Shown piece after piece: positions 1 through 64,000 of a stretch of DNA of 64,000 bases. Origin of the DNA: an uncultured Nitrososphaerales archaeon (lineage in GTDB: Archaea; Thermoproteota; Nitrososphaeria; Nitrososphaerales; Nitrosocaldaceae). The stretch is taken from the NCBI GenBank assembly GCA_938030895.1, contig CALHIV010000011.1:124001-188000 (forward strand). Reading direction: 5' to 3'. A program made the translations under genes and the position numbers. The notes beneath the pieces are model-generated. The model was given only the letters and a program-made list of their open reading frames with translations. It was not told where the DNA came from and made no database searches. Numbering within the stretch: position 1 is the stretch's first letter; each line of letters begins with the position of its first letter.

Positions 1-170
1 TCAAGGAACTCAACATACTTGCTAAGCCATGAGCCTACCAACTTGTTGAGTAATAACAGTATCCTTGCATGCAGTATAAGCATGGATATACCTGTATCAA
101 ATGTTAACCCTATTAGTGATGATACTGTATCTTTACCCATCTGCTTACTCTCATTCATAGATAACATCAT
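1..170 (-). CDS. Partial hypothetical protein, N-terminal part only
   Basis: An open frame starts at ATG 170 (alternatives ATG 167 and GTG 176) just downstream of the stop of the PurC-like gene and runs off the left edge of the window. About 56 residues are visible. They start with a short polar stretch rich in Met, Ser and Lys, followed by a mostly hydrophobic, leucine-rich helix-like segment (LILHARILLLLNKL). The very small gap to the upstream gene suggests one transcript. I do not recognise the family. The remainder lies outside the window, so membrane location is only a possibility. Confidence 0.5.
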   Translation of the reverse strand, partial: MMLSMNESKQMGKDTVSSLIGLTFDTGISMLILHARILLLLNKLVGSWLSKYVEFL

Positions 171-182
171 CCCCACACATAT

Positions 183-1331
183 TCATAAACTTTCCATCGG
201 TAGAAGGTTACCCCTGTTCAGATGCTCTAACACATAGAGTTCTGATGCAACCTCTGCAATCGGTCTAACCAATACACCAGTAGCATTGACTATCTCTGCT
301 CTCTTGCTGCTCCATAGCGATGCGAATGAGAGCATACAGTCTGTGTATGCAGATATAACATCCCTAGGCATCATTGGAGGTAGATCTGCCTTACCTGTAG
401 TATATAGTTGCTTCCATCCATTATCTATATACCAGTTCCTGAGGAACTGCTTACTCACATCAACCATATGCCTGCTCTTCCTACCCAACACATCCCTTAC
501 AGCATTGATCTTTGATGCATCTAACCTCCACCTATCCATGTAGAACTCAAGGAACCTCTCAACCATATCAATGTCCCTTATCTCAAGCATATACCTATCC
601 TCCTCTGGATTCCCAAACGTATCTGCTAACCCTACATTACCATCAGAATCAACGTAGATCTCATACTTGCCATCGAACCTCAAGAGACCTTTACTCTCAG
701 CATATCTAGAGATTAGGAATGTGCACTCTTTTATAAGTTCGTGTGCCCTACTCCACTGCTCATCTGTAAGCCTTGATCTCATCCTTGCTTCATCCCTGCT
801 CAGGCTTATATCCCCTCTCTTATCGTATTTGGTTGTGTATGATAAGATGAGTTCACCTCCCGCTGATGCTGGTATCAACTCCCCTCCCTCAGGCATACTT
901 GTGAACCCATAAGCTCTGTAGTCCTTCTTACCATGCCTTATATCTGAGAGTAATGATGACCTTGGATGTAGATAATAGTTGAATATGAACTCAAGATCTA
1001 CCATCCTATTCCTTGTCCCTATCTCTATGCTCATCTGATCAAGGGGGATCTCCCTCCCTGGTACCCTAACCACATGGACCTTACATCCATGCTCTACAGC
1101 CTCTATGAAGCATGTCCTTATACCAGCATCCCTAGCAAGCTCAAAACTCTTATTTATTATGTAGCGCATGGCTAAACCCTTATGTGGTATAGAGAATGGC
1201 CACTTACCCCTAACCTTGTAATCGAATATGGAGAATGTATCCTTTGGTATGAAGTACCCTATACCCATCTCATCGCCTTTGGGCTCTACCTCTATAAGCA
1301 GATCCTTGGATGAACCTTCTACCCTTATCAT
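183..1331 (-). CDS. SAICAR synthetase-like protein (divergent PurC)
   Basis: This probably makes SAICAR from CAIR, aspartate and ATP in purine synthesis. No motif is textbook, but the order of elements follows PurC. A DTFSIFD segment (31-37) is followed by a lysine-glycine turn (KG 51-52), then a helix ending in AGIRTCFIE (69-77), corresponding to the GI-thf region. A PL-x-x-M-S-I stretch (96-102) is where PurC has IPLEVVVR. Next come an ELI-P turn (151-154), an LT-x-EQ helix, and FDGKYEIYVDSDGNVGLAD (219-237) with NPEEDRY (241-247), matching the FKLEFG..DG-ivLADE and PDssR segments. At 382 residues it is longer than bacterial PurC (about 240-300). The start is ATG 1331. It is transcribed divergently from the small wHTH gene and lies directly upstream of a partial ORF. 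A PurC paralogue with another substrate is possible. Confidence 0.68.
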   Translation of the reverse strand: MIRVEGSSKDLLIEVEPKGDEMGIGYFIPKDTFSIFDYKVRGKWPFSIPHKGLAMRYIINKSFELARDAGIRTCFIEAVEHGCKVHVVRVPGREIPLDQMSIEIGTRNRMVDLEFIFNYYLHPRSSLLSDIRHGKKDYRAYGFTSMPEGGELIPASAGGELILSYTTKYDKRGDISLSRDEARMRSRLTDEQWSRAHELIKECTFLISRYAESKGLLRFDGKYEIYVDSDGNVGLADTFGNPEEDRYMLEIRDIDMVERFLEFYMDRWRLDASKINAVRDVLGRKSRHMVDVSKQFLRNWYIDNGWKQLYTTGKADLPPMMPRDVISAYTDCMLSFASLWSSKRAEIVNATGVLVRPIAEVASELYVLEHLNRGNLLPMESL

Positions 1332-1403
1332 GATGAGATCAAAGTTACCATAGTATTAAAAACCTACTGAAGGTTTTAATAATGCGCCGTAGGTAACAGG
1401 ATC

Positions 1404-1781
1404 ATGCCCATACCCGTTGCTGAACTTGATGAGTCGAATGATCCAGTGCTCATAATCAAAGAGTTCCTCAAGAGGAATAGTGATGAGGCATGGACGCAGG
1501 AGGAGATAAGCGAATATACTGGGCTAGATATGACTACTGTGTACCAGATATGCCAGATGCTCAGGACGAGGTATGTAGAATCTATAGCAAAGGAGGAGTA
1601 CTTCCCCATAAAGGCTGTAGAGCGGTATGGACAGACCTACTATGCATGGAACTCTAAGGTTAAGGGCAAGGGTGCAAAGGCTACAAGGAAGGGGAGAGGT
1701 AGGAAGAGTGCTTCAGGTAATGGGAGTGGTAACGGCACTATAGATGCCCATCCTCCTCAGGATAGTGTATCTCCACAATGA
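1404..1781 (+). CDS. Small winged-helix protein with basic tail
   Basis: This 125-residue protein has a compact helical domain (about 14-60) that reads as a winged helix-turn-helix: a helix PVLIIKEFLKR, then WTQEEISEYTGL and TTVYQICQMLRTRYV as candidate HTH helices. A tail rich in Lys, Arg and Gly (about 84-105) is followed by a low-complexity Ser/Gly/Asn end. The architecture fits a small archaeal DNA-binding protein, with the basic tail giving nonspecific contacts. The target is unknown. It shares a 70-bp divergent promoter region with the PurC-like gene. Its last 44 nt overlap the 3' end of the convergent minus-strand ORF. Confidence 0.6.
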   Translation: MPIPVAELDESNDPVLIIKEFLKRNSDEAWTQEEISEYTGLDMTTVYQICQMLRTRYVESIAKEEYFPIKAVERYGQTYYAWNSKVKGKGAKATRKGRGRKSASGNGSGNGTIDAHPPQDSVSPQ

Positions 1782-2069
1782 CGTTGAATCCATATTCCCT
1801 CAGCCTTCCCTGCAGATAGTTAGCAAACTTGTCGAGGTATGTATGCCCTCTAACCCTTAACAGCCCTTGCATAACATTGCCCATATCATCTATGAAGTAG
1901 ATATCTATGCTGATTGTGAAGAACCTCCAACCCATACTCTCCATGGGTTGCTGAATGTGAGGTAACTATCTCTATGCAGCTTTGCCTCCAGATCCCTTAT
2001 GATATCCTCTATCATGCCTCTAACCTTGCTGTAATCATTAGTAGTCTTTATCTTGAACTCCTGTAGCAT
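1738..2069 (-). pseudogene. Small gene apparently split by a frameshift
   Basis: Two overlapping minus-strand frames look like one interrupted small gene. The upstream frame (ATG 2069 to TAG 1905, 54 aa) encodes a charged helix MLQEFKIKTT...IIRDLEAKL and loses protein-like character near its end (VGGSSQSA). The downstream frame (ATG 1944 to 1738, 68 aa) starts with only six residues before a strong beta pattern, RFFTISIDIYFID, and ends in VIVEIHYPEEDGHL. Switching frames around 1930-1945 would give one protein of about 110 residues. A TATA-like TTTAAA lies at 2111-2118 upstream of the first frame and none obvious is upstream of the second. Alternatives are two translationally coupled genes or a sequencing indel. 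No family is recognised. The 3' end overlaps the convergent wHTH gene. Confidence 0.4.
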
Positions 2070-2466
2070 TGGTCATCTAAATTACTCAACTCTTCAATAT
2101 TATCCATTCTTTTTAAATTGTAACTATTAAACGCAATTGTATAACATGCCGTTGTTAAACTATATTAAATATCCCCGTACATACTAGATAATTATTCAAT
2201 GACTCTTCTCCTCTATGTTCTACCTGATATCAAATACAATGCTTGGCACTAACAGCAATGCTCCCTTGTTTCATACCTGACTCTGCATTCATAATTAATA
2301 TCCTATATCAAATAGTTAGGCCACTTTAGATTGATTTATACCTTGTGTAATGATTGCTATGCTAGTGCTATACTACAACGCTTGAGCACTAGCTCTAATC
2401 TCTATCACAACAAGTAATGCCATAATAATATATATATAATATATATGCTGAAATAAAAATTAAAGA
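2070..2466. other. AT-rich intergenic region, about 400 bp
   Basis: I see no convincing gene here. The stretch is AT-rich, with an alternating TA run near 2428-2448 and the TATA-like element at 2111-2118 that would serve the minus-strand gene at 2069. It lies between the 3' end of the thioredoxin-like gene and the promoter side of the small split gene. Confidence 0.4.
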
Positions 2467-3012
2467 CTAGGGCCTCCACTTTATTGAGCACCCAACCGAT
2501 GGGTCGAATGGGTTCTCTATCCTCTCTCCCCTTAATAGTCTCTCAACATTCATGGCCATTATCTGTACTGTAGGCTTTGCATCTGGGTTCATAGCATCAT
2601 TTATACGCCCATGGTAGACTAGCCTCCTCTCTCTATCAAAGAGGAATGGATCTGGTGTGCATACAGCGCCATATGCTCTGGCAACCTCCTGAGTCTCATC
2701 AAACAGGTATGGGAACCTCACATTGAACTCTCTAGCAAACCTCTTCATGTTCTCATAACCTTCCCCTTCATAGTTTGGATCGTTGCTGTTTATCCCAACT
2801 ATGTCAAGCCTTGGATGGAACCTCTCATAAAGCATGTTTATATCATCCATCCTTGCTCTAACGTATGGGCAGTGGTTTGCCATGAAGATTATGAGTAGTG
2901 CTTCTGCCTTGAAGTCCTTCAGCGTGTAGTATTTACCGTCTATGCCTAGCAGGTTAAAGTCTATCGCTCTACTCCCTGTGCTCATCTTCTGTATCGAGTA
3001 GGTTCTTGCCAT
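2467..3012 (-). CDS. Thioredoxin-fold protein, peroxiredoxin/redoxin-like
   Basis: This is a cytoplasmic redox protein of the AhpC/TSA-thioredoxin superfamily, 181 residues. After a FNLLGIDGKYYTLKDF start typical of peroxiredoxin-like folds, there is IIFMANHCPYVRA (42-54) with a single Cys in the nucleophile position (CPYV rather than CxxC). The segment GAVCTPDPFLFD (115-126) contains the cis-proline and a second Cys. The end PSVGCSIKW (171-179) carries another conserved-looking Cys and matches the C-terminal signature of the thioredoxin-family proteins often annotated only by fold. A disulfide between Cys48 and one of the later Cys is likely but not shown. The start is ATG 3012. It is monocistronic, with AT-rich promoter sequence upstream at about 3030-3045. 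Confidence 0.8.
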   Translation of the reverse strand: MARTYSIQKMSTGSRAIDFNLLGIDGKYYTLKDFKAEALLIIFMANHCPYVRARMDDINMLYERFHPRLDIVGINSNDPNYEGEGYENMKRFAREFNVRFPYLFDETQEVARAYGAVCTPDPFLFDRERRLVYHGRINDAMNPDAKPTVQIMAMNVERLLRGERIENPFDPSVGCSIKWRP

Positions 3013-3105
3013 GAATACCCATACGTGTGAGTATATTAAAATATTAGGGTAGAGTAAATGAGGTGAGGAGAGGAAAGAGGAGGTAAAGGAGAGGAGGGAG
3101 GGGGT

Positions 3106-3258
3106 ATGGGTAACAACAGTGACAGCCTTAGGGTATGTGCATTCTGTGAATCTATTCTTGATGATGCGTACAACGATAGCATATGCAATCTATGTGCAGA
3201 GCGCTATGGTATAGTAATGCATGACTCTGAGGATGGCTGCGGCTGTGATACAAGATAA
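3106..3258 (+). CDS. Small zinc-ribbon-like protein (50 aa)
   Basis: A 50-residue ORF with a purine-rich ribosome-binding region just before ATG 3106. It contains two CxxC knuckles, CAFC (11-14) and CNLC (27-30), and ends in a CGC motif (45-47). The two knuckles with 12 residues between them fit a single zinc ribbon. It lies 32 nt upstream of the alcohol dehydrogenase start, which has its own TATA box, so the genes need not be co-transcribed. The function is unknown. Regular Cys spacing is the main argument that it is real. Confidence 0.6.
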   Translation: MGNNSDSLRVCAFCESILDDAYNDSICNLCAERYGIVMHDSEDGCGCDTR

Positions 3259-3260
3259 AG

Positions 3261-3270
3261 TATTTTTATC
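3261..3270 (+). promoter_or_regulatory. TATA box for the zinc alcohol dehydrogenase
   Basis: TATTTTTATC lies about 25 nt upstream of ATG 3291, the spacing expected for an archaeal TATA box of a leaderless transcript. The same TTTTTATC core occurs at the same distance before the Hsp20 gene starting at 34863. Confidence 0.55.
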
Positions 3271-3290
3271 ATTCATACATTGGCAATAGC

Positions 3291-4313
3291 ATGAGAGCTG
3301 CTAGGTTTCATGCTATAGGCAAACCATTACAGATAGAGGATATAGAGAAGCCTAAACTGAACAGCAACGATGTACTCATAAGGGTAAAGGCTGCAGGTAT
3401 ATGCTATAGTGATGTTCATGTACTCGATGGTGTTATAGCAGCAGACCCACCTGTAACCCTAGGCCATGAGATAGCAGGTATAGTGGAAGAGGTAGGCTCG
3501 AGCGTTACTGACTACAGGAAGGGCGATAGGGTGCTTGTACACTTCCTAAGCCCATGTGGTAGGTGCAAGAGGTGCTTACAGGGCAAGGGGATGCAATGCC
3601 TCAGACTCTTCGAGCGAGAAGGTTATGGATTCTCTGATGATGGAGGTTATGCTGAATACTGTAAGGTTGATGCCGATAGGCTAGTTAAACTCCCAGATGA
3701 TCTGAGCATAGAGTTTGCTGCAACTCTAGGGTGTGCTGGTATAACAGCTTACCATGCAGTTAAGAGCATAGCAAGGGTAAGGAGTGGTGAGACCGTTGTT
3801 ATATATGGTGCTGGTGGTGTAGGTTTGTATGCACTCCAAGCAGCAAGACTCTCAGGAGCATATACGATAGCAGTAGCGAGGAGCGAGGCAAGGTTGAGAC
3901 TTGCTGAGAGCCTTGGTGCAGATCATGTCCTTAATGCTAAGGATAGCAATCTTAGGAAGGAGGTTAAGAGGTTAACAGATGGCATGGGTGCAGATGTTGT
4001 ATTCGATCTTGTGCTAACCGATGAGTCGGTAAAGAATGCCATAGGCATGCTTGCAAATGGAGGGAGGTTAGTGCTTGTAGGAGTAAGTAACAGACCCATA
4101 AGCATAGACCCACAGATAACTGTGCTGAAGGAGTTCTCTATACTTGGCTCACTAGTAGGCACCAAGGATGAGCTTGAGGAGCTCGTTGGGTTTGCATCAA
4201 GTAAGAGGATAAGGAGCATAGCGAATAAGGCCTTTAAACTTGATGATGTTAACGATGCGTTAGCGATGCTTAGAAGAGGGGAGATCGTTGGGAGGGGGTA
4301 TATAGTGCCATAG
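3291..4313 (+). CDS. Zinc-dependent alcohol dehydrogenase (MDR family)
   Basis: An NAD(P)-dependent medium-chain dehydrogenase, 340 residues, the usual family size. Catalytic zinc ligands are visible as Cys38 in GICYSD and His59-Glu60 in GHE. Structural zinc is held by Cys89, Cys92, Cys95 and Cys103. The Rossmann loop is GAGGVG (173-178). All signature residues are intact, so the protein should be an active alcohol or aldehyde oxidoreductase. The substrate cannot be read from the sequence. The start at ATG 3291 is supported by the TATA box 25 nt upstream. A run of six T at about 4335-4340 just after the stop may terminate it. Confidence 0.88.
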   Translation: MRAARFHAIGKPLQIEDIEKPKLNSNDVLIRVKAAGICYSDVHVLDGVIAADPPVTLGHEIAGIVEEVGSSVTDYRKGDRVLVHFLSPCGRCKRCLQGKGMQCLRLFEREGYGFSDDGGYAEYCKVDADRLVKLPDDLSIEFAATLGCAGITAYHAVKSIARVRSGETVVIYGAGGVGLYALQAARLSGAYTIAVARSEARLRLAESLGADHVLNAKDSNLRKEVKRLTDGMGADVVFDLVLTDESVKNAIGMLANGGRLVLVGVSNRPISIDPQITVLKEFSILGSLVGTKDELEELVGFASSKRIRSIANKAFKLDDVNDALAMLRRGEIVGRGYIVP

Positions 4314-4330
4314 AGCAATTAAACAGCATA

Positions 4331-4636
4331 TCATGTTTTTTGCTCATTATACTTGCCTCCCAAATTCTTCTCTCCACCAACCTCTTTGGCCCTAACATTC
4401 TTTGCGTGTAGGAAGAGCAGGGGCGCAAATATGAATAGTGCTATCGCTATCCCAGATGCATCTATAACTGTAAGATAGGCTACAGCGAAGGCCAGTGCAG
4501 CAAACCCTTGAAGTATATGCTTCCTCCATACAGGGATTTTAGCGAACCGGGATACAACCTCTATGAGGAAGAATGCAGCTGCTGGGTATAGTGCCAGTAG
4601 TAGATGGGTTAACAGGTCTATATCTGTATGAGGCAT
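4331..4636 (-). CDS. Small membrane protein, three predicted TM helices
   Basis: 101 residues with hydrophobic stretches at about 8-28, 43-60 and 62-77, followed by a charged Lys/Glu/Gly tail. The helix-loop-helix order and short basic loops (KIPVWRKH) fit a small integral membrane protein with its tail in the cytoplasm. I do not recognise the family. It is convergent with the alcohol dehydrogenase, with only 17 nt between stops. It is followed upstream, across about 70 nt, by the GINS gene on the same strand, so it may be its distal operon partner. Confidence 0.5.
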   Translation of the reverse strand: MPHTDIDLLTHLLLALYPAAAFFLIEVVSRFAKIPVWRKHILQGFAALAFAVAYLTVIDASGIAIALFIFAPLLFLHAKNVRAKEVGGEKNLGGKYNEQKT

Positions 4637-4704
4637 CCCTCATCCTTACTCTCCTTACATATTTTTATTGGTTTCGTTGTATACATTACCAACTAGCAGT
4701 AGTA

Positions 4705-5283
4705 TCAATACTCAGCAAGTGGTAGTTCTATTGCTGCTCCTTGCTTCACCAACTCAATAGCATCTAGGAATGGTATCATGGCTATATCCTCTGCCTCGAA
4801 TGGTCCATACTTTCCATTATCCTTGCCTATAAATGCATCTACATGCTTTATGAACCTTACAAGGACTAGGGTTGATGCTACCCTTCCTGCGATAGCCTCT
4901 AGTACCTTGCTCCTACCATTCAGTATGGATGAGAGCAAGAGGTTAGACCTTAGCCTAAACTCCCTCTCCACCAACGCAATGTACAGCTCCTCTTGACTCA
5001 ACCTAGAATAGTCTATCCCGTCAGAGTTCCTCACCTTCTCTAACCTTATCTTGAGCATCAACCTTACAATCTCTGAGAGTATAGATATCAGAGCATCCCT
5101 GATCTTTGCGTCTATACCATCATATCCATAACCCTTCAATGAGTTGAAGATCCCAGCGATCCTCCTATACAGCGTAGGATCAACTTCTTGTAATGAACTG
5201 CTACTTGCTTCCCTGCTAAGATACTCGTAGAGTGTCTTCACATCTACATCTACACCTACATCTACATCTATATTGTTCTCCAC
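4705..5283 (-). CDS. GINS complex subunit, Gins51-like
   Basis: A subunit of GINS, which joins MCM and the GAN/Cdc45-type nuclease in the archaeal replicative helicase. The long helical part (about 40-140) is the A domain. The C-terminal stretch KYGPFEAEDIAMIPF...LVKQGAAIEL (about 158-187) is the small B domain, with its conserved GPF..xD...P and Lv..g.A pattern. A C-terminal B domain is the Gins51 (Sld5/Psf1-like) arrangement. The start at position 5283 is GTG. The N-terminus carries an in-frame hexanucleotide repeat (DVDVGVDVDV), which looks like a recent expansion. It is divergent from glutamine synthetase, with 46 nt between them. Confidence 0.72.
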   Translation of the reverse strand: MENNIDVDVGVDVDVKTLYEYLSREASSSSLQEVDPTLYRRIAGIFNSLKGYGYDGIDAKIRDALISILSEIVRLMLKIRLEKVRNSDGIDYSRLSQEELYIALVEREFRLRSNLLLSSILNGRSKVLEAIAGRVASTLVLVRFIKHVDAFIGKDNGKYGPFEAEDIAMIPFLDAIELVKQGAAIELPLAEY

Positions 5284-5329
5284 GCTATAAGTTCAGTGAT
5301 AACGATATAATTAAATAACGAATGGAAGA

Positions 5330-6796
5330 ATGCAGTTCATGCCTTACAGGCTTGTAGATGGCATATTAGAGCCTGTAAGTTACACTATGGAAGATGTTAT
5401 GGATAGTATAAAGAATCAAGATGTGAAGTATATCGATCTTCAGTTCACAAGCCTAACAGGTAGATTTCATCATGTTACTATTAATGCGAAGATGCTTGAT
5501 ATTGATGCATTAAAGGAGGGGTTCCCCAAACTTGATGGATCGTCCATAAAAGGCTTTGCACAGATATACGAGTCAGATATGATACTTAAACCAGATCCAA
5601 ACACATTTGCAATTATACCATGGAAGGATGAGGGTAAGACTGCTAGGATGATATGTGACGTTTACTGGGGCTATACAGGTGAGAGATTATCACGGGATCC
5701 TAGGGCAGTTACACAGAGGGCTGAAGAGATTCTAAGGGGAGAAGGCTTCAAGGTATCCTATTGGGGCCCTGAGGTTGAGTTCTTTGTATTCAACAGGGTT
5801 GCATGGGAGGCAATGGTCCCAAGTAGAGGTATATCCTATACTATAGAGAGCGTAGAGGCTCCATGGAGTAACGATTCATCAAATACGTTAAGACTCAAGG
5901 AGGGTTACATGCCTGCTGAGCCTTATGATACACTAACCCATTTTAGGAATAGGTGTATGCAGGTTCTTAACGACTACTTTGGTATACCCTGTGAAGCACA
6001 CCATCATGAGGTTGCAACAGCAGGGCAGTGCGAGATAGATATGCGTTATGATACACTAACTAATGCTGCAGATAACACGATGACATACAAGTATGTTGTC
6101 AAGAACATAGCAAGGATGAACAACCTCATAGCAACTATGATGCCAAAGCCATTAGCAATGGATAATGGCTCTGGTATGCATGTCAACGTGAGTCTATGGA
6201 ATGATAAGAACGAGTTCTACGATGCTAATGATGAGTATGCTGAGCTGAGCCAGATTGGTAGGTACTTTGCTGGGGGTATACTGGAGCATGCAGAGTCCCT
6301 ATGCGCAATAGTTGCACCAACAACCAACTCCTACAGGAGGTTGGTGCCAGGATATGAGGCTCCTGTATATATAGCATGGAGCAAAGGCAACAGATCTGCA
6401 ATAATAAGGGTGCCTGTTTACTTTAGAGGCAAGAAGCAGGCAGCAAGCAAGAGGATAGAGTTCAGGGCTGCAGACCCATCTTGTAACCCATATCTATGCT
6501 TCGCTGCAATACTTGCTGCCGGTCTAGATGGGATAAGGAAGAAGAGAGATGCAGGTGAGCCTGTTGATGAGAATATCTACCTGATGAGCCCTGAGAAGAG
6601 GAGGGCTCTAGGGATAAGACAGTTGCCCCCCACCTTGATAGATGCTATAGATGCCTTGAAGAGCGATAACCTTTACCTCAAGCCGGTATTCACCCAAGAC
6701 CTGATAGAGAAACTTGTAGAGCTTGAGAGCAAGGATTACATGGAGATCAAGTTGAGGCCCCATCCATATGAGTTCTACCTCTACTTTGATGTCTGA
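5330..6796 (+). CDS. glnA: Glutamine synthetase, type I
   Basis: ATP-dependent condensation of ammonium and glutamate, the main ammonia-assimilating step. At 488 residues it is slightly longer than bacterial GSI. The N-terminal beta-grasp begins with KYIDLQFTSLTGRFHH. The metal and substrate motifs are present: GPEVEFF (155-161), AHHHEVA, GSGMHVNVSLW, and RIEFRAADPSCNPYL near 385. A Tyr sits in ENIYLM, near where bacterial enzymes are adenylylated, but the surrounding sequence differs and no adenylyltransferase is seen here. The TATA-like AATTAAATA at 5309-5317 is only about 20 nt from ATG 5330, so the in-frame ATG at 5339 may be the true leaderless start. SHMT follows after 35 nt with its own promoter. 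Confidence 0.93.
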   Translation: MQFMPYRLVDGILEPVSYTMEDVMDSIKNQDVKYIDLQFTSLTGRFHHVTINAKMLDIDALKEGFPKLDGSSIKGFAQIYESDMILKPDPNTFAIIPWKDEGKTARMICDVYWGYTGERLSRDPRAVTQRAEEILRGEGFKVSYWGPEVEFFVFNRVAWEAMVPSRGISYTIESVEAPWSNDSSNTLRLKEGYMPAEPYDTLTHFRNRCMQVLNDYFGIPCEAHHHEVATAGQCEIDMRYDTLTNAADNTMTYKYVVKNIARMNNLIATMMPKPLAMDNGSGMHVNVSLWNDKNEFYDANDEYAELSQIGRYFAGGILEHAESLCAIVAPTTNSYRRLVPGYEAPVYIAWSKGNRSAIIRVPVYFRGKKQAASKRIEFRAADPSCNPYLCFAAILAAGLDGIRKKRDAGEPVDENIYLMSPEKRRALGIRQLPPTLIDAIDALKSDNLYLKPVFTQDLIEKLVELESKDYMEIKLRPHPYEFYLYFDV

Positions 6797-6798
6797 AT

Positions 6799-6809
6799 AG
6801 TTTTAAATT
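6799..6809 (+). promoter_or_regulatory. TATA box for SHMT
   Basis: The stretch TTTTAAATTT lies about 25-28 nt upstream of ATG 6832, immediately after the glutamine synthetase stop. It indicates that glyA has its own leaderless promoter instead of depending only on read-through. Confidence 0.5.
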
Positions 6810-6831
6810 TAGGTCGCCCATCTCCCTATGT

Positions 6832-8178
6832 ATGGTAGGTAATGATGAGGATGAAGCGTATAAGCATTACAGCGACGTATTAAGGCTCCTTAGAGAACAT
6901 CACTCCTGGTTCAATAGATGTATACCCTTGATAGCAAGCGAGAATGTGCCTAGTCCTGCAGTTAGAGAGGCCATAGTCTCAGACTTTGCAAATAGGTATG
7001 CTGAGGGCTGGCCTGGTGAGCGTGTATATGCTGGATGTGTATACATAGATCAGGTTGAGTTGATATGTATAGAACTAGCAAGGAAGGTCTTCAGGGCTGA
7101 GTTTGCTGATGTGAGACCGGTATCTGGTGTTGTAGCAAACCTTGCTGTATATGCTGCACTCACTGAGCCTAGTGATATCATGCTTGCTTTAGCTATACCC
7201 AATGGAGGGCATATCTCCCATGGTAAGAGGGAGCACTCTGGCACAGCTGGTTTGGTTAGAGGTTTACAGGTTGAGACCTTTGTATTCAACAAGGAGGAGA
7301 TGAACATAGATGTTGATGCGACGATAAAGAAGGTTGAGGAGATGAAGAGGGATAAGGGTGGCAAGGCTCCTAGACTAGCCATGTTTGGTGCAAGTCTATT
7401 CCTCTTCCCCCATCCTGTAAAGGAACTGGCAGATTATCTCCATGCAAACAACATAACCATATGCTATGATGCAGCACATGTTGCAGGCCTTATTGCAGGG
7501 AATGAGTTCCAAGATCCATTAAGGGAAGGGGCTGATATAATGACTATGAGTACGCACAAGACGCTATTTGGTCCTCAAGGGGGTATAATACTCTCATTCG
7601 AGAGGTATGCTGAGAGCATAAAGAAGGCTGTCTTCCCTGGCAATACAAGCAGTCATCACCTCCATAATGTAGCAGGAAAGGCAATAGCATTGGCAGAGAT
7701 GCTCGCATTTGGTAGGGATTATGCTAAGCAGGTTGTGAGTAATGCTAGAGCATTAGCAGGTACATTGCATGACCTTGGATTCGATGTCCTTGGAGCAAAG
7801 TATGGGTTCACAAGATCTCATCAGGTTGCTGTTGATGTGAGTAGATATGGGGATGGGGGTAGCATAGAGCAGATGCTGGAGAGGGCTGGGGTTATATGCA
7901 ATAGGCAGTTACTCCCAGGTGATATAAAGGCTGGGAGGAACTACAAGCACCCGGGAGGGATAAGGCTTGGTACAGCAGAGGTCACCAGGCTAGGTATGAA
8001 GGAGCAGGATATGGTCGAGATAGCAAGGTTCATCAAAAGGGTAGTTATAGATAAGGAGGATGTAAGTAGAGTAGCAGATGATGTTATGGAGTTCAGGAAG
8101 GGTTTCCAGAAGGTTCATTATGCATTCGATGATAGCATAGGAGCATATGAGTACATCTCATTAGTAGGTAAGAATTAA
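6832..8178 (+). CDS. glyA: Serine hydroxymethyltransferase
   Basis: A PLP enzyme interconverting serine and glycine with transfer of a C1 unit to the archaeal folate or pterin carrier. It has 448 residues. The PLP lysine lies in MSTHKTLFGPQGG (about 237-249). Other signatures are CYDAAHVAGLIAG (where the Asp contacts the pyridine nitrogen), GHISHG near 123, and TSSHHLHN around 275. The C-terminal RLGTAEVTRLGM is the family motif that binds the substrate carboxylate. The reading frame starts at ATG 6832, 25-28 nt after a TATA box. Pairing with glnA suggests linked nitrogen and C1 metabolism. No anomaly was seen. Confidence 0.93.
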   Translation: MVGNDEDEAYKHYSDVLRLLREHHSWFNRCIPLIASENVPSPAVREAIVSDFANRYAEGWPGERVYAGCVYIDQVELICIELARKVFRAEFADVRPVSGVVANLAVYAALTEPSDIMLALAIPNGGHISHGKREHSGTAGLVRGLQVETFVFNKEEMNIDVDATIKKVEEMKRDKGGKAPRLAMFGASLFLFPHPVKELADYLHANNITICYDAAHVAGLIAGNEFQDPLREGADIMTMSTHKTLFGPQGGIILSFERYAESIKKAVFPGNTSSHHLHNVAGKAIALAEMLAFGRDYAKQVVSNARALAGTLHDLGFDVLGAKYGFTRSHQVAVDVSRYGDGGSIEQMLERAGVICNRQLLPGDIKAGRNYKHPGGIRLGTAEVTRLGMKEQDMVEIARFIKRVVIDKEDVSRVADDVMEFRKGFQKVHYAFDDSIGAYEYISLVGKN

Positions 8179-8265
8179 GTTGGTTGAAGTAAGGAAGGGA
8201 GGCAAGGTAAGGAAAGGGTCATATTATAGAAGATTAGTATAAAATAAAGAATAGGGATAGGTAGT

Positions 8266-8856
8266 CTAGTTGCTCCTCTTAGCATAGAGGAGTGTTGCTC
8301 CTAACAGCGCTGCAACTACACCTATACTTCCAAGCAGTGTCTCTGGAACAACCATGAAAGGTTCTACTGTAAAGTCGAACCAATGCATATCGCCCGGTCC
8401 ATGTGGATGCCCAACGCATACCATAACCTGGAGCGGGGTTCCAGGTGCAACGTTAGGCACTGTAAGTGTTGCAGTAGCAGATCCTATCAATGTCTCACCA
8501 GCAGGAACCGTCCACCCTCTCTCATAACTAGCAAATGGGGTACCTGCTTCATCTACAACGTCTACTATCACCCACTCGCCTATTATGCCCTCACCATCGG
8601 TCCATACAAAACCTGCATCTCTCCATCCTCTTGGTCTATCTCCCTCTATCAACGTAATACTCATAGTTGCCGTTATAGTACTCCCTGGTAAACCACTGCT
8701 TGAAGATAGGCTTAACGTCATCTCCCTATCACGCTCCGCCTCGCATGTACCATGTTCCTCCTCATCCTCTTGTTGTGCGTAGACTGTATTGGTGACTCCA
8801 GCAAGTAACAGTACCAACGTCATGACTGCTACAATCCCTCTTTTATTATTGAGCAT
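8266..8856 (-). CDS. Secreted protein with signal peptide and C-terminal sorting-like anchor
   Basis: 196 residues from ATG 8856 (a TTG at 8871 is less likely). A signal peptide covers about 1-27, ending at a VYAQQ cleavage-like site. The mature part is a beta-rich domain with ITATMSITL and SATATLTVPNVAPGTPLQVMV patterns, like an Ig-like or cupredoxin-like sandwich. Copper ligands are not clear. One His-Pro-His and two other Cys/His (VCVGHPHG, MHWFDF) are noteworthy. The C-terminus is VPETLLGS, a hydrophobic helix, then YAKRSN, the organisation of PEFG-CTERM archaeosortase signals with a variant tripartite motif. It is probably anchored on the outer face of the membrane. The ligand is unknown. 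Confidence 0.62.
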   Translation of the reverse strand: MLNNKRGIVAVMTLVLLLAGVTNTVYAQQEDEEEHGTCEAERDREMTLSLSSSSGLPGSTITATMSITLIEGDRPRGWRDAGFVWTDGEGIIGEWVIVDVVDEAGTPFASYERGWTVPAGETLIGSATATLTVPNVAPGTPLQVMVCVGHPHGPGDMHWFDFTVEPFMVVPETLLGSIGVVAALLGATLLYAKRSN

Positions 8857-8969
8857 GAAGTTAATTATCAATTATTATTAATAAATTTAAATAAGCTTAA
8901 TAAAAGAAGATTAACAAAGCCAGCTTATACAGTAAAAAATAATCCATAAAATGGAAAAACTAAAGTAGA

Positions 8970-9155
8970 TTACATATTATTGTAATGTTCCAGCTTTATC
9001 TCCTGTTTAAGGTACCTCTTTATCCCTTCTTTGTACTTGTCTAGAAAGACTATGGTTAGGTTGAGTAGGCACTCATCACATATCGGCTTATTCCTGAAAC
9101 TTATCCCCTTCCCTTTATCGAAGGCGAAGTTCATATCGCATATCACACAGCGCAT
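8970..9155 (-). CDS. Small zinc-binding protein (61 aa)
   Basis: A 61-residue protein that starts at ATG 9155 with CVIC (3-6) and has a second knuckle CDEC (26-29), followed by a helix LTIVFLDKYKEGIKRYLKQEI. Two CxxC pairs 19 residues apart form a plausible zinc ribbon, and the helix may be a partner-binding extension. It lies 28 nt upstream of the GGGP synthase start on the other side of its stop, so they are not in the same operon order. The function is unknown. Confidence 0.6.
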   Translation of the reverse strand: MRCVICDMNFAFDKGKGISFRNKPICDECLLNLTIVFLDKYKEGIKRYLKQEIKLEHYNNM

Positions 9156-9183
9156 GTAGCCAATAATTGGTAGGGAGTATAAA

Positions 9184-9930
9184 TTAATTCCTAGTCAAGT
9201 TTCTTAAACCGTTTATGATCTTGCCTACAGCACCATACTCCCCTTCCTCAAAGAGCGTGCCTATTACTATAACATCGGCTCCAGCCTTTGCAAGAGATAC
9301 TGCTGTAGACTCGTCCTTTATACCTCCTCCAACCAGTAAGAGTCCATCAAAGTTCTTCCTTACTGCAATGACCATCTCTGGCTTCACTGATGACTGTACC
9401 CCAGATCCAGCCTCTAGGTATAATGCTCTCATGCCCATATACTTGGCAGCAAGGGCATGCATAACAGCAAGCTTAGGTTTGTCCATTGGTACGCCCCTCG
9501 CTCTCCCTATAAACCATACAGAACTGCCCTCCCCTATAACAAGGTAGCCCATAGGTATTGCCTCGAGTCCATGCTTCTTCACATAGAGTGCCCCTAGAGC
9601 CTGTGCTTGTGTTATGAAGTATGGGTTCTCCGAGTTGAGTAATGAACTGAAGAGTATTGCGTCTGCCTTCGCTGATATCCCAGTTATGTTACCAGGGAAG
9701 AGTATCACAGGTATATTTGTATTAGCCTTTATGGATGCTACTACGCCATCCAACTCTATCTGATCTATAACCGATGAGCCTCCAACCAGTATAGCATCTG
9801 CACCCAACTCCTCACTCTTCCTAGCCATGTTGGCTGCGCTATCATACTCTAGCGACTCTGAGTCTATGAGGATGAAGCATAATGGCCTCTTCCTTGCTAG
9901 TTCAAATAACTTGCTCTCTACAGGTCCCAT
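9184..9930 (-). CDS. Geranylgeranylglyceryl phosphate synthase (GGGPS)
   Basis: Forms the first ether bond of archaeal membrane lipids from sn-glycerol-1-phosphate and GGPP. It is a 248-residue TIM barrel of the PcrB/GGGPS family. Motifs include ADAILVGGSS (44-53), PVILFPGN (74-81), ADAILFSSLLNSENPYF, GYLVIGEGSS, ALYLEAGSG (about 167-175), and the phosphate-binding end LLVGGGIK and GADVIVIGTLFEE. The EAGSG and GGGI loops hold the phosphate of G1P. The start is ATG 9930. It is divergent from the small gene at 9993. It is a single-copy archaeal lipid gene without a lipid partner next to it. Confidence 0.9.
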   Translation of the reverse strand: MGPVESKLFELARKRPLCFILIDSESLEYDSAANMARKSEELGADAILVGGSSVIDQIELDGVVASIKANTNIPVILFPGNITGISAKADAILFSSLLNSENPYFITQAQALGALYVKKHGLEAIPMGYLVIGEGSSVWFIGRARGVPMDKPKLAVMHALAAKYMGMRALYLEAGSGVQSSVKPEMVIAVRKNFDGLLLVGGGIKDESTAVSLAKAGADVIVIGTLFEEGEYGAVGKIINGLRNLTRN

Positions 9931-9992
9931 TGCTGATCTATACAGACTCTACCTTTATATTTACTCTTAGCTATACATCTTTGGATAGCTTA

Positions 9993-10349
9993 ATGGTCAA
10001 GGATTACTTAAATAACGATAAGATATTAGGATTCTTTCTTGAGAAATCCCTATTTAGTAAGAGACAATTTGATATTATTTATAATAGAATACAGAGAGAA
10101 CGGGATCAAGGGATTAGTAGAGGGGCATACTACAGACTATTAAAGCAGAGTAGAGAAAAGATGGAAGGTGTAATCTATAGCATGCTTCTACTAAGATACA
10201 TAGGTATGCTGGATAACAAGAAGCAAGATGTACTAATACAACTCCTGAAACAGATCGATGTGATATCACATAGTAATACTGATGATGATGTGATCTATAG
10301 TGTGATTGATGTGATAGATAGATTGGTTAAGGGTATATGTAAGGTTTGA
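9993..10349 (+). CDS. Small all-helical protein of unknown function
   Basis: 118 residues from ATG 9993. An upstream in-frame extension would overlap the divergent GGGPS gene and was not used. It is helical throughout, with a segment SKRQFDIIYNRIQRERDQGISRG and then YYRLLKQSREKMEGVIYSMLLL resembling a helix-turn-helix followed by a hydrophobic dimer helix, and ending in VIDVIDRLVKGI. It could be a small regulator or an adaptor. No catalytic or metal motif is visible. Confidence 0.5.
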   Translation: MVKDYLNNDKILGFFLEKSLFSKRQFDIIYNRIQRERDQGISRGAYYRLLKQSREKMEGVIYSMLLLRYIGMLDNKKQDVLIQLLKQIDVISHSNTDDDVIYSVIDVIDRLVKGICKV

Positions 10350-10416
10350 AGTGATTAATACATTTATCAACTATTTTTAGCCCTTCATGTGATATAATAG
10401 GTATTGGATGTGACCT

Positions 10417-11115
10417 ATGAATGTGAGTATGGGTATGGGTATAGAAGATGTGATAATCGTCTTAATAACGTATATTGTAGGAATGCTTGTAACATCACTT
10501 GCTATAAACATGGACGTGCGCCATAGAAAGAGTAATACTAGTGAGGTGTATGAACATATGATAGCAGATCTAATGGCTAAGATCGATGTGATAGATCTTA
10601 GAGTAAGGAGAATCGATGATATCACAAAATCAATACACAAGGGGGGATCACAATCCAAGGATCTAGGGAAAGGAGAAGATAGCATATGTATGATAAATAC
10701 TAAAGCTAGCAACAAGGGCGATATTACAACTTTCAATGCTAGCGATGATAAGGGGATGCAGAGCAGTACCATCATCACTGATAAGGAGCCTGATGAAGGA
10801 AGGAAGAGTATGGGTGTATTGGCTATAATATCGAGTAGCCATGTTAGTAATAGCGTTACAGGAGAAGGTTATGATAGGAGGGGAGTAAGAAGGCATGCGA
10901 ATAACGAGGGTAACGGTAGTACTATAGAGAAGGTGTTACATATAATAGAAGAGGAGGGCCCAAAGACATCAAGAGAGATAGAGGAGAGGTTGGGAATGAG
11001 TAGGGAGCATACTGCAAGGCTTATGAAGCGTCTCTATGATATGGGTTATGTGATAAGGGATGAGAGTAAGAGGCCATACAGATATATGCTCGCTAGTAAG
11101 ACTTCCAGCAGGTGA
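10417..11115 (+). CDS. Membrane-tethered winged-helix regulator
   Basis: 232 residues in three parts. A single N-terminal hydrophobic helix covers about 10-30 (VIIVLITYIVGMLVTSLAI). A long polar, Ser/Gly/Asp-rich linker of low complexity follows (about 60-165), beginning with a short coiled-coil-like stretch (MAKIDVIDLRVRRIDDITKSI). A C-terminal wHTH ends the protein (about 165-228): VLHIIEEEGPKTSREIEERLGMSREHTARLMKRLYDMGYV. The last part is close to MarR/TrmB-style recognition helices. The architecture suggests a membrane-bound transcription factor. A TATA-like GATATAATA lies at 10391-10399. Start ATG 10417. Confidence 0.65.
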   Translation: MNVSMGMGIEDVIIVLITYIVGMLVTSLAINMDVRHRKSNTSEVYEHMIADLMAKIDVIDLRVRRIDDITKSIHKGGSQSKDLGKGEDSICMINTKASNKGDITTFNASDDKGMQSSTIITDKEPDEGRKSMGVLAIISSSHVSNSVTGEGYDRRGVRRHANNEGNGSTIEKVLHIIEEEGPKTSREIEERLGMSREHTARLMKRLYDMGYVIRDESKRPYRYMLASKTSSR

Positions 11116-11136
11116 CTCAGAATTAAGGAGGTATCA

Positions 11137-11532
11137 TCAATGCTTGAGTGTGATCCTCTTGTACCTCCACTCTCTTCCACTCCTGCTTCTAGCAAGTATA
11201 CCCTTGTTGGTGAACCTTGCGAGGTATGTTGATACCATGCTTAACTTTATAGGTTCATTATACTTATCCTCATAGGCCTCTAACACTTGGGAGGATGTAA
11301 AATCGCCATAGGGGAACTCCTCCTCTATGAGGTGCATTATCCTCTCCCCCAGAGAGTTAGATACTTTATCATATCTATTCTTCTCATCATCATCACCACT
11401 ACTATTATCTAATAGATCCATCATCTCAAATACCTTCAGAACCTTCTCACGGGTAAGGTTACCCTCTACCACGATAGAGTACTTACTACCCTCGCTATCC
11501 TCTAACTCTATCTTCACCTTCTTACGTGCCAC
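11137..11532 (-). CDS. Winged-helix domain protein, possible autoregulator
   Basis: 131 residues starting with GTG 11532. The N-terminal half (5-45) is a small beta-alpha unit (VKIELEDSEGSKYSIVVEGNLT, then a helix), followed by an acidic linker (SSGDDDEKN). The C-terminal half reads as a wHTH: SSQVLEAYEDKYN, then LSMVSTYLARFTNKGILARSRSGREWRY, with a basic wing. The start codon lies inside an 18-nt near-palindrome built on CACGTG, which makes self-regulation plausible. It is convergent with the membrane-tethered regulator, with 21 nt between stops. Its target is unknown. Confidence 0.6.
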   Translation of the reverse strand: MARKKVKIELEDSEGSKYSIVVEGNLTREKVLKVFEMMDLLDNSSGDDDEKNRYDKVSNSLGERIMHLIEEEFPYGDFTSSQVLEAYEDKYNEPIKLSMVSTYLARFTNKGILARSRSGREWRYKRITLKH

Positions 11533-11541
11533 GTGTCACGT
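11524..11541. promoter_or_regulatory. CACGTG-centred near-palindrome over the start codon
   Basis: ACGTGCCACGTGTCACGT is palindromic at 16 of 18 positions. It contains the GTG start (11530-11532) of the minus-strand wHTH gene, so a bound protein would block transcription initiation or early elongation. An archaeal autorepressor site is the simplest reading. It is inference from position and symmetry. Confidence 0.4.
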
Positions 11542-11790
11542 ACACCTATCTTTACTCTTAGGAATTAACCAATAAACTTGATGGTTCAAATCTGTTAATA
11601 GAAGAGGTCTAACTCTTGACTGGTATAATATGCTAGAAGATATATAATGATTGATCAGAGTGTAAAGATTATTAGTACAATTTATCTCCATCCTCTCCTT
11701 ACCTTATGTTAGTGGTTGGCCTACAATTATACATCGTTGTCAAGATGATATTGCTGGTATATCAAAGAATCTTAACTCTTCAGGAATTAA

Positions 11791-12051
11791 ATGGTGGTAG
11801 AAAGTATAGTCATGGCTATAGTAGAGGTTGAGATACCAGATGGTGCATTGAGGTTCCTTAGAGCAATGCAGATACTCTGGCAGTATCCCAATGGTTGGGT
11901 TGAGCAGTACCTTACAAATGCTATACTGAAGACGATAGAGAAGGATATCGATGAAGGGATAATAGATAGGGAGAGGGTCAAGGAAGCCTGTGGTATCAGT
12001 AAACTGTACTCGCAGGAGTTACCCTTGAATAAAGAGGCTATCCCAGTATAG
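11791..12051 (+). CDS. Small conserved-looking hypothetical protein
   Basis: 86 residues, with start ATG 11791 or the internal ATG at 11812. It has helical character: ALRFLRAMQILWQYPNGWVEQYLTNAILKTIEKDIDEG, followed by VKEACGIS. The tryptophans and amphipathic pattern suggest a folded small domain. One Cys is present and no metal motif. A T-rich run follows within 20 nt of the stop. The family is not recognised. Confidence 0.5.
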   Translation: MVVESIVMAIVEVEIPDGALRFLRAMQILWQYPNGWVEQYLTNAILKTIEKDIDEGIIDRERVKEACGISKLYSQELPLNKEAIPV

Positions 12052-12057
12052 CCCACA

Positions 12058-12070
12058 TCTTATTTTTTTA
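12058..12070 (+). terminator. T-rich stretch after the small gene at 11791
   Basis: A run of seven T at 12063-12069 follows the stop codon of the upstream plus-strand gene by about 12 nt and precedes a convergent gene. Oligo-T tracts are the usual intrinsic terminators in archaea. It also overlaps no coding sequence. Confidence 0.4.
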
Positions 12071-12111
12071 AGAGAGTATAATCTTTATTATTATCTTTAT
12101 TGTAGACTGCA

Positions 12112-12654
12112 TCACCCACCCGTAAGCCTTGCAAATCTATTGCTATTGCTATTACTCTTACCTTTATTCTCTCTAGAGTAAGAGAGATAATCCAGATTGA
12201 TAAGCGCAATCTCTGCTGACTCTCTAACCTCTCTACTCTCATCTTTCAGTGCCTTCATGAGTGCTTCTCTAGCACGTTCAGAACCTATTACACCTAATGC
12301 TATGGCTGCTTCATGCCTAACAAACTGGCTCTCATCATTCAGCATAGCATGGATTAGAGCATCTACCGCACTTGCATAACCCATCTGCCCTAGGGAGAAT
12401 GCTGCCTCATGCCTAACAAGGGCATTGGGATCGTAAAGTAGTACATCCGATATAGGCTTTACAGCCTCCTCCCCTTCTGCTATCTCTACCAGTATACATA
12501 CAGCCCTAGCCCTTATATCAAAATCATCATGCTTAAGCAATGCCTTGAAGTACTCTACATCCCTCCTGTAGAATGCCTCTTCCATATCCTCAAGCAGACG
12601 GTTCTTATAGTTGCTCTTACTCTCGCTATCAGTATTAACTTTTACCATCTTCAT
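12112..12654 (-). CDS. HEAT-repeat protein
   Basis: 180 residues, with start ATG 12654 or 12648. Four to five HEAT/PBS-lyase-like repeats of about 31 residues run from about 35 to 160: DIRARAVCILVEIA, LVRHEAAFSLGQMG, FVRHEAAIALGVIG, EVRESAEIALINL. Each has the VR-EAA helix pattern of PBS-lyase HEAT repeats. The protein ends in a short basic tail with an SNSNSN run. Such proteins are scaffolds or, when they carry HE metal sites, oxygenases of the deoxyhypusine hydroxylase type. The two RHEAA motifs contain His-Glu pairs, but a full metal site is not assured. The repeats resemble those in the C-terminal part of the M1 aminopeptidase at 53579-56092. Confidence 0.75.
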   Translation of the reverse strand: MKMVKVNTDSESKSNYKNRLLEDMEEAFYRRDVEYFKALLKHDDFDIRARAVCILVEIAEGEEAVKPISDVLLYDPNALVRHEAAFSLGQMGYASAVDALIHAMLNDESQFVRHEAAIALGVIGSERAREALMKALKDESREVRESAEIALINLDYLSYSRENKGKSNSNSNRFARLTGG

Positions 12655-12693
12655 AGCAGGATATATAATAGTAGGAGAGATTCATACTTTACT

Positions 12694-12936
12694 ATGGGAT
12701 TACCGATTAGGATATATCTATTGCTTTCCCTTCCGACATTCCTAATAATAGTGCTCATTAACAGCATCATATCCATGATAGCACCAGATGCTCCAAACTT
12801 TCATTACACGCATTGGATACTTGGTAGATTGACTGGGCTATGGTCTATCGATTTCATAGTAGATATGCTTGTAACTGCTTTCGGTATAGGTTTTATACTA
12901 ACCATAGTATGGATACACCATTATAGGTATCCCTGA
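12694..12936 (+). CDS. Small membrane protein, two predicted TM helices
   Basis: 80 residues from ATG 12694. The longer open frame extends back over the HEAT gene promoter and was rejected. Hydrophobic stretches at about 5-27 and 53-72 flank a loop APDAPNFHYTHWILGR. It ends with a short HHYRYP tail, and several His residues lie near the membrane surface. The family is not recognised. It is divergent from the HEAT gene with 39 nt between starts and lies 57 nt upstream of the DHH gene. Confidence 0.5.
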   Translation: MGLPIRIYLLLSLPTFLIIVLINSIISMIAPDAPNFHYTHWILGRLTGLWSIDFIVDMLVTAFGIGFILTIVWIHHYRYP

Positions 12937-12953
12937 TTATTCCATGATGATTC

Positions 12954-12978
12954 TAACCACTACTTTATATAGTGGTTA
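12954..12978. promoter_or_regulatory. 9-bp inverted repeat enclosing the TATA box of the DHH gene
   Basis: TAACCACTA (12954-12962) and TAGTGGTTA (12970-12978) form a perfect inverted repeat with a 7-nt spacer CTTTATA. The TATA box TTTATATA (12964-12971) lies between and partly in the arms, about 25 nt before ATG 12994. A dimeric regulator bound here would compete directly with TBP. A hairpin role is less likely because the repeat would lie outside the transcript. Confidence 0.5.
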
Positions 12979-12993
12979 GATAAGCAATCTTGT

Positions 12994-14001
12994 ATGGTAA
13001 GTGTATGCTTATCACACAAAGAGGACCCAGATGGTATAGTATCTGCAACGCTGATCAAGTCTGTTTATTCACATGATACAGATGCAGATGCAGATGCAGA
13101 TATGAAGGTTATACTTGTAGATTACTCTGACTTCCTCCAGAGGCTTGAAGAGGCAGTGAATATGGAAGGCCTTGAGCAACTCTTCATATGTGATATGGGT
13201 TTGAGCAAGGCTAATCAAGAGGTGTTCTTCAGGCTGGTAGAGCATGCAACAAGACGGGGATCAAGGGTTACATATATCGATCACCATCATCTAGAAGAGG
13301 GGAGTAAGGATAGGTTAAGGGGTTATGGTGTTGAGTTGATACATAGTGTAGAGGAGTGTACATCCATCCTGATATACCATAACCTATTGAGTAGGAAACT
13401 AAGTAGATTCGCTCTACTTGCTGGGCTTGCTGCCATAATAGATGAGATGGATGATAGAGATGTAGCAAGTAGGATACTAGGCAGTTATGATAAGCATTTT
13501 GTTGAGTTTGAAGCAACAGCACTAGCATATGCTATATATCAGAACCAGCACAATCAGGATTTCCTCCTTAGGTTGGTTGATAAACTTGTTGAGGCGATGC
13601 CCCATGCTATAGATGGAGTTCTAGAGTCTGCCAAAGAGTATGCAGAGAAGATAATCAGTAATATAGGTATAATAGAGAATGATGCGAGGAGAGAAGGGGA
13701 TGTAGTTTATATTCAGGCTGTAAACCTTCCTGCAAGTACCGTTGCCAATATGCTATTAACAATGTATAAGGGTATCAAGGTTGCTATATCATATAAGCAG
13801 AGAGGAGATAAGATGGTTGTATCGTTGAGAGGGTCTGACCTCTGTACACTCCATCTAGGGAGAGTGGTTAATGATATAGCGAGTGAACTTGGGGGTAGTG
13901 GTGGGGGTCATGATAAGGCCTCTGGCGCAATGATACCAAAGGATAGTATAGGTATATTTATTGAGAAGATAAAGGGTTTAGTTAATGGTTCCTCTAGTTA
14001 A
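12994..14001 (+). CDS. DHH/DHHA1 phosphoesterase (RecJ/GAN-like or nanoRNase-like)
   Basis: 335 residues of the DHH superfamily. Motif I is HKEDPDG (8-14), motif II is ICDMG with Asp67, and motif III is IDHHH (95-99), so all metal ligands are present. The C-terminal DHHA1 domain contains the GGSGGGHDKASGAMIP glycine loop (about 298-313). Members act as RecJ-like 5'-3' exonucleases, nanoRNases or cyclic dinucleotide phosphodiesterases. The position next to the origin and orc1/cdc6 favours a replication-linked role such as the GINS-associated nuclease, but this is inference. An in-frame DADADADAD repeat (30-36) lies in a loop between the first two motifs and comes from a GATGCA hexanucleotide run. 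Start ATG 12994. Confidence 0.8.
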   Translation: MVSVCLSHKEDPDGIVSATLIKSVYSHDTDADADADMKVILVDYSDFLQRLEEAVNMEGLEQLFICDMGLSKANQEVFFRLVEHATRRGSRVTYIDHHHLEEGSKDRLRGYGVELIHSVEECTSILIYHNLLSRKLSRFALLAGLAAIIDEMDDRDVASRILGSYDKHFVEFEATALAYAIYQNQHNQDFLLRLVDKLVEAMPHAIDGVLESAKEYAEKIISNIGIIENDARREGDVVYIQAVNLPASTVANMLLTMYKGIKVAISYKQRGDKMVVSLRGSDLCTLHLGRVVNDIASELGGSGGGHDKASGAMIPKDSIGIFIEKIKGLVNGSSS

Positions 14002-14150
14002 GATATTAACCGTTAGATGTTATCATATCATATTCATATCTAAACTAAATACCTGAGGTCTCATCCTTCTATCACCTTATCAGTATAATTGTTAGTATAA
14101 AGATTGTTAAGATCGTTACTGTTAATTTATGAGAGATGTTAACTCATTAA

Positions 14151-14176
14151 CTTCCAGTGGAAATAGTGGTGTTAGG
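14151..14176 (+). repeat. ORB-like element 1
   Basis: Core TCCAGTGGAA at 14153-14162 followed by ATAGTGGTGTTAGG. It matches the 18-nt core of elements 2 and 3 (CAGTGGAAGTGATGGTGT) at 15 of 18 positions. The element is in plus orientation, and its core starts 41 nt before element 2. Confidence 0.75.
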
Positions 14177-14189
14177 ATCGGTATGATAT

Positions 14190-14215
14190 ATGCTCCAGTG
14201 GAAGTGATGGTGTTA
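14190..14215 (+). repeat. ORB-like element 2
   Basis: Identical over 26 nt to element 3 (starts with ATGCTCCAGTGGAAGTG). Together they give the local consensus for the origin-binding site. The two copies are 61 nt apart, close to a whole number of helical turns. Confidence 0.8.
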
Positions 14216-14250
14216 TTTGATCGTTATTAACCATATTAACACCAGTTTAG

Positions 14251-14276
14251 ATGCTCCAGTGGAAGTGATGGTGTTA
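14251..14276 (+). repeat. ORB-like element 3
   Basis: Exact copy of element 2 over 26 nt in the same orientation. Exact duplication in a non-coding region next to orc1/cdc6 is the strongest sign that the box is functional. Confidence 0.8.
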
Positions 14277-14336
14277 CTTTAAGCCTATTTTACGTATAGT
14301 TAACATGTAGTTAACATGTAGTTAAATGAGGGAGAG

Positions 14337-14354
14337 ACACCATCATTTCTTCTG
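14337..14354 (-). repeat. ORB-like element 4, inverted
   Basis: Read on the minus strand, CAGAAGAAATGATGGTGT matches the local consensus at 15 of 18 positions. It faces elements 1-3 and borders the AT-rich stretch, an arrangement used by Orc1 proteins to load on both sides of the unwinding region. Confidence 0.6.
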
Positions 14355-14476
14355 TATTCTGTATATAGAGAGTTATTAGGATGAGCTATAGATAGAATAA
14401 AAATCATAGATAAATTATCAATTAAAATTGATTTATTAGTTTAAAAATCAAATGTATACAAGTGTAAAGAGAAGTA

Positions 14477-14494
14477 CATTGGAAATGGTGGTGT
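14477..14494 (+). repeat. ORB-like element 5
   Basis: CATTGGAAATGGTGGTGT matches the local consensus at 15 of 18 positions. It lies between the AT-rich stretch and the start of orc1/cdc6, and so could also contribute to autoregulation of that gene. A GTGTAT simple repeat follows to 14530. Confidence 0.6.
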
Positions 14495-14547
14495 GTATGT
14501 GTATGTGTATGTATATACCTGTGTATGTGTAATGGGGTGTAGATAAG

Positions 14548-15738
14548 ATGGGTTATGATAATCTGATAGATGAGATATTTGATAGGGTTATAACATCAAA
14601 ACCATTGATAAAAGATAGGGATGTGCTTAGATCAGACTATATACCAGATAGACTGCTCTATAGGGATAATGAGATAAGGGCTGTTGCAGAGTCACTCTCC
14701 CCATTACTCAAGGGATCTAGAGCCTCAAACCTCTTACTCTATGGTAAGCCTGGGACTGGTAAGACAGCAGTTGCTAGATATGTATTGAAGCGTCTACAGG
14801 AGAGGGCAAGTAAGTCTAACCTGAACGTTGCTCTAGCCTACTCCAATGTAAAGAATGCAAAGAGAGAGTATACAGTACTTGTACAGCTTGGAGAGACTAT
14901 AGGTCTAAGATTTCCGTTCACAGGACTGGCATCTAGCGAGGTATTCACTCGAATAATCAACCATATAAATGAGAATGGTATAGATACAGTATTCGTTTTA
15001 GATGAGGTAGACTTTCTTGTCAAAAAGCATGGTGATGAGATACTCTACCAGATGACTAGAGCTAATGAACGTCTACAGAGAGGTTCTCTAGGGCTGGTAG
15101 GGATATCCAATGATCTTAACTTCAAAGACCTGCTAGATCCTAGAGTATTGAGTAGCCTCAGTGAGGAGGAGGTGCTCTTCTCCCCATACACCGTTGGGGA
15201 GTTGAGGCATATACTCATGGATAGAGCAAGGCTAGGCTTCCATGAAGGATGCATAAGCGAGGCTGCGATAAATCTCTGTGCTGCTATAGCAGGTGCGGAG
15301 CATGGAGATGCTAGAAGGGCTCTAGATCTTTTAAGGGTAGCAGGCGAGGTTGCTGAGAGGGAAGGTGCTGATAGAGTTGAGGAGAAGCATGTAAGGATTG
15401 CTGAGAAGAGGATAGAGCAGGATAAGGTTAGTGAGACCCTAAGGAAGTTACCATTACATGAGAAGTTAGTCATCCTTAGCGTTATGCTCTCAGATAAGGG
15501 TTCTACTGGGAGTGTGTATGATAAGTATATATCATTGGTAAAGAGGCTAGGCATACAGCCTGTAACACAGAGGAGGGTAGGGATGATAATAAGTGAGTTG
15601 GATATGCAAGGTCTGCTCTATGCTCCAGTTATAAATCAGGGTAGGTATGGGAGGACTAAGCGTATATCCCTAGCCATACAGGATTCCCTAGTTAGAGAGG
15701 TTCTATCAGAAGATCCAATGCTCTCAGTCTTATTCTAA
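14548..15738 (+). CDS. cdc6: Orc1/Cdc6 replication initiator
   Basis: An AAA+ ATPase that binds ORB elements and recruits MCM. It has 396 residues. Walker A is GKPGTGKT (66-73), and Walker B is VFVLDEVDFL (148-157). The sensor-like GISNDLNF and the arginine-containing DPRVLSSL region follow, then a lid domain with GDARRALDLLRVAGE, and a C-terminal winged helix (about 310-396) ending in the usual YGRTKRISL wing. The start at ATG 14548 lies just after the ORB array and a GTGTAT tract. It is probably autoregulated by its own binding sites. The next gene (SpoIIM-like) follows after 50 nt. Confidence 0.93.
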   Translation: MGYDNLIDEIFDRVITSKPLIKDRDVLRSDYIPDRLLYRDNEIRAVAESLSPLLKGSRASNLLLYGKPGTGKTAVARYVLKRLQERASKSNLNVALAYSNVKNAKREYTVLVQLGETIGLRFPFTGLASSEVFTRIINHINENGIDTVFVLDEVDFLVKKHGDEILYQMTRANERLQRGSLGLVGISNDLNFKDLLDPRVLSSLSEEEVLFSPYTVGELRHILMDRARLGFHEGCISEAAINLCAAIAGAEHGDARRALDLLRVAGEVAEREGADRVEEKHVRIAEKRIEQDKVSETLRKLPLHEKLVILSVMLSDKGSTGSVYDKYISLVKRLGIQPVTQRRVGMIISELDMQGLLYAPVINQGRYGRTKRISLAIQDSLVREVLSEDPMLSVLF

Positions 15739-15788
15739 GAACTCTCATCCCATCTTGATTTAAATAACCTATGATTGCTTGAATCTCT

Positions 15789-16310
15789 ATGGGTTTGAAG
15801 AGGAGGCTACTACTCCTTGCAATAGCATCCTTAGCATTTATAGCATTCTTCAACCTAGGTGCGAGTAGTGAGATAGGTGAGCAGGATGCAAAGAAGATCA
15901 CAGAGCAGTTCAAGGAGATGGTAGAGAATATAGATGCCTATGGAATATTCCTCAACAACTTCAGGATAGCATTAGCTATGTTCATACCTGCTCTAGGGAT
16001 AGCTGTAGGCTTGTTCTCTGCCTACTCTACAGGTCTAGTCTTCAAGGCCCTAGTTGTAACCACACCAGAACTTGCAGGTATACCTCCATTACTAGTGCTT
16101 GCCACACCATTCGGCATAATGGAGGTTGTATCCTATGGTATAGCTATGTCTCAGAGTGGTATACTCTTACATAACATAATCAAGAAGAGAGGCTTCAAGG
16201 TAGTTATAATCCCAACACTCATACTTATAGGGATAGTATGCGTATTGCTACTTGCTGGTGCATTCATAGAGTACTATATGATAAGGACTGCTATGGAGAG
16301 GGTAAGTTAA
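15789..16310 (+). CDS. SpoIIM/DUF95-family membrane protein
   Basis: 173 residues with an N-terminal TM helix (about 4-25), an extracytoplasmic amphipathic part (EIGEQDAKKITEQFKEMVENI), and three further TM helices at about 58-80, 93-125 and 138-160. The N-terminal FLNNFRIALAMFIPALGI block and the EVVSYGIAMSQS motif resemble the stage II sporulation protein M family, widespread in archaea and of unclear role in membrane organisation. It is on the same strand as orc1/cdc6 with 50 nt between, so it could be co-transcribed. Start ATG 15789. Confidence 0.7.
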   Translation: MGLKRRLLLLAIASLAFIAFFNLGASSEIGEQDAKKITEQFKEMVENIDAYGIFLNNFRIALAMFIPALGIAVGLFSAYSTGLVFKALVVTTPELAGIPPLLVLATPFGIMEVVSYGIAMSQSGILLHNIIKKRGFKVVIIPTLILIGIVCVLLLAGAFIEYYMIRTAMERVS

Positions 16311-16417
16311 ATAGATGAGAGAGGTTAACAACTTGTATCATATGGCCTTTAAGCCCCAATAAGTTAATAGATGATGATAGCAATACAAACATTTACCCCT
16401 TCTGGGTTATACTTGTT

Positions 16418-17164
16418 ATGTTTGGAGCAAGGATACACTACAGCCCTAAACTGGAGGATCCAATAATGGTTGCTGCATTACCAGATATGGGTAATGTTGC
16501 CGGTCTATGTATATCAACCCTAGTCAAGGGATTAAGTGCTGAACTCTTTGCTGAGATATATGCATATTGGCCACCATACGTAACATACAAGGATGGCGTA
16601 ATAGAGTATAGGCAGTCAACCTATAGATTCTACACCTCAAGGATAGATAACATTGTAATATTTGGGGGAGACTTTAACCCTACAGATCCTAGGAGGCTCT
16701 ACGAGGTATGTTATGAGGTAGTCAATATGGCCCAGAGGTTATCAGTGAAGATGTTATACACTGTAGGGGCAGCGTTAAGGCCATCTGTTGGTGCAGAGCC
16801 TAGGGTTTATGGTGCAGTGAACAACAGTAGCCTACTTGATACCCTGAAGGAGCATAATCTGTTCATCCTTGAAGGCGAAGGCCAGATAACTGGGTTCAAC
16901 GGTCTAATACTGGGTATAGCAATGAAGAGAGGGCTAGATGCTATATGCATACTTGGTGAGATAGATAACCCAGAGATAGTACAGCCTAGAACAGCAAAGA
17001 GAGTACTTGAGAGACTGCTTGATATCGCAAAGATAAGGAGGTTCGATATGTCTGAACTGGATGAGGAGGAGAAGAGGAAGAGGTTCATAGAGGAGCAGTT
17101 ACGTTACATGAGTAGCATGCTCGAGAGGGATAAGGGTAGAAGGGATGTAGATATCTACTATTGA
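16418..17164 (+). CDS. PAC2-family protein (proteasome-assembly chaperone fold)
   Basis: 248 residues with the PAC2 layout. It has MVAALPDMGNVAGLCISTLVKGL at 22-44, an IVIFGGDFNP strand, a middle helix, GEGQITGFNGLILGIAM near 149-165, and a C-terminal helix bundle. The family includes the eukaryotic proteasome assembly chaperone PAC2 and archaeal proteins of unknown partner. A second, more typical member is in this window at 35487-36224 and the proteasome beta gene is at 42492, so a proteasome role is conceivable, not shown. Its stop overlaps the convergent CbiE gene by 7 nt. Start ATG 16418. Confidence 0.75.
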   Translation: MFGARIHYSPKLEDPIMVAALPDMGNVAGLCISTLVKGLSAELFAEIYAYWPPYVTYKDGVIEYRQSTYRFYTSRIDNIVIFGGDFNPTDPRRLYEVCYEVVNMAQRLSVKMLYTVGAALRPSVGAEPRVYGAVNNSSLLDTLKEHNLFILEGEGQITGFNGLILGIAMKRGLDAICILGEIDNPEIVQPRTAKRVLERLLDIAKIRRFDMSELDEEEKRKRFIEEQLRYMSSMLERDKGRRDVDIYY

Positions 17165-17883
17165 TTGACTTGTATAGGCTTGATGACCATAACGCATAGA
17201 TCGCTATACTCTCTATCTGGGATATCTACAAGTGTACATCTTGTGATCCTCTCATTGCTCAATGTTAGGTTCTCATATATATCTACGCTGAAACCTCTTA
17301 CATCAATACCCTGCTTCATCAGGAAGATTGCTATATGTTGGGGCATAAAGTCCCATGGTCTAGGTAGGAGTATAACGCTCTTTCTAGCCCTTAATGCACT
17401 AGTAAGAGCATCCTTCTCCCTATCTATGCTACCTGTGATATGGAATGTTATAAGGACTGATCTATCTATTGCAACCTTCGATCTTGCTGCTGCAACCTGT
17501 ATAGAACTTATCCCTGGGATGATCTCAACATCTACACCATTCTCTGTAAATAATGCTAGTAGTTTATCTACTATCTCAGACTCTGAGAAGTCTGGGTCAC
17601 CAGTGAAGAGTATGCAGCATACCTTATCATTACCCTTAAGATCATCGGTGATCTCTGCATAGGTCTCATCCTGTGTCTTCAAGGTTATAATCCTTATATC
17701 CTTCTCCTTACCATTGCTATAGCAATCTATACCGTTTAGAATATCCCTTACAGCATTCAAAGCATGTCTATACCCAACTACTATATCTGCTCTCTCTATA
17801 AGCCTTCTTGCTATATCTGTGATGTAATCCTTGCCACCAGGTCCTACCCCCACAAGGTATACCTTGCTCATACGAAGAGGCAA
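17158..17883 (-). CDS. cbiE: Cobalt-precorrin C5-methyltransferase, CbiE-like
   Basis: SAM-dependent methyltransferase of the tetrapyrrole methylase family, 241 residues. The N-terminal motif VGVGPGGKDYIT (11-22), DIVVGYRHAL, LFTGDPDFS (about 92-100), VEIIPGISSIQVAAARS, and the C-terminal VDIYENLTLSNERITR with DLCVMVI match CbiE, which methylates C5 in the anaerobic cobalamin route. It stands alone, with no other cbi gene in the window, and the CbiT partner is absent here. Assignment rests on the YENLT and GISSIQ motifs. Another precorrin methylase is possible. Start ATG 17871 or 17883. Confidence 0.75.
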   Translation of the reverse strand: MPLRMSKVYLVGVGPGGKDYITDIARRLIERADIVVGYRHALNAVRDILNGIDCYSNGKEKDIRIITLKTQDETYAEITDDLKGNDKVCCILFTGDPDFSESEIVDKLLALFTENGVDVEIIPGISSIQVAAARSKVAIDRSVLITFHITGSIDREKDALTSALRARKSVILLPRPWDFMPQHIAIFLMKQGIDVRGFSVDIYENLTLSNERITRCTLVDIPDREYSDLCVMVIKPIQVNQ

Positions 17884-17888
17884 AAGAT

Positions 17889-17900
17889 TTAATTATATAA
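17889..17900 (+). promoter_or_regulatory. TATA-like box for a 39-aa ORF
   Basis: TTAATTATATAA lies about 20-27 nt upstream of ATG 17918. It supports transcription of the short ORF and lies in the divergent gap to CbiE. Confidence 0.4.
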
Positions 17901-17917
17901 GCCTATGCTGTACTTGC

Positions 17918-18037
17918 ATGGTCTTAGATGAGAAGAGAGTACCAAAGGAGATATACGATTGGTTGATCTCAGAGTCGATCAACTTCCCTAGCGAGGGTTT
18001 GAAGAAGAAGGGTAGTAGCAACAACAGGAAGGAGTAA
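17918..18037 (+). CDS. Very small basic protein (39 aa)
   Basis: A 39-residue ORF from ATG 17918 with a TATA-like box at the right distance. It has an N-terminal helix (VPKEIYDWLISESINF) and a Lys/Ser/Asn-rich basic tail. The helix plus basic tail could bind nucleic acid. The short length makes it uncertain. I do not recognise it. Confidence 0.4.
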   Translation: MVLDEKRVPKEIYDWLISESINFPSEGLKKKGSSNNRKE

Positions 18038-18169
18038 GTTAATACAACGAGTAGATGAATAATAAGCAGAATCGAGTATACCCTTATATTATTAGATATC
18101 CATCTAGCGATCCCTTTTAGAAGGGAATTGGAATAAAACCCTTATATCCATCCTATGTAAAGATATGGT

Positions 18170-18508
18170 ATGCAGTTCGATTATGAGGAGTTTCAGAGCG
18201 TGGAAGAGGTGATGGCATACCTTGTAACTATTGCACCACTGATGAAGCAGGTTATGACCTTGCATACATATAGAGGATATACATTCGCTCTACTACCATT
18301 CTCCCCCCTCTCTGGAGACCATATACTCATGGTCTATGCTAAGAAGGAGATTGAACATGGTCTATTAGAGTTTGATATCTCAACCCTGAAGTACAGAAAG
18401 GTCAGTGCAGTTGAGAGGGCTGACAAGAACTACTTCATAGTTACAACGCCAAAGAGGAATACACTTGCAGATAAGGCTATAGAAGAGTTGGAGAGGAGTA
18501 GCAGTTAG
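18170..18508 (+). CDS. Hypothetical small alpha-beta protein
   Basis: 112 residues, starting at ATG 18170 with a TATA-like CTTATATC about 28 nt upstream. Predicted pattern: a helix (FQSVEEVMAYLVTIAPLMKQVM), then several strands (FALLPF, HILMVYAKK, LLEFDI, YFIVTT) and a C-terminal helix. The organisation is like a small mixed alpha-beta fold. No catalytic motif or Cys is seen. The function is unknown. Confidence 0.5.
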   Translation: MQFDYEEFQSVEEVMAYLVTIAPLMKQVMTLHTYRGYTFALLPFSPLSGDHILMVYAKKEIEHGLLEFDISTLKYRKVSAVERADKNYFIVTTPKRNTLADKAIEELERSSS

Positions 18509-18584
18509 GTTAGCGGTAAGGTAGGATGGAATAGTTAGTAAGAGGTACGAGACTAATCAGATGGGTAAGCAATGATATACATGA

Positions 18585-18617
18585 TATTTTAATTGAGGCT
18601 TTATTTTAATTGAGGCT
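18585..18617. repeat. 16-bp direct repeat, two copies
   Basis: TATTTTAATTGAGGCT occurs at 18585-18600 and again at 18602-18617, separated by one base, between two convergent genes. It could be a replication slippage product or a paired binding site. Nothing else is seen in this gap. Confidence 0.6.
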
Positions 18618-18655
18618 AGGGAGTAGATTTACATCCCCTATTTATAGATAGTTAG

Positions 18656-19291
18656 TTAGTATACATAATTTATAATCAACTCTCTGATAGGTCCTTTTGT
18701 ATCTATATTATGCTTTACTACACGCACTAGAAGTTGGTAATCCCTACGGACATACTTTGCTGATAGTATGGTACTGCTCTTACTCCATAGGTATCTAGCG
18801 CTGTATCCCTTTTTATCTTTAACCTGATCATCAACCATCCTCTTCTTTACACTAGTTACAAGGAATGGTATTGTATACTTCTCCGCATGCATAGCAAGTA
18901 GTAATATATAGGATATTAGTAGTTGGTTCAACGATACTACCTTAACCCCATCGTATAGATGGTAGAAACCATGTATAGAGTCTAATACCACTAACCTAGT
19001 ACTATCATCTATGCTTGAACATGCATCAGCAAACAACTCTTCAACTCTACCTCTATCTGGTATGAATATATCCATCTTCACACTCTTGCTATCTATTATG
19101 CCATGTATTATATAGGCGGTTAAGACAGTATCAAGATCTATATACACTACTCTCCTTCCCTCTTTTACAGATCTTACGAGGCTGGATAGGAAGCATATCC
19201 TCGCCATGGCATCCTCTGCCACTAGAAGGTTGATCCCATTACCATCTAGTAAGTTGAGTATACTCCCACCATCACCATCAACCATACTCAT
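18656..19291 (-). CDS. RecA-fold ATPase-like protein lacking a P-loop
   Basis: 211 residues, with start ATG 19291 or 19285. The layout follows a RadA/KaiC-type core: a strand NLLVAEDAMAR (21-31) where Walker A would be, a strand RRVVYIDLD (46-54), a Walker B-like RLVVLDSIHGFY (99-110), then PFLVTSVKKR, as in the loop after the RecA core strands, and a late IRELIINY strand. The GxxxxGKT loop is absent, replaced by VAEDAMARI, while the Walker B strand with Asp104 is kept. This suggests a structural or regulatory paralogue that no longer hydrolyses ATP. It is divergent from the class V aminotransferase with 38 nt between. Confidence 0.55.
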   Translation of the reverse strand: MSMVDGDGGSILNLLDGNGINLLVAEDAMARICFLSSLVRSVKEGRRVVYIDLDTVLTAYIIHGIIDSKSVKMDIFIPDRGRVEELFADACSSIDDSTRLVVLDSIHGFYHLYDGVKVVSLNQLLISYILLLAMHAEKYTIPFLVTSVKKRMVDDQVKDKKGYSARYLWSKSSTILSAKYVRRDYQLLVRVVKHNIDTKGPIRELIINYVY

Positions 19292-19329
19292 ATCTTTAAA
19301 TTGTACTATTGTAAATATGTAGTGATAAT

Positions 19330-20547
19330 ATGGATTTGGACCCAGATTCTATAAAGAAAGACTTCCCACGGATGAGGCATATCTACCTTAACAATGCATC
19401 TAGCGCACCTGTACCATTCATAGCAATAAAGGCTGTTACAGACTTCCTCATCTCTTACGGTGAGTATGGTCCAGACTCTAGTGTATCAGCATCAATGGTT
19501 GATGATCTCATCAGTAGGACAAGGAAGGAGATAGCAAGGCTAATAAACTGCAGGGAGGATGAGATAATATTCACGCAGAGTACAACCCATGCAATAAATA
19601 TTATTGCAAATGCCTTAGATATCAAGAGGGGAGATGTTATAGTCATAAGGGATGGTGAGCACGAGCATCCTGCCAACTACTATGCATGGCTAAGGTTAAA
19701 GAAGCAAAAGGAGATAGCAATAAAGAGCCTAAACTTGAAGGATGAGGATGGGAGTATAGATGTGGAGGAGTTAAAGAAGATTGTTGACTCAAGGACAAGG
19801 CTTGTAGCATTGAGCCATGTACTCTTTAACACAGGGTTGATACTCCCGATAGAGGAGGTTAGTAGAGTGCTAAGGGATAAAGATAAAGATAAAGATAAAG
19901 ATAGAGAGCGAAGGGTACACCTCTGTGTAGATGCTGCACAGAGTGTTGGCTGTATGGAGGTTGATGTAAAGAGACTTGGCTGTTCATTCATGGTATTCCC
20001 ATCATCAAAATGGCTCTGCGCACCCACTGGTCTAGGCATACTCTATTGCAGTAGGGATGCATGGGATGATGTAGAACCATTGTATGTTGGTGGAGAATCA
20101 GCATTCATACACGATGGTATGCTCTACTATAGGGATATGCCTTACAGGATGCAGGCTGGGTTTAGAGGATACCCACTCCTTGCTGGCTTGCTAGCATCAT
20201 TGCAGTATATAAGCAGTATAGGTATAGCAAGGATAAGGAACTGGAATATGCACTTGGCAGATATGGTAAAGGAAGGGTTGAGAGATGATGAACATATCAA
20301 GGTTTATGGGCCAGATGATTCAAGGTTGAGATCATGCATAGTATCATTCAACTTTAATTACAAGGATAGCGATGTAATGGTGAGTAGATTGGTTAGAGAC
20401 CTTGAGAGAGAGGGCATAATAGTAGCAGAGAGAGAAGTCTTGAAGAAGAAAATAGTCAGGGTATCTCCTCACTTCTTCAACAGCGAAGATGATATAGCAA
20501 GGTTCTTATCTACATTGAATAGACTGCTACCAACGCTCACTTCTTGA
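19330..20547 (+). CDS. Class V aminotransferase (cysteine desulfurase / epimerase-like)
   Basis: PLP fold type I enzyme, 405 residues. The N-terminal YLNNASSAPVP (19-29) and EIIFTQSTTHAIN (about 78-90) bind PLP phosphate. The ring-binding Asp lies in HLCVDAAQSVG. The Schiff-base lysine is in FPSSKWLCAPTGLG. Cysteine desulfurases of the SufS group, isopenicillin-N epimerases and kynureninase-like enzymes share this form. No clear active-site Cys loop was identified, so the sulfurtransferase role is unsure. An in-frame DKDKDKDKD run (about 184-192) is encoded by a GATAAA hexanucleotide repeat. It shares a 38-bp divergent promoter with the P-loop-less RecA-like gene. Confidence 0.8.
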   Translation: MDLDPDSIKKDFPRMRHIYLNNASSAPVPFIAIKAVTDFLISYGEYGPDSSVSASMVDDLISRTRKEIARLINCREDEIIFTQSTTHAINIIANALDIKRGDVIVIRDGEHEHPANYYAWLRLKKQKEIAIKSLNLKDEDGSIDVEELKKIVDSRTRLVALSHVLFNTGLILPIEEVSRVLRDKDKDKDKDRERRVHLCVDAAQSVGCMEVDVKRLGCSFMVFPSSKWLCAPTGLGILYCSRDAWDDVEPLYVGGESAFIHDGMLYYRDMPYRMQAGFRGYPLLAGLLASLQYISSIGIARIRNWNMHLADMVKEGLRDDEHIKVYGPDDSRLRSCIVSFNFNYKDSDVMVSRLVRDLEREGIIVAEREVLKKKIVRVSPHFFNSEDDIARFLSTLNRLLPTLTS

Positions 20548-20791
20548 CCTGCTGCCCCTGTCCCTCTATAACTATCATTGTAAGTGTTGATCTAACCTTG
20601 TCTATCCTCCTTATCTTCCATGTTATTATCTCCCTCAATTTATCCATCGAGTCCGACTCTATCTTTGCTACTATATCATATACACCGTATACTCCAGCAA
20701 CCTCTTTCGTCTCCGGTATCTTCCTTATCTCCTTTATTATCTCATCTTCTGCTCCTAGGTCACAGTTTATTAGTACATATGCTGATGGCAT
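20537..20791 (-). CDS. Stand-alone Lrp/AsnC effector (RAM) domain protein
   Basis: 84 residues, only the ligand-binding ferredoxin-like RAM domain: YVLINCDLGAEDEIIKEIRKI, then EVAGVYGVYDIVAKIES and IRRIDKVRSTLTMIVIE. This pattern matches the C-terminal half of Lrp/AsnC with no DNA-binding domain. Such proteins form dimers and octamers and may sense amino acids or modify full-length Lrp proteins such as the one at 48051-48527. Its stop overlaps the convergent aminotransferase by 11 nt. Start ATG 20791. Confidence 0.8.
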   Translation of the reverse strand: MPSAYVLINCDLGAEDEIIKEIRKIPETKEVAGVYGVYDIVAKIESDSMDKLREIITWKIRRIDKVRSTLTMIVIEGQGQQVKK

Positions 20792-21141
20792 AATCTAGCA
20801 TGATTATTCCAGTATTTAACCTATTCTATCATCAATCGGCTCTGTAGAGGCCATACCATCAATACAGTTAATCTGCACACGTAGGCAATTACCTTACCTT
20901 ATCCTACCTTATCCTACCTTACCCTACTCTACCCTATCCTACACTACACTATCTGACTTAACATCAACCCTATTCTGCTTTCATGCATTACCCGTATGTA
21001 ATATTGATCTTATGGTGCAATTCCTCATACAAGAGGCTAAATTCTATGGTTTCTATTCTATTCTATTCTATGGTTTCTAGAGAGCCTATCATAATAATCA
21101 GTGTAGAGAGATGGTTTTAAACTATGATTTAGGATACTAGT
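20792..21141. other. Intergenic region with a pyrimidine-rich tandem repeat
   Basis: No gene is seen. A tract of roughly 5- and 10-bp units based on CCTTA and CCTA runs from about 20891 to 20952, followed further on by a TTCTA/TTCTATT tract at about 21050-21076. They look like slippage-prone simple sequence. The 10-bp period could bend DNA, but no function is shown. Confidence 0.5.
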
Positions 21142-21351
21142 TCATCTCTTCCTACCCTTATCCTTACCACTGTACTTTATGGCCTTGAACCTTAACGATA
21201 ATCCAAATATCAGTATCCCAGTAACTATGAGCATCATCCCCCTTATGAATGCGAACTCATCACCAGATATGAAGATTGCAAGTATGCCGATGACTATTAT
21301 AGTTACACCAGCCCCTATGCCTATAACACCTATATTGATAGCCATTGCCAT
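21142..21351 (-). CDS. Small membrane protein, two predicted TM helices
   Basis: About 69 residues from ATG 21351 (a TTG upstream at 21360 was rejected). Helix 1 covers about 3-25 (INIGVIGIGAGVTIIVIGILAIFI), and helix 2 about 37-54 (GMMLIVTGILIFGLSL). A basic tail KAIKYSGKDKGRKR suggests that the C-terminus is cytoplasmic. The function is unknown. Confidence 0.5.
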   Translation of the reverse strand: MAMAINIGVIGIGAGVTIIVIGILAIFISGDEFAFIRGMMLIVTGILIFGLSLRFKAIKYSGKDKGRKR

Positions 21352-21409
21352 AGTATGCAAGGCAGTGATTTAAAAAGGATAGGAAAAATAAGAGCAATTG
21401 ATTCTAGAA

Positions 21410-21733
21410 CTACCCATTAGGTTGGGACTCCAGCCTCTTGCATGCTGTAACTAGGTCATCGAATGTTCCTAACGGTACTATCTTCAAGAGATTGAACGAT
21501 GCTATACCAAGATCTATAGCGAACCTCTGAAGTCTATGAGCATCTTCAGCATCAGTGACCCATACAAATGTATGCTCTAGTGCTGAATGGTACATACCTA
21601 AGAACCTTACACCATGTCTCTTTGATACATCATCCAAGCGCTCATTTATGCTCAACACTACACTCCTACTCTTCTCATTGTATAATGGGCAGCTCTCAAC
21701 TGTATGTTCTCCAAATAGACCATAGAGGGGCAT
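21410..21733 (-). CDS. Conserved-looking hypothetical alpha-beta protein
   Basis: 107 residues from ATG 21733. It looks like a small ferredoxin-like or dimeric alpha-beta barrel protein: MPLYGLFGEHTVESCPLYN at the N-terminus, a helix SINERLDDVSKRHGV, a strand LGMYHSALEHTFVWVTDA, a helix DAHRLQRFAIDLG, and a final NLLKIVPL strand. Several His, Cys and Glu residues could be functional. Proteins with the YxLFGxH start are known in archaea without a function. I do not recognise it further. Confidence 0.5.
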   Translation of the reverse strand: MPLYGLFGEHTVESCPLYNEKSRSVVLSINERLDDVSKRHGVRFLGMYHSALEHTFVWVTDAEDAHRLQRFAIDLGIASFNLLKIVPLGTFDDLVTACKRLESQPNG

Positions 21734-21842
21734 TATGAATATGCTATGAGATGTACATTTAACATTTGCTCATCTTGTGCTGCTAACCTTTACACTCAAG
21801 GTATCATAAAGTATATTAATGATCCAATTAGTTCTGCTACTA

Positions 21843-22892
21843 ATGAAGGCAGCTGTATTCAGAGAGTATAGCAAGGATCCTAGGAATGTAGTTAAGATAG
21901 AGGATATAGATGTGCCGAAGATAAAGCCCAATGAGGTACTCATCAAGGTTGAAGCTGCAGCATACAATTACAACGATCTCTGGGCAATATGGGGCGAGCC
22001 TATCAAGGTTCCAATGCCCCACATCTCTGGTAGTGATGCTGCTGGAACGGTAGTTGAGGTAGGCGAAGAGGTGACAAGGTTCAAAAAGGGAGATAGGGTA
22101 GTATCTCACTCAAACATAGCATGTAGAAAGTGCGACCTATGTATCTCTGGTAGGGAGTATGACTGCAACGATAGACTTGTATGGGGGTTCCAGACAGGCC
22201 CTCTAGATGGTGCATACGCTGAGTATACAAAACTACCAGAGGTCAATCTTGTGAAACTGCCAGATAATGTATCATTCATAGATGCTGCAGCAGTCTCGAT
22301 GGTTGGGATGACATCATGGCATATGCTGGTAGGTAGGGCTAAGATACAGCCAGGGCAGACAGTGCTTATAATGGGAGGTACTAGTGGTGTTGGGAGCATA
22401 GGTATACAGATAGCAAAACTATTCAACTGCACAGTTATAGCAACTGCAGGTAACAATGAGAAGATGGATGTGTGTATGAAGCTTGGTGCTGATTATGTAG
22501 TGAACCATAGGGAGCCAGACTGGGCCAAGAAGGTTAGAGAGTACACAAATAAGCAGGGTGTGGATGTTGTATTTGAGCATATAGGCAAGTCTGTATTTCC
22601 AGATGAGGTTAAGTTATTAAAGATGGGAGGTACACTGGTAACCACTGGCGCAACGACAGGCTATGATAGCACACTAGATCTAAGGTATCTATTCTTCAAG
22701 GGACTCAACCTCTTGGGATCCACACAAGGTACAAGAGCAGAGCTCAGCGAGGTTATATACTGGGTCTCTAAGGGCAAGATAAAGCCGTATGTGCATGATG
22801 TACTTCCATTCAGCAGGATGGTTGAAGGGCATGTTATGATGATGGAGAATAAGATAATAGGCAAGTTGGTGACAACACCATCCAAACTCTAA
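21843..22892 (+). CDS. MDR-family reductase, crotonyl-CoA reductase-like
   Basis: 349 residues from ATG 21843 (an upstream in-frame ATG at 21819 adds eight unlikely residues). A zinc-MDR protein with structural zinc Cys94, Cys97, Cys100 and Cys108, and a nucleotide loop GGTSGVGS. The catalytic zinc Cys is missing (AAYNYND instead of GICxSD), as is the GHE histidine motif. YNYNDLWAIWG and PHISGSDAAG resemble crotonyl-CoA carboxylase/reductase and acryloyl-CoA reductase-like enzymes. In the 3-hydroxypropionate/4-hydroxybutyrate cycle of ammonia oxidisers an acryloyl-CoA reductase is needed, so this is a candidate, by inference. The downstream CitE-like gene begins after about 67 nt. Confidence 0.7.
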   Translation: MKAAVFREYSKDPRNVVKIEDIDVPKIKPNEVLIKVEAAAYNYNDLWAIWGEPIKVPMPHISGSDAAGTVVEVGEEVTRFKKGDRVVSHSNIACRKCDLCISGREYDCNDRLVWGFQTGPLDGAYAEYTKLPEVNLVKLPDNVSFIDAAAVSMVGMTSWHMLVGRAKIQPGQTVLIMGGTSGVGSIGIQIAKLFNCTVIATAGNNEKMDVCMKLGADYVVNHREPDWAKKVREYTNKQGVDVVFEHIGKSVFPDEVKLLKMGGTLVTTGATTGYDSTLDLRYLFFKGLNLLGSTQGTRAELSEVIYWVSKGKIKPYVHDVLPFSRMVEGHVMMMENKIIGKLVTTPSKL

Positions 22893-22959
22893 TTTAATTC
22901 ATTATATTATTTTATTGTTGAGAGTAAAGACTAAATCATCTCTTATCATCTTATATGCT

Positions 22960-23838
22960 ATGGCTTTAGCGGGTAGACTGTTGAGGACGTTACTCTTCGT
23001 GCCAGGTAATAACCCAAGATTCATAGAGAAGGCTAGAGTGCTAAGAGCAGATCTCATCTGTCTAGACCTTGAGGACTCTGTACCAGTGGGTGAGAAGGAT
23101 AGAGCAAGAGAGTTGGTGAGGGATGCTTTGAAGGCTAGGAGCAATTACGCATCTGAACTCTATGTTAGAGTTAACTCACCAGAGTCAAGGCTAATCGAGG
23201 ATGATCTGAAGGGTATAGTAGTTGATGGGCTTGACGGTATAGTCATACCTAAAGTGAATGAGCCAGAGGAGGTAGTGAGGATAGCACAGATGCTGGATGA
23301 GTTGGAGCATAAAAATGCTACGAGTAAGAGAGTAGAGATCATGCCATCGATAGAGAGTGCAAGGGGAGTGGTTAATGCATACCATATAGCATCTTCCAGC
23401 GATAGGGTCTCAGCATTGGTATTCGGTGTATTCGACTTTATGCACGATATGGGATTGGAGTATAGTGTAGATGCTATAGGATACAGTTATGCTAGGGCCA
23501 AGGTGCCAGTAGATGCAAGGGCAGCAGGTGTCTATGCCATAGATGGTATATGGCAGGATATAGAGGATGTGGATGGACTAGTAAGGGATGCCATGATAGG
23601 GATGAGATTGGGTTACAAGGGTAAGAGCATAATACACCCAAAGCAGATAGAGCCTGTGCATAAGGTGTTCATCCCAAGCAAGGATGAGATTGAGTGGGCA
23701 AGGAAGGTTGTAGCGGCACTCGAAGATGCGATGAAGCAGGGTAAGGGTGCTGTTAGGCTTGAAGGTAAGATGGTAGATGCTGTGCACTACAAGAGGGCAA
23801 AGGCGTTACTAGATACCGTTGATATGATAAAGGCCTAG
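22960..23838 (+). CDS. HpcH/HpaI aldolase / CitE-like lyase
   Basis: 292 residues from ATG 22960 (a TTG upstream at 22915 would extend it by 15). A TIM-barrel lyase of the citrate lyase beta/malyl-CoA lyase group. RTLLFVPGNNPRFIEKA is the family start. Acidic metal and CoA-binding motifs follow: LICLDLEDSVP, VRVNSP, IVIPKV, IMPSIESARG, ALVFGVFDF and GKSIIHPKQIEPV. Such enzymes cleave (3S)-citryl-CoA, malyl-CoA or methylmalyl-CoA. Which one is not readable from sequence. The gap to ribE is only 20 nt, so it may be read on the same transcript as the riboflavin genes. Confidence 0.82.
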   Translation: MALAGRLLRTLLFVPGNNPRFIEKARVLRADLICLDLEDSVPVGEKDRARELVRDALKARSNYASELYVRVNSPESRLIEDDLKGIVVDGLDGIVIPKVNEPEEVVRIAQMLDELEHKNATSKRVEIMPSIESARGVVNAYHIASSSDRVSALVFGVFDFMHDMGLEYSVDAIGYSYARAKVPVDARAAGVYAIDGIWQDIEDVDGLVRDAMIGMRLGYKGKSIIHPKQIEPVHKVFIPSKDEIEWARKVVAALEDAMKQGKGAVRLEGKMVDAVHYKRAKALLDTVDMIKA

Positions 23839-23858
23839 ATGCACATGAAGGTGGTAAG

Positions 23859-24485
23859 ATGTTCACAGGGATAGTCAAGTGCATGGGCATAGTTGAGGAT
23901 GTAAGGATCAACGAGAGGGAGGGGAGTGCCCTAACCCTTACCATAGATATAAGGGATCTGGCTGCTAGAGTTGGTATAGGGGATAGCATATCAGTAAATG
24001 GTGTATGCCTAACTGTAGTATCTATAGATGGTAACAAGGCTAAATTCAATCTTATAGGTGAGACCATCAAGAGAACTAATCTAGGGGCATTGAAGAGAGG
24101 AGATAGGGTTAACTTGGAGCCTAGTCTAAGGGTAGGGGATACCATGGATGGACACTTTGTACTTGGGCATATAGATGGTGTTGGGAGGATAGTCGAGAGG
24201 AGGGAGGGGAGGGATCAGGTATTAATGGGTATAGGGGTTGATGGCGACCTGATGAGGTATATAGCAATGAAGGGTTCTGTTGCTGTCGATGGTGTGAGCC
24301 TCACGGTTGCTGGCGTGAACGATAAAGACGATGTATTCTATGTAGCACTCATACCCCATACCCTAGAGGTAACTACACTGGGCTTCAAGGGTGAAGGAGA
24401 TACAGTCAATATAGAGATTGATATCCTTGCTAGATACCTTGCAAATCTCCTGAAGCATACCAATATAGTAGTAGATACAAAATAA
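23859..24485 (+). CDS. ribE: Riboflavin synthase, alpha-type
   Basis: Dismutation of 6,7-dimethyl-8-ribityllumazine to riboflavin. It has 208 residues, two lumazine-binding beta barrels of about 97 residues. The first begins MFTGIVKCMGIV (1-12), with DSISVNGVCLTVV (47-59) and LKRGDRVNLEPSL; the second has DGHFVLGHIDGVG (about 91-104), GSVAVDGVSLTV and LIPHTLEVT. This is the trimeric RibC/RibE type found in bacteria and eukaryotes, rather than the archaeal RibC fold. It is first of the tightly spaced rib genes (15 nt to ribB). Start ATG 23859. Confidence 0.92.
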   Translation: MFTGIVKCMGIVEDVRINEREGSALTLTIDIRDLAARVGIGDSISVNGVCLTVVSIDGNKAKFNLIGETIKRTNLGALKRGDRVNLEPSLRVGDTMDGHFVLGHIDGVGRIVERREGRDQVLMGIGVDGDLMRYIAMKGSVAVDGVSLTVAGVNDKDDVFYVALIPHTLEVTTLGFKGEGDTVNIEIDILARYLANLLKHTNIVVDTK

Positions 24486-24500
24486 TTAGTAAGATTTATA

Positions 24501-25199
24501 ATGCTATCGCTCAGCAAGATTGATATGGGATCAAGCCTTGGGGAGGCTATCGATGCATTAAGGAAGGGCAGGTTTGTACTACTCCATGATGGCAAGGAGA
24601 GAGAGGATGAGGTTGATATGCTCATCCCTGCTCAGTTCGTCACCCCAAGGAGCATCGCCACAATGCGTAGAGATGCTGGAGGGCTGATATGCCTAGCATT
24701 AGGCTACAATATTGCAAGTAGATTAGGTCTGCTCTACATGCATGATCTCCTCAACATAGCCCTGAATGGTAGGCTTAGGGATATAATATCCACATGCTCG
24801 CCCTATGGTGATAGACCCGCATTCTCAATAACCATAAATCACAAGGATACTTACACAGGAGTAACAGATAGGGATAGGGCATTGACCATATCAAGTATGG
24901 CTAGGGTAGCAGAGTCAGTGCTAAATGGGGGGGATGGGGTAGCAGAGTTCATAACCTCGTTCAGATCCCCAGGCCATGTACCGCTGCTCATAGCAGCTAA
25001 TAACCTGCTCAAGGAGAGGAGGGGGCATACAGAGATGGCTATATATATGGCAGAGAAGGCTGGGCTCCTCCCTGTAGTGGCAATATGCGAGATGCTCGAC
25101 TCAACAACTTATACTGCGCTCTCATTTGAGAAGGCAAATAAGTATGCTGATGAACATGGTCTATGCATACTCGATGCATCAACTCTTATGGCTGAGTAG
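24501..25199 (+). CDS. ribB: 3,4-dihydroxy-2-butanone-4-phosphate synthase
   Basis: Makes the C4 unit for lumazine synthesis from ribulose 5-phosphate, 232 residues. Motifs include AIDALRKGRFVLLHDG with KEREDEVD (about 33-40), the metal site GLICLAL, CSPYGDRPAFSIT, YTGVTDRDRALTI, FRSPGHVPLLIA (about 155-166) and RRGHTEMAIYMAEKAGL with its catalytic His and Glu. All appear intact. It lies between ribE and ribH, with 25 nt to the latter. Start ATG 24501. It is not fused to GTP cyclohydrolase II, in line with the separate GCH III here. Confidence 0.93.
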   Translation: MLSLSKIDMGSSLGEAIDALRKGRFVLLHDGKEREDEVDMLIPAQFVTPRSIATMRRDAGGLICLALGYNIASRLGLLYMHDLLNIALNGRLRDIISTCSPYGDRPAFSITINHKDTYTGVTDRDRALTISSMARVAESVLNGGDGVAEFITSFRSPGHVPLLIAANNLLKERRGHTEMAIYMAEKAGLLPVVAICEMLDSTTYTALSFEKANKYADEHGLCILDASTLMAE

Positions 25200-25224
25200 A
25201 GTGATACTTGCGTGATTATGGGTT

Positions 25225-25704
25225 ATGAGCAACCCTAATAATGATGTTGTTAGGCTTGGGATAGTCATAGCTGAGTTCAATAGCGAGATAACATCAAGCA
25301 TGCTTGAGAGAGCATGTAACCATGCTAGGGAGTTGAATGCAGAGGTCAAGTACATATGCTATGTACCAGGTACATTCGATATACCGTTATTTGTAGCAGA
25401 TCTCTTGAAGAGGGATGATGTGGATGCTGTGGTAACCCTTGGAGCTGTCATCAAAGGGGAGACCCTCCATGATGAGGTAGTAGCATTCAACGCATCTAGG
25501 CTTATAGCAGATCTCGCATTGAAGTATGGCAAGCCAGTTGCATTGGGTATCTCTGGCCCTGGGATGAGTTATGAGCAGGCAGTGGATAGGATAAACCCGG
25601 TATCCACCAGAGCCGTTACTGCTGCAGTTAATATGGTGAAGAGGTTCAGGACGCTCAAGAGCATAGACTCTAATACTAGGGAGGGTACAGTAGTGATAAG
25701 ATAG
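25225..25704 (+). CDS. ribH: 6,7-dimethyl-8-ribityllumazine synthase
   Basis: Condenses the butanone phosphate with 5-amino-6-ribitylaminouracil, 159 residues. Motifs: LGIVIAEFNSEIT (11-23), YVPGTFDIPL (48-57), VVTLGAVIKGETLHDEVV (about 70-88, with the catalytic His in LHDE), LGISGPGMSYEQAVDR and TRAVTAAVNM. The sheet of icosahedral or pentameric lumazine synthase is evident. Its partner ribE is two genes upstream, and GTP cyclohydrolase III starts 20 nt downstream. Start ATG 25225. Confidence 0.93.
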   Translation: MSNPNNDVVRLGIVIAEFNSEITSSMLERACNHARELNAEVKYICYVPGTFDIPLFVADLLKRDDVDAVVTLGAVIKGETLHDEVVAFNASRLIADLALKYGKPVALGISGPGMSYEQAVDRINPVSTRAVTAAVNMVKRFRTLKSIDSNTREGTVVIR

Positions 25705-25724
25705 TAAGGAGTAGGTGTAGCAAC

Positions 25725-26576
25725 ATGATCCAGATCACACTTGTAAGACTTGAAGGTTATGGACCATGGACAGCAACCCTTGGTAGCGATAGAGAGTATA
25801 GACTACAGATACTCCAGTCTAGACTCTATAGTGATATTCAGGAGCAGTTTGCAAAGAGGAATGGATTGGTATTCTTCAACAGGTTCGATGAGATGTTCAG
25901 TGTAAGTAATGGTATAAGTGTAGAGGAGCATAGGAGCATACTGGATGTTATAACCACATCTTACGATCTGAAGATGAGTATGAGGATAGGCATTGGTGAG
26001 ACACCTTACAAGGCCCATGAGAGGGCAATAAGAGCGAGTAGGATGGTGAGCAATGGACTGTTCGTATCAGATAGTTTAGGAGGAGAGGGAGATGCCTATA
26101 ATAAGAGTGATGATGGTTTAGTGCAGATAATGCATATAGATGTGGATGGCTCAACTACGGATGTTAGTTCTAGGCTGATGCCATATGATATATCGCTCTT
26201 GGTGATGAGGCTGCACCTTGAGTTAGCGGAGAGGTTCTTGAAGAGAGGCGCACTAACATTCTTCCTAGGCGGGGATAACTTCATGGTAGTATCGAGTAGG
26301 ATAGGCAAGGAGGAGGTTGAGGAGACCATCAAACATGTTATGGCAAGTACATCTGTTAGGCTGAAGTGTGGAATAGGTATAGCTAGAGAGGCTAGGAGTG
26401 CTGCAATGCTTGCAACCAAGGCATTGGATAGCATAAGGGAGATGAGGAAGAGTAGTATGATGATGAATAGTAAGAAGAATGAAGGCGATACTGCTAATAT
26501 GGGTATCATAAGCCATGGTTCTGAAGGGTTTAGTGTTAATGGTCCTGTAAGTGTGGTTGAGTTGAGTTGCTTATAA
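25725..26576 (+). CDS. GTP cyclohydrolase III (ArfA-type)
   Basis: Opens GTP to the formamidopyrimidine nucleotide (FAPy) at the start of archaeal riboflavin and F420 synthesis. It has 283 residues, starting with MIQITLVRLEGYGPWTATLG. The body is two GGDEF/cyclase-like halves with a duplicated beta-alpha-beta core: RNGLVFFNRFDEMFSVSNG (about 44-62) and ALTFFLGGDNFMVVSS (about 180-195), each contributing nucleotide and Mg ligands. MRIGIGET and KCGIGIARE are equivalent turns in the repeat. The N-terminal signature is close to Methanocaldococcus GCH III. It overlaps the amidohydrolase by 10 nt (TTG 26567), showing translational coupling. Confidence 0.88.
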   Translation: MIQITLVRLEGYGPWTATLGSDREYRLQILQSRLYSDIQEQFAKRNGLVFFNRFDEMFSVSNGISVEEHRSILDVITTSYDLKMSMRIGIGETPYKAHERAIRASRMVSNGLFVSDSLGGEGDAYNKSDDGLVQIMHIDVDGSTTDVSSRLMPYDISLLVMRLHLELAERFLKRGALTFFLGGDNFMVVSSRIGKEEVEETIKHVMASTSVRLKCGIGIAREARSAAMLATKALDSIREMRKSSMMMNSKKNEGDTANMGIISHGSEGFSVNGPVSVVELSCL

Positions 26577-27805
26577 GGATAAGGAATATTAGCATGCTAT
26601 ATGGTAGCAGTCTTGAGTTCATACAGGGAGCAAGTGTAGTTGTAGATGACTCTACTGGCATTATACATGCGGTTGAGAGGAGTAGAGCGAATACCCTTGA
26701 TGCGGATACCAGCATAGATGGCGAAGGTCTACTCATGATGCCATCGTTCATAAACTCACATACCCATATAGCAGACTCTATAGCAAAGGATGTGACCTAT
26801 AGCCTAGGGTTAAATTTCAATGAGAGCATACACCCAGTATCTGGGGTGAAGAGGAGGGTATTGAATGAGAGTAAGAGGGAACATATAATGCACTTCATGA
26901 GATCATCAGCCTCTGCAATGCTCAAGAAGGGTATAACTATGTTCATAGACTTCAGGGAGCAGGGGCTTAACGGGGTTGATATGTTGAGGGAGGGTATGGA
27001 GGGGCTACCGATAAGGTATCTAGTATTGGGTAGGGTTGAGCACTATAACTATTCAAGTGATGATGAACCCCTCCCAAAGGATGCTCTGGACGAGGCTGTT
27101 AAAGTTATAGATGGAGCAGATGGATTCGGATTGAGTGGAGCAAATGAGTATAGTAGTAGGGCATTGGAGCAGCTATCTATGCTAGCAAAGGCAAGGGGCA
27201 AGGTATTCGGCATGCATGCATGCGAGTCAGAAGAGTCTCAAGCATACTCTATGAAGAGGTTTGGCATGAGCGAAGTTAGTAGAGTGATGAGGGTAGCGAG
27301 ACCAGACTTTCTAGTACATATGACCGTTGCTAGCGATGATGATCTTAGGTTGGTTGCATCAGAGGGGGTAAGAGGGATAGTTGTATGCCCAAGGGCAAAT
27401 GCCGTGCTTGGGGTAGGTATCCCAAGGGTATGGGATATGTTAAGGCTAGGGTGTAACGTTGCTATAGGAACGGATAATGTGATGCTCAACTCTCCAGATA
27501 TATTCAGGGAGATGGATTACCTCTGGAAGATCTCAAGGGTGATGCATAAAGGCTACGGTGATTGTAAGGGTATAGATGCTAGAGAGATACTTAAGATGGC
27601 TACTGTAAACCCTGCAAGGATATTCAGGCTAGATAGATTAGGATATCTTGCAGAAGGCATGTATGCAGATGCACTATTCATAGATAAGTATAGTGTCGAT
27701 ATAGCGCCTATGCATAACCCCTATGTAGCGATAGTGCATAGAGCAGATGAGTCTAGTATAATGGCTGTGATGCTTAATGGCAGGATAGTACATGGTAGAT
27801 TATGA
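26567..27805 (+). CDS. Amidohydrolase (cytosine/guanine deaminase type) inside the riboflavin operon
   Basis: 412 residues from TTG 26567, which preserves the first beta strand; ATG 26594 is the alternative but would cut it. The metal and acid residues of the COG0402 deaminases are present: HTH (65-67), His217 in GMHACE with Glu220 (HxxE), His251 in LVHMTV, and Asp303 in IGTD. The HxxE pattern is that of deaminases, not of ureases or dihydroorotases. The gene overlaps GTP cyclohydrolase III and the reductase (ATGA), which strongly suggests a riboflavin-pathway step. The archaeal pathway needs both a deformylase (ArfB) and a pyrimidine deaminase, and neither is elsewhere in this cluster. I favour the deaminase. 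Confidence 0.72.
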   Translation: MLIRIRNISMLYGSSLEFIQGASVVVDDSTGIIHAVERSRANTLDADTSIDGEGLLMMPSFINSHTHIADSIAKDVTYSLGLNFNESIHPVSGVKRRVLNESKREHIMHFMRSSASAMLKKGITMFIDFREQGLNGVDMLREGMEGLPIRYLVLGRVEHYNYSSDDEPLPKDALDEAVKVIDGADGFGLSGANEYSSRALEQLSMLAKARGKVFGMHACESEESQAYSMKRFGMSEVSRVMRVARPDFLVHMTVASDDDLRLVASEGVRGIVVCPRANAVLGVGIPRVWDMLRLGCNVAIGTDNVMLNSPDIFREMDYLWKISRVMHKGYGDCKGIDAREILKMATVNPARIFRLDRLGYLAEGMYADALFIDKYSVDIAPMHNPYVAIVHRADESSIMAVMLNGRIVHGRL

Positions 27806-28521
27806 GTAGCATATGGAGAGGTAAGAATATGCCCAATACTGGTAGATCTTGTATGGATAGGCCTTATGTTATAATCAATGCAGCGATGAGTATTGATGGC
27901 AAGATAGCAAGCATATGCAATGACTCAAGACTCTCATCAAAGCATGATCTTGTAAGAGTACATAGGCTTAGAAGCAGTGTAGATGCTGTGATGGTTGGTA
28001 TAAATACAGTACTCATGGACGATCCCATGCTCAACGTAAGGTATGCTGAAGCCAAGGAGAGGGTTAGAGATCCAACAAGGGTGGTAGTTGATAGCCATGC
28101 CAGGATAAGCCTTACATCAAAGATAATGAGCACATGCAAGAGCATACCAACTATAGTAGCAGTATCTGAGAAGGCAAGTACCGCTAATGTAAGGAGATTA
28201 ATGGATATGGGGGCAACTGTTATCATAGCAGGTAAGGATAGGGTAGATCTATGCATGCTACTCCAGAGGTTGAAGGGTATTGGCATGGAGAAGGTCTTGG
28301 TTGAGGGGGGAGGGGAACTGAACTGGTCACTCCTGAGGGAGGGGTTGGTCGATGAGTTGGTGGTAACTATAGCGCCCATAGTACTAGGAGGTAGAGTAGC
28401 AAAGACACTGGTTGAGGGTGAAGGCTTCTCTAGCATAGATCATGCTATTAGGCTATCATTGGTAGAGGTTAAAAGGATGGATGGGGGTGATGAGGTTATA
28501 CTACACTACAGAGTTATGTGA
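27802..28521 (+). CDS. Diaminohydroxyphosphoribosylaminopyrimidine reductase (ArfC / RibD C-domain type)
   Basis: Reduces the ribosyl to the ribityl side chain of the pyrimidine intermediate, using NADPH. It has 239 residues. Motifs: VIINAAMSIDGKIA (23-36), RSSVDAVMVGINTVLMDDPMLNVR (about 57-80), TRVVVDSHARI, KVLVEGGGELNWSLL (about 162-176) and DELVVTIAPIVLGG. This is the single-domain dihydrofolate reductase-like enzyme of archaea, without the bacterial deaminase half, so a separate deaminase is required. Start ATG 27802 overlaps the amidohydrolase stop by 4 nt. It is the last gene in the cluster, convergent with TFE. Confidence 0.88.
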   Translation: MSSIWRGKNMPNTGRSCMDRPYVIINAAMSIDGKIASICNDSRLSSKHDLVRVHRLRSSVDAVMVGINTVLMDDPMLNVRYAEAKERVRDPTRVVVDSHARISLTSKIMSTCKSIPTIVAVSEKASTANVRRLMDMGATVIIAGKDRVDLCMLLQRLKGIGMEKVLVEGGGELNWSLLREGLVDELVVTIAPIVLGGRVAKTLVEGEGFSSIDHAIRLSLVEVKRMDGGDEVILHYRVM

Positions 28522-28551
28522 TATGCTACATGCAATATCTGCCGATATCTT

Positions 28552-29073
28552 TCATCTAGTACCATTACCATTCTTCTGTAACTCACTACTCAACTCTTCT
28601 ATCTTTGCTATGATAGCCTCTTTGAGAGTTGAGTTGTCTGCTAGGTTGAGTGGTGCCTTGCATGATGGGCATCTGAAGAATGCATCCACTGCTTGATCAA
28701 ATGTTAGCCTTGGGCAAGCATAGTTACCACAATGGTAGAACTGGTTGCTCTCCTCATAATGTAGTCTTATCTTCAATCTCTCTAGGATCTTGCGCTTCTG
28801 CCCATCAATGAATGTATCAACGTTATCCCTCTTGACCCTCCACCTATACACAAACCAGCCCTTCTTCTCATCCCTAACCCTTATACCTATTATGAGCGCC
28901 TTGCTGAAGAGATCGTAGAGTACTTTCCTAACGGTATTTATCTTCAAGCCTGTAGCACTAGCTATCTCCTCATCCGTAGTATCTTCGTTGTTGAGTAGTG
29001 CTCTAGCAACCCTGACATAATCCTCCCCTCCTAGAAGATGTGCTATCTTTACAAATGTATCCTCATACTCCAT
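28552..29073 (-). CDS. tfe: Transcription factor E alpha subunit (TFE)
   Basis: General transcription factor that assists promoter opening with TBP and TFB. About 173 residues when started at ATG 29073. An in-frame extension to 29136 adds 21 residues unlike TFE. The N-terminal extended winged helix is LGGEDYVRVARALLNNEDTTDEEIASATGLKINTVRKVLYDL, followed by the linker and basic helix (GQKRKILERLKIRL). The zinc ribbon is CGNYACPRLTFDQAVDAFFRCPSC (about 122-145). The first knuckle is spaced CxxxxC, unlike the usual CxxxC-type pair. Convergent to the riboflavin operon. Confidence 0.85.
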   Translation of the reverse strand: MEYEDTFVKIAHLLGGEDYVRVARALLNNEDTTDEEIASATGLKINTVRKVLYDLFSKALIIGIRVRDEKKGWFVYRWRVKRDNVDTFIDGQKRKILERLKIRLHYEESNQFYHCGNYACPRLTFDQAVDAFFRCPSCKAPLNLADNSTLKEAIIAKIEELSSELQKNGNGTR

Positions 29074-29136
29074 AATTATATATTGGCTATCTCCATTATT
29101 ATGCCTTTGGTATAGCATAATACAATAAGAACTCAT

Positions 29137-29732
29137 CCCATATTACCAATAACCAATGATGTGAATTGAAGGCTGATCTCTGCATAGACTCGAATTCTTG
29201 CCATATTATAACTCCAGAACTATGCTATATTATGCTATATTATATTATGCTATACTATTGTTATAAGACAGCTTGCAATGGCACTCATGCTAGTATAGTA
29301 GGATCATAATCGTGCTAGATTTACGCATATACATAACCATCCAAGTGATAGATGTACAGGTTACCATACCATTAACCAACCTCAGTTCAGTATCTCAATC
29401 TAAGAATAAGTAGGCTTTAGATATAGAAGTGGCAATTCAGGAGCGTGCTGGTTGTATGCTATGTAGTAGAGCACTCTAGCATAGGTATAACGCTGCAAAT
29501 ATTTGTAAGGCAATCTATATTATATCTAGATATCCTTCCTCCTCTCCTCCCTCTCCTTACTCGATCCCTCAACTCATCCAAATTCCTATAGAGGATGATT
29601 CGCACCCATACCATGTATCAACGATCACCCATAACATATCATTCAACGAGCCTCTGTAAGAGGATCTTTCCACTATATTATAGCGAATTGCTTAGAGTAT
29701 ATCGATATTGATATCGGTATTGATATTGATAT
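29137..29732. other. Large intergenic region upstream of tRNA-Gln and TFE
   Basis: About 600 bp with no convincing gene. A TATATTATGC tract is at about 29220-29255. A GATATTG tandem lies at about 29703-29735, next to the tRNA 3' end. The longest small ORF on the minus strand (about 50 codons near 29470-29620) is basic and low in complexity, and I did not call it. A non-coding RNA here is possible but I see no recognised pattern. Confidence 0.4.
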
Positions 29733-29867
29733 TGGTAGCCCGGCCCAGATTCGAACTGGGGTCTGGGGCTCCAAAGGCCCCCATGCTTGGCCGCTACACT
29801 CGGCGAGTATAGATATCATCATTCTGTATTACACACGCTAATCTAATACTATACTCTCCACCGGGCT
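29733..29867 (-). tRNA. tRNA-Gln (TTG) with a 59-nt intron in the D-arm
   Basis: Reading the minus strand, the acceptor AGCCCGG (29867-29861) pairs with CCGGGCT (29743-29737), then discriminator A 29736 and an encoded CCA (29735-29733). The T arm is CCCAG-TTCGAAT-CTGGG. The anticodon stem GGGGC/GCCCC encloses CTTTGGA, so the anticodon TTG (29774-29772) reads Gln. The D-arm is interrupted after position 10 by a 59-nt intron (29857-29799). A bulge-helix-bulge can be drawn: helix CGGT/GCCG with bulges GGA and AGT, then an 8-bp intron stem GAGTATAG/CTATACTC. The spliced D-arm GGTGTAGCGGCCAAGC is standard for archaeal tRNA-Gln. Confidence 0.88.
29799..29857 (-). other. Noncanonical tRNA intron (D-arm, position 10/11)
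   Basis: Its ends sit in 3-nt bulges GGA (cut after GG) and AGT (cut after AG). The intron folds into an 8-bp stem with a 35-nt loop. The helix between the bulges pairs the 5' exon with the intron 3' end. Position 10/11 is far from the canonical 37/38, so an endonuclease with relaxed specificity is implied. Confidence 0.7.
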
Positions 29868-29868
29868 G

Positions 29869-29875
29869 CCGGGCT
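29869..29875 (-). repeat. Second copy of the tRNA-Gln acceptor strand in the leader
   Basis: AGCCCGG recurs one base upstream of the mature 5' end. It could pair with the 3' acceptor strand in the precursor and compete with correct folding, or be a trace of local duplication. The inner copy is the real 5' end because only it continues into the TGG of positions 8-10. Confidence 0.7.
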
Positions 29876-29959
29876 ATTCTTCATCTTCATCCTCTCATTA
29901 ATAATCTTTAATCATAGGCTTGATGCAAAGGCTTTATTACTCTTATCTCATAATCCTTC

Positions 29960-31111
29960 ATGTTGAAGGTCATTGTGTATGGCTTGAGCACTGAAGGTTA
30001 CAACATAGCAAGGAGCCTATCACTGAAGGGCCTAGATGTGTCCATGGTAGATGAATCAAAGGGCATGGCCTTATCTGTGAAGGCTGAGATGGCCATGGCT
30101 TACTCTACTGTAAATGCGTTGATGGAGGATGAGCCATTGCTTGGATTAGAGCCTGAAGGTCTGGCTATGGCAAACGCAGATCATGTATTCTTTGTACCAA
30201 AGATAAGGAAGGTTGCTCAGGATGCGAAGGTAGAGATTGCAGGTAAGTTTAGGAGTATGGCGAATCACCTTAGGAGGGGCTCATCAATAATATACTGTAT
30301 ACCAACTGGGATAGGAGGGAACAAGGAGATGATCGATATTCTAGAGCATGTTACAAATATGAAGGTTAACGATGATATAAACTACTACTATATGCCTATA
30401 GCGACAGACGCCCTAGGCTATGTTATAGGCTCAAACTCTATGAAGGAGGATCAGGGAATATACAGGATCATCGAGTATGTCACAGATAGCAACGCAAGGA
30501 TGAGTATGATGGATATACCCTCAGCGGAGATACTCTATGCAAATAGAGTGTTATCCCATTATATACCACTCATAACAGCATTCGAACTATGCAGGGGTAT
30601 AAGTAATGATACACGTGGCATGCTGAGGGAGGAAGAAGGACTTAGAGAACTCTTCATGGATGATGTTGCCTCAAGCCTATTCGACCTCTACATCTTCTCA
30701 AACTCTATAGAGAGTAATACACTAACACATATAATAAATAACTGTATAAGGGCTCTAGAGTCATACTCCAAGTATCTCGTGGACGAGGTTAGGCTACTCC
30801 TCAAGAGGAGAGATCTTAGGGCGAGCAAGTGTAAGATAGCTATAGCATGGAGTATAGATAGCAATGAGATGAGAAGTAGCAAGATAATGATGCTCTCATT
30901 ACTCTCATCTAGGCTTAGGGATTACATAGGGGACGTTGAGGTACTCAAAGGTACTTCCCATTTTGAGATTTATGATGATAGAACTATAATCATACTTGCA
31001 TGTTCAAGATCGGATTATGAGAGGTTGAAGGATAGTAGAGATAAGGGTAGGAGTATAGGGAGGGATTCGGTGATAGTCAAGGCAAACCCACTCTGCGAGG
31101 TTGTAGAGTAG
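29960..31111 (+). CDS. Degenerate nucleotide-sugar dehydrogenase-like protein
   Basis: 383 residues with an N-terminal Rossmann start VIVYGLSTEGYNIA (4-17) and VSMVDES (27-33). The next part follows the UDP-glucose/ManNAcA dehydrogenase pattern: a CIPTGIGGNKEMIDILEH segment (about 112-130), YYYMPIATD and a dimer helix SAEILYANRVLSHYIPLITAFELCR. The GxGxxG loop is reduced to GLSTEG, the usual catalytic Cys loop is not evident, and a third domain is irregular (KMIMLSLLSSRLRDYI). It could have lost activity or changed substrate. Start ATG 29960. The following 70 bp are a simple tandem repeat. Confidence 0.5.
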   Translation: MLKVIVYGLSTEGYNIARSLSLKGLDVSMVDESKGMALSVKAEMAMAYSTVNALMEDEPLLGLEPEGLAMANADHVFFVPKIRKVAQDAKVEIAGKFRSMANHLRRGSSIIYCIPTGIGGNKEMIDILEHVTNMKVNDDINYYYMPIATDALGYVIGSNSMKEDQGIYRIIEYVTDSNARMSMMDIPSAEILYANRVLSHYIPLITAFELCRGISNDTRGMLREEEGLRELFMDDVASSLFDLYIFSNSIESNTLTHIINNCIRALESYSKYLVDEVRLLLKRRDLRASKCKIAIAWSIDSNEMRSSKIMMLSLLSSRLRDYIGDVEVLKGTSHFEIYDDRTIIILACSRSDYERLKDSRDKGRSIGRDSVIVKANPLCEVVE

Positions 31112-31181
31112 TAGCAGCAGTATAGTAGTATAGTATAGTAGCAGTATAGTAGCAGTATAGTATAGCAGTATAGTAGCAAGG
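31112..31181. repeat. Tandem AGTATAGTAGC-type simple repeat
   Basis: Between the stop at 31111 and the grpE promoter, units of AGTATAG and AGTAGC alternate for about 70 nt. It is non-coding and looks slippage-generated. The grpE TATA-like sequence GTTTATAG at about 31187 lies just after it. Confidence 0.6.
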
Positions 31182-31208
31182 TTTAGGTTTATAGCCAACA
31201 TTATAAAG

Positions 31209-31757
31209 ATGAGTACTATGAGCAATGAGAATGATGCTAAGAGCAACGATGAGGCCATTGAGGATCCCAGCAAGGTTGAGATGCTCAAGAATGCGTTGAA
31301 GGAGTATGAGAGCAAGTACAAGTACCTCCTTGCAGATTACGATAACTATAGGAAGAGGGTTGAGAGGGAAGCAGAGTATAGGGTAAGGCAGAGCATAGAG
31401 TCATTCGTACTTAAACTGCTCAACCTTAGGGATGATTTTGTAAGGGCTATAGATGCTACGAAGAAGAGTAATGCAGTTGATAAGCATGTAGTTGAGGGGC
31501 TAGAAGGTGTGCTGAAGAACCTCGATGGCATACTCAAGGATGCTGGGATCATGGAGATCCCTGCTGTAGGGAAGGAGTTCAACCCAAATCTGCATGAGGC
31601 TGTATCCTTCATCTATAATTCTGAACTGCCAGATCTAACCATAACCAATGAGATAAGGAAGGGTTACATGATGAATGATAGAGTAATAAGACCCAGTCTT
31701 GTAGAGGTATCTAGAAGACCTACACAAGAAGAGAGAGGAGGTGATTCAAATGAGTAA
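31209..31757 (+). CDS. grpE: GrpE, nucleotide exchange factor of DnaK
   Basis: 182 residues, with ATG 31209 or 31218. An acidic disordered N-terminus is followed by a long helix [27 protein letters not shown] (about 38-62) and the beta domain with [19 protein letters not shown] (about 116-135), [20 protein letters not shown] (about 151-170). All are GrpE signatures. Upstream is a TATA-like GTTTATAG, 24 nt before the start. It leads the chaperone cluster. The coding end carries the dnaK ribosome-binding site and start region (next entry). Confidence 0.9.
31736..31743 (+). promoter_or_regulatory. Strong Shine-Dalgarno for dnaK inside grpE
   Basis: GGAGGTGA lies within the last codons of grpE, about 6 nt before ATG 31750. 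It matches the 3' end of archaeal 16S rRNA and decides the start of dnaK at 31750 over the in-frame GTG at 31741. Translation of the two genes is coupled. Confidence 0.75.
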
Positions 31758-33567
31758 GATAATAGGCATAGATCTAGGTACAAGTAACTCTGCTGCTGCA
31801 GTGATAATTGGAGGTAAGCCTGTAGTTATACCATCAGCAGAGGGGACATCACTCTATGGCAAGTCATTCCCATCGATAGTTGCATTCACCAAGGATGGAC
31901 AGTTGCTGGTAGGTGAACCAGCAAGGAGGCAGATGGTAACCAATCCAGAGGGTACTGTGATCGCTGCTAAACGCAAGATGGGTACTGATCATAGATTCAA
32001 GGTGTATGATAAGGAGTATACTCCCCAACAGATCTCAGCACTTATACTACAGAAGATAAAGAAGGATGCAGAAGCCTTCCTAGGCGAGAAGATAGAAAAG
32101 GCTGTCATCACTGTACCAGCGTACTTCAACGATAATCAGAGGCAGGCTACAAAGGATGCTGGTGAGATAGCAGGGTTACAGGTTGTAAGGCTTATACCAG
32201 AGCCTACAGCTGCTGCCCTAGCATATGGGCTTGACAAAGCCGACAAGGATCTGAAGATAATGGTCTTTGATCTTGGTGGAGGTACCCTTGATGTTACAAT
32301 AATGGAGATGGGTGGAGGGGTATTCGAGGTGAAGTCAACATCTGGAGACACACAGTTGGGAGGAACAGATATGGATAATGCAATAATAGATTACATAGTG
32401 GGTAAGTTCAAGGAGGATACAGGTATAGATCTTAGCAGGGATAGGATGGCGATGATGCGTGTTAGAGAAGCAGCAGAGAAGGCAAAGATCGAGTTATCAT
32501 CATTGCTTACTACAGAGATAAACCTACCATTCATATCCTATGATCCAAAGAACAATGAGCCCAAGCATCTTAGCATGACGCTCACTAGGGCAAAACTTGA
32601 GGAGTTGATAAGGCCTATAGTTGAACGCTGTAGGCAGCCGATGATGCAGGCATTGGCAGATGCGAAGATGAGGCCTGAGGATATAGACAAGATCATCCTT
32701 ATAGGAGGCCCAACTAGGATGCCTATAGTTAGAGAGTTTGTTAAGCAGATAATGGGCAAGGAGCCAGAGAGGGGAGTAGACCCAATGGAGGCTGTAGCAA
32801 TAGGAGCAGCGATACAGGGAGCGATAATAGCAGGGGATATAGCAAGGGATATAGTGCTTCTAGATGTAACGCCTCTTAGCCTTGGCGTTGAGGTTCTAGG
32901 AGGGTTGGCAGAGAAGATAATAGAGAGGAATACAACTATACCATGCAAGAGGAGCAAGATATTCACTACAGCAGCAGATTACCAGACCGCAGTAACCATA
33001 CATGTTGTGCAGGGAGAGAGGCCCATGGCTGCAGATAACGTCTCTCTAGGCATGTTCACATTATCAGGTATACCACCAGCACCAAGAGGAGTGCCCCAGA
33101 TAGAGGTCACCTTCGATCTTGATACCAATGGTATATTGCATGTAAGTGCAAAGGATCTAGCAACTGGGAAGGAGCAGAGTATAACCATAACCTCAACAAA
33201 CAAGTTGAGCAAGGAGGAGATAGAGAGGTTGAAGAGAGAGGCAGAGATGTATGCTGAGCAGGATAGAAGGAAGAAGGAAGAGGCAGAGTTGAGGAATGAG
33301 GCTGATAACCTGATATACACTGCTGATAGGATGGTAAAGCAGGATCTGAAGGATAAACTTAGTGGAGAGCAGGTTGAGAGGATAAACAAGGCGATACAGG
33401 CATTGAAGGATGCCCTAGCAGGAAAGGATACTGGATTGATAAGGAGCAGGTTGGATGAGTTGAAGAGCATCCTTGGTGAGATAAGTGCACAGGTGTACAG
33501 TAGAGTAGGAGGCTCTAGTACTGGCACAGGCACTTCATCCACAGCAGGCTCAGATAAAGGCAAGTAA
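31750..33567 (+). CDS. dnaK: DnaK, Hsp70 chaperone
   Basis: 605 residues from ATG 31750. The ATPase starts [15 protein letters not shown]. It keeps phosphate-binding loops [11 protein letters not shown] (about 172-182) and [12 protein letters not shown] near 320. The substrate domain follows ([29 protein letters not shown]), then a helical lid with [24 protein letters not shown], and a [10 protein letters not shown]-type tail. No EEVD-like end. Hsp70 is found in only some archaea, and these form a group related to bacterial DnaK by transfer. It is coupled to grpE, and dnaJ follows after 66 nt. Confidence 0.95.
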
Positions 33568-33600
33568 ATCAACTACATCGACAAGGTCAATCGTTAATAA

Positions 33601-34761
<1,161 letters not shown>

Positions 34762-34800
34762 TAGAGTTGGTAGATCAATTACACTCATCTATAATCCATC

Positions 34801-34817
34801 CATACTTAACAAGTATG
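34801..34817. promoter_or_regulatory. Inverted repeat upstream of the Hsp20 promoter
   Basis: CATACTT (34801-34807) and AAGTATG (34811-34817) form a perfect 7-bp inverted repeat with an AAC spacer. It lies 15-30 nt before the TATA box at about 34832-34840. Position upstream of BRE/TATA is typical of an activator site or of a heat-shock regulator site. Identity of the regulator is unknown. Confidence 0.45.
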
Positions 34818-34831
34818 ATAGTTGTAAAAAG

Positions 34832-34840
34832 ATTTTTATC
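34832..34840 (+). promoter_or_regulatory. TATA box of the first Hsp20 gene
   Basis: ATTTTTATC, the same core as before the alcohol dehydrogenase at 3261-3270, lies about 27 nt before ATG 34863. It indicates that the Hsp20 gene has its own promoter inside the chaperone cluster and decides its start. Confidence 0.55.
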
Positions 34841-34862
34841 CCCTCATATGGTAGGTATCAGT

Positions 34863-35450
34863 ATGTCATGGGAGGAGTGGTTCGGTAGGAGGAGAAGGCC
34901 ATTCGCATTCTGGCAGGAGATAGAGGAGATGATGCGTGAGATGGAGAGGGAGATAGAGAGGATGTTCGAGAAGAGCATGAAGGAGATAGAGGAGATGGTT
35001 CCCAAGGACCTTGTAAGAGAGTACAAACTGCCAGATGGTAGGGTAAGGAGAGAGTGGGGCCCATTCGTATACGGCTACTCTCTTACCATAGGACCTGATG
35101 GGAAGCCAGTGATAAGGGAGTTTGGTAATGTTAGACCATCATTTACAGGTGGAAGGATAGCACTGAAGGAGGAGAGGGAACCTCTAGTTGATATCATGAG
35201 CAGTGACGACGAGTTGAAGGTTATAGTTGAACTCCCAGGGATAAACAAGGAGGATATCAAGGTTACAGCAACCGAGAAGACAGTTAATATAAGGGCTGAT
35301 AACCCTGAGAGGAAGTACAGTAAGAGCATAGAACTGACAGAGGAGGTCGACCCTACCACTGCTAGATCAACGTATAAGAATGGCATACTCGAGATAACAT
35401 TCAAGAAGAAGGGCTCAAAGCAGGAAGGGTTCACCATAAAGGTTGAGTGA
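34863..35450 (+). CDS. Hsp20 small heat shock protein
   Basis: 195 residues from ATG 34863 (in-frame ATGs at 34767 and 34848 lie before or inside the promoter). N-terminal part MSWEEWFGRRRRPFAFW is a charged, aromatic sequence with a coiled helix (EIEEMMREMEREIERMF). The alpha-crystallin domain runs from about 105 to 190: EPLVDIMSSDDELKVIVELPGINKEDIKV, then KTVNIRADN and YKNGILEITFKK. The IxI/V-type C-terminal anchor is FTIKVE. It is a holdase that keeps unfolded proteins soluble. The PAC2-type gene follows in the same cluster. Confidence 0.9.
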   Translation: MSWEEWFGRRRRPFAFWQEIEEMMREMEREIERMFEKSMKEIEEMVPKDLVREYKLPDGRVRREWGPFVYGYSLTIGPDGKPVIREFGNVRPSFTGGRIALKEEREPLVDIMSSDDELKVIVELPGINKEDIKVTATEKTVNIRADNPERKYSKSIELTEEVDPTTARSTYKNGILEITFKKKGSKQEGFTIKVE

Positions 35451-35486
35451 TTAGCATTGCTGGTTGAGGATAGAAGTGATGTAAGT

Positions 35487-36224
35487 ATGAATATGAAGGT
35501 TGTAGAGTATGATGGCATAAGGATCGAATCACCCTATATTTTTATAGGTTTACCAGATGTAGGCTTGGTTGGTAGCATCGCAGTCTCCTACATTATAGAT
35601 AATGTTAAGATGGAAGAGATAGGGCATGTAGAGTCTGATCTATTCCCTCCAATACTATTGGTTAGGAATGGGAAGGTGAAGAATCCCATAAGGCTCTACT
35701 CAAACGAGAGCAACATGATAGCATTGATATCTGAGATGCCTATACACCATTCAATCCTTCAAGAGTTTGCCACTAGTATAGCAGACTGGTTCAAGAAGAT
35801 AGGGCCTAAACTGGTAATAAACATGACAGGCATACCAGTGCAGAATAGACTCAACATAGATAAGCCGAAGGTATTCTATATAGCAACGGATGAGCATGTA
35901 TCATCACTGATGAGATCAACACAGGCATCGGTATTCGAGGAGGGACTTATATTTGGTGTGTATGCAGCGATACTCAAAGCATGCATAAGCAGAGATATAC
36001 CAACCCTAACGCTCTTCACACAATCACACCTCAACTTCCCAGATCCATTCGCATCCATAGAGGCTTTGGATGTTCTCAACAAGGCCCTAAACATAAGTAT
36101 AGATCTTGATGCATTGAGAGAGGAGGCTGAGATGATAAGGATAAAGAGCAGGGAACTGATGAAGCAGACAGAGAACATACTAGTAGAGCCTAGGTTAAAG
36201 ACCGCTCCAACATTCTACGGGTGA
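35487..36224 (+). CDS. PAC2-family protein
   Basis: 245 residues from ATG 35487 (a TTG 35457 extension looks unlike the family start). Sequence YIFIGLPDVGLVGSIAVSYIID is the canonical PAC2 N-terminal motif; SEMPIHHSILQEFATSIADWFKK, VINMTGIP and a late EEGLIFGVYAAILKACISRDIPTLTLFTQSHLNFPDP complete the fold. Archaeal members are related to the proteasome-assembly chaperone PAC2. Sandwiched between two Hsp20 genes with a 1-nt to few-nt overlap to the second, it likely works in protein quality control. The direct role is unknown. Confidence 0.82.
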   Translation: MNMKVVEYDGIRIESPYIFIGLPDVGLVGSIAVSYIIDNVKMEEIGHVESDLFPPILLVRNGKVKNPIRLYSNESNMIALISEMPIHHSILQEFATSIADWFKKIGPKLVINMTGIPVQNRLNIDKPKVFYIATDEHVSSLMRSTQASVFEEGLIFGVYAAILKACISRDIPTLTLFTQSHLNFPDPFASIEALDVLNKALNISIDLDALREEAEMIRIKSRELMKQTENILVEPRLKTAPTFYG

Positions 36225-36664
36225 TGGCTATGAGTGATGAGAGAGAAGGTCGTGATATATTCGATCTGATAGAGGAGATGGATAAGAGGATGAGGCGAAT
36301 AATAGAGAGGACATTCCCAAGCATGAGTATGGATCTTGATGAGCAGTTGTATGATATAGAGAGAAGGGAACTGAAGCCACTAACACAGATAAACGAGACG
36401 GATGACGAGGTCATAGTTACGCTAGATATACCATGTGCAAGGAGGGAGAGTATAGAGTTGAGGGCAACTGAGGATACACTATTCATAAGGGCAAGGATGG
36501 ATAGATGTGTAACATTAAGCAGTGTTGAGTTCGAGAACTACAGCAAGAGTATAAGGCTTCCAGCAAGGGTTGAGCCAAAGTATGCAAAGGCATCATTCAG
36601 GAATGGTGTACTTCAGGTTAGGTTACCAAAGAAGTTTGAGGGTAGTGAGGTAAAGATAGAGTAG
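36224..36664 (+). CDS. Hsp20 small heat shock protein (second)
   Basis: About 146 residues. Start ATG 36224 overlaps the PAC2 stop (TGATGG), and GTG 36221 or ATG 36230 are alternatives. The N-terminus is a helix DLIEEMDKRMRRIIERTF. The alpha-crystallin domain spans about 52-140: INETDDEVIVTLDIPCARRESIELRA, LFIRARM, then RNGVLQVRLPK. It lacks the IxI tail and ends in VKIE. The divergence from the first Hsp20 suggests a partner subunit rather than recent duplication. Co-expression with PAC2 is implied by overlap. Confidence 0.85.
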   Translation: MAMSDEREGRDIFDLIEEMDKRMRRIIERTFPSMSMDLDEQLYDIERRELKPLTQINETDDEVIVTLDIPCARRESIELRATEDTLFIRARMDRCVTLSSVEFENYSKSIRLPARVEPKYAKASFRNGVLQVRLPKKFEGSEVKIE

Positions 36665-36746
36665 AAGGGTTAGGCTGGTAATGGGTGTAAAGGTAACTTT
36701 GGGAAGGTTTATTATTCATTCTGCTATAACTAATAAATGATAGGTA

Positions 36747-37304
36747 ATGAGGATTGCAGTTGATGTAGATGGTGTACTTGCAGATATAATAAGTGTTTGG
36801 TTAGACTATTATAATGGGAGGAATAGATCATCACTTAGCAAGGAGCAGATACAGAGGTGGGACTTTTGGAAGAGTATAGGATACAGTGCTGAGAGGTTCT
36901 ATGCAGAGCTTGCAACCTGCTGGAGGGAGTGGTTCAGGGTTCCAGTCATTGAGGATGATATCGCTAACTCTATAGCAATGCTTAGGAGGCTAGGCAGGGT
37001 TGATATAGTAAGCGCACAGATGGCCAAGGATTACGTTAAGAGATGGCTAGAGCATAATAGAATAGTCTACGATGATTATGTTAGTGTTGCAAGGGGGGCA
37101 GATAAGGCAGATCTAGATTATGATGCCTTCATAGACGATTCACCATTGAATGCAGAGAGGATATCATATATGGGTAAGTTTGTACTACTCTACGATCAGC
37201 CATGGAATAGGCATCTCAGCGATGGCAGATACATGGTAAGGGTAAAGAGTATAGATGATGCAAGGAGAGTACTCATGGATAGATTGGTTAGTATGAGAGA
37301 GTAA
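36747..37304 (+). CDS. HAD-superfamily 5'-nucleotidase-like protein
   Basis: 185 residues. The HAD motif I is DVDGVLADI (6-14) with the two catalytic Asp. A cap follows, and RLGRVDIVSAQMAKDYV holds motif II. The DYDAFIDDSPLNAERI block (about 130-145) is motif IV with Asp residues. The overall form matches the NT5C 5'(3')-deoxyribonucleotidase group, so a nucleotide monophosphatase role is likely. Start ATG 36747. It lies downstream of the second Hsp20 with its own short promoter region (TATTCATTCTGC...AATAAATGA). Confidence 0.72.
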   Translation: MRIAVDVDGVLADIISVWLDYYNGRNRSSLSKEQIQRWDFWKSIGYSAERFYAELATCWREWFRVPVIEDDIANSIAMLRRLGRVDIVSAQMAKDYVKRWLEHNRIVYDDYVSVARGADKADLDYDAFIDDSPLNAERISYMGKFVLLYDQPWNRHLSDGRYMVRVKSIDDARRVLMDRLVSMRE

Positions 37305-37449
37305 TATCGTTAATCAATAATTCCACTTATCAATCTAAAGATTAGCATCGACATAAGTTCTCCATAGAGTGCTAGCATACACTCTATGATAACAATATAC
37401 TATAAACCAAAATATACAGTAGATGCACATCATACCGTCATATATACGA

Positions 37450-37534
37450 GCGGGGGTCGCCAAGCATGGTCAAAGGCGCTAGGCTCAGAACCTAGTCCCT
37501 CAGGGGTTCGTGGGTTCAAATCCCACCCCCCGCA
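37450..37534 (+). tRNA. tRNA-Leu (CAG)
   Basis: The acceptor GCGGGGG (37450-37456) pairs with CCCCCGC (37527-37533), followed by discriminator A 37534; CCA is not encoded. The anticodon stem CTAGG/CCTAG encloses CTCAGAA, giving anticodon CAG (37486-37488). A long class II variable arm (TCCCTCAGGGG) identifies Leu or Ser, and anticodon CAG decides Leu. The T loop is TTCAAAT. No intron is seen. The 3' 19 nt overlap the antisense FAD oxidoreductase gene. Confidence 0.93.
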
Positions 37535-38703
37535 CCTGCTACTGTCTTTGGGAGTCTTGCATCGTTGGCGAACCTCGATGGCTCCAACTCTCCCATCATA
37601 TCTGTACCATCTAGTATATGCTCTGTGAGCATATATGCGAGTGCTGGTGCCCTTGCGAGACCGTAACCCTTCAACCCATCAAGTATGTAGAGGTTCCTGA
37701 ACCCTGGAATAATTCCAACGATAGGCCTACCATCTGGTGTTATGCTTATCGGTCCAAAGTGCATCTTACTCTCATATACATTGAAACCGATCCTCTTTAC
37801 AAGGAGTTCTCTTACATGCTTAAGATACGTAAGTAAATGATCATCAGTATAGTATAATCTAACACCTTTGATCTTAAACCCTTCCACCAATGCACCCTCA
37901 GCATCATCTACACTCCAACCTGTATAATCTGCACCAACAAGCATCCCAGTACGTGAGGGTATCCAATATGTTTGATTTACCTCATCTGCAAACGGTATTA
38001 TATTATCCACATCTTCATACATGAAGAAGATTAGTGGTACTTTTAGTATAGTAGGAGTATAACCTCTAATGTTCATACCTTTAGTCCATGCACCAGTACA
38101 TAGAATTAAGGCATCACCAACTATATCGTGTTCATAACCAATACCTTTTACGGTAACACGCTCTGCACCTGCCTTTATGCTTGGGATATCTGCCTTGCTA
38201 TTTACAAACTCAACACCCATATCCTTGAGCCTCTCTGCAAATAACCTAGCAAATAAGAGGGGATCCATGCATATATCCTCCTTGGTGTATATACACCATT
38301 CAGCATCTGCACCATCTGAAGTATTCAACTTTAACCATGGCCATCTATCCATCACTTCTCTAGCATCCATCACCTCGTATGCGACTCCAGACTCTGATAA
38401 TAGCCTTGTGTAGTTCATCATTGACTCTTGCCTATATATGCTCAGTAGTCCTGTAGTGTTTAATATCTCATCAAGGTTGTACTCTCTTCTCCATCTATTG
38501 AGTATATCTATACCTTTCTTTGATAATCTAATATCTAGAGCATCGTTCATCTGTACAGTTGCTATCCCTGCAGATCTGCCTGTAGCACCATACCCTGCAT
38601 ATCTACTCTCTACTATACAGACCTTCATATCTCTGCTAAGCATAGCCTCAGCAACGGAGAGCCCTGCTATTCCTGCACCAACTATGATGATATCAAGATT
38701 CAT
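37516..38703 (-). CDS. FAD-dependent oxidoreductase (DAO/GlyD family)
   Basis: 395 residues. The N-terminal dinucleotide motif is IIVGAGIAGLSVAEAMLSR (5-23) ending with the acidic residue E33 of VCIVES. GYGATGRSAGIATV is the FAD loop of the DAO family. The C-terminal DGRPIVGIIPGFRNLYILDGLKGYGL is the second FAD motif. Members oxidise glycine, D-amino acids or sarcosine. The substrate is not readable. The last codons (encoding AGGGI) and stop overlap the antisense tRNA-Leu by 19 nt. Start ATG 38703. Confidence 0.85.
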   Translation of the reverse strand: MNLDIIIVGAGIAGLSVAEAMLSRDMKVCIVESRYAGYGATGRSAGIATVQMNDALDIRLSKKGIDILNRWRREYNLDEILNTTGLLSIYRQESMMNYTRLLSESGVAYEVMDAREVMDRWPWLKLNTSDGADAEWCIYTKEDICMDPLLFARLFAERLKDMGVEFVNSKADIPSIKAGAERVTVKGIGYEHDIVGDALILCTGAWTKGMNIRGYTPTILKVPLIFFMYEDVDNIIPFADEVNQTYWIPSRTGMLVGADYTGWSVDDAEGALVEGFKIKGVRLYYTDDHLLTYLKHVRELLVKRIGFNVYESKMHFGPISITPDGRPIVGIIPGFRNLYILDGLKGYGLARAPALAYMLTEHILDGTDMMGELEPSRFANDARLPKTVAGAGGGI

Positions 38704-38730
38704 ACTATATGCTATTTCGTTGTGATTAAA

Positions 38731-39282
38731 TTACTTTGCCATCATCTTTGCAAGTGAACCTTCAAGCTCATCAAGCATGGTTAGGATGCTATTCAACCTT
38801 ACACCATCCATCCTCTCCCTCCTTATTGTATTGAATGCACCAATCACTTGCTTCTGCCTCTCCTCATCCACAGATTCATCGTATGAGGAGAAGAACCTCT
38901 CCTCCCTCTCCATATGCAGATCTAGATACTCAGCATATGCCTTTAGCATCCTTGCTATAGGTTCACTATTCCTTCGATCCCTAAGCCAGAGATCAAGGTT
39001 AGATCTTAGCATCTTTGCAATCCTTCTACCGAGTTCATGCTCTACCATTAATGCCTTAGCCTCATCCTCCAGCACGGTACCATTAACAAGAGGGAAGTAT
39101 GAGCACTCCTCCTTGCAGTGATGGTAAGCATCTATGAACATCTCAATTAGTATAAGCACCTTCTTCACATCATCAGCTGGTACGCTATTGCTAGAGTATA
39201 TAACCTCTGCATACCCCCTTGCTATCTTGCTTATCCTCCTCACTATCGAATGATCCCCTTTGAGGTCCGATGTTGCGCTCAT
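38731..39282 (-). CDS. Hemerythrin-like HHE domain protein
   Basis: 183 residues, all helical. Candidate diiron ligands are His11 in GDHS, His54-His55 with Glu58/Glu59 (YHHCKEE), His82 in VEHE, and His123 with Glu127 (HMEREE), the four-helix HHE arrangement. The function may be O2 or NO/iron sensing or storage. The small membrane protein gene lies 9 nt downstream of its start in the opposite direction of reading on the same strand, so it is probably the first gene of the pair. Start ATG 39282. Confidence 0.82.
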   Translation of the reverse strand: MSATSDLKGDHSIVRRISKIARGYAEVIYSSNSVPADDVKKVLILIEMFIDAYHHCKEECSYFPLVNGTVLEDEAKALMVEHELGRRIAKMLRSNLDLWLRDRRNSEPIARMLKAYAEYLDLHMEREERFFSSYDESVDEERQKQVIGAFNTIRRERMDGVRLNSILTMLDELEGSLAKMMAK

Positions 39283-39291
39283 CCCTTCTCC

Positions 39292-39486
39292 TTATCTACC
39301 TTTGCCTTTACCAGAGGCACGACCCTTAATATAGTATGCGAAGAATATTATACCAAGCACTATATTTATAACTGTTAGATAGAGGATGAAGGATGAACCT
39401 GTAACACTACTAACCCATGCACCCCAACCTCCAGCAATGAAGAACATCATCGCTATATGCATCGCCCTCTTCCTATCTATCCTCAT
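39292..39486 (-). CDS. Small membrane protein paired with the hemerythrin
   Basis: About 64 residues from ATG 39486. Two hydrophobic segments at about 9-29 (IAMMFFIAGGWGAWV) and 33-53 (ILYLTVINIVLGIIFFAYYI), then a basic GRASGKGKGR end. It is upstream of the hemerythrin with 9 nt between, so the two are probably one transcript. Role unknown; anchoring or gas-related function is only a guess. Confidence 0.55.
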   Translation of the reverse strand: MRIDRKRAMHIAMMFFIAGGWGAWVSSVTGSSFILYLTVINIVLGIIFFAYYIKGRASGKGKGR

Positions 39487-39616
39487 CAAATTCCTAACGG
39501 AGATGTACTATAAAAGCAACATAATATAGCAACATGCACTACAGTTATTATGAGTTATGCTATAAGAAGATGATTGCAACTAATAGAGTAGCTTACGAGG
39601 GATGCCCATCATCTTG

Positions 39617-39648
39617 ATTATAGTTACTGTTAATTATAGTTACTGTTA
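39617..39648. repeat. Perfect 16-bp tandem repeat upstream of the Cas4-like gene
   Basis: ATTATAGTTACTGTTA occurs twice, exactly adjacent (39617-39632 and 39633-39648), 26-57 nt before ATG 39674. The second copy reaches the TATA position (about 39645-39650). A tandem operator is likely; slippage duplication is the alternative. Confidence 0.6.
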
Positions 39649-39673
39649 TCTATAACCTTCTCTTATTACACCC

Positions 39674-40294
39674 ATGCTAGGGGAGAGGAGCATAAAGGAT
39701 ACTGTGAACAAGGCAATAGACTCCATGATAACTATAGAGAGGGATGATAACAGGATATATGTGGATGAGGTTGCAGTCTGCCTTAGGCGCTCATACTACA
39801 ATAGGAGGGAGCGCTCAATACCAGCAAAAGAGAGGCTTATCCTCATGAAGAGGTTTATGTATCGTAATAGCATGGGTAGGAGGGAGGAGTACCATGTTGA
39901 GGATCTAACACTAATAGCAAGTGCAGATACTATAGTGGATGATGCAGTGATAAAGTTTGATATTGTGGATAGGCTTCCAAGTACTCCAGAGCCTGCCTCA
40001 CTTATTGCGCTCAATGCATCACTCTGGATATTCAACAAGGAGGAGGGTGCACTCGTATACCTTACAAGGGATGGTGATAGCATACAATTCTCCATAACTA
40101 GGGATAAGAGACTCTTCGATGAGACTATAAGGAGGGCTAAGGTGCTGAACATGCTACTCAAGGATAATAGAGTGCCGGTATTCGAACCATCTGAAGAGTG
40201 TATGAACTGCCCATACTATGAGAAATGTTACATACAGCATAAGAGGTATGAGAACCCAACGCTAGAGAAGATATTTGGGTTGAGGAGAGAGTAA
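39674..40294 (+). CDS. Cas4-like iron-sulfur nuclease-family protein, stand-alone
   Basis: 206 residues. Cys36 (AVCLRRS) and Cys176, Cys179, Cys185 (CMNCPYYEKC) have the spacing of the 4Fe-4S cluster in Cas4/AddB. In between, IASADTIVDDAVIKFDIVD (81-99) is in the place of the PD-(D/E)XK core, with Asp85 present but no E-x-K, so catalytic ability is doubtful. ALNASLWIFNKEEGALVYL follows like the Cas4 helix and strand. There is no CRISPR array or other cas gene in the window, so it is a solitary protein, perhaps in DNA repair. Start ATG 39674. Confidence 0.65.
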   Translation: MLGERSIKDTVNKAIDSMITIERDDNRIYVDEVAVCLRRSYYNRRERSIPAKERLILMKRFMYRNSMGRREEYHVEDLTLIASADTIVDDAVIKFDIVDRLPSTPEPASLIALNASLWIFNKEEGALVYLTRDGDSIQFSITRDKRLFDETIRRAKVLNMLLKDNRVPVFEPSEECMNCPYYEKCYIQHKRYENPTLEKIFGLRRE

Positions 40295-40468
40295 GCAGCA
40301 AATAAGCAACTGATGGCAATAGCATAATGTGCACCATCGCTATAGGCAGGATCTTTATCCTTTCTATACACCGATGTAGGGATATGATATCACATCATAT
40401 CATATCACTATACTATATTATACCATCTCCTCCCACATGATATCGGTTCATCTACTATCAGTCTAAGT

Positions 40469-40615
40469 CTAATCTAACTCAGCCCTCTCCTCCCTAACCC
40501 CTTCCTCCTTGACTATCCTAGCATGCCTGTAAGCCCTTATGGAGAACCATACTGCAACAGCTGCAGCAAATACAGCGGTCATGGCATACATCGTGCCTAT
40601 GAATGGCTCTGCCAT
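40469..40615 (-). CDS. Small single-TM protein (48 aa)
   Basis: A 48-residue ORF, below usual gene-calling length, from ATG 40615. A hydrophobic helix (MYAMTAVFAAAVAVWFSI, about 9-26) is followed by a charged cytoplasmic tail (RAYRHARIVKEEGVREERAELD). A TATA-like TTAATATAAG lies about 25-30 nt upstream on the minus strand, fitting a leaderless transcript. It lies between the Cas4-like gene (convergent) and CutA. It is the kind of accessory subunit seen in membrane complexes, but no link is shown. Confidence 0.55.
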   Translation of the reverse strand: MAEPFIGTMYAMTAVFAAAVAVWFSIRAYRHARIVKEEGVREERAELD

Positions 40616-40722
40616 ACATCACTTAATTGTTCTTATATTAATAAAGTATTATTAAAAGTAAAGGTATCAATATTGAAATATAAACAAAGGTCCTAAAGAT
40701 AGAAATATTGTAAAAATAAGGC

Positions 40723-41043
40723 TCAGGAGACGCTCTCTATCATCCATGCCATATACCTCTCGCTTACAGAGTCCATCGCAATACTAACTATCTCTGGTAC
40801 TGTGTATGGATGACTAGAGGCTATAAACTCTTTAAGCCTCGTTACAGCATCCTCGGTAGTCTTGAATAATGCTAGATACTCCTCCGCATCCTCGACCCTA
40901 CCTTCCCATCTGTATATCGATCTTATCTTTGCTATATTCACACAGGCAGCAAGCCTAGAGTCTATAGCACTCTTAGCAGTCTTCAATGCACTTGCCTCAT
41001 CTGGATAGGTTGATATCAGTATCATACCTTTCATAGCAACCAT
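40723..41043 (-). CDS. cutA: CutA-family protein
   Basis: A trimeric ferredoxin-like protein of the CutA1 family, about 106 residues from ATG 41043 (starts at 41034 or 41025 also possible; an extension to 41187 overlaps the divergent protease and lacks similarity). Motifs: MILISTYPDEASALKTAKSAIDSRLAACVNI and IYRWEGRVEDAEEYLALFKTT, then SSHPYTVPEIVSIAM, all diagnostic. Role in copper tolerance has been proposed for bacteria but is unsettled. It is divergent from the M50 protease with 28 nt between. Confidence 0.88.
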   Translation of the reverse strand: MVAMKGMILISTYPDEASALKTAKSAIDSRLAACVNIAKIRSIYRWEGRVEDAEEYLALFKTTEDAVTRLKEFIASSHPYTVPEIVSIAMDSVSERYMAWMIESVS

Positions 41044-41071
41044 TAAATCATACAGGCTAAAGATATGTGTT

Positions 41072-42277
41072 ATGGTACTTGGGGATAATACGAGTATAGT
41101 AGTACTACTCCTTGCATGGGTAATAATAATAGCATCTGCAAAGGCTCTTGGGCTTGAGAGGAGAGGCTTTGAGATCAAGCCTTTCATGCTAACCTATAAG
41201 AACCATGGCGTATCCTCAACCCTAGATAAACTTCTAGCATTAAACAGGAGTGCAGTTAGAGTATTTGCAGATCTGAGCATAGTTGCTGGAGCAGTGATGA
41301 TGGTCTTTGCTGTATGGTTTCTGCTTAACAACCTTGTACACTTCTTTGTAGATAGCGGGCAGTTCTCTGAGGTGACACTACTAATCCCTGGGGTAACTAT
41401 AAGGAGCGTGCCAAACCTTGTGTACTTCCTTCTAGCAGCACCAATTGTGCTTGTTGTCCATGAGGTTGCGCATGGTATAGTTGCTAGGCTTGAGAGGATA
41501 AAGGTCAAGTCTGGAGGGTTTGCAATAATAATTGCTCTTATAGCAGGGTTTGTGGAGCCGGATGAGGAGGAGTTCAATAAGGCAAGGAGGGTATCCAGGG
41601 TAAGGGTTATAGCAGCAGGGTCTACATCAAACATACTACTTTCATTCCTTGTTGCTGCCCTTCTCATGTTCAACCCAGCATTTGGGAACATACTCGAGTT
41701 GTTATCCCCACAAGTTAGGAGCATATTCTACAACGATCCCATAGGAGTGCCAGTGGTGCAGATCATAGAGGGGAGTGGAGCAGCACAAGGGGGTATGCGT
41801 GCAGGGGATATAATAACTGCAATAAACGATACTCAGATAAGAACACCAGCAGATCTGGCAAAGGTCAGGCTTGTCCCAGGGGAGCAGATAAACGTTAGCA
41901 TACTTAGAGATGGGGAGCCTATGAGGCTAACAGTTACAGTTATGAGCGCTGAGGATGATCCCAATAGAGGTATGATTGGGATAATAAGGGATATATTCCC
42001 CCATATGCCTCCCAAGGTGCCATTCTGGATACCATGGCCACATGAAGTCTTTATGTTCCTGCTCTGGCTCTGGATGCTCTCGTTCTTCATAGGCATATTC
42101 AACATGCTCCCTATGATACCATTGGATGGAGAGAAGTATGTGAGTTCCATGCTAGAGAACAGGATCTCAGCAAGATCGCTCAAGGCAACAAGGATAGGGA
42201 TAAATGCTTTAGGCTTTGGTCTCCTTGGAGCAAATATAATAGCTACTGTGATAAAGTCTGGGTTCATAACTATATGA
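41072..42277 (+). CDS. Site-2-type intramembrane metalloprotease with PDZ domain
   Basis: 401 residues, M50 family. The zinc motif HEVAH (about 131-135) lies in a TM helix, and the third ligand in MLPMIPLDGEK (about 350-360). A PDZ domain lies between them (about 218-300: VVQIIEGSGAAQGGMRAGDIITAINDTQI). At least four hydrophobic helices are visible. It cleaves membrane-bound substrates, perhaps anti-sigma-like regulators or, as an idea, the membrane-tethered wHTH protein at 10417-11115. Start ATG 41072, with a 28-nt divergent spacer to CutA. Confidence 0.85.
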   Translation: MVLGDNTSIVVLLLAWVIIIASAKALGLERRGFEIKPFMLTYKNHGVSSTLDKLLALNRSAVRVFADLSIVAGAVMMVFAVWFLLNNLVHFFVDSGQFSEVTLLIPGVTIRSVPNLVYFLLAAPIVLVVHEVAHGIVARLERIKVKSGGFAIIIALIAGFVEPDEEEFNKARRVSRVRVIAAGSTSNILLSFLVAALLMFNPAFGNILELLSPQVRSIFYNDPIGVPVVQIIEGSGAAQGGMRAGDIITAINDTQIRTPADLAKVRLVPGEQINVSILRDGEPMRLTVTVMSAEDDPNRGMIGIIRDIFPHMPPKVPFWIPWPHEVFMFLLWLWMLSFFIGIFNMLPMIPLDGEKYVSSMLENRISARSLKATRIGINALGFGLLGANIIATVIKSGFITI

Positions 42278-42491
42278 GTATTCAGATCTTAACTATATGT
42301 ATGAGTATTACTCTAAATAAATGGTAGCAGCAATAATATTATAAAGATCATCTATCTGAATGAGAGGACGAGATGTAGATAATGATAGATTATACAAATG
42401 AGGCATACTTTGTAAGCATAAATATAGTTATTGATCATACACCTCCTTCACATAAAAGCAAAGCTTATTTAGGGCTCATACATAATCTACC

Positions 42492-43151
42492 ATGCTCGGA
42501 GGGTTGTTCTTGCATAACAATAGATACGTTGAGTCAAATAGATTGCATGGGACAACAACTGTAGGGCTACAGTGCAAGGATGGCGTAGTCCTTGCAACAG
42601 ATACAAGGGCTACTGCTGGCTATCTCTTCATTGCTCATAGGCATGTTAGGAAGATAGCAAAGATAGATGACCATGTAGCCTTAACTATAGCGGGGAGCGT
42701 TGCTGATGCACAGAATATGATAGATATATTGAGGTACCATGCAAGCATCTACAAGTTGGAGAATAGGATACCTATACCAACCAGATCAGTTGCTAGGTTA
42801 GCAGCAAACGTATTCTTTGCACAGAGGTTCTATCCATTGATAGCAGAGATACTGGTTGGGGGCTATGATAGCGAGGGCCCAGCAGTATACATGGTAGATC
42901 TCTTTGGCTCAGTTAACAAAGAGGTCTTTGTATCCACAGGCTCAGGCTCACCAGTAGCATATGGCATATTGGAGAGCGAGTTCAGACCAGATATGAGCGT
43001 TGATGAGGCATCAAAGGTTGCAATGAAGGCAATAGCAGCAGCTATAATGCGCAATGCTGGTACTGGTGATGGCATAGATGTTGTTGCAATAGATAAGAAC
43101 GGTTATAGAGAGTTGAGTAGGAGGTTCGTAGGTTTAAGGCTAAATGAGTAA
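42492..43151 (+). CDS. psmB: Proteasome beta subunit
   Basis: Catalytic beta subunit of the 20S proteasome, 219 residues. A propeptide of 20 residues ends at HG, and the mature chain starts with Thr21 in TTTVGLQ. The S1-pocket and catalytic Asp and Lys lie in VVLATDTRAT and VRKIAKI. GSGSPVAYGILE and TGDGIDVVAID are family motifs. The start is ATG 42492, with a TATA-like TTATTTAGG about 27 nt upstream. The stop overlaps the start of the aCPSF1 gene by 8 nt, so protein and RNA decay enzymes are co-transcribed. Confidence 0.93.
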   Translation: MLGGLFLHNNRYVESNRLHGTTTVGLQCKDGVVLATDTRATAGYLFIAHRHVRKIAKIDDHVALTIAGSVADAQNMIDILRYHASIYKLENRIPIPTRSVARLAANVFFAQRFYPLIAEILVGGYDSEGPAVYMVDLFGSVNKEVFVSTGSGSPVAYGILESEFRPDMSVDEASKVAMKAIAAAIMRNAGTGDGIDVVAIDKNGYRELSRRFVGLRLNE

Positions 43152-45183
43152 GGTCAAGGCCAACAGTGTTCAAAGCATAATAGGGGTTATACTACAGAAT
43201 ATCCCTAGCGATGCTGCTCTAACCAAGATAGAGTATGAAGGTCCAACGATAGCAATATACACCAAGAACCCCAGATACCTGCTTGAGAACAATACAATAA
43301 TCTCAAGCATAGTGAAGAGTATAAAGAAGAGGATAGTGGTTAGGACTGACGAGTCTATAAGGAAGAGTGAGGAGGATGCAAGGAAGATAATAATGCAGAT
43401 GATACCCAAGGAGGTTGGTATAGTTGGAACATTCTTCGATACAGCACTAGGCGAGGTTACCGTAGAGGTGAAGAAGCCTTGGATACTAACACAGGAGGAA
43501 GGGGTAGAGGAGGAAGAGGCAGATATTAGAGAGAGGGATGAGGCATCATCCGAGGCAAGTATACCTGATACTGGGGTTAGTGCTCAGGCCCAGGCATATA
43601 TACAGAAGCAGAAGCAGATACAAGCGCTCATAACCGATCTAATAGACTCAACTGGGTGGAAGGTTAGGATAAGGAAGGCATCACATATAGCATCTGAGAG
43701 TATGAAGCAGGTGAACTATGCTAAGAAGCTGTTTGCAAATGAGCGCTATAGACTTTTAAGGAGTGTGGGGGAGAGTATATTCAGGCCTAGGCTCTTTGAG
43801 AGCACAGAGGCAACCCTGATTACTTTAGGAGGATTCTCGGAGGTAGGCAGATCATGCATGCTCCTAATGACAAGAGAGAGCAAGATACTCCTTGATTGTG
43901 GGATAAACCCTGGCGCAAATGAATCAATAAACGCATTCCCAAGGTTAGATATACTCGGCTTTGATCTCGAGGAGATAGATGCCATAGTGATAAGCCACGC
44001 ACATCTAGACCATACTGGCTTCCTCCCCTTGCTCTTCAAACATGGGTATAGGGGCCCTGTATACTGTACAGAGCCTACACTACCATTGATGACACTCATC
44101 CAGATGGATATGATCAAGGTTGCTGCAGGTGAAGGCGAGTTACCACTCTATGCTGAGAGAGATGTTAGAGAGGTTATAAAGCATACCATAACATTGCCTT
44201 ACAAGACAGTGACCGATATCGCTCCAGATATAAAGTTGGTATTCTCCAATGCTGGGCATATCCTTGGCTCTGCTACGGTGCATCTACACATAGGGAATGG
44301 GGATCATAATATAGTCTACACTGGGGATCTGAAGTATGGAAGGAGCCAACTCTTCGATAGTGCGTCATGGAACTATCCTAGAGTAGAGACCCTGATAATA
44401 GAGAGTACCTATGGTGCAAAGGAGGATGTCATGCCATCTAGGGAAGAGGTTGAGAGTAACTTCGTGGGTTCAATAAACAAGGTCCTCATGGATGGGGGGA
44501 AGGTGCTGATCCCTGTACCCGCTGTTGGGAGGGCACAGGAGATACTCATGGTCATAGACCATCACATGAAGGCAGGGAAGATGGTTGAGGCACCAGTATT
44601 CATAGAAGGGATGATATCAGAGGCAAGCGCAATACATGTTGCACACCCTGAGTACCTAACTAGGGAGCTTAGACAGAGGATACTCGAGGTTGATGATAAC
44701 CCATTCACATCAGAGTACTTTACAACTGTGGAGCATACAAGCCAGAGGGAAGAGGCATTAAGGGAAGGACCAACGATAATAATGGCAACATCTGGTATGC
44801 TTGAGGGAGGACCTGTTATAGAGTACTTCAAGAGTATAGCAAAGGACCCCAGAAACAAGATACTCTTCGTCTCTTATCAGGTCAATGGAACCCTAGGCAG
44901 AAGGGTCCTTGATGGTTCAAGGCAGGTATCACTTATGGGTAGGGATGGCAAGATAGAGGTTATAGATATAATGGCACAGGTTGAGAAGATAGAAGGTTTC
45001 AGTGGGCATAGCGATTACAATCAGTTGATGGCGTATGTGAACAAGTTGAAGCCCAAGTTGAGGAGGGTCATAGTCAATCATGGGGAGAGGAGGAAGGTCG
45101 AGAACCTTGCAAGTTCGATCTACAGGATATTCAAGACACCTGCGGCAGCACCAATGGTAAGAGAGGCTATAAGACTGTATTAG
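43144..45183 (+). CDS. KH-MBL-beta-CASP ribonuclease (aCPSF1)
   Basis: 679 residues. N-terminal KH-like domains (about 1-145), with an Asp/Glu-rich linker near 120-140, then metallo-beta-lactamase motifs ISHAHLDHTGF (about 281-291), NAGHILGSATVHL, YTGDLKYG and IESTYGA, then beta-CASP with GGKVLIPVPAVGRAQEIL, ATSGMLEGGPV, FSGHSDYNQL and VIVNHGERR. It is an endo/exoribonuclease that processes 3' ends of transcripts and helps terminate transcription in archaea. Start ATG 43144 within the psmB stop region. All catalytic His/Asp are intact. Confidence 0.93.
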   Translation: MSKVKANSVQSIIGVILQNIPSDAALTKIEYEGPTIAIYTKNPRYLLENNTIISSIVKSIKKRIVVRTDESIRKSEEDARKIIMQMIPKEVGIVGTFFDTALGEVTVEVKKPWILTQEEGVEEEEADIRERDEASSEASIPDTGVSAQAQAYIQKQKQIQALITDLIDSTGWKVRIRKASHIASESMKQVNYAKKLFANERYRLLRSVGESIFRPRLFESTEATLITLGGFSEVGRSCMLLMTRESKILLDCGINPGANESINAFPRLDILGFDLEEIDAIVISHAHLDHTGFLPLLFKHGYRGPVYCTEPTLPLMTLIQMDMIKVAAGEGELPLYAERDVREVIKHTITLPYKTVTDIAPDIKLVFSNAGHILGSATVHLHIGNGDHNIVYTGDLKYGRSQLFDSASWNYPRVETLIIESTYGAKEDVMPSREEVESNFVGSINKVLMDGGKVLIPVPAVGRAQEILMVIDHHMKAGKMVEAPVFIEGMISEASAIHVAHPEYLTRELRQRILEVDDNPFTSEYFTTVEHTSQREEALREGPTIIMATSGMLEGGPVIEYFKSIAKDPRNKILFVSYQVNGTLGRRVLDGSRQVSLMGRDGKIEVIDIMAQVEKIEGFSGHSDYNQLMAYVNKLKPKLRRVIVNHGERRKVENLASSIYRIFKTPAAAPMVREAIRLY

Positions 45184-45304
45184 ATTTAGGCTGTAGATTT
45201 ATGATTTATAATGGATTATAGGATAGGATAGGACTAAGGACTAATGTATAGTGATTTAACCTCATTTAACCTATAGCTACCTCTCCCTATCTATCTCTAT
45301 CTAA

Positions 45305-45613
45305 TCATCTATCATCCTTCACATTCTCATATAGATTCTTCCATATCTTTACCCCAGGTGGGGTTATCACAAGCCTCTCCTCCCCAAGCCTTGCTATATC
45401 GCCATTGATTGACTTTACAAACTTGTAGATCTCTTCTACAACCATCTTGAGATCCTCAAGACTCTTCTGTGCTAGAGGAGTTACCCTGATGATGAGTATG
45501 TTATGCTGTCTTATATCATCAAGTATAATATCGAGATCATCAGGATCCCTAAGGGTAACTGTCTTTAGGTATAGGGATACACCACTCTCCTTCTGCATAA
45601 GAGTATAACTCAT
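45305..45613 (-). CDS. sepF: SepF-like cell division protein
   Basis: 102 residues. KTVTLRDPDDLDIILDDIRQHNILIIRVTPLAQK (about 17-50) and NGDIARLGEERLVITPP (about 75-91) match the SepF/DUF552 core; archaeal SepF binds FtsZ and anchors it to the membrane. In this protein the N-terminal membrane-targeting segment is short (MSYTLMQKESG). It stands alone, convergent with aCPSF1 and downstream of the thiouridylase on the same strand (134 nt). Start ATG 45613. Confidence 0.85.
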   Translation of the reverse strand: MSYTLMQKESGVSLYLKTVTLRDPDDLDIILDDIRQHNILIIRVTPLAQKSLEDLKMVVEEIYKFVKSINGDIARLGEERLVITPPGVKIWKNLYENVKDDR

Positions 45614-45747
45614 ATCTCTTCATATATCCTTATTTATTAACAATGATTTACTCACTGGTAAAGATAGAGTATTTATAAGCTTAATTATGGCAATATTCGA
45701 TTAATTACTACATTCTATTGTACTCTGTAACATTCTATTATATTCTG

Positions 45748-46776
45748 TTATATTCTGTAACTTTCTAGCATCTCATTAGTAATAGGTTCACTTTTAATCT
45801 CTTTTACGGTAATATTATCGCTAATGACGATTGTACATGGTCCATCTGCATCAGAGTACCTGCATACTATGGATGCTGCAAGTGCTACAATCCTCTCATC
45901 CATCTTATCCTTGCTACACCTAAGCAGCGCCTTTGGTCCCTTCACATCCTTCGGCTCAAGCATGATGTCACCATCCTGCATTAGACTTTCTATAATCTCA
46001 TTCTCATCCTTGTTCCTACCAACTACCAACTTTGCATCTCTGCTTAACCTGAAGTGCCTCCCAACCTTGAGCAGTTCTATATCGTTGAGTGTTGGGCTGT
46101 GCACATGCTCAAGTAGATCCTTAATCCTTCTGGCAAACTGTCTATCGGTTAGGAGGCATCCACCAGCAGCATTAGGTGCATCTAGCCCTAGTTGCTTTGC
46201 CAACTCCATCTGAACCCTTCTAGATCTACCCTTTATGCCTAGTAGCATATCCCTCTTTACAAGCCCTCTCGACTCAGCCTCTGTAGGCTTCAGTTGCTTT
46301 GCCGATAATGGTCTAAGCACTTTACCCTCAAGGTTACTCTCCTTCTCAATTATCCTCAACGCCCTCATATTCTGGCTCATGGGCCTCTGGTTGAGTACCT
46401 CCCCTGTGATTATAAAGTCTGCACCACACTCCCCCATATACTCCCTAGCAACTCTATACATCATTACTCTACAATCTATGCATGGATTCATGCCAGAGCC
46501 ATAGCCATACTTTGGGCTTTTGAGCATCTCTATGTACTCCTCTCCTAGATATACAGTCTTCAGATCTACACCTAGAGAGTCTGCAACCTCCTTAACCCTA
46601 AAACCACATCCCTTGCCGCAGTCGAAGTCACAGAATGGTGTCTTTATAGCTAATGCCTTGACCTCAACACCCATATCCTTCATAAGTTTAACCGCTAGAG
46701 TGCTATCTAGCCCTCCTGAGAGCAGAGCTACACACCTTACCCTCTTGCTAGTCTCTTCACCGTTAGCAGCGCTCAT
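45748..46776 (-). CDS. PP-loop tRNA thiouridylase-like protein
   Basis: 342 residues. The PP-loop ATP motif ALLSGGLDSTLAV (18-30) starts the domain. CDFDCGKGCG (about 49-58), GMNPCIDCRVMMY (about 95-107), ITGEVLNQRPMSQN, and GGCLLTD (about 207-213) contain pairs of Cys that could hold an Fe-S cluster or a persulfide. This matches the TrmU/MnmA-like group used in archaea for tRNA thiolation or sulfur transfer. Which position is modified is not readable. Start ATG 46776, divergent with the M24 peptidase, 58 nt apart. Confidence 0.8.
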   Translation of the reverse strand: MSAANGEETSKRVRCVALLSGGLDSTLAVKLMKDMGVEVKALAIKTPFCDFDCGKGCGFRVKEVADSLGVDLKTVYLGEEYIEMLKSPKYGYGSGMNPCIDCRVMMYRVAREYMGECGADFIITGEVLNQRPMSQNMRALRIIEKESNLEGKVLRPLSAKQLKPTEAESRGLVKRDMLLGIKGRSRRVQMELAKQLGLDAPNAAGGCLLTDRQFARRIKDLLEHVHSPTLNDIELLKVGRHFRLSRDAKLVVGRNKDENEIIESLMQDGDIMLEPKDVKGPKALLRCSKDKMDERIVALAASIVCRYSDADGPCTIVISDNITVKEIKSEPITNEMLESYRI

Positions 46777-46834
46777 CTTATCTTATCCCTAGCTACTGCA
46801 GTAGAATAAATATTAAAGTTATGTGATAGGTAAG

Positions 46835-47920
46835 ATGTTGAGTAGAGAGCATAGGGTCAGGAAGGTACTGGATGAGGCATATAGGATAGGCTGTGATACG
46901 ATCATAGCATTTGAGCCAGAGGATGTATTCTACCTTACTGGCTTCTGGGGCGAGGGTATAACAGTGCTTAACCAATCAGATACAAGGCTTATAGTACCAT
47001 CGCTAGAGGTTGATAGAGCAAGGAGCGTTGCAAGATGTGAGGTCGTTGAGGCAGATAGGGGCTCTAGCATGCTAGATAAGGCACTCTCCCTTGTGGGGGA
47101 GGATGCGATTGTATGTACTGACTGCACAGATAATTCCATACTCGAGAGGATGAAGGTTAAATTGGTGGAGAGTAGTAGGTTGAAGTATAGCAAGGATGTA
47201 TTCTATAACGCGAGGAAGGTTAAGGATGAAGATGAGATAGAGATGATAGAGGAGGCATCAGGTATACTGGATGAGCTCTTCAAGGTATGTGAGTATGTTA
47301 TAAGGGTAGGGGTGAGTGAGAGGCAGATACAAGCACTGTTGATGTACGAGGCCATGCTAAGAGGAGCGTATCCTCCATCATATAGGTATACGCTCTCTCC
47401 ATTGATAATAGCATCTGGCATTAACTCATCACTGCCCCATGCAGAACCTACTGATAGAATAGTCTCAGTAGGCGATCTGATCACAGTCGATCTTACTCTA
47501 AGGTACAAAGGCTACATAGCAGATGCGACGAGAACGTTTGCTCTAGGTAGCATAGATAGGGAGAAGGAGCATGTCTACCATACTGTAAAGGAGGCACAGC
47601 AGAGGGCATTGGAGGCTTTACATGAGGGTATGCAATGCAGAGAGGTAGATGGGATAGCAAGATCATACATAGAAGGAGAGGGTTATGGCAAGATGTTCAT
47701 ACACTCTACTGGTCATGGTATAGGGCTTGATGTGCATGAACCACCATGGATAAGCCGTAACTCTCAGGATAGACTTGTTAGAGGGATGTGTATAACCATT
47801 GAACCAGGCATATACATAGCTGGGAGATATGGGGTTAGGATAGAAGACTCTATCGCAATACATGGCGATGGCAGAGTGGTTGTAATGAATAGGTACACAA
47901 AGGATCTGGTTAAATTATAA
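46835..47920 (+). CDS. M24-family metallopeptidase (Xaa-Pro dipeptidase-like)
   Basis: 361 residues from ATG 46835 (a GTG upstream at 46823 adds four residues). The N-terminal domain is about 1-130. The creatinase fold keeps metal ligands Asp in ITVDLTLRYKGYIADATRTF (two Asp), His in HSTGHGIGLDVHEPP (about 290-304), and Glu in ITIEPGIYI and the C-terminal RIEDSIAI. It should be a dinuclear Co/Mn enzyme cleaving Xaa-Pro dipeptides or N-terminal residues. The TATA-like TATTAAAG is about 25 nt before the start. Confidence 0.86.
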   Translation: MLSREHRVRKVLDEAYRIGCDTIIAFEPEDVFYLTGFWGEGITVLNQSDTRLIVPSLEVDRARSVARCEVVEADRGSSMLDKALSLVGEDAIVCTDCTDNSILERMKVKLVESSRLKYSKDVFYNARKVKDEDEIEMIEEASGILDELFKVCEYVIRVGVSERQIQALLMYEAMLRGAYPPSYRYTLSPLIIASGINSSLPHAEPTDRIVSVGDLITVDLTLRYKGYIADATRTFALGSIDREKEHVYHTVKEAQQRALEALHEGMQCREVDGIARSYIEGEGYGKMFIHSTGHGIGLDVHEPPWISRNSQDRLVRGMCITIEPGIYIAGRYGVRIEDSIAIHGDGRVVVMNRYTKDLVKL

Positions 47921-48050
47921 GATATAATTAACGATTGACATAAATATTAAAATATTATAATAGTAGCCGTGATATACGCATGATAGTAGTAAATCTTTAC
48001 ACTTTTCGTAACAAATAAGATATTTATAGGCTAGAATAGTAAATATATCT

Positions 48051-48527
48051 ATGTTGAGGAGGGGCAGGAAGCCCAAGTTGCTGGATGAGATAGATAAGAG
48101 CATACTATCTGCACTCCAAGAGGATTGCCTTACACCATTCGTAAAGATAGCAAAGATACTAAATGTTAACGAGGGTACGGTAAGGCATAGGGTTAAGAGG
48201 CTCATGAGTAATGGGATAATAAAGAAGTTCACTATCAAGATCGATCCGGTCATGCTTGGACTAGGCACACTCGTACTTGTTATAGTGGTTGTAAACCCTG
48301 GTAGCGTAAAGCATGTTGCACAGGAGTTGGCCAAGGTTCCTAACATACTTGAGGTGCTGGAGGTGCATACTTATGGCGATCTACTCCTCAAGATTAGGGG
48401 TAGCAACATGCAAGAGATAGCAAACATATTAGCAAACCAGATCAAGACTATAGAGGGAGTTATCAGTACCCAAGTAATCTCAGTACTTAATGTATGGAAG
48501 GATGAGCACTCATTGGTGTTAAGATAA
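48051..48527 (+). CDS. Lrp/AsnC-family transcriptional regulator
   Basis: 158 residues. A basic N-terminal arm (LRRGRKPK) leads into an HTH, LDEIDKSILSALQEDCLTPFVKIAKILNVNEGTVRHRVKRLMSNGII (about 11-57). The RAM domain (about 75-150) has VVVNPGSVKHVAQELAKV, EVLEVHTYGDLLLKIRG and TIEGVISTQVISVLN. It is a typical full-length archaeal Lrp, likely octameric, probably sensing an amino acid. The promoter region (about 47921-48050) is AT-rich. It lies between the M24 peptidase and the CoA operon. Confidence 0.88.
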   Translation: MLRRGRKPKLLDEIDKSILSALQEDCLTPFVKIAKILNVNEGTVRHRVKRLMSNGIIKKFTIKIDPVMLGLGTLVLVIVVVNPGSVKHVAQELAKVPNILEVLEVHTYGDLLLKIRGSNMQEIANILANQIKTIEGVISTQVISVLNVWKDEHSLVLR

Positions 48528-48569
48528 TTATTACTATTATTATATTACTTTCGAACTATTCTTATTTTA

Positions 48570-49817
48570 TTAACCATTATAGTTTATCCTACTACTTACA
48601 TCTGCAAGTATCCTCCTAGCAACATCATCCTTTCTACCGTGTATATCTACTGTAGAACCATCCTTACTTACTATTACAACATCACAAGTATCATTACCGA
48701 TACTCTTACTCGCATAGTTTGCAATAACCATATCACCATTACACTCCTGCAACTTTGCTCTGGCCTTTGCTATCAACTCCTCCCTACTACAGTCATCCGC
48801 CTTGAATGCTATAAGGAACGTATCTGGACTTAATCCTTTTACAACATCCACTATCTTCTCCGTTGGTTCAAGTCTAAGCATGAGCATATCATCACCTCTA
48901 CTCTCAATCTTCCTACTGCTAATCTGAGAAGGTCTAAAGTCTGCGACTGCAGCATTCATTATAACCAGATCATAATGTCTGCTCCTCAACTCATTTGTTA
49001 CAGCATTGAGCATATCCCTGCTAGTATTAACCCTGATGAGCCTTACATTAGCAAGTGGCTCACTACTGCCATGCCCATAGATAAGCGTTACATCAGCGCC
49101 CATGAGCATAGCCTCCCTAGCAAATGCTGTACCAAACTTGCCAGAGGATAGGTTTGTGATGACCCTTATGCTATCTATATACTCCACAGTGGCACCAGCA
49201 GTTATAAGGACGCTCTTCCCCTTTAGGAGCCTCACATGCCTTAATACTTCTACTGCCTTTGCAAGTACATGCTCAGGTTCTGCAACCTTTGCCTTACCCT
49301 CCTCCATCACAGGCTCGATGAACTCTACCAGCCCTTCTAACGCTCTTATATTCCTTACAAGGATAGGGTTATGGTACATAACCTCATGCATAGCCAATGC
49401 TACTATAATGGGCATCTTGGAGCCTAGAGCTACAGACGCTATGGTTGTGACACTCGTATCATCTATACCATTAGCTATCTTGCTCAATGTGTTTGCTGTG
49501 CATGGGTATATTATGATCAGATCTGCCCTACCCTTATCTACAAGCTGTATATGCTCCAACTCCCATGTAAGATCAACAACTGCTCTATTCCCAGTAGCCC
49601 ATGAGAGTAGTTCACTACTAACGAGTCTGGTAGCCTTTCTTGTAAGAACTGGGTATACATCGGCACCATGCCTCATCAGTAACCTAGCAAGATCCACAGC
49701 CTTGTATGCAGCAACACTCGCAGTTACGCATAACACTACCTTCCTTCCCTTCAACGCATCTCCATACGAGCCAGTTATATCCTTGGATGGATGTATATGC
49801 ATATCCCAATCATTCAT
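48570..49817 (-). CDS. coaBC: CoaBC, phosphopantothenoylcysteine synthase/decarboxylase
   Basis: About 415 residues from ATG 49817, 8 nt before the end of PanB; GTG- or ATG-extended frames reach 49847. The N-terminal CoaC part has VVLCVTASVAAYKAVDLARLL, DLIIIYPCTANTLSKIANGI and PIIVALAMHEVMYHNP; the FMN-binding and active Cys/His motifs are intact. The CoaB part starts at about 195: VLITAGATVEYIDSIRVITNLSSGKFG and MNAAVADFRP. It makes 4'-phosphopantetheine from phosphopantothenate, cysteine and a nucleotide. It is last in the CoA operon. Confidence 0.9.
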   Translation of the reverse strand: MNDWDMHIHPSKDITGSYGDALKGRKVVLCVTASVAAYKAVDLARLLMRHGADVYPVLTRKATRLVSSELLSWATGNRAVVDLTWELEHIQLVDKGRADLIIIYPCTANTLSKIANGIDDTSVTTIASVALGSKMPIIVALAMHEVMYHNPILVRNIRALEGLVEFIEPVMEEGKAKVAEPEHVLAKAVEVLRHVRLLKGKSVLITAGATVEYIDSIRVITNLSSGKFGTAFAREAMLMGADVTLIYGHGSSEPLANVRLIRVNTSRDMLNAVTNELRSRHYDLVIMNAAVADFRPSQISSRKIESRGDDMLMLRLEPTEKIVDVVKGLSPDTFLIAFKADDCSREELIAKARAKLQECNGDMVIANYASKSIGNDTCDVVIVSKDGSTVDIHGRKDDVARRILADVSSRINYNG

Positions 49818-50715
49818 CTGCCAATCCCTCCTTATCATCCATACCATTCCTCTCCCTCTTCAGCCTCTCCCTCATCATCCCAACCATCTCCTTGAACCTC
49901 TCATACTCCTGAACATCCATATGGTATGTATGCTCCTCTCCTGGGAATCTAGCGTTGAGTACATCATCCCTGTACCTCGTTAGCGCATCGAGCATAGTAG
50001 TGGATAGATCAGCGTACCTCTTCACAAACTTGGGGCTATACTCGTATAGGCCGAGGATATCATGGAGTACAAGTACTTGGCCATCACATGCCAATCCAGA
50101 GCCTATCCCTATAGTAGGTATCCTTAGGGTATCACTTATGGTCTTTGCAACCTCATAGGTAACCTGCTCAAGCACTATAGAGAATGCACCAGCCTCCTCT
50201 AGTGCTATAGCATCCTCCACAAGCCTGCATGCATTCTCTTTGCTCTTACCTTGTACCCTATAGCCTTGCCAGAGTGGCGCAGTCTGAGGCTTCAGACCTA
50301 TATGCCCCATCACAGGTATACCAGCATTAACCATAGCCTCAACAACATGCTTGAACTCTCTCCCTCCTTCAACCTTCACGGCATCTGCATTACCCTCCTT
50401 TATGAACCTGCATGCATTGTATAGAGCATCCTCAACACTAACCTGATAAGACATGAATGGCATATCAGCAACTATCATTGCATGCTCCCTTGCCCTAGAG
50501 ACTGCCTTACAGAGTACAAGCATCTCATCCATGCTGATAGGTACTGTATCCTTGTATCCTAGCATGACCATTGCAGCGCTATCCCCAACCAGTATGATAT
50601 CTACACCAGCCTTATCGCATATCCTTGCGGTTGTATAATCGTATGCTGTAATAACAACTATCTTCCTTTTACCCTTCATACCTATTATATTCTCAACTGT
50701 TACCTTGCTACCCAT
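49810..50715 (-). CDS. panB: PanB, ketopantoate hydroxymethyltransferase
   Basis: Forms ketopantoate from ketoisovalerate and a C1-folate. About 301 residues from ATG 50715 (GTG 50724 is an option next to the PPS stop). VVITAYDYTTARICDKAGVDIILVGDSAAMVMLG (about 20-54), VVADMPFMSY (about 81-90), AVKVEGG and MGHIGLKPQ are the Mg and substrate motifs. The C-terminal IGIGSGLACDGQVLVLHD is conserved. A C-terminal extension (about 265-301) of charged helices is longer than in bacterial PanB. It overlaps CoaBC by 8 nt. Confidence 0.93.
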   Translation of the reverse strand: MGSKVTVENIIGMKGKRKIVVITAYDYTTARICDKAGVDIILVGDSAAMVMLGYKDTVPISMDEMLVLCKAVSRAREHAMIVADMPFMSYQVSVEDALYNACRFIKEGNADAVKVEGGREFKHVVEAMVNAGIPVMGHIGLKPQTAPLWQGYRVQGKSKENACRLVEDAIALEEAGAFSIVLEQVTYEVAKTISDTLRIPTIGIGSGLACDGQVLVLHDILGLYEYSPKFVKRYADLSTTMLDALTRYRDDVLNARFPGEEHTYHMDVQEYERFKEMVGMMRERLKRERNGMDDKEGLADE

Positions 50716-50727
50716 AGATGACACCTA

Positions 50728-51510
50728 TCACCTATCCATTGAGTCTAGTCCAGTCTCTGCATCCTCTCTATCTAGACCCCTTATCACTGCTAGAGATCTC
50801 TCAAGGTTCATTGCATTGGAGAATGATCTAACCATACCATCCAACTTATCCCTTGGTTCACCCTTCAACTCTTTAGCAGCCTCAACCATCAGGGGCATCG
50901 CCCTCGTTATATTATCAACTATAGTTATGGTAGCACTCCTCGCTGTCCTCGATAGTGGGTTGAGGTCAACTGCTATAACCTTCTTGCCCATCCTTACTAG
51001 TGCCTCAGTCCTATCCCCATCCTCCAACGGTACCAATACAACATCAGCACTGTATATCCCATCCTTATCGACCCTCCTCCTCTCGCTCATGAGTTCTGGT
51101 ATGCTCATACTTGCCCTCTCACCAACCCCGTAGACCATCTCTGCCCCCTCTTCCTTTAGGAGCATCTCTATGGCCTTCTCTCGCTCATAGGATCTGTAGA
51201 ATAGATTCACCTCTATCTTTGCATCTGTTAGTGATGCCAGTTTTACCACATCCTTTGCACATAAGCATGCAACGTTCCCGTTAACCGATATAACTGGATG
51301 CTTAGCAAGGAGGAGCAGTGCTACTGAAGCCCTTATTGCCTCCCTAGCATATACAGTAGTACGTTCTCCAAGTAGGTAATCGAATGCCTCTCCTCTGCCA
51401 TGTGCTATCAACCCTTGCTCAACGACTATCCCATTCCTTAGGCACTCTACAAGCCTCTCTCTTACCCTTAGGGACTCTGCTCTAGGATGGCTATCTGGTA
51501 TGGGTATCAT
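50728..51510 (-). CDS. 4-phosphopantoate-beta-alanine ligase (archaeal phosphopantothenate synthetase)
   Basis: 260 residues of the archaeal PPS family. IPDSHPRAESLRVRERLVECLRNGIVV (4-30), GLIAHGRGEAFDYLLGE (33-49), HPVISVNGNVACL (about 71-83), and the C-terminal ADVVLVPLEDGDRTEALVRMGKKVIAVDLNPLSRTARSA are diagnostic. It joins phosphopantoate and beta-alanine with ATP. It follows the pantoate kinase with a 20-nt overlap and precedes panB, giving the archaeal two-step replacement of PanC and PanK. Start ATG 51510. Confidence 0.92.
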   Translation of the reverse strand: MIPIPDSHPRAESLRVRERLVECLRNGIVVEQGLIAHGRGEAFDYLLGERTTVYAREAIRASVALLLLAKHPVISVNGNVACLCAKDVVKLASLTDAKIEVNLFYRSYEREKAIEMLLKEEGAEMVYGVGERASMSIPELMSERRRVDKDGIYSADVVLVPLEDGDRTEALVRMGKKVIAVDLNPLSRTARSATITIVDNITRAMPLMVEAAKELKGEPRDKLDGMVRSFSNAMNLERSLAVIRGLDREDAETGLDSMDR

Positions 51511-52495
51511 TCAGTAGCCTAGCACCCCTTGTATCTATGGCACATGAGAGTAGATGGCACTTTGTTGAAGATGAGTATAGATCCCTATAGTATGCTAGGA
51601 GACCCTCAACCTCTCCAGCCTCATCATTACTCACTATGGTGAATACAGTCTCCCCAAAGAGTGCTACAGATGCCCTGTAGCCTATACCATTCAGAGCATC
51701 TATAACCCTTGCTGCTCTCTCTGTGATGAAGTCTATAGATCTAGCGAACCTGAATGATAGATCTAGGAAGGTATCCACAGATCTACTATCTGCAAGTAAC
51801 TTGAGCATCTTTCCTCCCAACCCATTTATCACCCCTATCCTGTTGGTAAGGAACTCCTTGGTTGGGTAAGGACTCATGCAGAGTATGAGCACTCTATAAT
51901 CATCAACCCTATCTATCATGCTCTCAACCATTCCTATACCAGGTGCACCAGCCTTGAGCCTCATCTCTAGCCCTCCATGGTACTCTGCTATAACTGTACC
52001 AGCACCACACCTACACACTAGATCTGCCCTATGTGCTATCCTTGCAGCCTCCTCATCACTAAGGTTGAGCATGAGAGCACTGTTGAGAGCATAGGATAGG
52101 CTCAACGCAGCTGCTCCACTTGAGCCTAGGCCATACCCTATCGGGATATCTACCTCATGCATAACATAAATCTTGAACCTCCCATATCCATCGATCAACT
52201 TAAGGTACTCATTGACTACGTAGAGCGAGACATCCGCATCCTCGCATGGTTTACCATTTATGTATATATTTATTGTAGGGCCATTATCTTTATCTTTATA
52301 GAGATATACCTTAGTGGTTACACCTTTGCTTATGCATACACCAGCGCCCCTGGAACCCTTGAGTAGGGGATCATCTAGCATAGTTGTAGGGAACTCAACG
52401 AATCCAGTTATATGGCCTGGTGCAAACGCACTTGCCATTGCTTTAGCATCAGCGTATCTATGCATAACTACATCTAGTTTGCTAGATGAGAGCAT
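51491..52495 (-). CDS. Pantoate kinase (GHMP family)
   Basis: 334 residues from ATG 52495; ATG 52465 is an alternative. AFAPGHITGFVEF (about 24-36) is the archaeal pantoate kinase start. The GHMP ATP loop is IPIGYGLGSSGAAALSLSYALN (about 117-138). GAGTVIAEYHGGLEMRLKAGAPG is a third motif and includes the catalytic region. It phosphorylates pantoate, the archaeal alternative to PanK. An internal KDKDN repeat comes from a short hexanucleotide tract. It is first in the CoA operon and divergent from the PhoU-like gene with 36 nt between. Confidence 0.9.
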   Translation of the reverse strand: MLSSSKLDVVMHRYADAKAMASAFAPGHITGFVEFPTTMLDDPLLKGSRGAGVCISKGVTTKVYLYKDKDNGPTINIYINGKPCEDADVSLYVVNEYLKLIDGYGRFKIYVMHEVDIPIGYGLGSSGAAALSLSYALNSALMLNLSDEEAARIAHRADLVCRCGAGTVIAEYHGGLEMRLKAGAPGIGMVESMIDRVDDYRVLILCMSPYPTKEFLTNRIGVINGLGGKMLKLLADSRSVDTFLDLSFRFARSIDFITERAARVIDALNGIGYRASVALFGETVFTIVSNDEAGEVEGLLAYYRDLYSSSTKCHLLSCAIDTRGARLLNDTHTR

Positions 52496-52531
52496 ATATA
52501 AATAGCGTTTAAAGAATATAAGCTGATTTAA

Positions 52532-53491
52532 ATGAGATATACTAGAAAGGTGCAGAGGATAGGAAGCAGCATACTCATCTCGCTCCCAAAGGAATGGGTT
52601 AAGAGTAACAGCATAGATAAGGGCAGTATACTCATGATAGAGAGTACAAACGATAACTCTCTAAGGATATACCCAGCACTGGACGAGGTAAAAGAGAGCA
52701 ATGTTGTGGTTATAAACTATCCCTCGCCTTACTATGAACCGATAGCAAACAAGATAACTGGAGCGTATCTCTTAGGCTATGATCTGATAAAGATCAAGGC
52801 CAATGCTCCAATATCTTATGAGGAGAGGGAGAGGATAAAGGAGGCTATAGAGAGGCTTGTGAGTTTAGAGATAGTAGATGAGGATGCAACCAATATAGTA
52901 GCTCAATTCCTCCTAGACACAGCTACTCTAGATGCTGAGAAGATACTCTACAGGATAAGCACTATAGTCTCTGGCATGTATAGGGATATCATAGCAGCGA
53001 TGCAGAGTAGGGATAAGAGCATACTGAAGAGCATAGCAAGGAGGGACGATGAGGTCGATCGACAGTACTTCCTCCTTGTGAGACTTTTGAGGAGCCTATT
53101 GAAAGATCCAAGGTTAGCAAGCAAGATGAACCTAACAAGTATAGAGGTTCTGGATTACAGAATAGCAGCACACCTGCTAGAGAGTGCAGGAGATAGCGCA
53201 GTTGAACTCGCAAGGGCTGTAGAGTTGCTCCTAGAGTATGGAGTATATGATAGCAGCCTTGTGGAGATGGCAATGATGGTAGAGAGGATACAGGTTATCT
53301 CTGTTAAGGCATTCATAAACCATGATAGGAAGGGCTCTATAGAGGTGATGAGGCAGTACTCCCAACTGAGCGAGTATCTATCCAATATAAAACAGGGTAC
53401 TGATTCCAAGGCCTTGGACTTTATGTATCTACTAGACAAGTTTGCAAGGATATGGGTGGATATCGCTGACTTGGTTATGCCTATACCATAG
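52532..53491 (+). CDS. PhoU-domain regulator with AbrB-like N-terminus
   Basis: 319 residues. The N-terminal SpoVT/AbrB-like swapped hairpin is TRKVQRIGSSILISLPKEWVKSNSIDKGSILMI (4-36), a DNA-binding type seen fused to PhoU in many archaea. Two PhoU three-helix units follow (about 105-205 and 205-315): LDAEKILYRISTIVSGMYRDIIAAM and LLESAGDSAVELARAVELL. Such proteins control phosphate uptake. No pst genes are next to it, but a phn-type transporter is 2.8 kb downstream. Start ATG 52532, with a TATA-like TTTAAATG between it and the divergent CoA operon. Confidence 0.83.
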   Translation: MRYTRKVQRIGSSILISLPKEWVKSNSIDKGSILMIESTNDNSLRIYPALDEVKESNVVVINYPSPYYEPIANKITGAYLLGYDLIKIKANAPISYEERERIKEAIERLVSLEIVDEDATNIVAQFLLDTATLDAEKILYRISTIVSGMYRDIIAAMQSRDKSILKSIARRDDEVDRQYFLLVRLLRSLLKDPRLASKMNLTSIEVLDYRIAAHLLESAGDSAVELARAVELLLEYGVYDSSLVEMAMMVERIQVISVKAFINHDRKGSIEVMRQYSQLSEYLSNIKQGTDSKALDFMYLLDKFARIWVDIADLVMPIP

Positions 53492-53578
53492 AATATAGAA
53501 TAGGAGATGAATGGCAGATTTCCTCTACCTCTACTTCTATCTATCTTTTCTTTATTACACGCATCCCTTCCTTTCTAA

Positions 53579-56092
53579 CTAGCCTGACTTGATCTCCCTC
53601 TCCACCATATCTAGCCTGCTCATGATATCCCTGCTGATGCTCTTCAGCCTCTCCAGTTCATCCCTCATCTGTGATACCTCCTTCGGTATCTGTATAGCCT
53701 CCCTGATTGCTACAATGGCCTCATCTGCTGCCCTTCTTACTCTAGCATCCAAATCATTGTTAGCAACCCATTCAAGGTCCCTCAACGCCTTCTGCTCCTG
53801 AGCCTCTACTAGTGCCTTTATTGCATTTATCCTTACCCTGAACCAGTGATCCCTAAGCAATTGTATCAGATGATCTGTAACCTTCTCATTGCCCTTTGCA
53901 TACTTGCCCAATGCTAGCACTGCTGCCTCTCTAACCCTGTTATGCTCCCCAAGCCTTGTATGATCAATAAGCACTGGTATGCTGAACTCATCCCTAACCT
54001 CACCGAATGCAGCCATCGCAGATGCTCTAACAACCTCATTGTGGGACCTCATCTGGAGAGAACCCATAAGGTATGGTATTGCCTTCTTGCTCTTACTCTT
54101 CCCTATTGCAAGAACGGCCTCTGCTTGAACATAGTAACTCTCATCACCCTGCAGTATCCTGTTAAGCACTGGTATGCTATCCTCCCTTGCAAACTCACCT
54201 ATTGCCCTTACTACAGCCCTCCTGGCTTTTGGATGCTTCACCAACTCTACTATGCTTATCAGTGTATTGTATGCCTTCTCGCCCTTTATGCTTGCTAGTG
54301 CCTTTGCTGACTCTGCTGCAACACCCCAGAACACATCACTCACTATTGTATCCCTTAATGCGTTTATAACATCATCAGAATCGATGGGAGAGTTTGCTAG
54401 AGCCCTTGCGGCAGTTATCCTCTCGACCGTATTGCCATGCTTTAGCATTGCTATGAGCATATGTTTATCCATCCTCAACTCTACCATCTTCTTCAATGGC
54501 AGTCTATTGAACGGATCTATGCTTACATACATAGGCTCATATTTGAGCGGTATATGTATGCTCTGCTCCTTAGCCTCTACATTTACTGTGATCTGCTCCC
54601 TCTTCCCATCACTGCTAACTATATGTATATCTAGTGGGAACCTGAATGGTCTACCTTCATCCATACCTTGCACTTGTGTAATATTGATGTTTAGCATCAT
54701 ACCATCAGGGTTGTAATCTACCTTGATCTTAAGCTCTGGATGCCCTGCTCTATACAACCACTGCTCGAAGAACTCTTGCAGGGAGTAGCCAGTTGCATCC
54801 TCACAACACCTTCTGAACTCTTCACTCTCAGCATTACTTAACCTGAACCTCTCTAGGTAGTGCTTTATAGCCCTTCTGAACTGCTTATCTCCAATCATGG
54901 ATCTGAGCATGTGTAGTACACATGCACCCTTCTCATACGCATGCCTATCGAATAGATCATCTGGATGCTTGTAAACGTTTGTAACTATGGCCCTTGCATA
55001 CCGTTTACTGTACTCCTCAAAGTACTCATTTGCATACTGCATAATATAGTAGTTGAACTCATCCTCTCCCCTGCTATGTAGCCAGTATAATGCTTCAAAG
55101 TACGTTGCAAATGATTCGTTCAACCATATATGCTGCCAATCTCTGCATGTCACTAGGTCACCAAACCACTGATGCGCAAGTTCATGTGCAACTAGATGAT
55201 CACTTGTAAAGTCTATATGCGCCCTCTTATCATGTAAAGTCTCTACTGTCAGTGTAGTAGCATTTATGTTCTCCATCCCCCCATATATGAACTCATCAAC
55301 AGCAACCTGAGCGTATTTGCTGTATGGGTACTTCACACCTGTATACTCCTCGAAGAACCTCATCATATCCTTTGTATTTGCAAACGATAGCTCAGCATAA
55401 TCGGCCATATCCTCTGGCACATAATAGAGTAGTTCTACACCATTATACTCATCCCTCAACTCCTTGAACCTTCCTATCACAAGCGAGGTTAGGTATGCTG
55501 GATGTGCGCATTCTTCAAACCAATGGTACCTCTTGTATGAACCACCATCCTCAACGCTAACGAGCCTCCCATTACTTACTGCTATGAACCCATCTGGTAC
55601 ATCTACTATGATCTCACTTGTGAACCTTATCTCTGGATGGTCGATGCATACAAACCAGTACTTAGAGTACACACTCTCCCCTTGCGTCCATGCCTGTAAC
55701 CTTCTCTTTGGGTAATGCTCATCAGGCCTTATGAAGTGTAGCCCTTTCCTTGGTCTAGCATTGTACTCTATCACTACTCTTATACTCTCACCTTCCCTGA
55801 GCTCTCTAGGTAGAGAGATCCTTAACTTATCATCCACATGCTTGAATGTTAGCTCTTGATCCCCAAGCATCACCCTTGTTATGTTAAGCTCAGCAGCATC
55901 CAGCGCTATACTCCTAACTACTTCACTGTTAGCAGTCATCTCGATCTCTTCTCTAGCAGATATGCTCCCTTCATTCATATCGGGCTTTAGTTCAAGCCTT
56001 ATATGCTTGATCAGGAACGGCTTCGATGGCGGATAGTGCGGTCTGCTACCCGGTAACTCAAACCTCTTGCTATTACTCGTTGCTCTATCCAT
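53579..56092 (-). CDS. M1-family aminopeptidase with C-terminal HEAT repeats
   Basis: 837 residues. The gluzincin motifs are GGMEN (271-275) and HELAHQW (303-309), with the third zinc ligand Glu326 in NESFATY. An N-terminal beta domain precedes and a helical region follows to about 535. From about 555 to 800 there are at least seven HEAT/PBS-lyase-like repeats (ITAARALANSP, VQAEAVLAIGKSKS, VRASAMAAFGEVRD, VREAAVLALGKYAK), and a coiled coil ends it (MRDELERLKSISRDIMSRLDMVEREI). This matches tricorn-interacting factors and HEAT-tailed archaeal aminopeptidases. It trims peptides released by the proteasome. Start ATG 56092. Confidence 0.9.
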   Translation of the reverse strand: MDRATSNSKRFELPGSRPHYPPSKPFLIKHIRLELKPDMNEGSISAREEIEMTANSEVVRSIALDAAELNITRVMLGDQELTFKHVDDKLRISLPRELREGESIRVVIEYNARPRKGLHFIRPDEHYPKRRLQAWTQGESVYSKYWFVCIDHPEIRFTSEIIVDVPDGFIAVSNGRLVSVEDGGSYKRYHWFEECAHPAYLTSLVIGRFKELRDEYNGVELLYYVPEDMADYAELSFANTKDMMRFFEEYTGVKYPYSKYAQVAVDEFIYGGMENINATTLTVETLHDKRAHIDFTSDHLVAHELAHQWFGDLVTCRDWQHIWLNESFATYFEALYWLHSRGEDEFNYYIMQYANEYFEEYSKRYARAIVTNVYKHPDDLFDRHAYEKGACVLHMLRSMIGDKQFRRAIKHYLERFRLSNAESEEFRRCCEDATGYSLQEFFEQWLYRAGHPELKIKVDYNPDGMMLNINITQVQGMDEGRPFRFPLDIHIVSSDGKREQITVNVEAKEQSIHIPLKYEPMYVSIDPFNRLPLKKMVELRMDKHMLIAMLKHGNTVERITAARALANSPIDSDDVINALRDTIVSDVFWGVAAESAKALASIKGEKAYNTLISIVELVKHPKARRAVVRAIGEFAREDSIPVLNRILQGDESYYVQAEAVLAIGKSKSKKAIPYLMGSLQMRSHNEVVRASAMAAFGEVRDEFSIPVLIDHTRLGEHNRVREAAVLALGKYAKGNEKVTDHLIQLLRDHWFRVRINAIKALVEAQEQKALRDLEWVANNDLDARVRRAADEAIVAIREAIQIPKEVSQMRDELERLKSISRDIMSRLDMVEREIKSG

Positions 56093-56272
56093 GGCTCAGC
56101 ATCATCCCTTGCCATAAAAAAATATTATCATCAATCAATCAATCAATACTCAGGGGAGATGCATCTCCTCATCTCCCATCTGGGATCAGTGCAGGTCAAT
56201 ATCATCATCAAGGTATCTTATCCCCTCGAAGATTTATTCATTATTATGATCTATAACGGGGTTATAACAATG

Positions 56273-56280
56273 TTTAAATA
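56273..56280 (+). promoter_or_regulatory. TATA box of the phn-type operon
   Basis: TTTAAATA lies 24-31 nt upstream of ATG 56304, immediately before a palindrome. This gives a leaderless transcript starting in or just after the palindrome. Confidence 0.6.
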
Positions 56281-56302
56281 GGTTAGCCTAATTAGGCTAG
56301 CC
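56281..56302. promoter_or_regulatory. Palindromic operator resembling a DtxR box
   Basis: The core TAGCCTAATTAGGCTA (56284-56299) is a perfect 16-nt palindrome. Including GGT at the left and GCC at the right gives 22 nt with one mismatched pair. The left half, AGGTTAGCCTAA (56280-56291), equals 12 contiguous positions of the 19-nt bacterial DtxR consensus. It spans the predicted transcription start, between TATA and ATG, the usual place of an archaeal repressor. Metal-dependent control is inference. Confidence 0.6.
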
Positions 56303-56303
56303 T

Positions 56304-57251
56304 ATGAGATACATACAGATAGTTGCTGTTATGGCAGCGGCACTTCTAGTAACTGGGCTTACAGTTAGCAGTACGCAGGTAGAGGCACAGCAGAGGCTCA
56401 ACAAACTTGTTATAGTTGTGCAACCAATACCAAGGGATAAGGTTGTTGCTGAGGCAGCAGAGTTGGAGAAGTACTTCGAGGATAGGCTTGGCATGGATGT
56501 TGAGATACTATTCCCACAGAACAATGCTGCAATAGTTGAGAGTATGAGGTTTGGGCATGCACATGTTGCACTAGGCGTTGGCTCACTAGTAGGAGCTATG
56601 ATAGCAAAGCAGGCAGATGTTGTTGCACCAATGCTAGTTGAGAGGAGGGCAGTGTTCATAGGCGATGAGGAGAAGGTACTCAACTACTACTACTCATACT
56701 GGATAGTACTCAAGGATGCTCCCTATAACTCGCTAGATGAGTTGAGGGGTAAGAAGGCCTGCTTCCCAAGCGAGACCTCAGTATCTGGCTTTGTGATGCC
56801 TATGAAGACACTGGTAGAGAAAGGTTATGTTAAGCCAATAGATTCGAGTAAGAGACCGGTAGATCTCCCAAACCAGTTCTTTGGTGAGGTTATGTTTGGT
56901 GGAGGGTATGCCCAATGCTGGGAGGCACTCAAGCAGGGGCAGGTTGATGTTACAGTAACTGCAGGGGATGTACCAGCAAAATTATACAAGGAGGCTATTG
57001 AGAATAGTAAGATACTTGGAGAGAATGGACCTAACCCAGCACATGTAACGCTAATCTCAAAGAACCTTCCAAAGGATGTAAGGATGAAGTTATGGAAGGC
57101 ATTAAGGGATCTCAACGAGGAGCCAGAGAAGGTGCAGAAGTTCGTATCAGCAATATTCGTGAAGTTTGGGATAAGGTATGAGTCACAGCATCTAGGGCCA
57201 TTGATGGATGCATTAAAGGTAACAGGACTTGATAATGTGATAAAGATATGA
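56304..57251 (+). CDS. phnD: Phosphonate/phosphite-type ABC transporter, substrate-binding protein (PhnD-like)
   Basis: 315 residues. A signal peptide at about 1-28 (AAALLVTGLTVSSTQVEAQ) is followed by the periplasmic binding fold: LNKLVIVVQPIPRDKVVAEAAELEKYFEDRLGMDVEILFP (about 32-70), then MRFGHAHVALGVGS, YYYSYWIVLKDAPYNSLDELRGKKACFPSETSVSGFVMP (about 132-170). The segment matches the PhnD/PtxB/DUF family for oxyanions. No lipoprotein Cys is seen. The operator over its start is described separately. PhnC starts in the ATGA overlap. Ligand unknown: phosphonate, phosphite or another oxyanion. Confidence 0.85.
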   Translation: MRYIQIVAVMAAALLVTGLTVSSTQVEAQQRLNKLVIVVQPIPRDKVVAEAAELEKYFEDRLGMDVEILFPQNNAAIVESMRFGHAHVALGVGSLVGAMIAKQADVVAPMLVERRAVFIGDEEKVLNYYYSYWIVLKDAPYNSLDELRGKKACFPSETSVSGFVMPMKTLVEKGYVKPIDSSKRPVDLPNQFFGEVMFGGGYAQCWEALKQGQVDVTVTAGDVPAKLYKEAIENSKILGENGPNPAHVTLISKNLPKDVRMKLWKALRDLNEEPEKVQKFVSAIFVKFGIRYESQHLGPLMDALKVTGLDNVIKI

Positions 57252-57973
57252 TCCTACAAGGTAGAGAGGATGTAGTTGAAGGGAGTCTGGAAAGTAGATA
57301 CGCAGTAGAGGCTATAGATGTAGCATATGGTTACAATGGTAGCATTTTATTTGATAATGTTAACCTTGCTATAGAACATGGGAAGAGCATAGCAATAATG
57401 GGGAGGAGTGGCTCTGGCAAGAGTACACTTCTTAGAATAATAAATGGCGCTATAAGACCTTCTAAGGGTATCGTAAGGATCCTTGGCATAAAGGTGGATG
57501 GTAGATACAACAACGGGCTGAGGAAGAAGGTAGCATACATACCCCAGAGCCTTGGGCTAGTTGAGAACGCAACTGTACTTGAGAATGTACTGCTTGCCAA
57601 GGCATCAGAGTCACAGGTTAGGGCACTCCTTGGGCTGTGGAAGAGAGAGTATATAGATGAGGCTATGAGGATACTGAAGAGTATAGGCTTACATGAGAAG
57701 GCAAAGAGCAAGGTTAACAGGTTGAGTGGAGGGGAGAGGCAGAGGGTTGCTATTGCTAGGGCATTGATGCAGGGGGCAGAGGTCGTGCTTGCTGATGAAC
57801 CGGTATCTAATCTAGATCATGATAATGCATGCTCGATATTGGATATATTCAGGGGTATGAGCAAGAGCAACTCTAGATCATCAATCATAGTGATGCATGA
57901 TAAGGCGCTTGCTGAGGAGTATGCTGATGAGGCGTATCTGCTTGCTGATTGTAGGCTAGCAAGGTTATGGTGA
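57248..57973 (+). CDS. phnC: ABC transporter ATPase (PhnC-like)
   Basis: 241 residues starting in the stop of the binding protein (ATGA). Walker A GRSGSGKST (about 50-58), Q-loop YIPQSLG, signature LSGGERQRVAIARALMQG (about 158-175), Walker B VVLADEPVSNLD and H-loop IVMHDK are intact. PhnC-type organisation is supported by the adjacent D and E genes. It energises uptake of the ligand bound by the upstream protein. The stop is directly followed by the permease start. No anomaly was seen. Confidence 0.88.
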   Translation: MILQGREDVVEGSLESRYAVEAIDVAYGYNGSILFDNVNLAIEHGKSIAIMGRSGSGKSTLLRIINGAIRPSKGIVRILGIKVDGRYNNGLRKKVAYIPQSLGLVENATVLENVLLAKASESQVRALLGLWKREYIDEAMRILKSIGLHEKAKSKVNRLSGGERQRVAIARALMQGAEVVLADEPVSNLDHDNACSILDIFRGMSKSNSRSSIIVMHDKALAEEYADEAYLLADCRLARLW

Positions 57974-57979
57974 GTGCTG

Positions 57980-58705
57980 ATGATGGTATGGGCTCTACTG
58001 CTCATAGCCATAATCTTGGCATACCTTCTAGGCTTAATAGACCTTGACTCATGGTTAAAGGCATCAAGGAACCTCTCAGTATTTGTATCTGATCTCTACA
58101 TCAGGGTTGATCTGCTTCCCGATGCTCTATATGCTGTTGGTGAGACCTTCATAATAGCACTCTTTGGTACAGTGGTTGGTGCACTCATCTCCTATCCAAT
58201 ATCTGCACTCTCTGCTCAAGGCATAACTTCTAGATGGTTATCCTTAGCGATAAGGAGCGTTGCAAACATGCTTAGAACAGTACCAGCAATATTCTGGGGC
58301 ATACTATTAGTTGTGATGTTTGGTCCAGGGAATGTTGCTGGCGCAGTTGCTCTAGCCCTCTACACAGCAGGCTACCTCTCAAAGTTCTTCTACGAGACCT
58401 TTGAGAATGTTGGTAAGGAGCAGTATGAAGCCTTGGGCTCTCTAGGCTTACCATGGATGGTCATGGCAAAGGCGCTCTTCAAACATACAGAGAAGCAGAT
58501 GGTGAGCCATACCATGTTCATGTTTGAGTACAACCTTAGGACTGCAAGTATATTGGGCATAGTTGGTGCTGGAGGTATAGGTTACTATATAACACAGTAT
58601 GTTAGCATACTGAACTACGCTGCTGCATTCACATTCTTCATAGTGATACTCCTCTTCGTATTCCTTGTAGATGGTGTAAGTTATATAATAAGAAAGAAGA
58701 TGTAA
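57980..58705 (+). CDS. phnE: ABC transporter permease (PhnE-like)
   Basis: About 241 residues from ATG 57980 (GTG 57974 directly after the PhnC stop is possible). Five to six TM helices. The N-terminal helix is LLLIAIILAYLLGLI. The ABC coupling segment EQYEALGSLGLPWMVMAKALFKHTEKQM has the EAA..G pattern (about 155-183). FEYNLRTASILGIVGAGGIGYYI is the conserved last region. It forms the membrane channel of the transporter. It ends the operon. Confidence 0.86.
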   Translation: MMVWALLLIAIILAYLLGLIDLDSWLKASRNLSVFVSDLYIRVDLLPDALYAVGETFIIALFGTVVGALISYPISALSAQGITSRWLSLAIRSVANMLRTVPAIFWGILLVVMFGPGNVAGAVALALYTAGYLSKFFYETFENVGKEQYEALGSLGLPWMVMAKALFKHTEKQMVSHTMFMFEYNLRTASILGIVGAGGIGYYITQYVSILNYAAAFTFFIVILLFVFLVDGVSYIIRKKM

Positions 58706-58818
58706 TGTATTATCCCCCTCGTATAATCAAATATCTCTCTTTATTCATGGCTGACTTCTTTAATTCTATATTAGGCATTATTTATAACGTTTAATTATAA
58801 CCTTTGAGATAATAATCT

Positions 58819-59118
58819 ATGCGAGAAGAAGAGGAGTGGTGGTACTCAAAGTGGCTCTTCCCATTGTTCGTTGGTGCAGTATTTGCTATCGCGTTATTTG
58901 CAATGGTACCAAACCTTCCATGGATTAAGAATGAGGTTAGTGAGAGTTCCAGAGTTGTATCTGTCAATGGCTCTTCATGTACAGTAGAGACCGATTCCCA
59001 TAAGCTGATAAATATATCAAACTGTATGGATCATGCAGTAGGAGATAGGGTCAATGTAAAGTATAGGGAGACAACATCTGTAGGAGAGTTAACCACTATA
59101 ACAACTGTCGCTCCTTAG
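58819..59118 (+). CDS. Membrane-anchored small beta-domain protein
   Basis: 99 residues. An N-terminal EEEEWWYSKW leads to one TM helix (about 13-33, LFPLFVGAVFAIALFAMVP), then a small beta domain (VVSVNGSSCTVETDSHKLINISNCMDHAVGDRVNVKY) like an OB-fold or NfeD-type domain. Two Cys (SSC and SNC) could form a disulfide if outside the cell. Its stop region overlaps the convergent Nudix gene by 23 nt. Start ATG 58819 with TTTAATTATAACC about 27 nt upstream. Role unknown. Confidence 0.55.
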   Translation: MREEEEWWYSKWLFPLFVGAVFAIALFAMVPNLPWIKNEVSESSRVVSVNGSSCTVETDSHKLINISNCMDHAVGDRVNVKYRETTSVGELTTITTVAP

Positions 59119-59632
59119 CACCATATATATACCTTAACAGGGCATAGAGTGTCTTAGCATCCTCTATCTCATTTGCTAATGCCTTCTTCACAGCCTCCTC
59201 TATGCTTATCACCATGAGTTCTATCTCCTCATCCTCATCCATGCTAGTGTTAGCGACCCTCTCAAGATCGCTTGCTATGAAGAAGTGTATCAACTCATTA
59301 CAGTAGCCTGGGGTCATGTAGCATCTCCCAACGTACTCTAGCCTCCTTGCCCTATACCCAGTCTCTTCCATAAGCTCTCTCTGTGCAGCATCATCGATGC
59401 TCTCCCCCTCCTCCACCATTCCAGCAGGGACCTCTATCAACTCCCTCCCTATCGCATGTCTGTACTGCCTCTCAAGTATAACTCTGCCATCATCGAGTAG
59501 AGGTAGTATGGCTACTGAGCCTCTATGCTCTACAACCTCTCTAACCTTACCATTCCCCATCTCATCTATCCTAACGGTTATAACCTTGCCCCTGTACACG
59601 TATCTACTACCCTTAACCTTATCCATTGCCAT
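59096..59632 (-). CDS. Nudix hydrolase, ADP-ribose pyrophosphatase-like
   Basis: 178 residues. The Nudix box (about 71-93) reads G-x5-E-x7-REL-x-EE-x-G with GMVEEGES at its start and RELMEETGY at its end. Upstream SVAILPLLDDGRVILERQYRHAIGRELIEVPAG and later FFIASDLERV fit the ADP-ribose pyrophosphatase NudF type. It probably hydrolyses ADP-ribose or a similar NDP-sugar with Mg. The frame starts at ATG 59632 (or 59626). It is divergent from YjbQ with 38 nt between. Confidence 0.87.
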   Translation of the reverse strand: MAMDKVKGSRYVYRGKVITVRIDEMGNGKVREVVEHRGSVAILPLLDDGRVILERQYRHAIGRELIEVPAGMVEEGESIDDAAQRELMEETGYRARRLEYVGRCYMTPGYCNELIHFFIASDLERVANTSMDEDEEIELMVISIEEAVKKALANEIEDAKTLYALLRYIYGAKERQLL

Positions 59633-59670
59633 ATTGAACGCTTAAAGGGTACCATATAATTACGTTAACC

Positions 59671-60090
59671 ATGCCTATAGTAACAAAGACCATAAGCATA
59701 AGGACTAGAGGAGAGGGTGATATGGTCGATATAAGTAGGTATGTTAGCAGTGCAGTAGCAGAGAGTAAGCTTAGCAATGGGATAGTGACATTGTTCGTAA
59801 AGGGGTCAACCGCAGCAATAACAACCATAGAGTATGAGCCAGGACTGTTGAAGGACTTCCCTGACATGCTTGAGCGTGTAGCACCAAGGGGTATAGAGTA
59901 TGAGCATGAGAAGAGATGGCATGATGGGAATGGACACTCACATATCAGAGCATCACTGATAGGACCATCATTGACAGTACCATTCATAGATGGTAAGTTA
60001 ACCCTTGGTACATGGCAGCAGATAGTGCTTATAGAACTGGATATAAGAAGTAGAGAGAGGAGTATAGTACTGCAGATAATAGGAGAGTGA
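59671..60090 (+). CDS. YjbQ/UPF0047 family protein (secondary thiamine-phosphate synthase)
   Basis: 139 residues. The motifs GIVTLFVKGSTAAITTIEYEPGLLKDF (about 37-63), YEHEKRWHDGNGHSHIRASLIGPSLTVPFIDGKLTLGTWQQIVLIELD are diagnostic of UPF0047. Bacterial members complement thiE mutants weakly, and the true role is unclear. Three His and the acidic residues around the EHEKRWHDGNGHSH segment probably bind a metal. Trimeric fold is expected. Start ATG 59671. It is monocistronic. Confidence 0.85.
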   Translation: MPIVTKTISIRTRGEGDMVDISRYVSSAVAESKLSNGIVTLFVKGSTAAITTIEYEPGLLKDFPDMLERVAPRGIEYEHEKRWHDGNGHSHIRASLIGPSLTVPFIDGKLTLGTWQQIVLIELDIRSRERSIVLQIIGE

Positions 60091-60246
60091 TCATACCATT
60101 ATAGTATTAGCAGTTTTTATTAATAATCTGGTTATATGAGGGATGGTTAACCGATCAATCAGTTAGGATCTCATCTAGCATCTAACAGTTTGATGCTAAG
60201 ACTAGTATTATCAAGGATTATATTATTTAAGTAAGGATACTTATCT

Positions 60247-60633
60247 ATGAGTAGAGAGATAGAGGTACCCAAGGATGCAAGACCTATAATGCTTGATGGT
60301 GCAGAGGAGACACTCCTTGGAGATCCTATGGGCGCTAAGAAGCAGTACAGATATGGCAATCTACACATAAGGGAGTATGAGGATAGATATGTGGTGCACG
60401 TTGATAGGGTAGATCCAAGGAGAGATCCCTTGATGCATATACTACTTGATGCTCCAGAGTTGATGGTTGCTAGTGCACTTGGCATCTACTCTGGTTTAAG
60501 GTTAGGTGATAGTGTGTATAAGATAACTAGGAGCAAGAGTAGTGCTATAGTTGCTGGTACTTTAGCATCTGTAGCATCTGGTTACATCTTATACCTCTTG
60601 GGTAGATTCATCAAGGATAGATTGATTAGATGA
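60247..60633 (+). CDS. Hypothetical protein, possibly membrane-associated
   Basis: 128 residues. The N-terminal part is a polar alpha-beta unit (YRYGNLHIREYEDRYVVHVDRVDPRRDPLMHILLD), followed by a helical amphipathic to hydrophobic C-terminal half (MVASALGIYSGLRLG and IVAGTLASVASGYILYLLGRFIKDRLIR), so one TM helix near 100-118. It lies 31 nt upstream of the UbiB-like kinase on the same strand, so co-transcription is likely. Family not recognised. Confidence 0.5.
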   Translation: MSREIEVPKDARPIMLDGAEETLLGDPMGAKKQYRYGNLHIREYEDRYVVHVDRVDPRRDPLMHILLDAPELMVASALGIYSGLRLGDSVYKITRSKSSAIVAGTLASVASGYILYLLGRFIKDRLIR

Positions 60634-60664
60634 GATGAGCGATATATACTGAGATACAGAAGAG

Positions 60665-62278
60665 ATGGTTATGGGTAGAGTAGCAGAGAGAGCAGGTAGA
60701 AAGGATTACAGGCTCAGGAGGCGTTGCATATACATAGCAGTGAGGCTAGCCCCTATAATCATACGGTTCAGGCGTGATAGAAGGGAATGGATTAGGAATG
60801 AAGGTAAGGGATGTGATGAGAGAAGGATGAGGAGGAATGCAAGGAACGCCGTGAAGGCATTCATAGACCTAGGACCAGTATTCATAAAGTTCGGTCAATG
60901 GCTCTCCAGTAGACCAGATCTGCTTCCACAGCCTTACCTTGAGGAGTTTTCCAAACTACAGGATGATGTACCTCCAGCACCAATAGAGGAGGTTAAGAGG
61001 ATAATAGGGGAGGAGTTCGGTCCATTGGATCAAGCATTCGACTCGTTCGATGAAGATTGTATATCAGGTGCAAGTCTGGGGCAGGTGTATAGGGCAAGGT
61101 ACAGGGGTAGAGACGTCATTGTTAAGGTGATAAGACCAAACATACACTACATAGTTGAGAGGGACCTAGAAGCGATGAGGCTACTCCTCCCCTATGCTGT
61201 AAGGTTCCTAGATCCTAACATAGCATTCTCACTAGAATCGATATACTATCAGTTCGTTGAGACGATAAGAGAGGAGATGGACTATAGGATAGAGGCAGAG
61301 AATCTTAAGAGGATAAAGAAGAATCTGAGGGGCGAGAGGTATGTTATAGTGCCAGATGTTGTGGATGAGAGGAGTAGTAGCAGGGTTCTTACGCTGGAGT
61401 ATATACCTGGGGTGAAGGTTACTGATGTGGAGAGATTGGATGCTCTAGGCATAGACAGGGCAAGGCTTGTGATAAGGCTACACAGACTATTCTTCAAGAT
61501 GCTCCTCAAGCATGATATATTCCATGCAGATCCCCACCCTGGTAATATTGCAGTCAAGGATGATGGTACAATAATCCTGTATGATTTTGGTATGGTTGGG
61601 AGGCTAGATCAGAGTACAAGGCTCAAGCTGATAAGGCTGTATCTTGCACTTATAGAGAGGGATCCTGCTAGAGCTGTTAACATACTCTTCAGTCTAGGCG
61701 CACTTGCTCCAGGTGCCAATAGGTATGTTATAGAGAAGGGTATAGCACTTGCCATAGAAGGGATGCATGGAAGGAAGGTTGATGAGATGGAGGTCAAGGC
61801 TCTCATGGAGTTGGCAAACAGAACCATGGCAAGGTTCCCCTTCAGGCTCCCAAAGCAACTTGCACTCTATATGAGGATGGCATCACTGCTAGAGGGGATA
61901 TATCTAGCACTCAAGGTTGATTTTCAGTTCATGAAGGTACTCTCATCTCTATTGCAAGAAGAGGGTCTTATAAAGGATGCATATATAGAGGAGATAAAGA
62001 GTTCTATAGAGAGTATAGTTAAAGGTTTGAACGATTACATAATGGTTGCACCAATGCTAAGAGACTACCTTGAGAGGAACCTTATGGAGAGTAGTGGTAA
62101 TGGCAGATCATCTAGGGCAAGATTGAGCAGTAGCGCACTTATAGCAGGAAGTATAATAACATCATCATTGCTCATAAGCTCAGCGATAATAATGGAGTCA
62201 AATCCAACACTGGGTCAGATAGGCTTTGCTGCTGCAGCAGTGGTAATAGGTGTAGTAATGATAGCAAGGAAGGTATGA
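60665..62278 (+). CDS. ABC1/UbiB-family atypical kinase
   Basis: 537 residues. The KxGQ motif is IKFGQWLSSRPDLLP (about 77-91), the AAAS-type loop here is ISGASLGQVYRARY (about 136-150), followed by VIVKVIRP with the ATP-site lysine. ADPHPGNI (about 290-297) and ILYDFGMVGRL are the catalytic loop and metal site. Two TM helices lie at the C-terminus (about 485-505 and 512-533). Such proteins support quinone or lipid metabolism. Here menaquinone or tetraether lipids are possible, which is inference. Start ATG 60665. Confidence 0.9.
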   Translation: MVMGRVAERAGRKDYRLRRRCIYIAVRLAPIIIRFRRDRREWIRNEGKGCDERRMRRNARNAVKAFIDLGPVFIKFGQWLSSRPDLLPQPYLEEFSKLQDDVPPAPIEEVKRIIGEEFGPLDQAFDSFDEDCISGASLGQVYRARYRGRDVIVKVIRPNIHYIVERDLEAMRLLLPYAVRFLDPNIAFSLESIYYQFVETIREEMDYRIEAENLKRIKKNLRGERYVIVPDVVDERSSSRVLTLEYIPGVKVTDVERLDALGIDRARLVIRLHRLFFKMLLKHDIFHADPHPGNIAVKDDGTIILYDFGMVGRLDQSTRLKLIRLYLALIERDPARAVNILFSLGALAPGANRYVIEKGIALAIEGMHGRKVDEMEVKALMELANRTMARFPFRLPKQLALYMRMASLLEGIYLALKVDFQFMKVLSSLLQEEGLIKDAYIEEIKSSIESIVKGLNDYIMVAPMLRDYLERNLMESSGNGRSSRARLSSSALIAGSIITSSLLISSAIIMESNPTLGQIGFAAAAVVIGVVMIARKV

Positions 62279-62422
62279 TGATATAGTAATTTATTGCATG
62301 ATATGTTGATAGAATGCTACTGATATCTAGAGGTTAACCTATCTATATATCTACAGATCAGAATATCATACTGCCTTCTTACTGCCTCTCTACTCTTCTC
62401 TACTCTTCTCTACTCCATTACT

Positions 62423-62794
62423 CTACTCTATCTTTACCGCTCCCTTCAATGGTACTCTGATCTCTAGCATCCCTTCCTTGTAAGTAGCCTTCACATCCTC
62501 CTCTGCTACACTGAATGGCAAGGGTATCTTCTTATCTATCTTCAATGGTCTCTGCTGCCAGTACACTATACCCGTTGGCTCTAACCTCTCTCTACTTGCC
62601 CTAATTGAGAGTACGTTCCCACTAACCCTTATCACTATATCCTCCTTCTTGAATCCAGGCATATCAGCAACTACAACCAGATCTGAACCATCCTCATACA
62701 TATCTACTGGAGGGATGACAAACTCATAAAACTCCCTAGTCTTGCTTGTAAACTCCCTCATCAACTCACGCATCAGATATCCTGTTATGCTCAT
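62423..62794 (-). CDS. Hsp20 small heat shock protein (third)
   Basis: 123 residues from ATG 62794, decided by a TATA box (TTTATATT, 62824-62817) 26 nt upstream. The frame extended to 62950 crosses that promoter and is rejected. MRELMREFTSKTREFYEFVIPPVDMYEDGSDLVVVADMPGFKKEDIVIRV is the start of the alpha-crystallin domain, ending YKEGMLEIRVPLK. The tail VKIE is short. It is similar in length to the second Hsp20 and has a WQQRP loop. It is divergent from the phosphatase gene, with 150 nt between. Confidence 0.86.
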   Translation of the reverse strand: MSITGYLMRELMREFTSKTREFYEFVIPPVDMYEDGSDLVVVADMPGFKKEDIVIRVSGNVLSIRASRERLEPTGIVYWQQRPLKIDKKIPLPFSVAEEDVKATYKEGMLEIRVPLKGAVKIE

Positions 62795-62816
62795 AATAGA
62801 ATCTGCTCTTGAATAG

Positions 62817-62824
62817 AATATAAA
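62817..62824 (-). promoter_or_regulatory. TATA box of the third Hsp20 gene
   Basis: On the minus strand TTTATATT lies 23-30 nt before ATG 62794, with AAGG just upstream as a BRE-like purine stretch. It decides the start of the gene. Confidence 0.55.
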
Positions 62825-62944
62825 CCTTAATGGAGATTCTAGCAGGCATGCAACGGATGAGATGAGCAGTAATATCTTGATTGTAGCAAGATTACCATTC
62901 GCCCTTATGAGTATATTTATAACTTCATCTATACTACTATACCC

Positions 62945-63862
62945 ATGCATGAGGTAGATTTAAGGAATGTTCTATCGATAGGGAAGGATGAGTTCGTATC
63001 ATTACTCGATGATGTTATAGCAACTATTAGGAGGGAGAGGACCAATTCTAGAGTAGGCAATAACAGTGTAAGCGGGGGATTGGTTAGAATACCTTCATTC
63101 GAGGAACTTATTCTGATAGGCGATCTACATGGTGATCTTAACGCATTACTCTCCATAGTTGAGAGTGTAAAGTTCTTGGATGGGCATAACATACTCATAC
63201 TCCTAGGTGATTATGGTGATAGGGGTATGATGTCCGTTGAGGTTTACTCTACACTGCTCTACCTTAAGAGTAGATATCCAGATAGAATTATAATGCTGAG
63301 GGGTAACCATGAAGGGCCAATAGATCTCCCATTCTACCCCCATGATCTACCAATTATGCTTGAGGATAAGTTTGGTACAGATGTAACCCAGGTATACTTG
63401 AGGATGAGAGAACTCTTCAATATCATGTATACAGGGGTACTAGTAGATGGTTTGATGTTGGTACTGCATGGTGGTATACCAGTTGATATGAAGAGCCTTG
63501 ATGATATAGCATATGCAGAGGAGATGCATCCTAAGAGCAGCAACCTAGAAGAGATACTCTGGAATGATCCTAGGGATATTAGAGGCTATAGGCCATCAGC
63601 AAGGGGCTACGGCTACTACTTCGGCAAGGATATAACTGAGCATGCACTTGATACTATAAATGCAAGGCTACTAGTTAGGGCACATGAGCCATGCAATGGA
63701 TACAAGGTTGATCATGATGGTCTAGTACTAACAATATTCTCATGCAAGGAGCCATATGGTAATGATAAGGCATCATACATGAGTATGAGCATGGATGAGT
63801 ATAGAGCACTCATAGATGATTACAGCCTTGAGAGGCTCTTACGCAACGTTCATACGTTCTAA
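62945..63862 (+). CDS. PPP-family serine/threonine protein phosphatase
   Basis: 305 residues. The metal motifs are complete: GDLHGD (about 59-64), GDYGDRG (about 89-95), GNHEGP (about 120-125), and HGGIP (about 174-178) and RAHEP. This is the PP1/PP2A-like fold with an archaeal length. It removes phosphate from Ser/Thr of proteins; substrates unknown. The coupling with a downstream thymidylate kinase is by only 18 nt. Start ATG 62945. Confidence 0.9.
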   Translation: MHEVDLRNVLSIGKDEFVSLLDDVIATIRRERTNSRVGNNSVSGGLVRIPSFEELILIGDLHGDLNALLSIVESVKFLDGHNILILLGDYGDRGMMSVEVYSTLLYLKSRYPDRIIMLRGNHEGPIDLPFYPHDLPIMLEDKFGTDVTQVYLRMRELFNIMYTGVLVDGLMLVLHGGIPVDMKSLDDIAYAEEMHPKSSNLEEILWNDPRDIRGYRPSARGYGYYFGKDITEHALDTINARLLVRAHEPCNGYKVDHDGLVLTIFSCKEPYGNDKASYMSMSMDEYRALIDDYSLERLLRNVHTF

Positions 63863-63880
63863 GGCAAGGAGGAGCATAAC

Positions 63881-64000
63881 TTGCTTCTAGTTATAGAAGG
63901 CCCAGACAAGGCTGGCAAGTCGACACAGGCTAGGATGCTGAATGATGCTCTAACCAGAATGGGTTACAGATGTGCAACCATGAGTTTTCCAGACTACTCA
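63881..64000 (+). CDS. tmk: Thymidylate kinase, N-terminal part (runs off the window)
   Basis: About 40 residues are visible, from TTG 63881, with AAGGAGGAGC as the ribosome-binding site at 63866-63875. LLLVIEGPDKAGKSTQARMLNDAL contains the P-loop GPDKAGKST. dTMP kinases usually have GxDGAGKST or DRAGKST, so the Lys before Ala is a normal variation. MGYRCATMSFPDYS follows, with the FPDY motif of the family. The rest is outside the window. The frame is 18 nt after the phosphatase stop. Confidence 0.85.
   Translation, partial: MLLVIEGPDKAGKSTQARMLNDALTRMGYRCATMSFPDYS

Follow-up and report, generated by a model that had tools for sequence, protein, structure and literature searches.

The question raised by the gene-free stretch in front of the orc1/cdc6 gene is whether the chromosome of its host starts to replicate there. 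The DNA analysed, a 64-kb stretch referred to below as the window, corresponds to positions 124001–188000 of contig C11 of a 1.37-Mb genome. The host is assigned to a Nitrosocaldus species on the basis of its AmoA gene and of the closest relatives of its Orc1 protein, which are 95% to 90% identical and include records named Ca. Nitrosocaldus. In profile searches no gene of the genome other than orc1/cdc6 gave a full match to this family, and the best solved relative of the protein is the Orc1 of A. pernix (2v1u). The intergenic region is bounded by a DHH/DHHA1-family gene on the left and by orc1/cdc6 on the right, and an ORF scan of 14002–14547 detected no open reading frame of ≥60 aa. A replication origin with ORBs beside orc1, as proposed in a preceding sequence-only reading, proved to be the best interpretation, given that the region adjoins the sole full-length orc1, carries unique, genus-conserved boxes of the ORB consensus type, and lies at the place where the origin of N. 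cavascurensis has been predicted. More specifically, we consider it, with a probability of about 94%, to be the single chromosomal origin, of the oriC1 type, of a Nitrosocaldus species, at which Orc1 would bind five ORBs (Table 1).

Table 1. Features of the proposed origin region (positions within the 64-kb window)
Feature	Position	Strand	Description
Proposed replication origin region, intergenic	14002..14547		546 bp, 69% AT
Left TTAAC/GTTAA cluster	14106..14151		Copies at 14106, 14121, 14138, 14147
ORB1	14153..14172	+	TCCAGTGGAAATAGTGGTGT; aligned in 6/6 Nitrosocaldus genomes
ORB2	14194..14213	+	TCCAGTGGAAGTGATGGTGT; 41 bp from ORB1
TTAAC pair between ORB2 and ORB3	14227..14240	+	Repeat survey, genus alignment
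ORB3	14255..14274	+	TCCAGTGGAAGTGATGGTGT; 61 bp from ORB2
Three TTAA(C) elements in 11-bp steps between ORB3 and ORB4	14299..14326		Offset analysis
ORB4, inverted, diverged	14337..14356	-	TACAGAAGAAATGATGGTGT; left border of the AT-rich core
Presumed duplex unwinding element	14357..14474		~79% AT; conserved centre TAGATAAATTATCAA
ORB5, diverged	14475..14494	+	TACATTGGAAATGGTGGTGT; right border of the AT-rich core
orc1/cdc6 initiator gene	14548..15738	+	396 aa; TIGR02928 5.9e-117 full length, Cdc6_lid, Cdc6_C

The left boundary of the origin region coincides with the end of the DHH/DHHA1 (RecJ-like) gene (12994–14001); this gene scores well short of the curated NCBIfam cut-offs, and a connection to archaeal RecJ/GAN replication factors is possible. 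Downstream of orc1, SpoIIM-like and PAC2 genes occupy 15789–17164, and a SpoIIM-like gene likewise adjoins orc1 at two loci of family f2 (L019 and L020), as read from the sequence. Immediately 3' of ORB5, a GT-rich microsatellite of TGTGTA units (14492–14530) was observed, which is shorter in the other Nitrosocaldus genomes.

Searches were performed with an 18-nt box, CAGTGGAARTGATGGTGT; the ORB coordinates of Table 1 refer to a 20-nt form. The five 18-nt boxes which the sequence-only reading had noted in 546 gene-free bases upstream of orc1/cdc6 were found at 14153–14494, in ORF-free DNA, with starts of the 18-nt form at 14155, 14196 and 14257 (+), 14337 (-), and 14477 (+), and with 2, 0, 0, 2, and 2 mismatches to the query, respectively. 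They span 340 bp, and ORB5 is separated from the orc1 start codon by 53 bp. The two perfect boxes are indeed identical over 26 nt (ATGCTCCAGTGGAAGTGATGGTGTTA). The window contains six matches at ≤3 mismatches, as compared to 0.14 expected, and six were reached in none of 100 shuffles. When the search was extended to the whole genome, the five boxes of the array were the sole matches at ≤2 mismatches; the canonical ORB pattern, at ≤3 mismatches, retrieved boxes 1–3 and one stray match. Boxes 1–3 possess the exact TCCA..TGGAA dyad part, which in boxes 4 and 5 is degenerate yet conserved; the latter two, the presumed core pair, are the furthest of the five from the ORB consensus.

An AT-rich core between an inverted and a direct copy had also been noted, and it is present: the segment is 79% AT overall and 87% AT in its centre (14394–14456), it harbors the weakest 60-bp duplex of the window (starting at 14387; -58.6, as compared to a mean of -78.0 with sd 4.5), and it is conserved across Nitrosocaldus genomes. 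The arrangement given there, of three boxes to its left and one or two to its right, has to be corrected to four on the left (three direct and one inverted) and one on the right. ORB4 (-) and ORB5 (+) flank the core with their G-rich ends facing outward, with 118 bp between them. The oriC1 of the Sulfolobus-type comparison genome, which we take to be that of S. acidocaldarius, shows the same geometry, with a diverging ORB(-)/ORB(+) pair 128 bp apart and 79% AT in between. The oriC1 of Sulfolobus/Saccharolobus, which pairs with Orc1-1, is organized as ORB2-DUE-ORB3 (PMC12141716) with a DUE of about 120–130 bp, and in S. islandicus origin activity requires both boxes of the ORB pair around the core (PMC12141716). 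Because ORB4 and ORB5 match the ucm-carrying Sulfolobus oriC1 in orientation and spacing, the origin is assigned to the oriC1 type; owing to this match and to the need for both boxes in S. islandicus, the ORB4-core-ORB5 unit is likely to form the functional core by analogy, with ORB1–3 as an upstream array. The two systems differ in that the Sulfolobus core holds ucm, which is bound by UBP, whereas the TTAAC elements described below occupy positions outside the core, in the gaps between direct boxes and ahead of ORB4. The ucm motif of the Sulfolobus DUE, ATTATACAAAC (PMC12141716), was not present in 14357–14474 on direct reading; it was found in the core of the Sulfolobus comparison genome, which served as a positive control. 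In addition, the G-string of the Sulfolobus boxes reads GGGGT, that of Nitrosocaldus GGTGT.

The array was recovered from all six Nitrosocaldus genomes searched, with the order and orientation of the five boxes kept and the surrounding sequence diverged. Two perfect boxes and further weak ones occur in the neighbouring genus (G006), and related boxes in family f2 (G007, G023). Most other families of the order have canonical ORBs (TCCAGTGGAAATAAAGGGGT) upstream of orc1, the common layout consisting of two direct boxes 59–64 bp apart, an inverted box, an AT-rich stretch, and an orc1-proximal box; the spacing of the ORB2-ORB3 type is thus maintained at 59–64 bp across the order. One of the genomes compared (G091) is presumably that of N. 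maritimus. Nitrosopumilus-type origins resemble that of Nitrosocaldus in having two direct ORBs 61–62 bp apart, an inverted box, an AT-rich region and orc1, as well as TTAAC at +45, +56 and +67 from ORB3, but they differ in that their direct boxes are TGGAGTGGAAATAAAGGGGT-like with an intact G-string, and a counterpart of ORB1 at 41 bp was not seen. Five genomes of the order, small or nearly complete (G041, G048 and G055 of family f14, genus g29, and G032 and G042), contained no recognisable Orc1/Cdc6 in profile searches (TIGR02928 over cut-off, Cdc6_C). All three sampled members of g29 are among them, so that a loss of the initiator in this genus is possible, with assembly gaps as the alternative.

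The type and the location of the site are already known from the sister species N. cavascurensis, for which an origin was predicted at ORB repeats upstream of cdc6/orc1 (Abby et al. 2018; PMC5797428), the placement being based on Ori-Finder 2 and on analogy to N. maritimus (PMC5797428). That organism belongs to the same genus, its predicted origin occupies the same place as the array described here, and the closed sister genome G001 starts just upstream of the array. In N. maritimus, a single origin has been mapped (Pelve et al. 2013, cited in PMC4010727). The host studied here is a new species-level instance of this known kind of origin, with the GGTGT form of the box and the array of TTAAC elements as its variant features. 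In the passages of its text on the origin, the account of N. cavascurensis gives the location only, and a box analysis, the G-string variant, and the TTAAC array are absent from them (PMC5797428).

According to the sequence-only reading, the usual G-string is replaced by a GGTGTT-type tail. The altered end is real; a loss of the G-string, in contrast, had to be rejected, since the box and the canonical ORB are equally long and differ at three positions, GGGGT being substituted by GGTGT. Compared to the published common ORB motif, TCCA[CG]T[TG]GAAA[TC][GA]AAGGGGT (Ori-Finder 2, PMC4164010), TCCAGTGGAAGTGATGGTGT matches at 17 of 20 positions, the substitutions being A11 to G, A15 to T, and G18 to T. 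The ORB motifs of Halobacteriaceae and Thermococcaceae vary at the G-string, too. Among the sampled families of the order, GGTGT in direct boxes is limited to f1 (the Nitrosocaldus family) and the sister family f2; in the Orc1 tree these two make up a single clade (100/98). Three loci of the Nitrosopumilus-type family f9 (L052, L056, L057) combine direct ORBs carrying GGGGT with inverted and orc1-proximal boxes that end in GGTGTG. In the A. pernix Orc1-DNA complex the ISM contacts the G-track (PMC9738581). Around the ISM, the Orc1 proteins of f1 and f2 differ from the other aligned ones at residues 106 (R vs. T/S), 109 (T vs. R/K), and 129 (S vs. a hydrophobic residue); the f9 proteins, which were read separately, show ‘TGLAI’, the residue that follows TGLA being hydrophobic, and differ in sequence near 106–109. 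Of the four winged-helix arginines that contact the ORB in A. pernix, compared as a mark of an Orc1 initiator as opposed to an Orc1-2-type regulator, three (R345, R346, R369) are conserved, and R367 is replaced by Gln at a position that is variable in the order. The changes in the box and in the ISM region of Orc1 co-occur, and a link between them is suggestive only, because the co-occurrence represents a single evolutionary event.

From these features we infer the following course of initiation. Orc1 produced from the adjacent gene would bind the five ORBs, its winged-helix domain reading the TCCAGTGGAA half and the ISM of its AAA+ domain contacting the G-rich end, and this two-part contact would give each bound Orc1 a direction. 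Molecules on the diverging ORB4(-) and ORB5(+) may then steer MCM loading into the AT-rich core, where the strands would open and the origin would fire. ORB1–3, placed 41 and 61 bp apart and roughly on one helical face, might act as an upstream helper array. The TTAAC elements that lie between the boxes are probably the binding sites of a second protein, which would shape the complex or aid it.

The TTAAC repeats are concentrated at the origin. In the window, 15 were counted there as compared to 5 elsewhere (palindromes counted twice), and in the closed sister genome G001 the origin is the densest 400-bp window for TTAAC, with 16 copies versus 8 in the next; the perfect 11-bp-phased TTAA(C) triple occurs in a single copy in the host genome. 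Densities per 500 bp are 9–19 in families f1, f2, f7, and f9, as compared to shuffle means of about 1.4–2.6, with G026 (count of 6; its ORBs are further from orc1) as the lone exception, and 0–7 in the other families. The four TTAAC-dense families are exactly those bearing AmoA. Their Orc1 proteins group together as one clade (99/99), in which f7 and f9 carry a warning of long branches. Relative to the ORB3 start, TTAAC sites are found at -27, -18, +45, +56 and +67 in 6, 6, 7, 7 and 5 of the 7 f1 genomes, respectively, and at -29, -20, -8, +45, +56 and +67 in 9, 29, 25, 22, 25 and 20 of the 31 f9 genomes. The right-hand three sites are thus 11 bp apart and identically positioned in f1 and f9, the Orc1 proteins of which are about 50% identical; in f7 the sites are less regularly placed. 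The word keeps its C, often as the palindrome GTTAAC. Identity with the Sulfolobus ucm was considered and rejected: ucm lies in GCTTGGTTTAATTATACAAACTCAATATTT, which differs in sequence and in place. A literature search found no published TTAAC origin element in archaea; Pelve et al. 2013 was outside its scope, and an earlier description is possible.

Strand skew was computed on the closed sister genome G001, with third-position skews corrected for the coding-strand effect using crude ORF calls. The turn in GC skew that might have been expected at the site was not observed: the plain cumulative GC skew reaches its lowest value at 1.32 Mb and its highest at 0.29 Mb, and no extremum at orc1 occurred in the plain cumulative GC, RY, or AT skew. 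An axis through the site did emerge from the gene-corrected third positions. Corrected AT3 skew favoured an origin near 0–40 kb or 1.48 Mb, with the best z of 5.0 near orc1 (95% of the block null, 3.67) and a z of 4.7 (rank 3 of 79) at position 0; corrected KM3 (keto/amino) skew shared its diameter with AT3 and had its pole near 740 kb (z 5.4; null, 3.77). Corrected GC3 skew did not favour the orc1 site. The AT3 and KM3 skews support a strand-asymmetry axis through the locus, which alone cannot separate origin from terminus.

Could the boxes serve mainly as an operator for autoregulation of orc1, with replication starting elsewhere or without a fixed origin? The short distance of ORB5 from the start codon would suit an operator, replication without Cdc6 and an origin is possible in Thermococcus kodakarensis (as described in PMC5663688), and the plain GC skew does not turn at the locus. 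However, the spread of the boxes far exceeds that of an operator, the locus shows the complete layout of an oriC1, its AT-rich core enclosed by two boxes, a geometry shared with Sulfolobus oriC1, the rest of the genome holds no other ORB site at ≤2 mismatches to CAGTGGAARTGATGGTGT, and the corrected-skew axis runs through the site; we regard autoregulation as the main role as very improbable. Even less credible is a mobile-element remnant or a chance AT-rich array with no role in replication. The microsatellite adjoining ORB5 could be taken to point that way, but the shuffles never reached the box count, and conservation extends to the box positions within the genus and to the layout among families; on these grounds both variants were rejected.

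With regard to the TTAAC repeats, their distribution suggests a second origin element with a putative binding protein. In ammonia-oxidising archaea, this element would consist of helically phased TTAAC sites whose offsets from the ORBs are fixed, and a clade-specific protein would bind them for origin assembly or firing, the whole being a separately arisen counterpart of ucm/UBP; we offer this tentatively, at somewhat less than even odds. The repeats might instead be no protein site but an intrinsic signal for unwinding or curvature of the DNA, through flexible TpA steps in helical phase, as the 11-bp phasing and the AT-rich sequence would allow. Yet it is the word with its C, rather than general AT content, that has been kept, and the elements sit outside the core of weakest duplex; a signal of the DNA alone hence seems rather unlikely.

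The origin would thus be fixed for a deep-branching thermophilic ammonia oxidiser, with an origin layout that is kept across its order. The G-string variant and the ISM changes, if they arose together, constitute a natural experiment in the coevolution of initiator and DNA, which is open to testing. The TTAAC element, common to all sampled ammonia-oxidising families, may reveal a new origin-binding protein in very abundant archaea.
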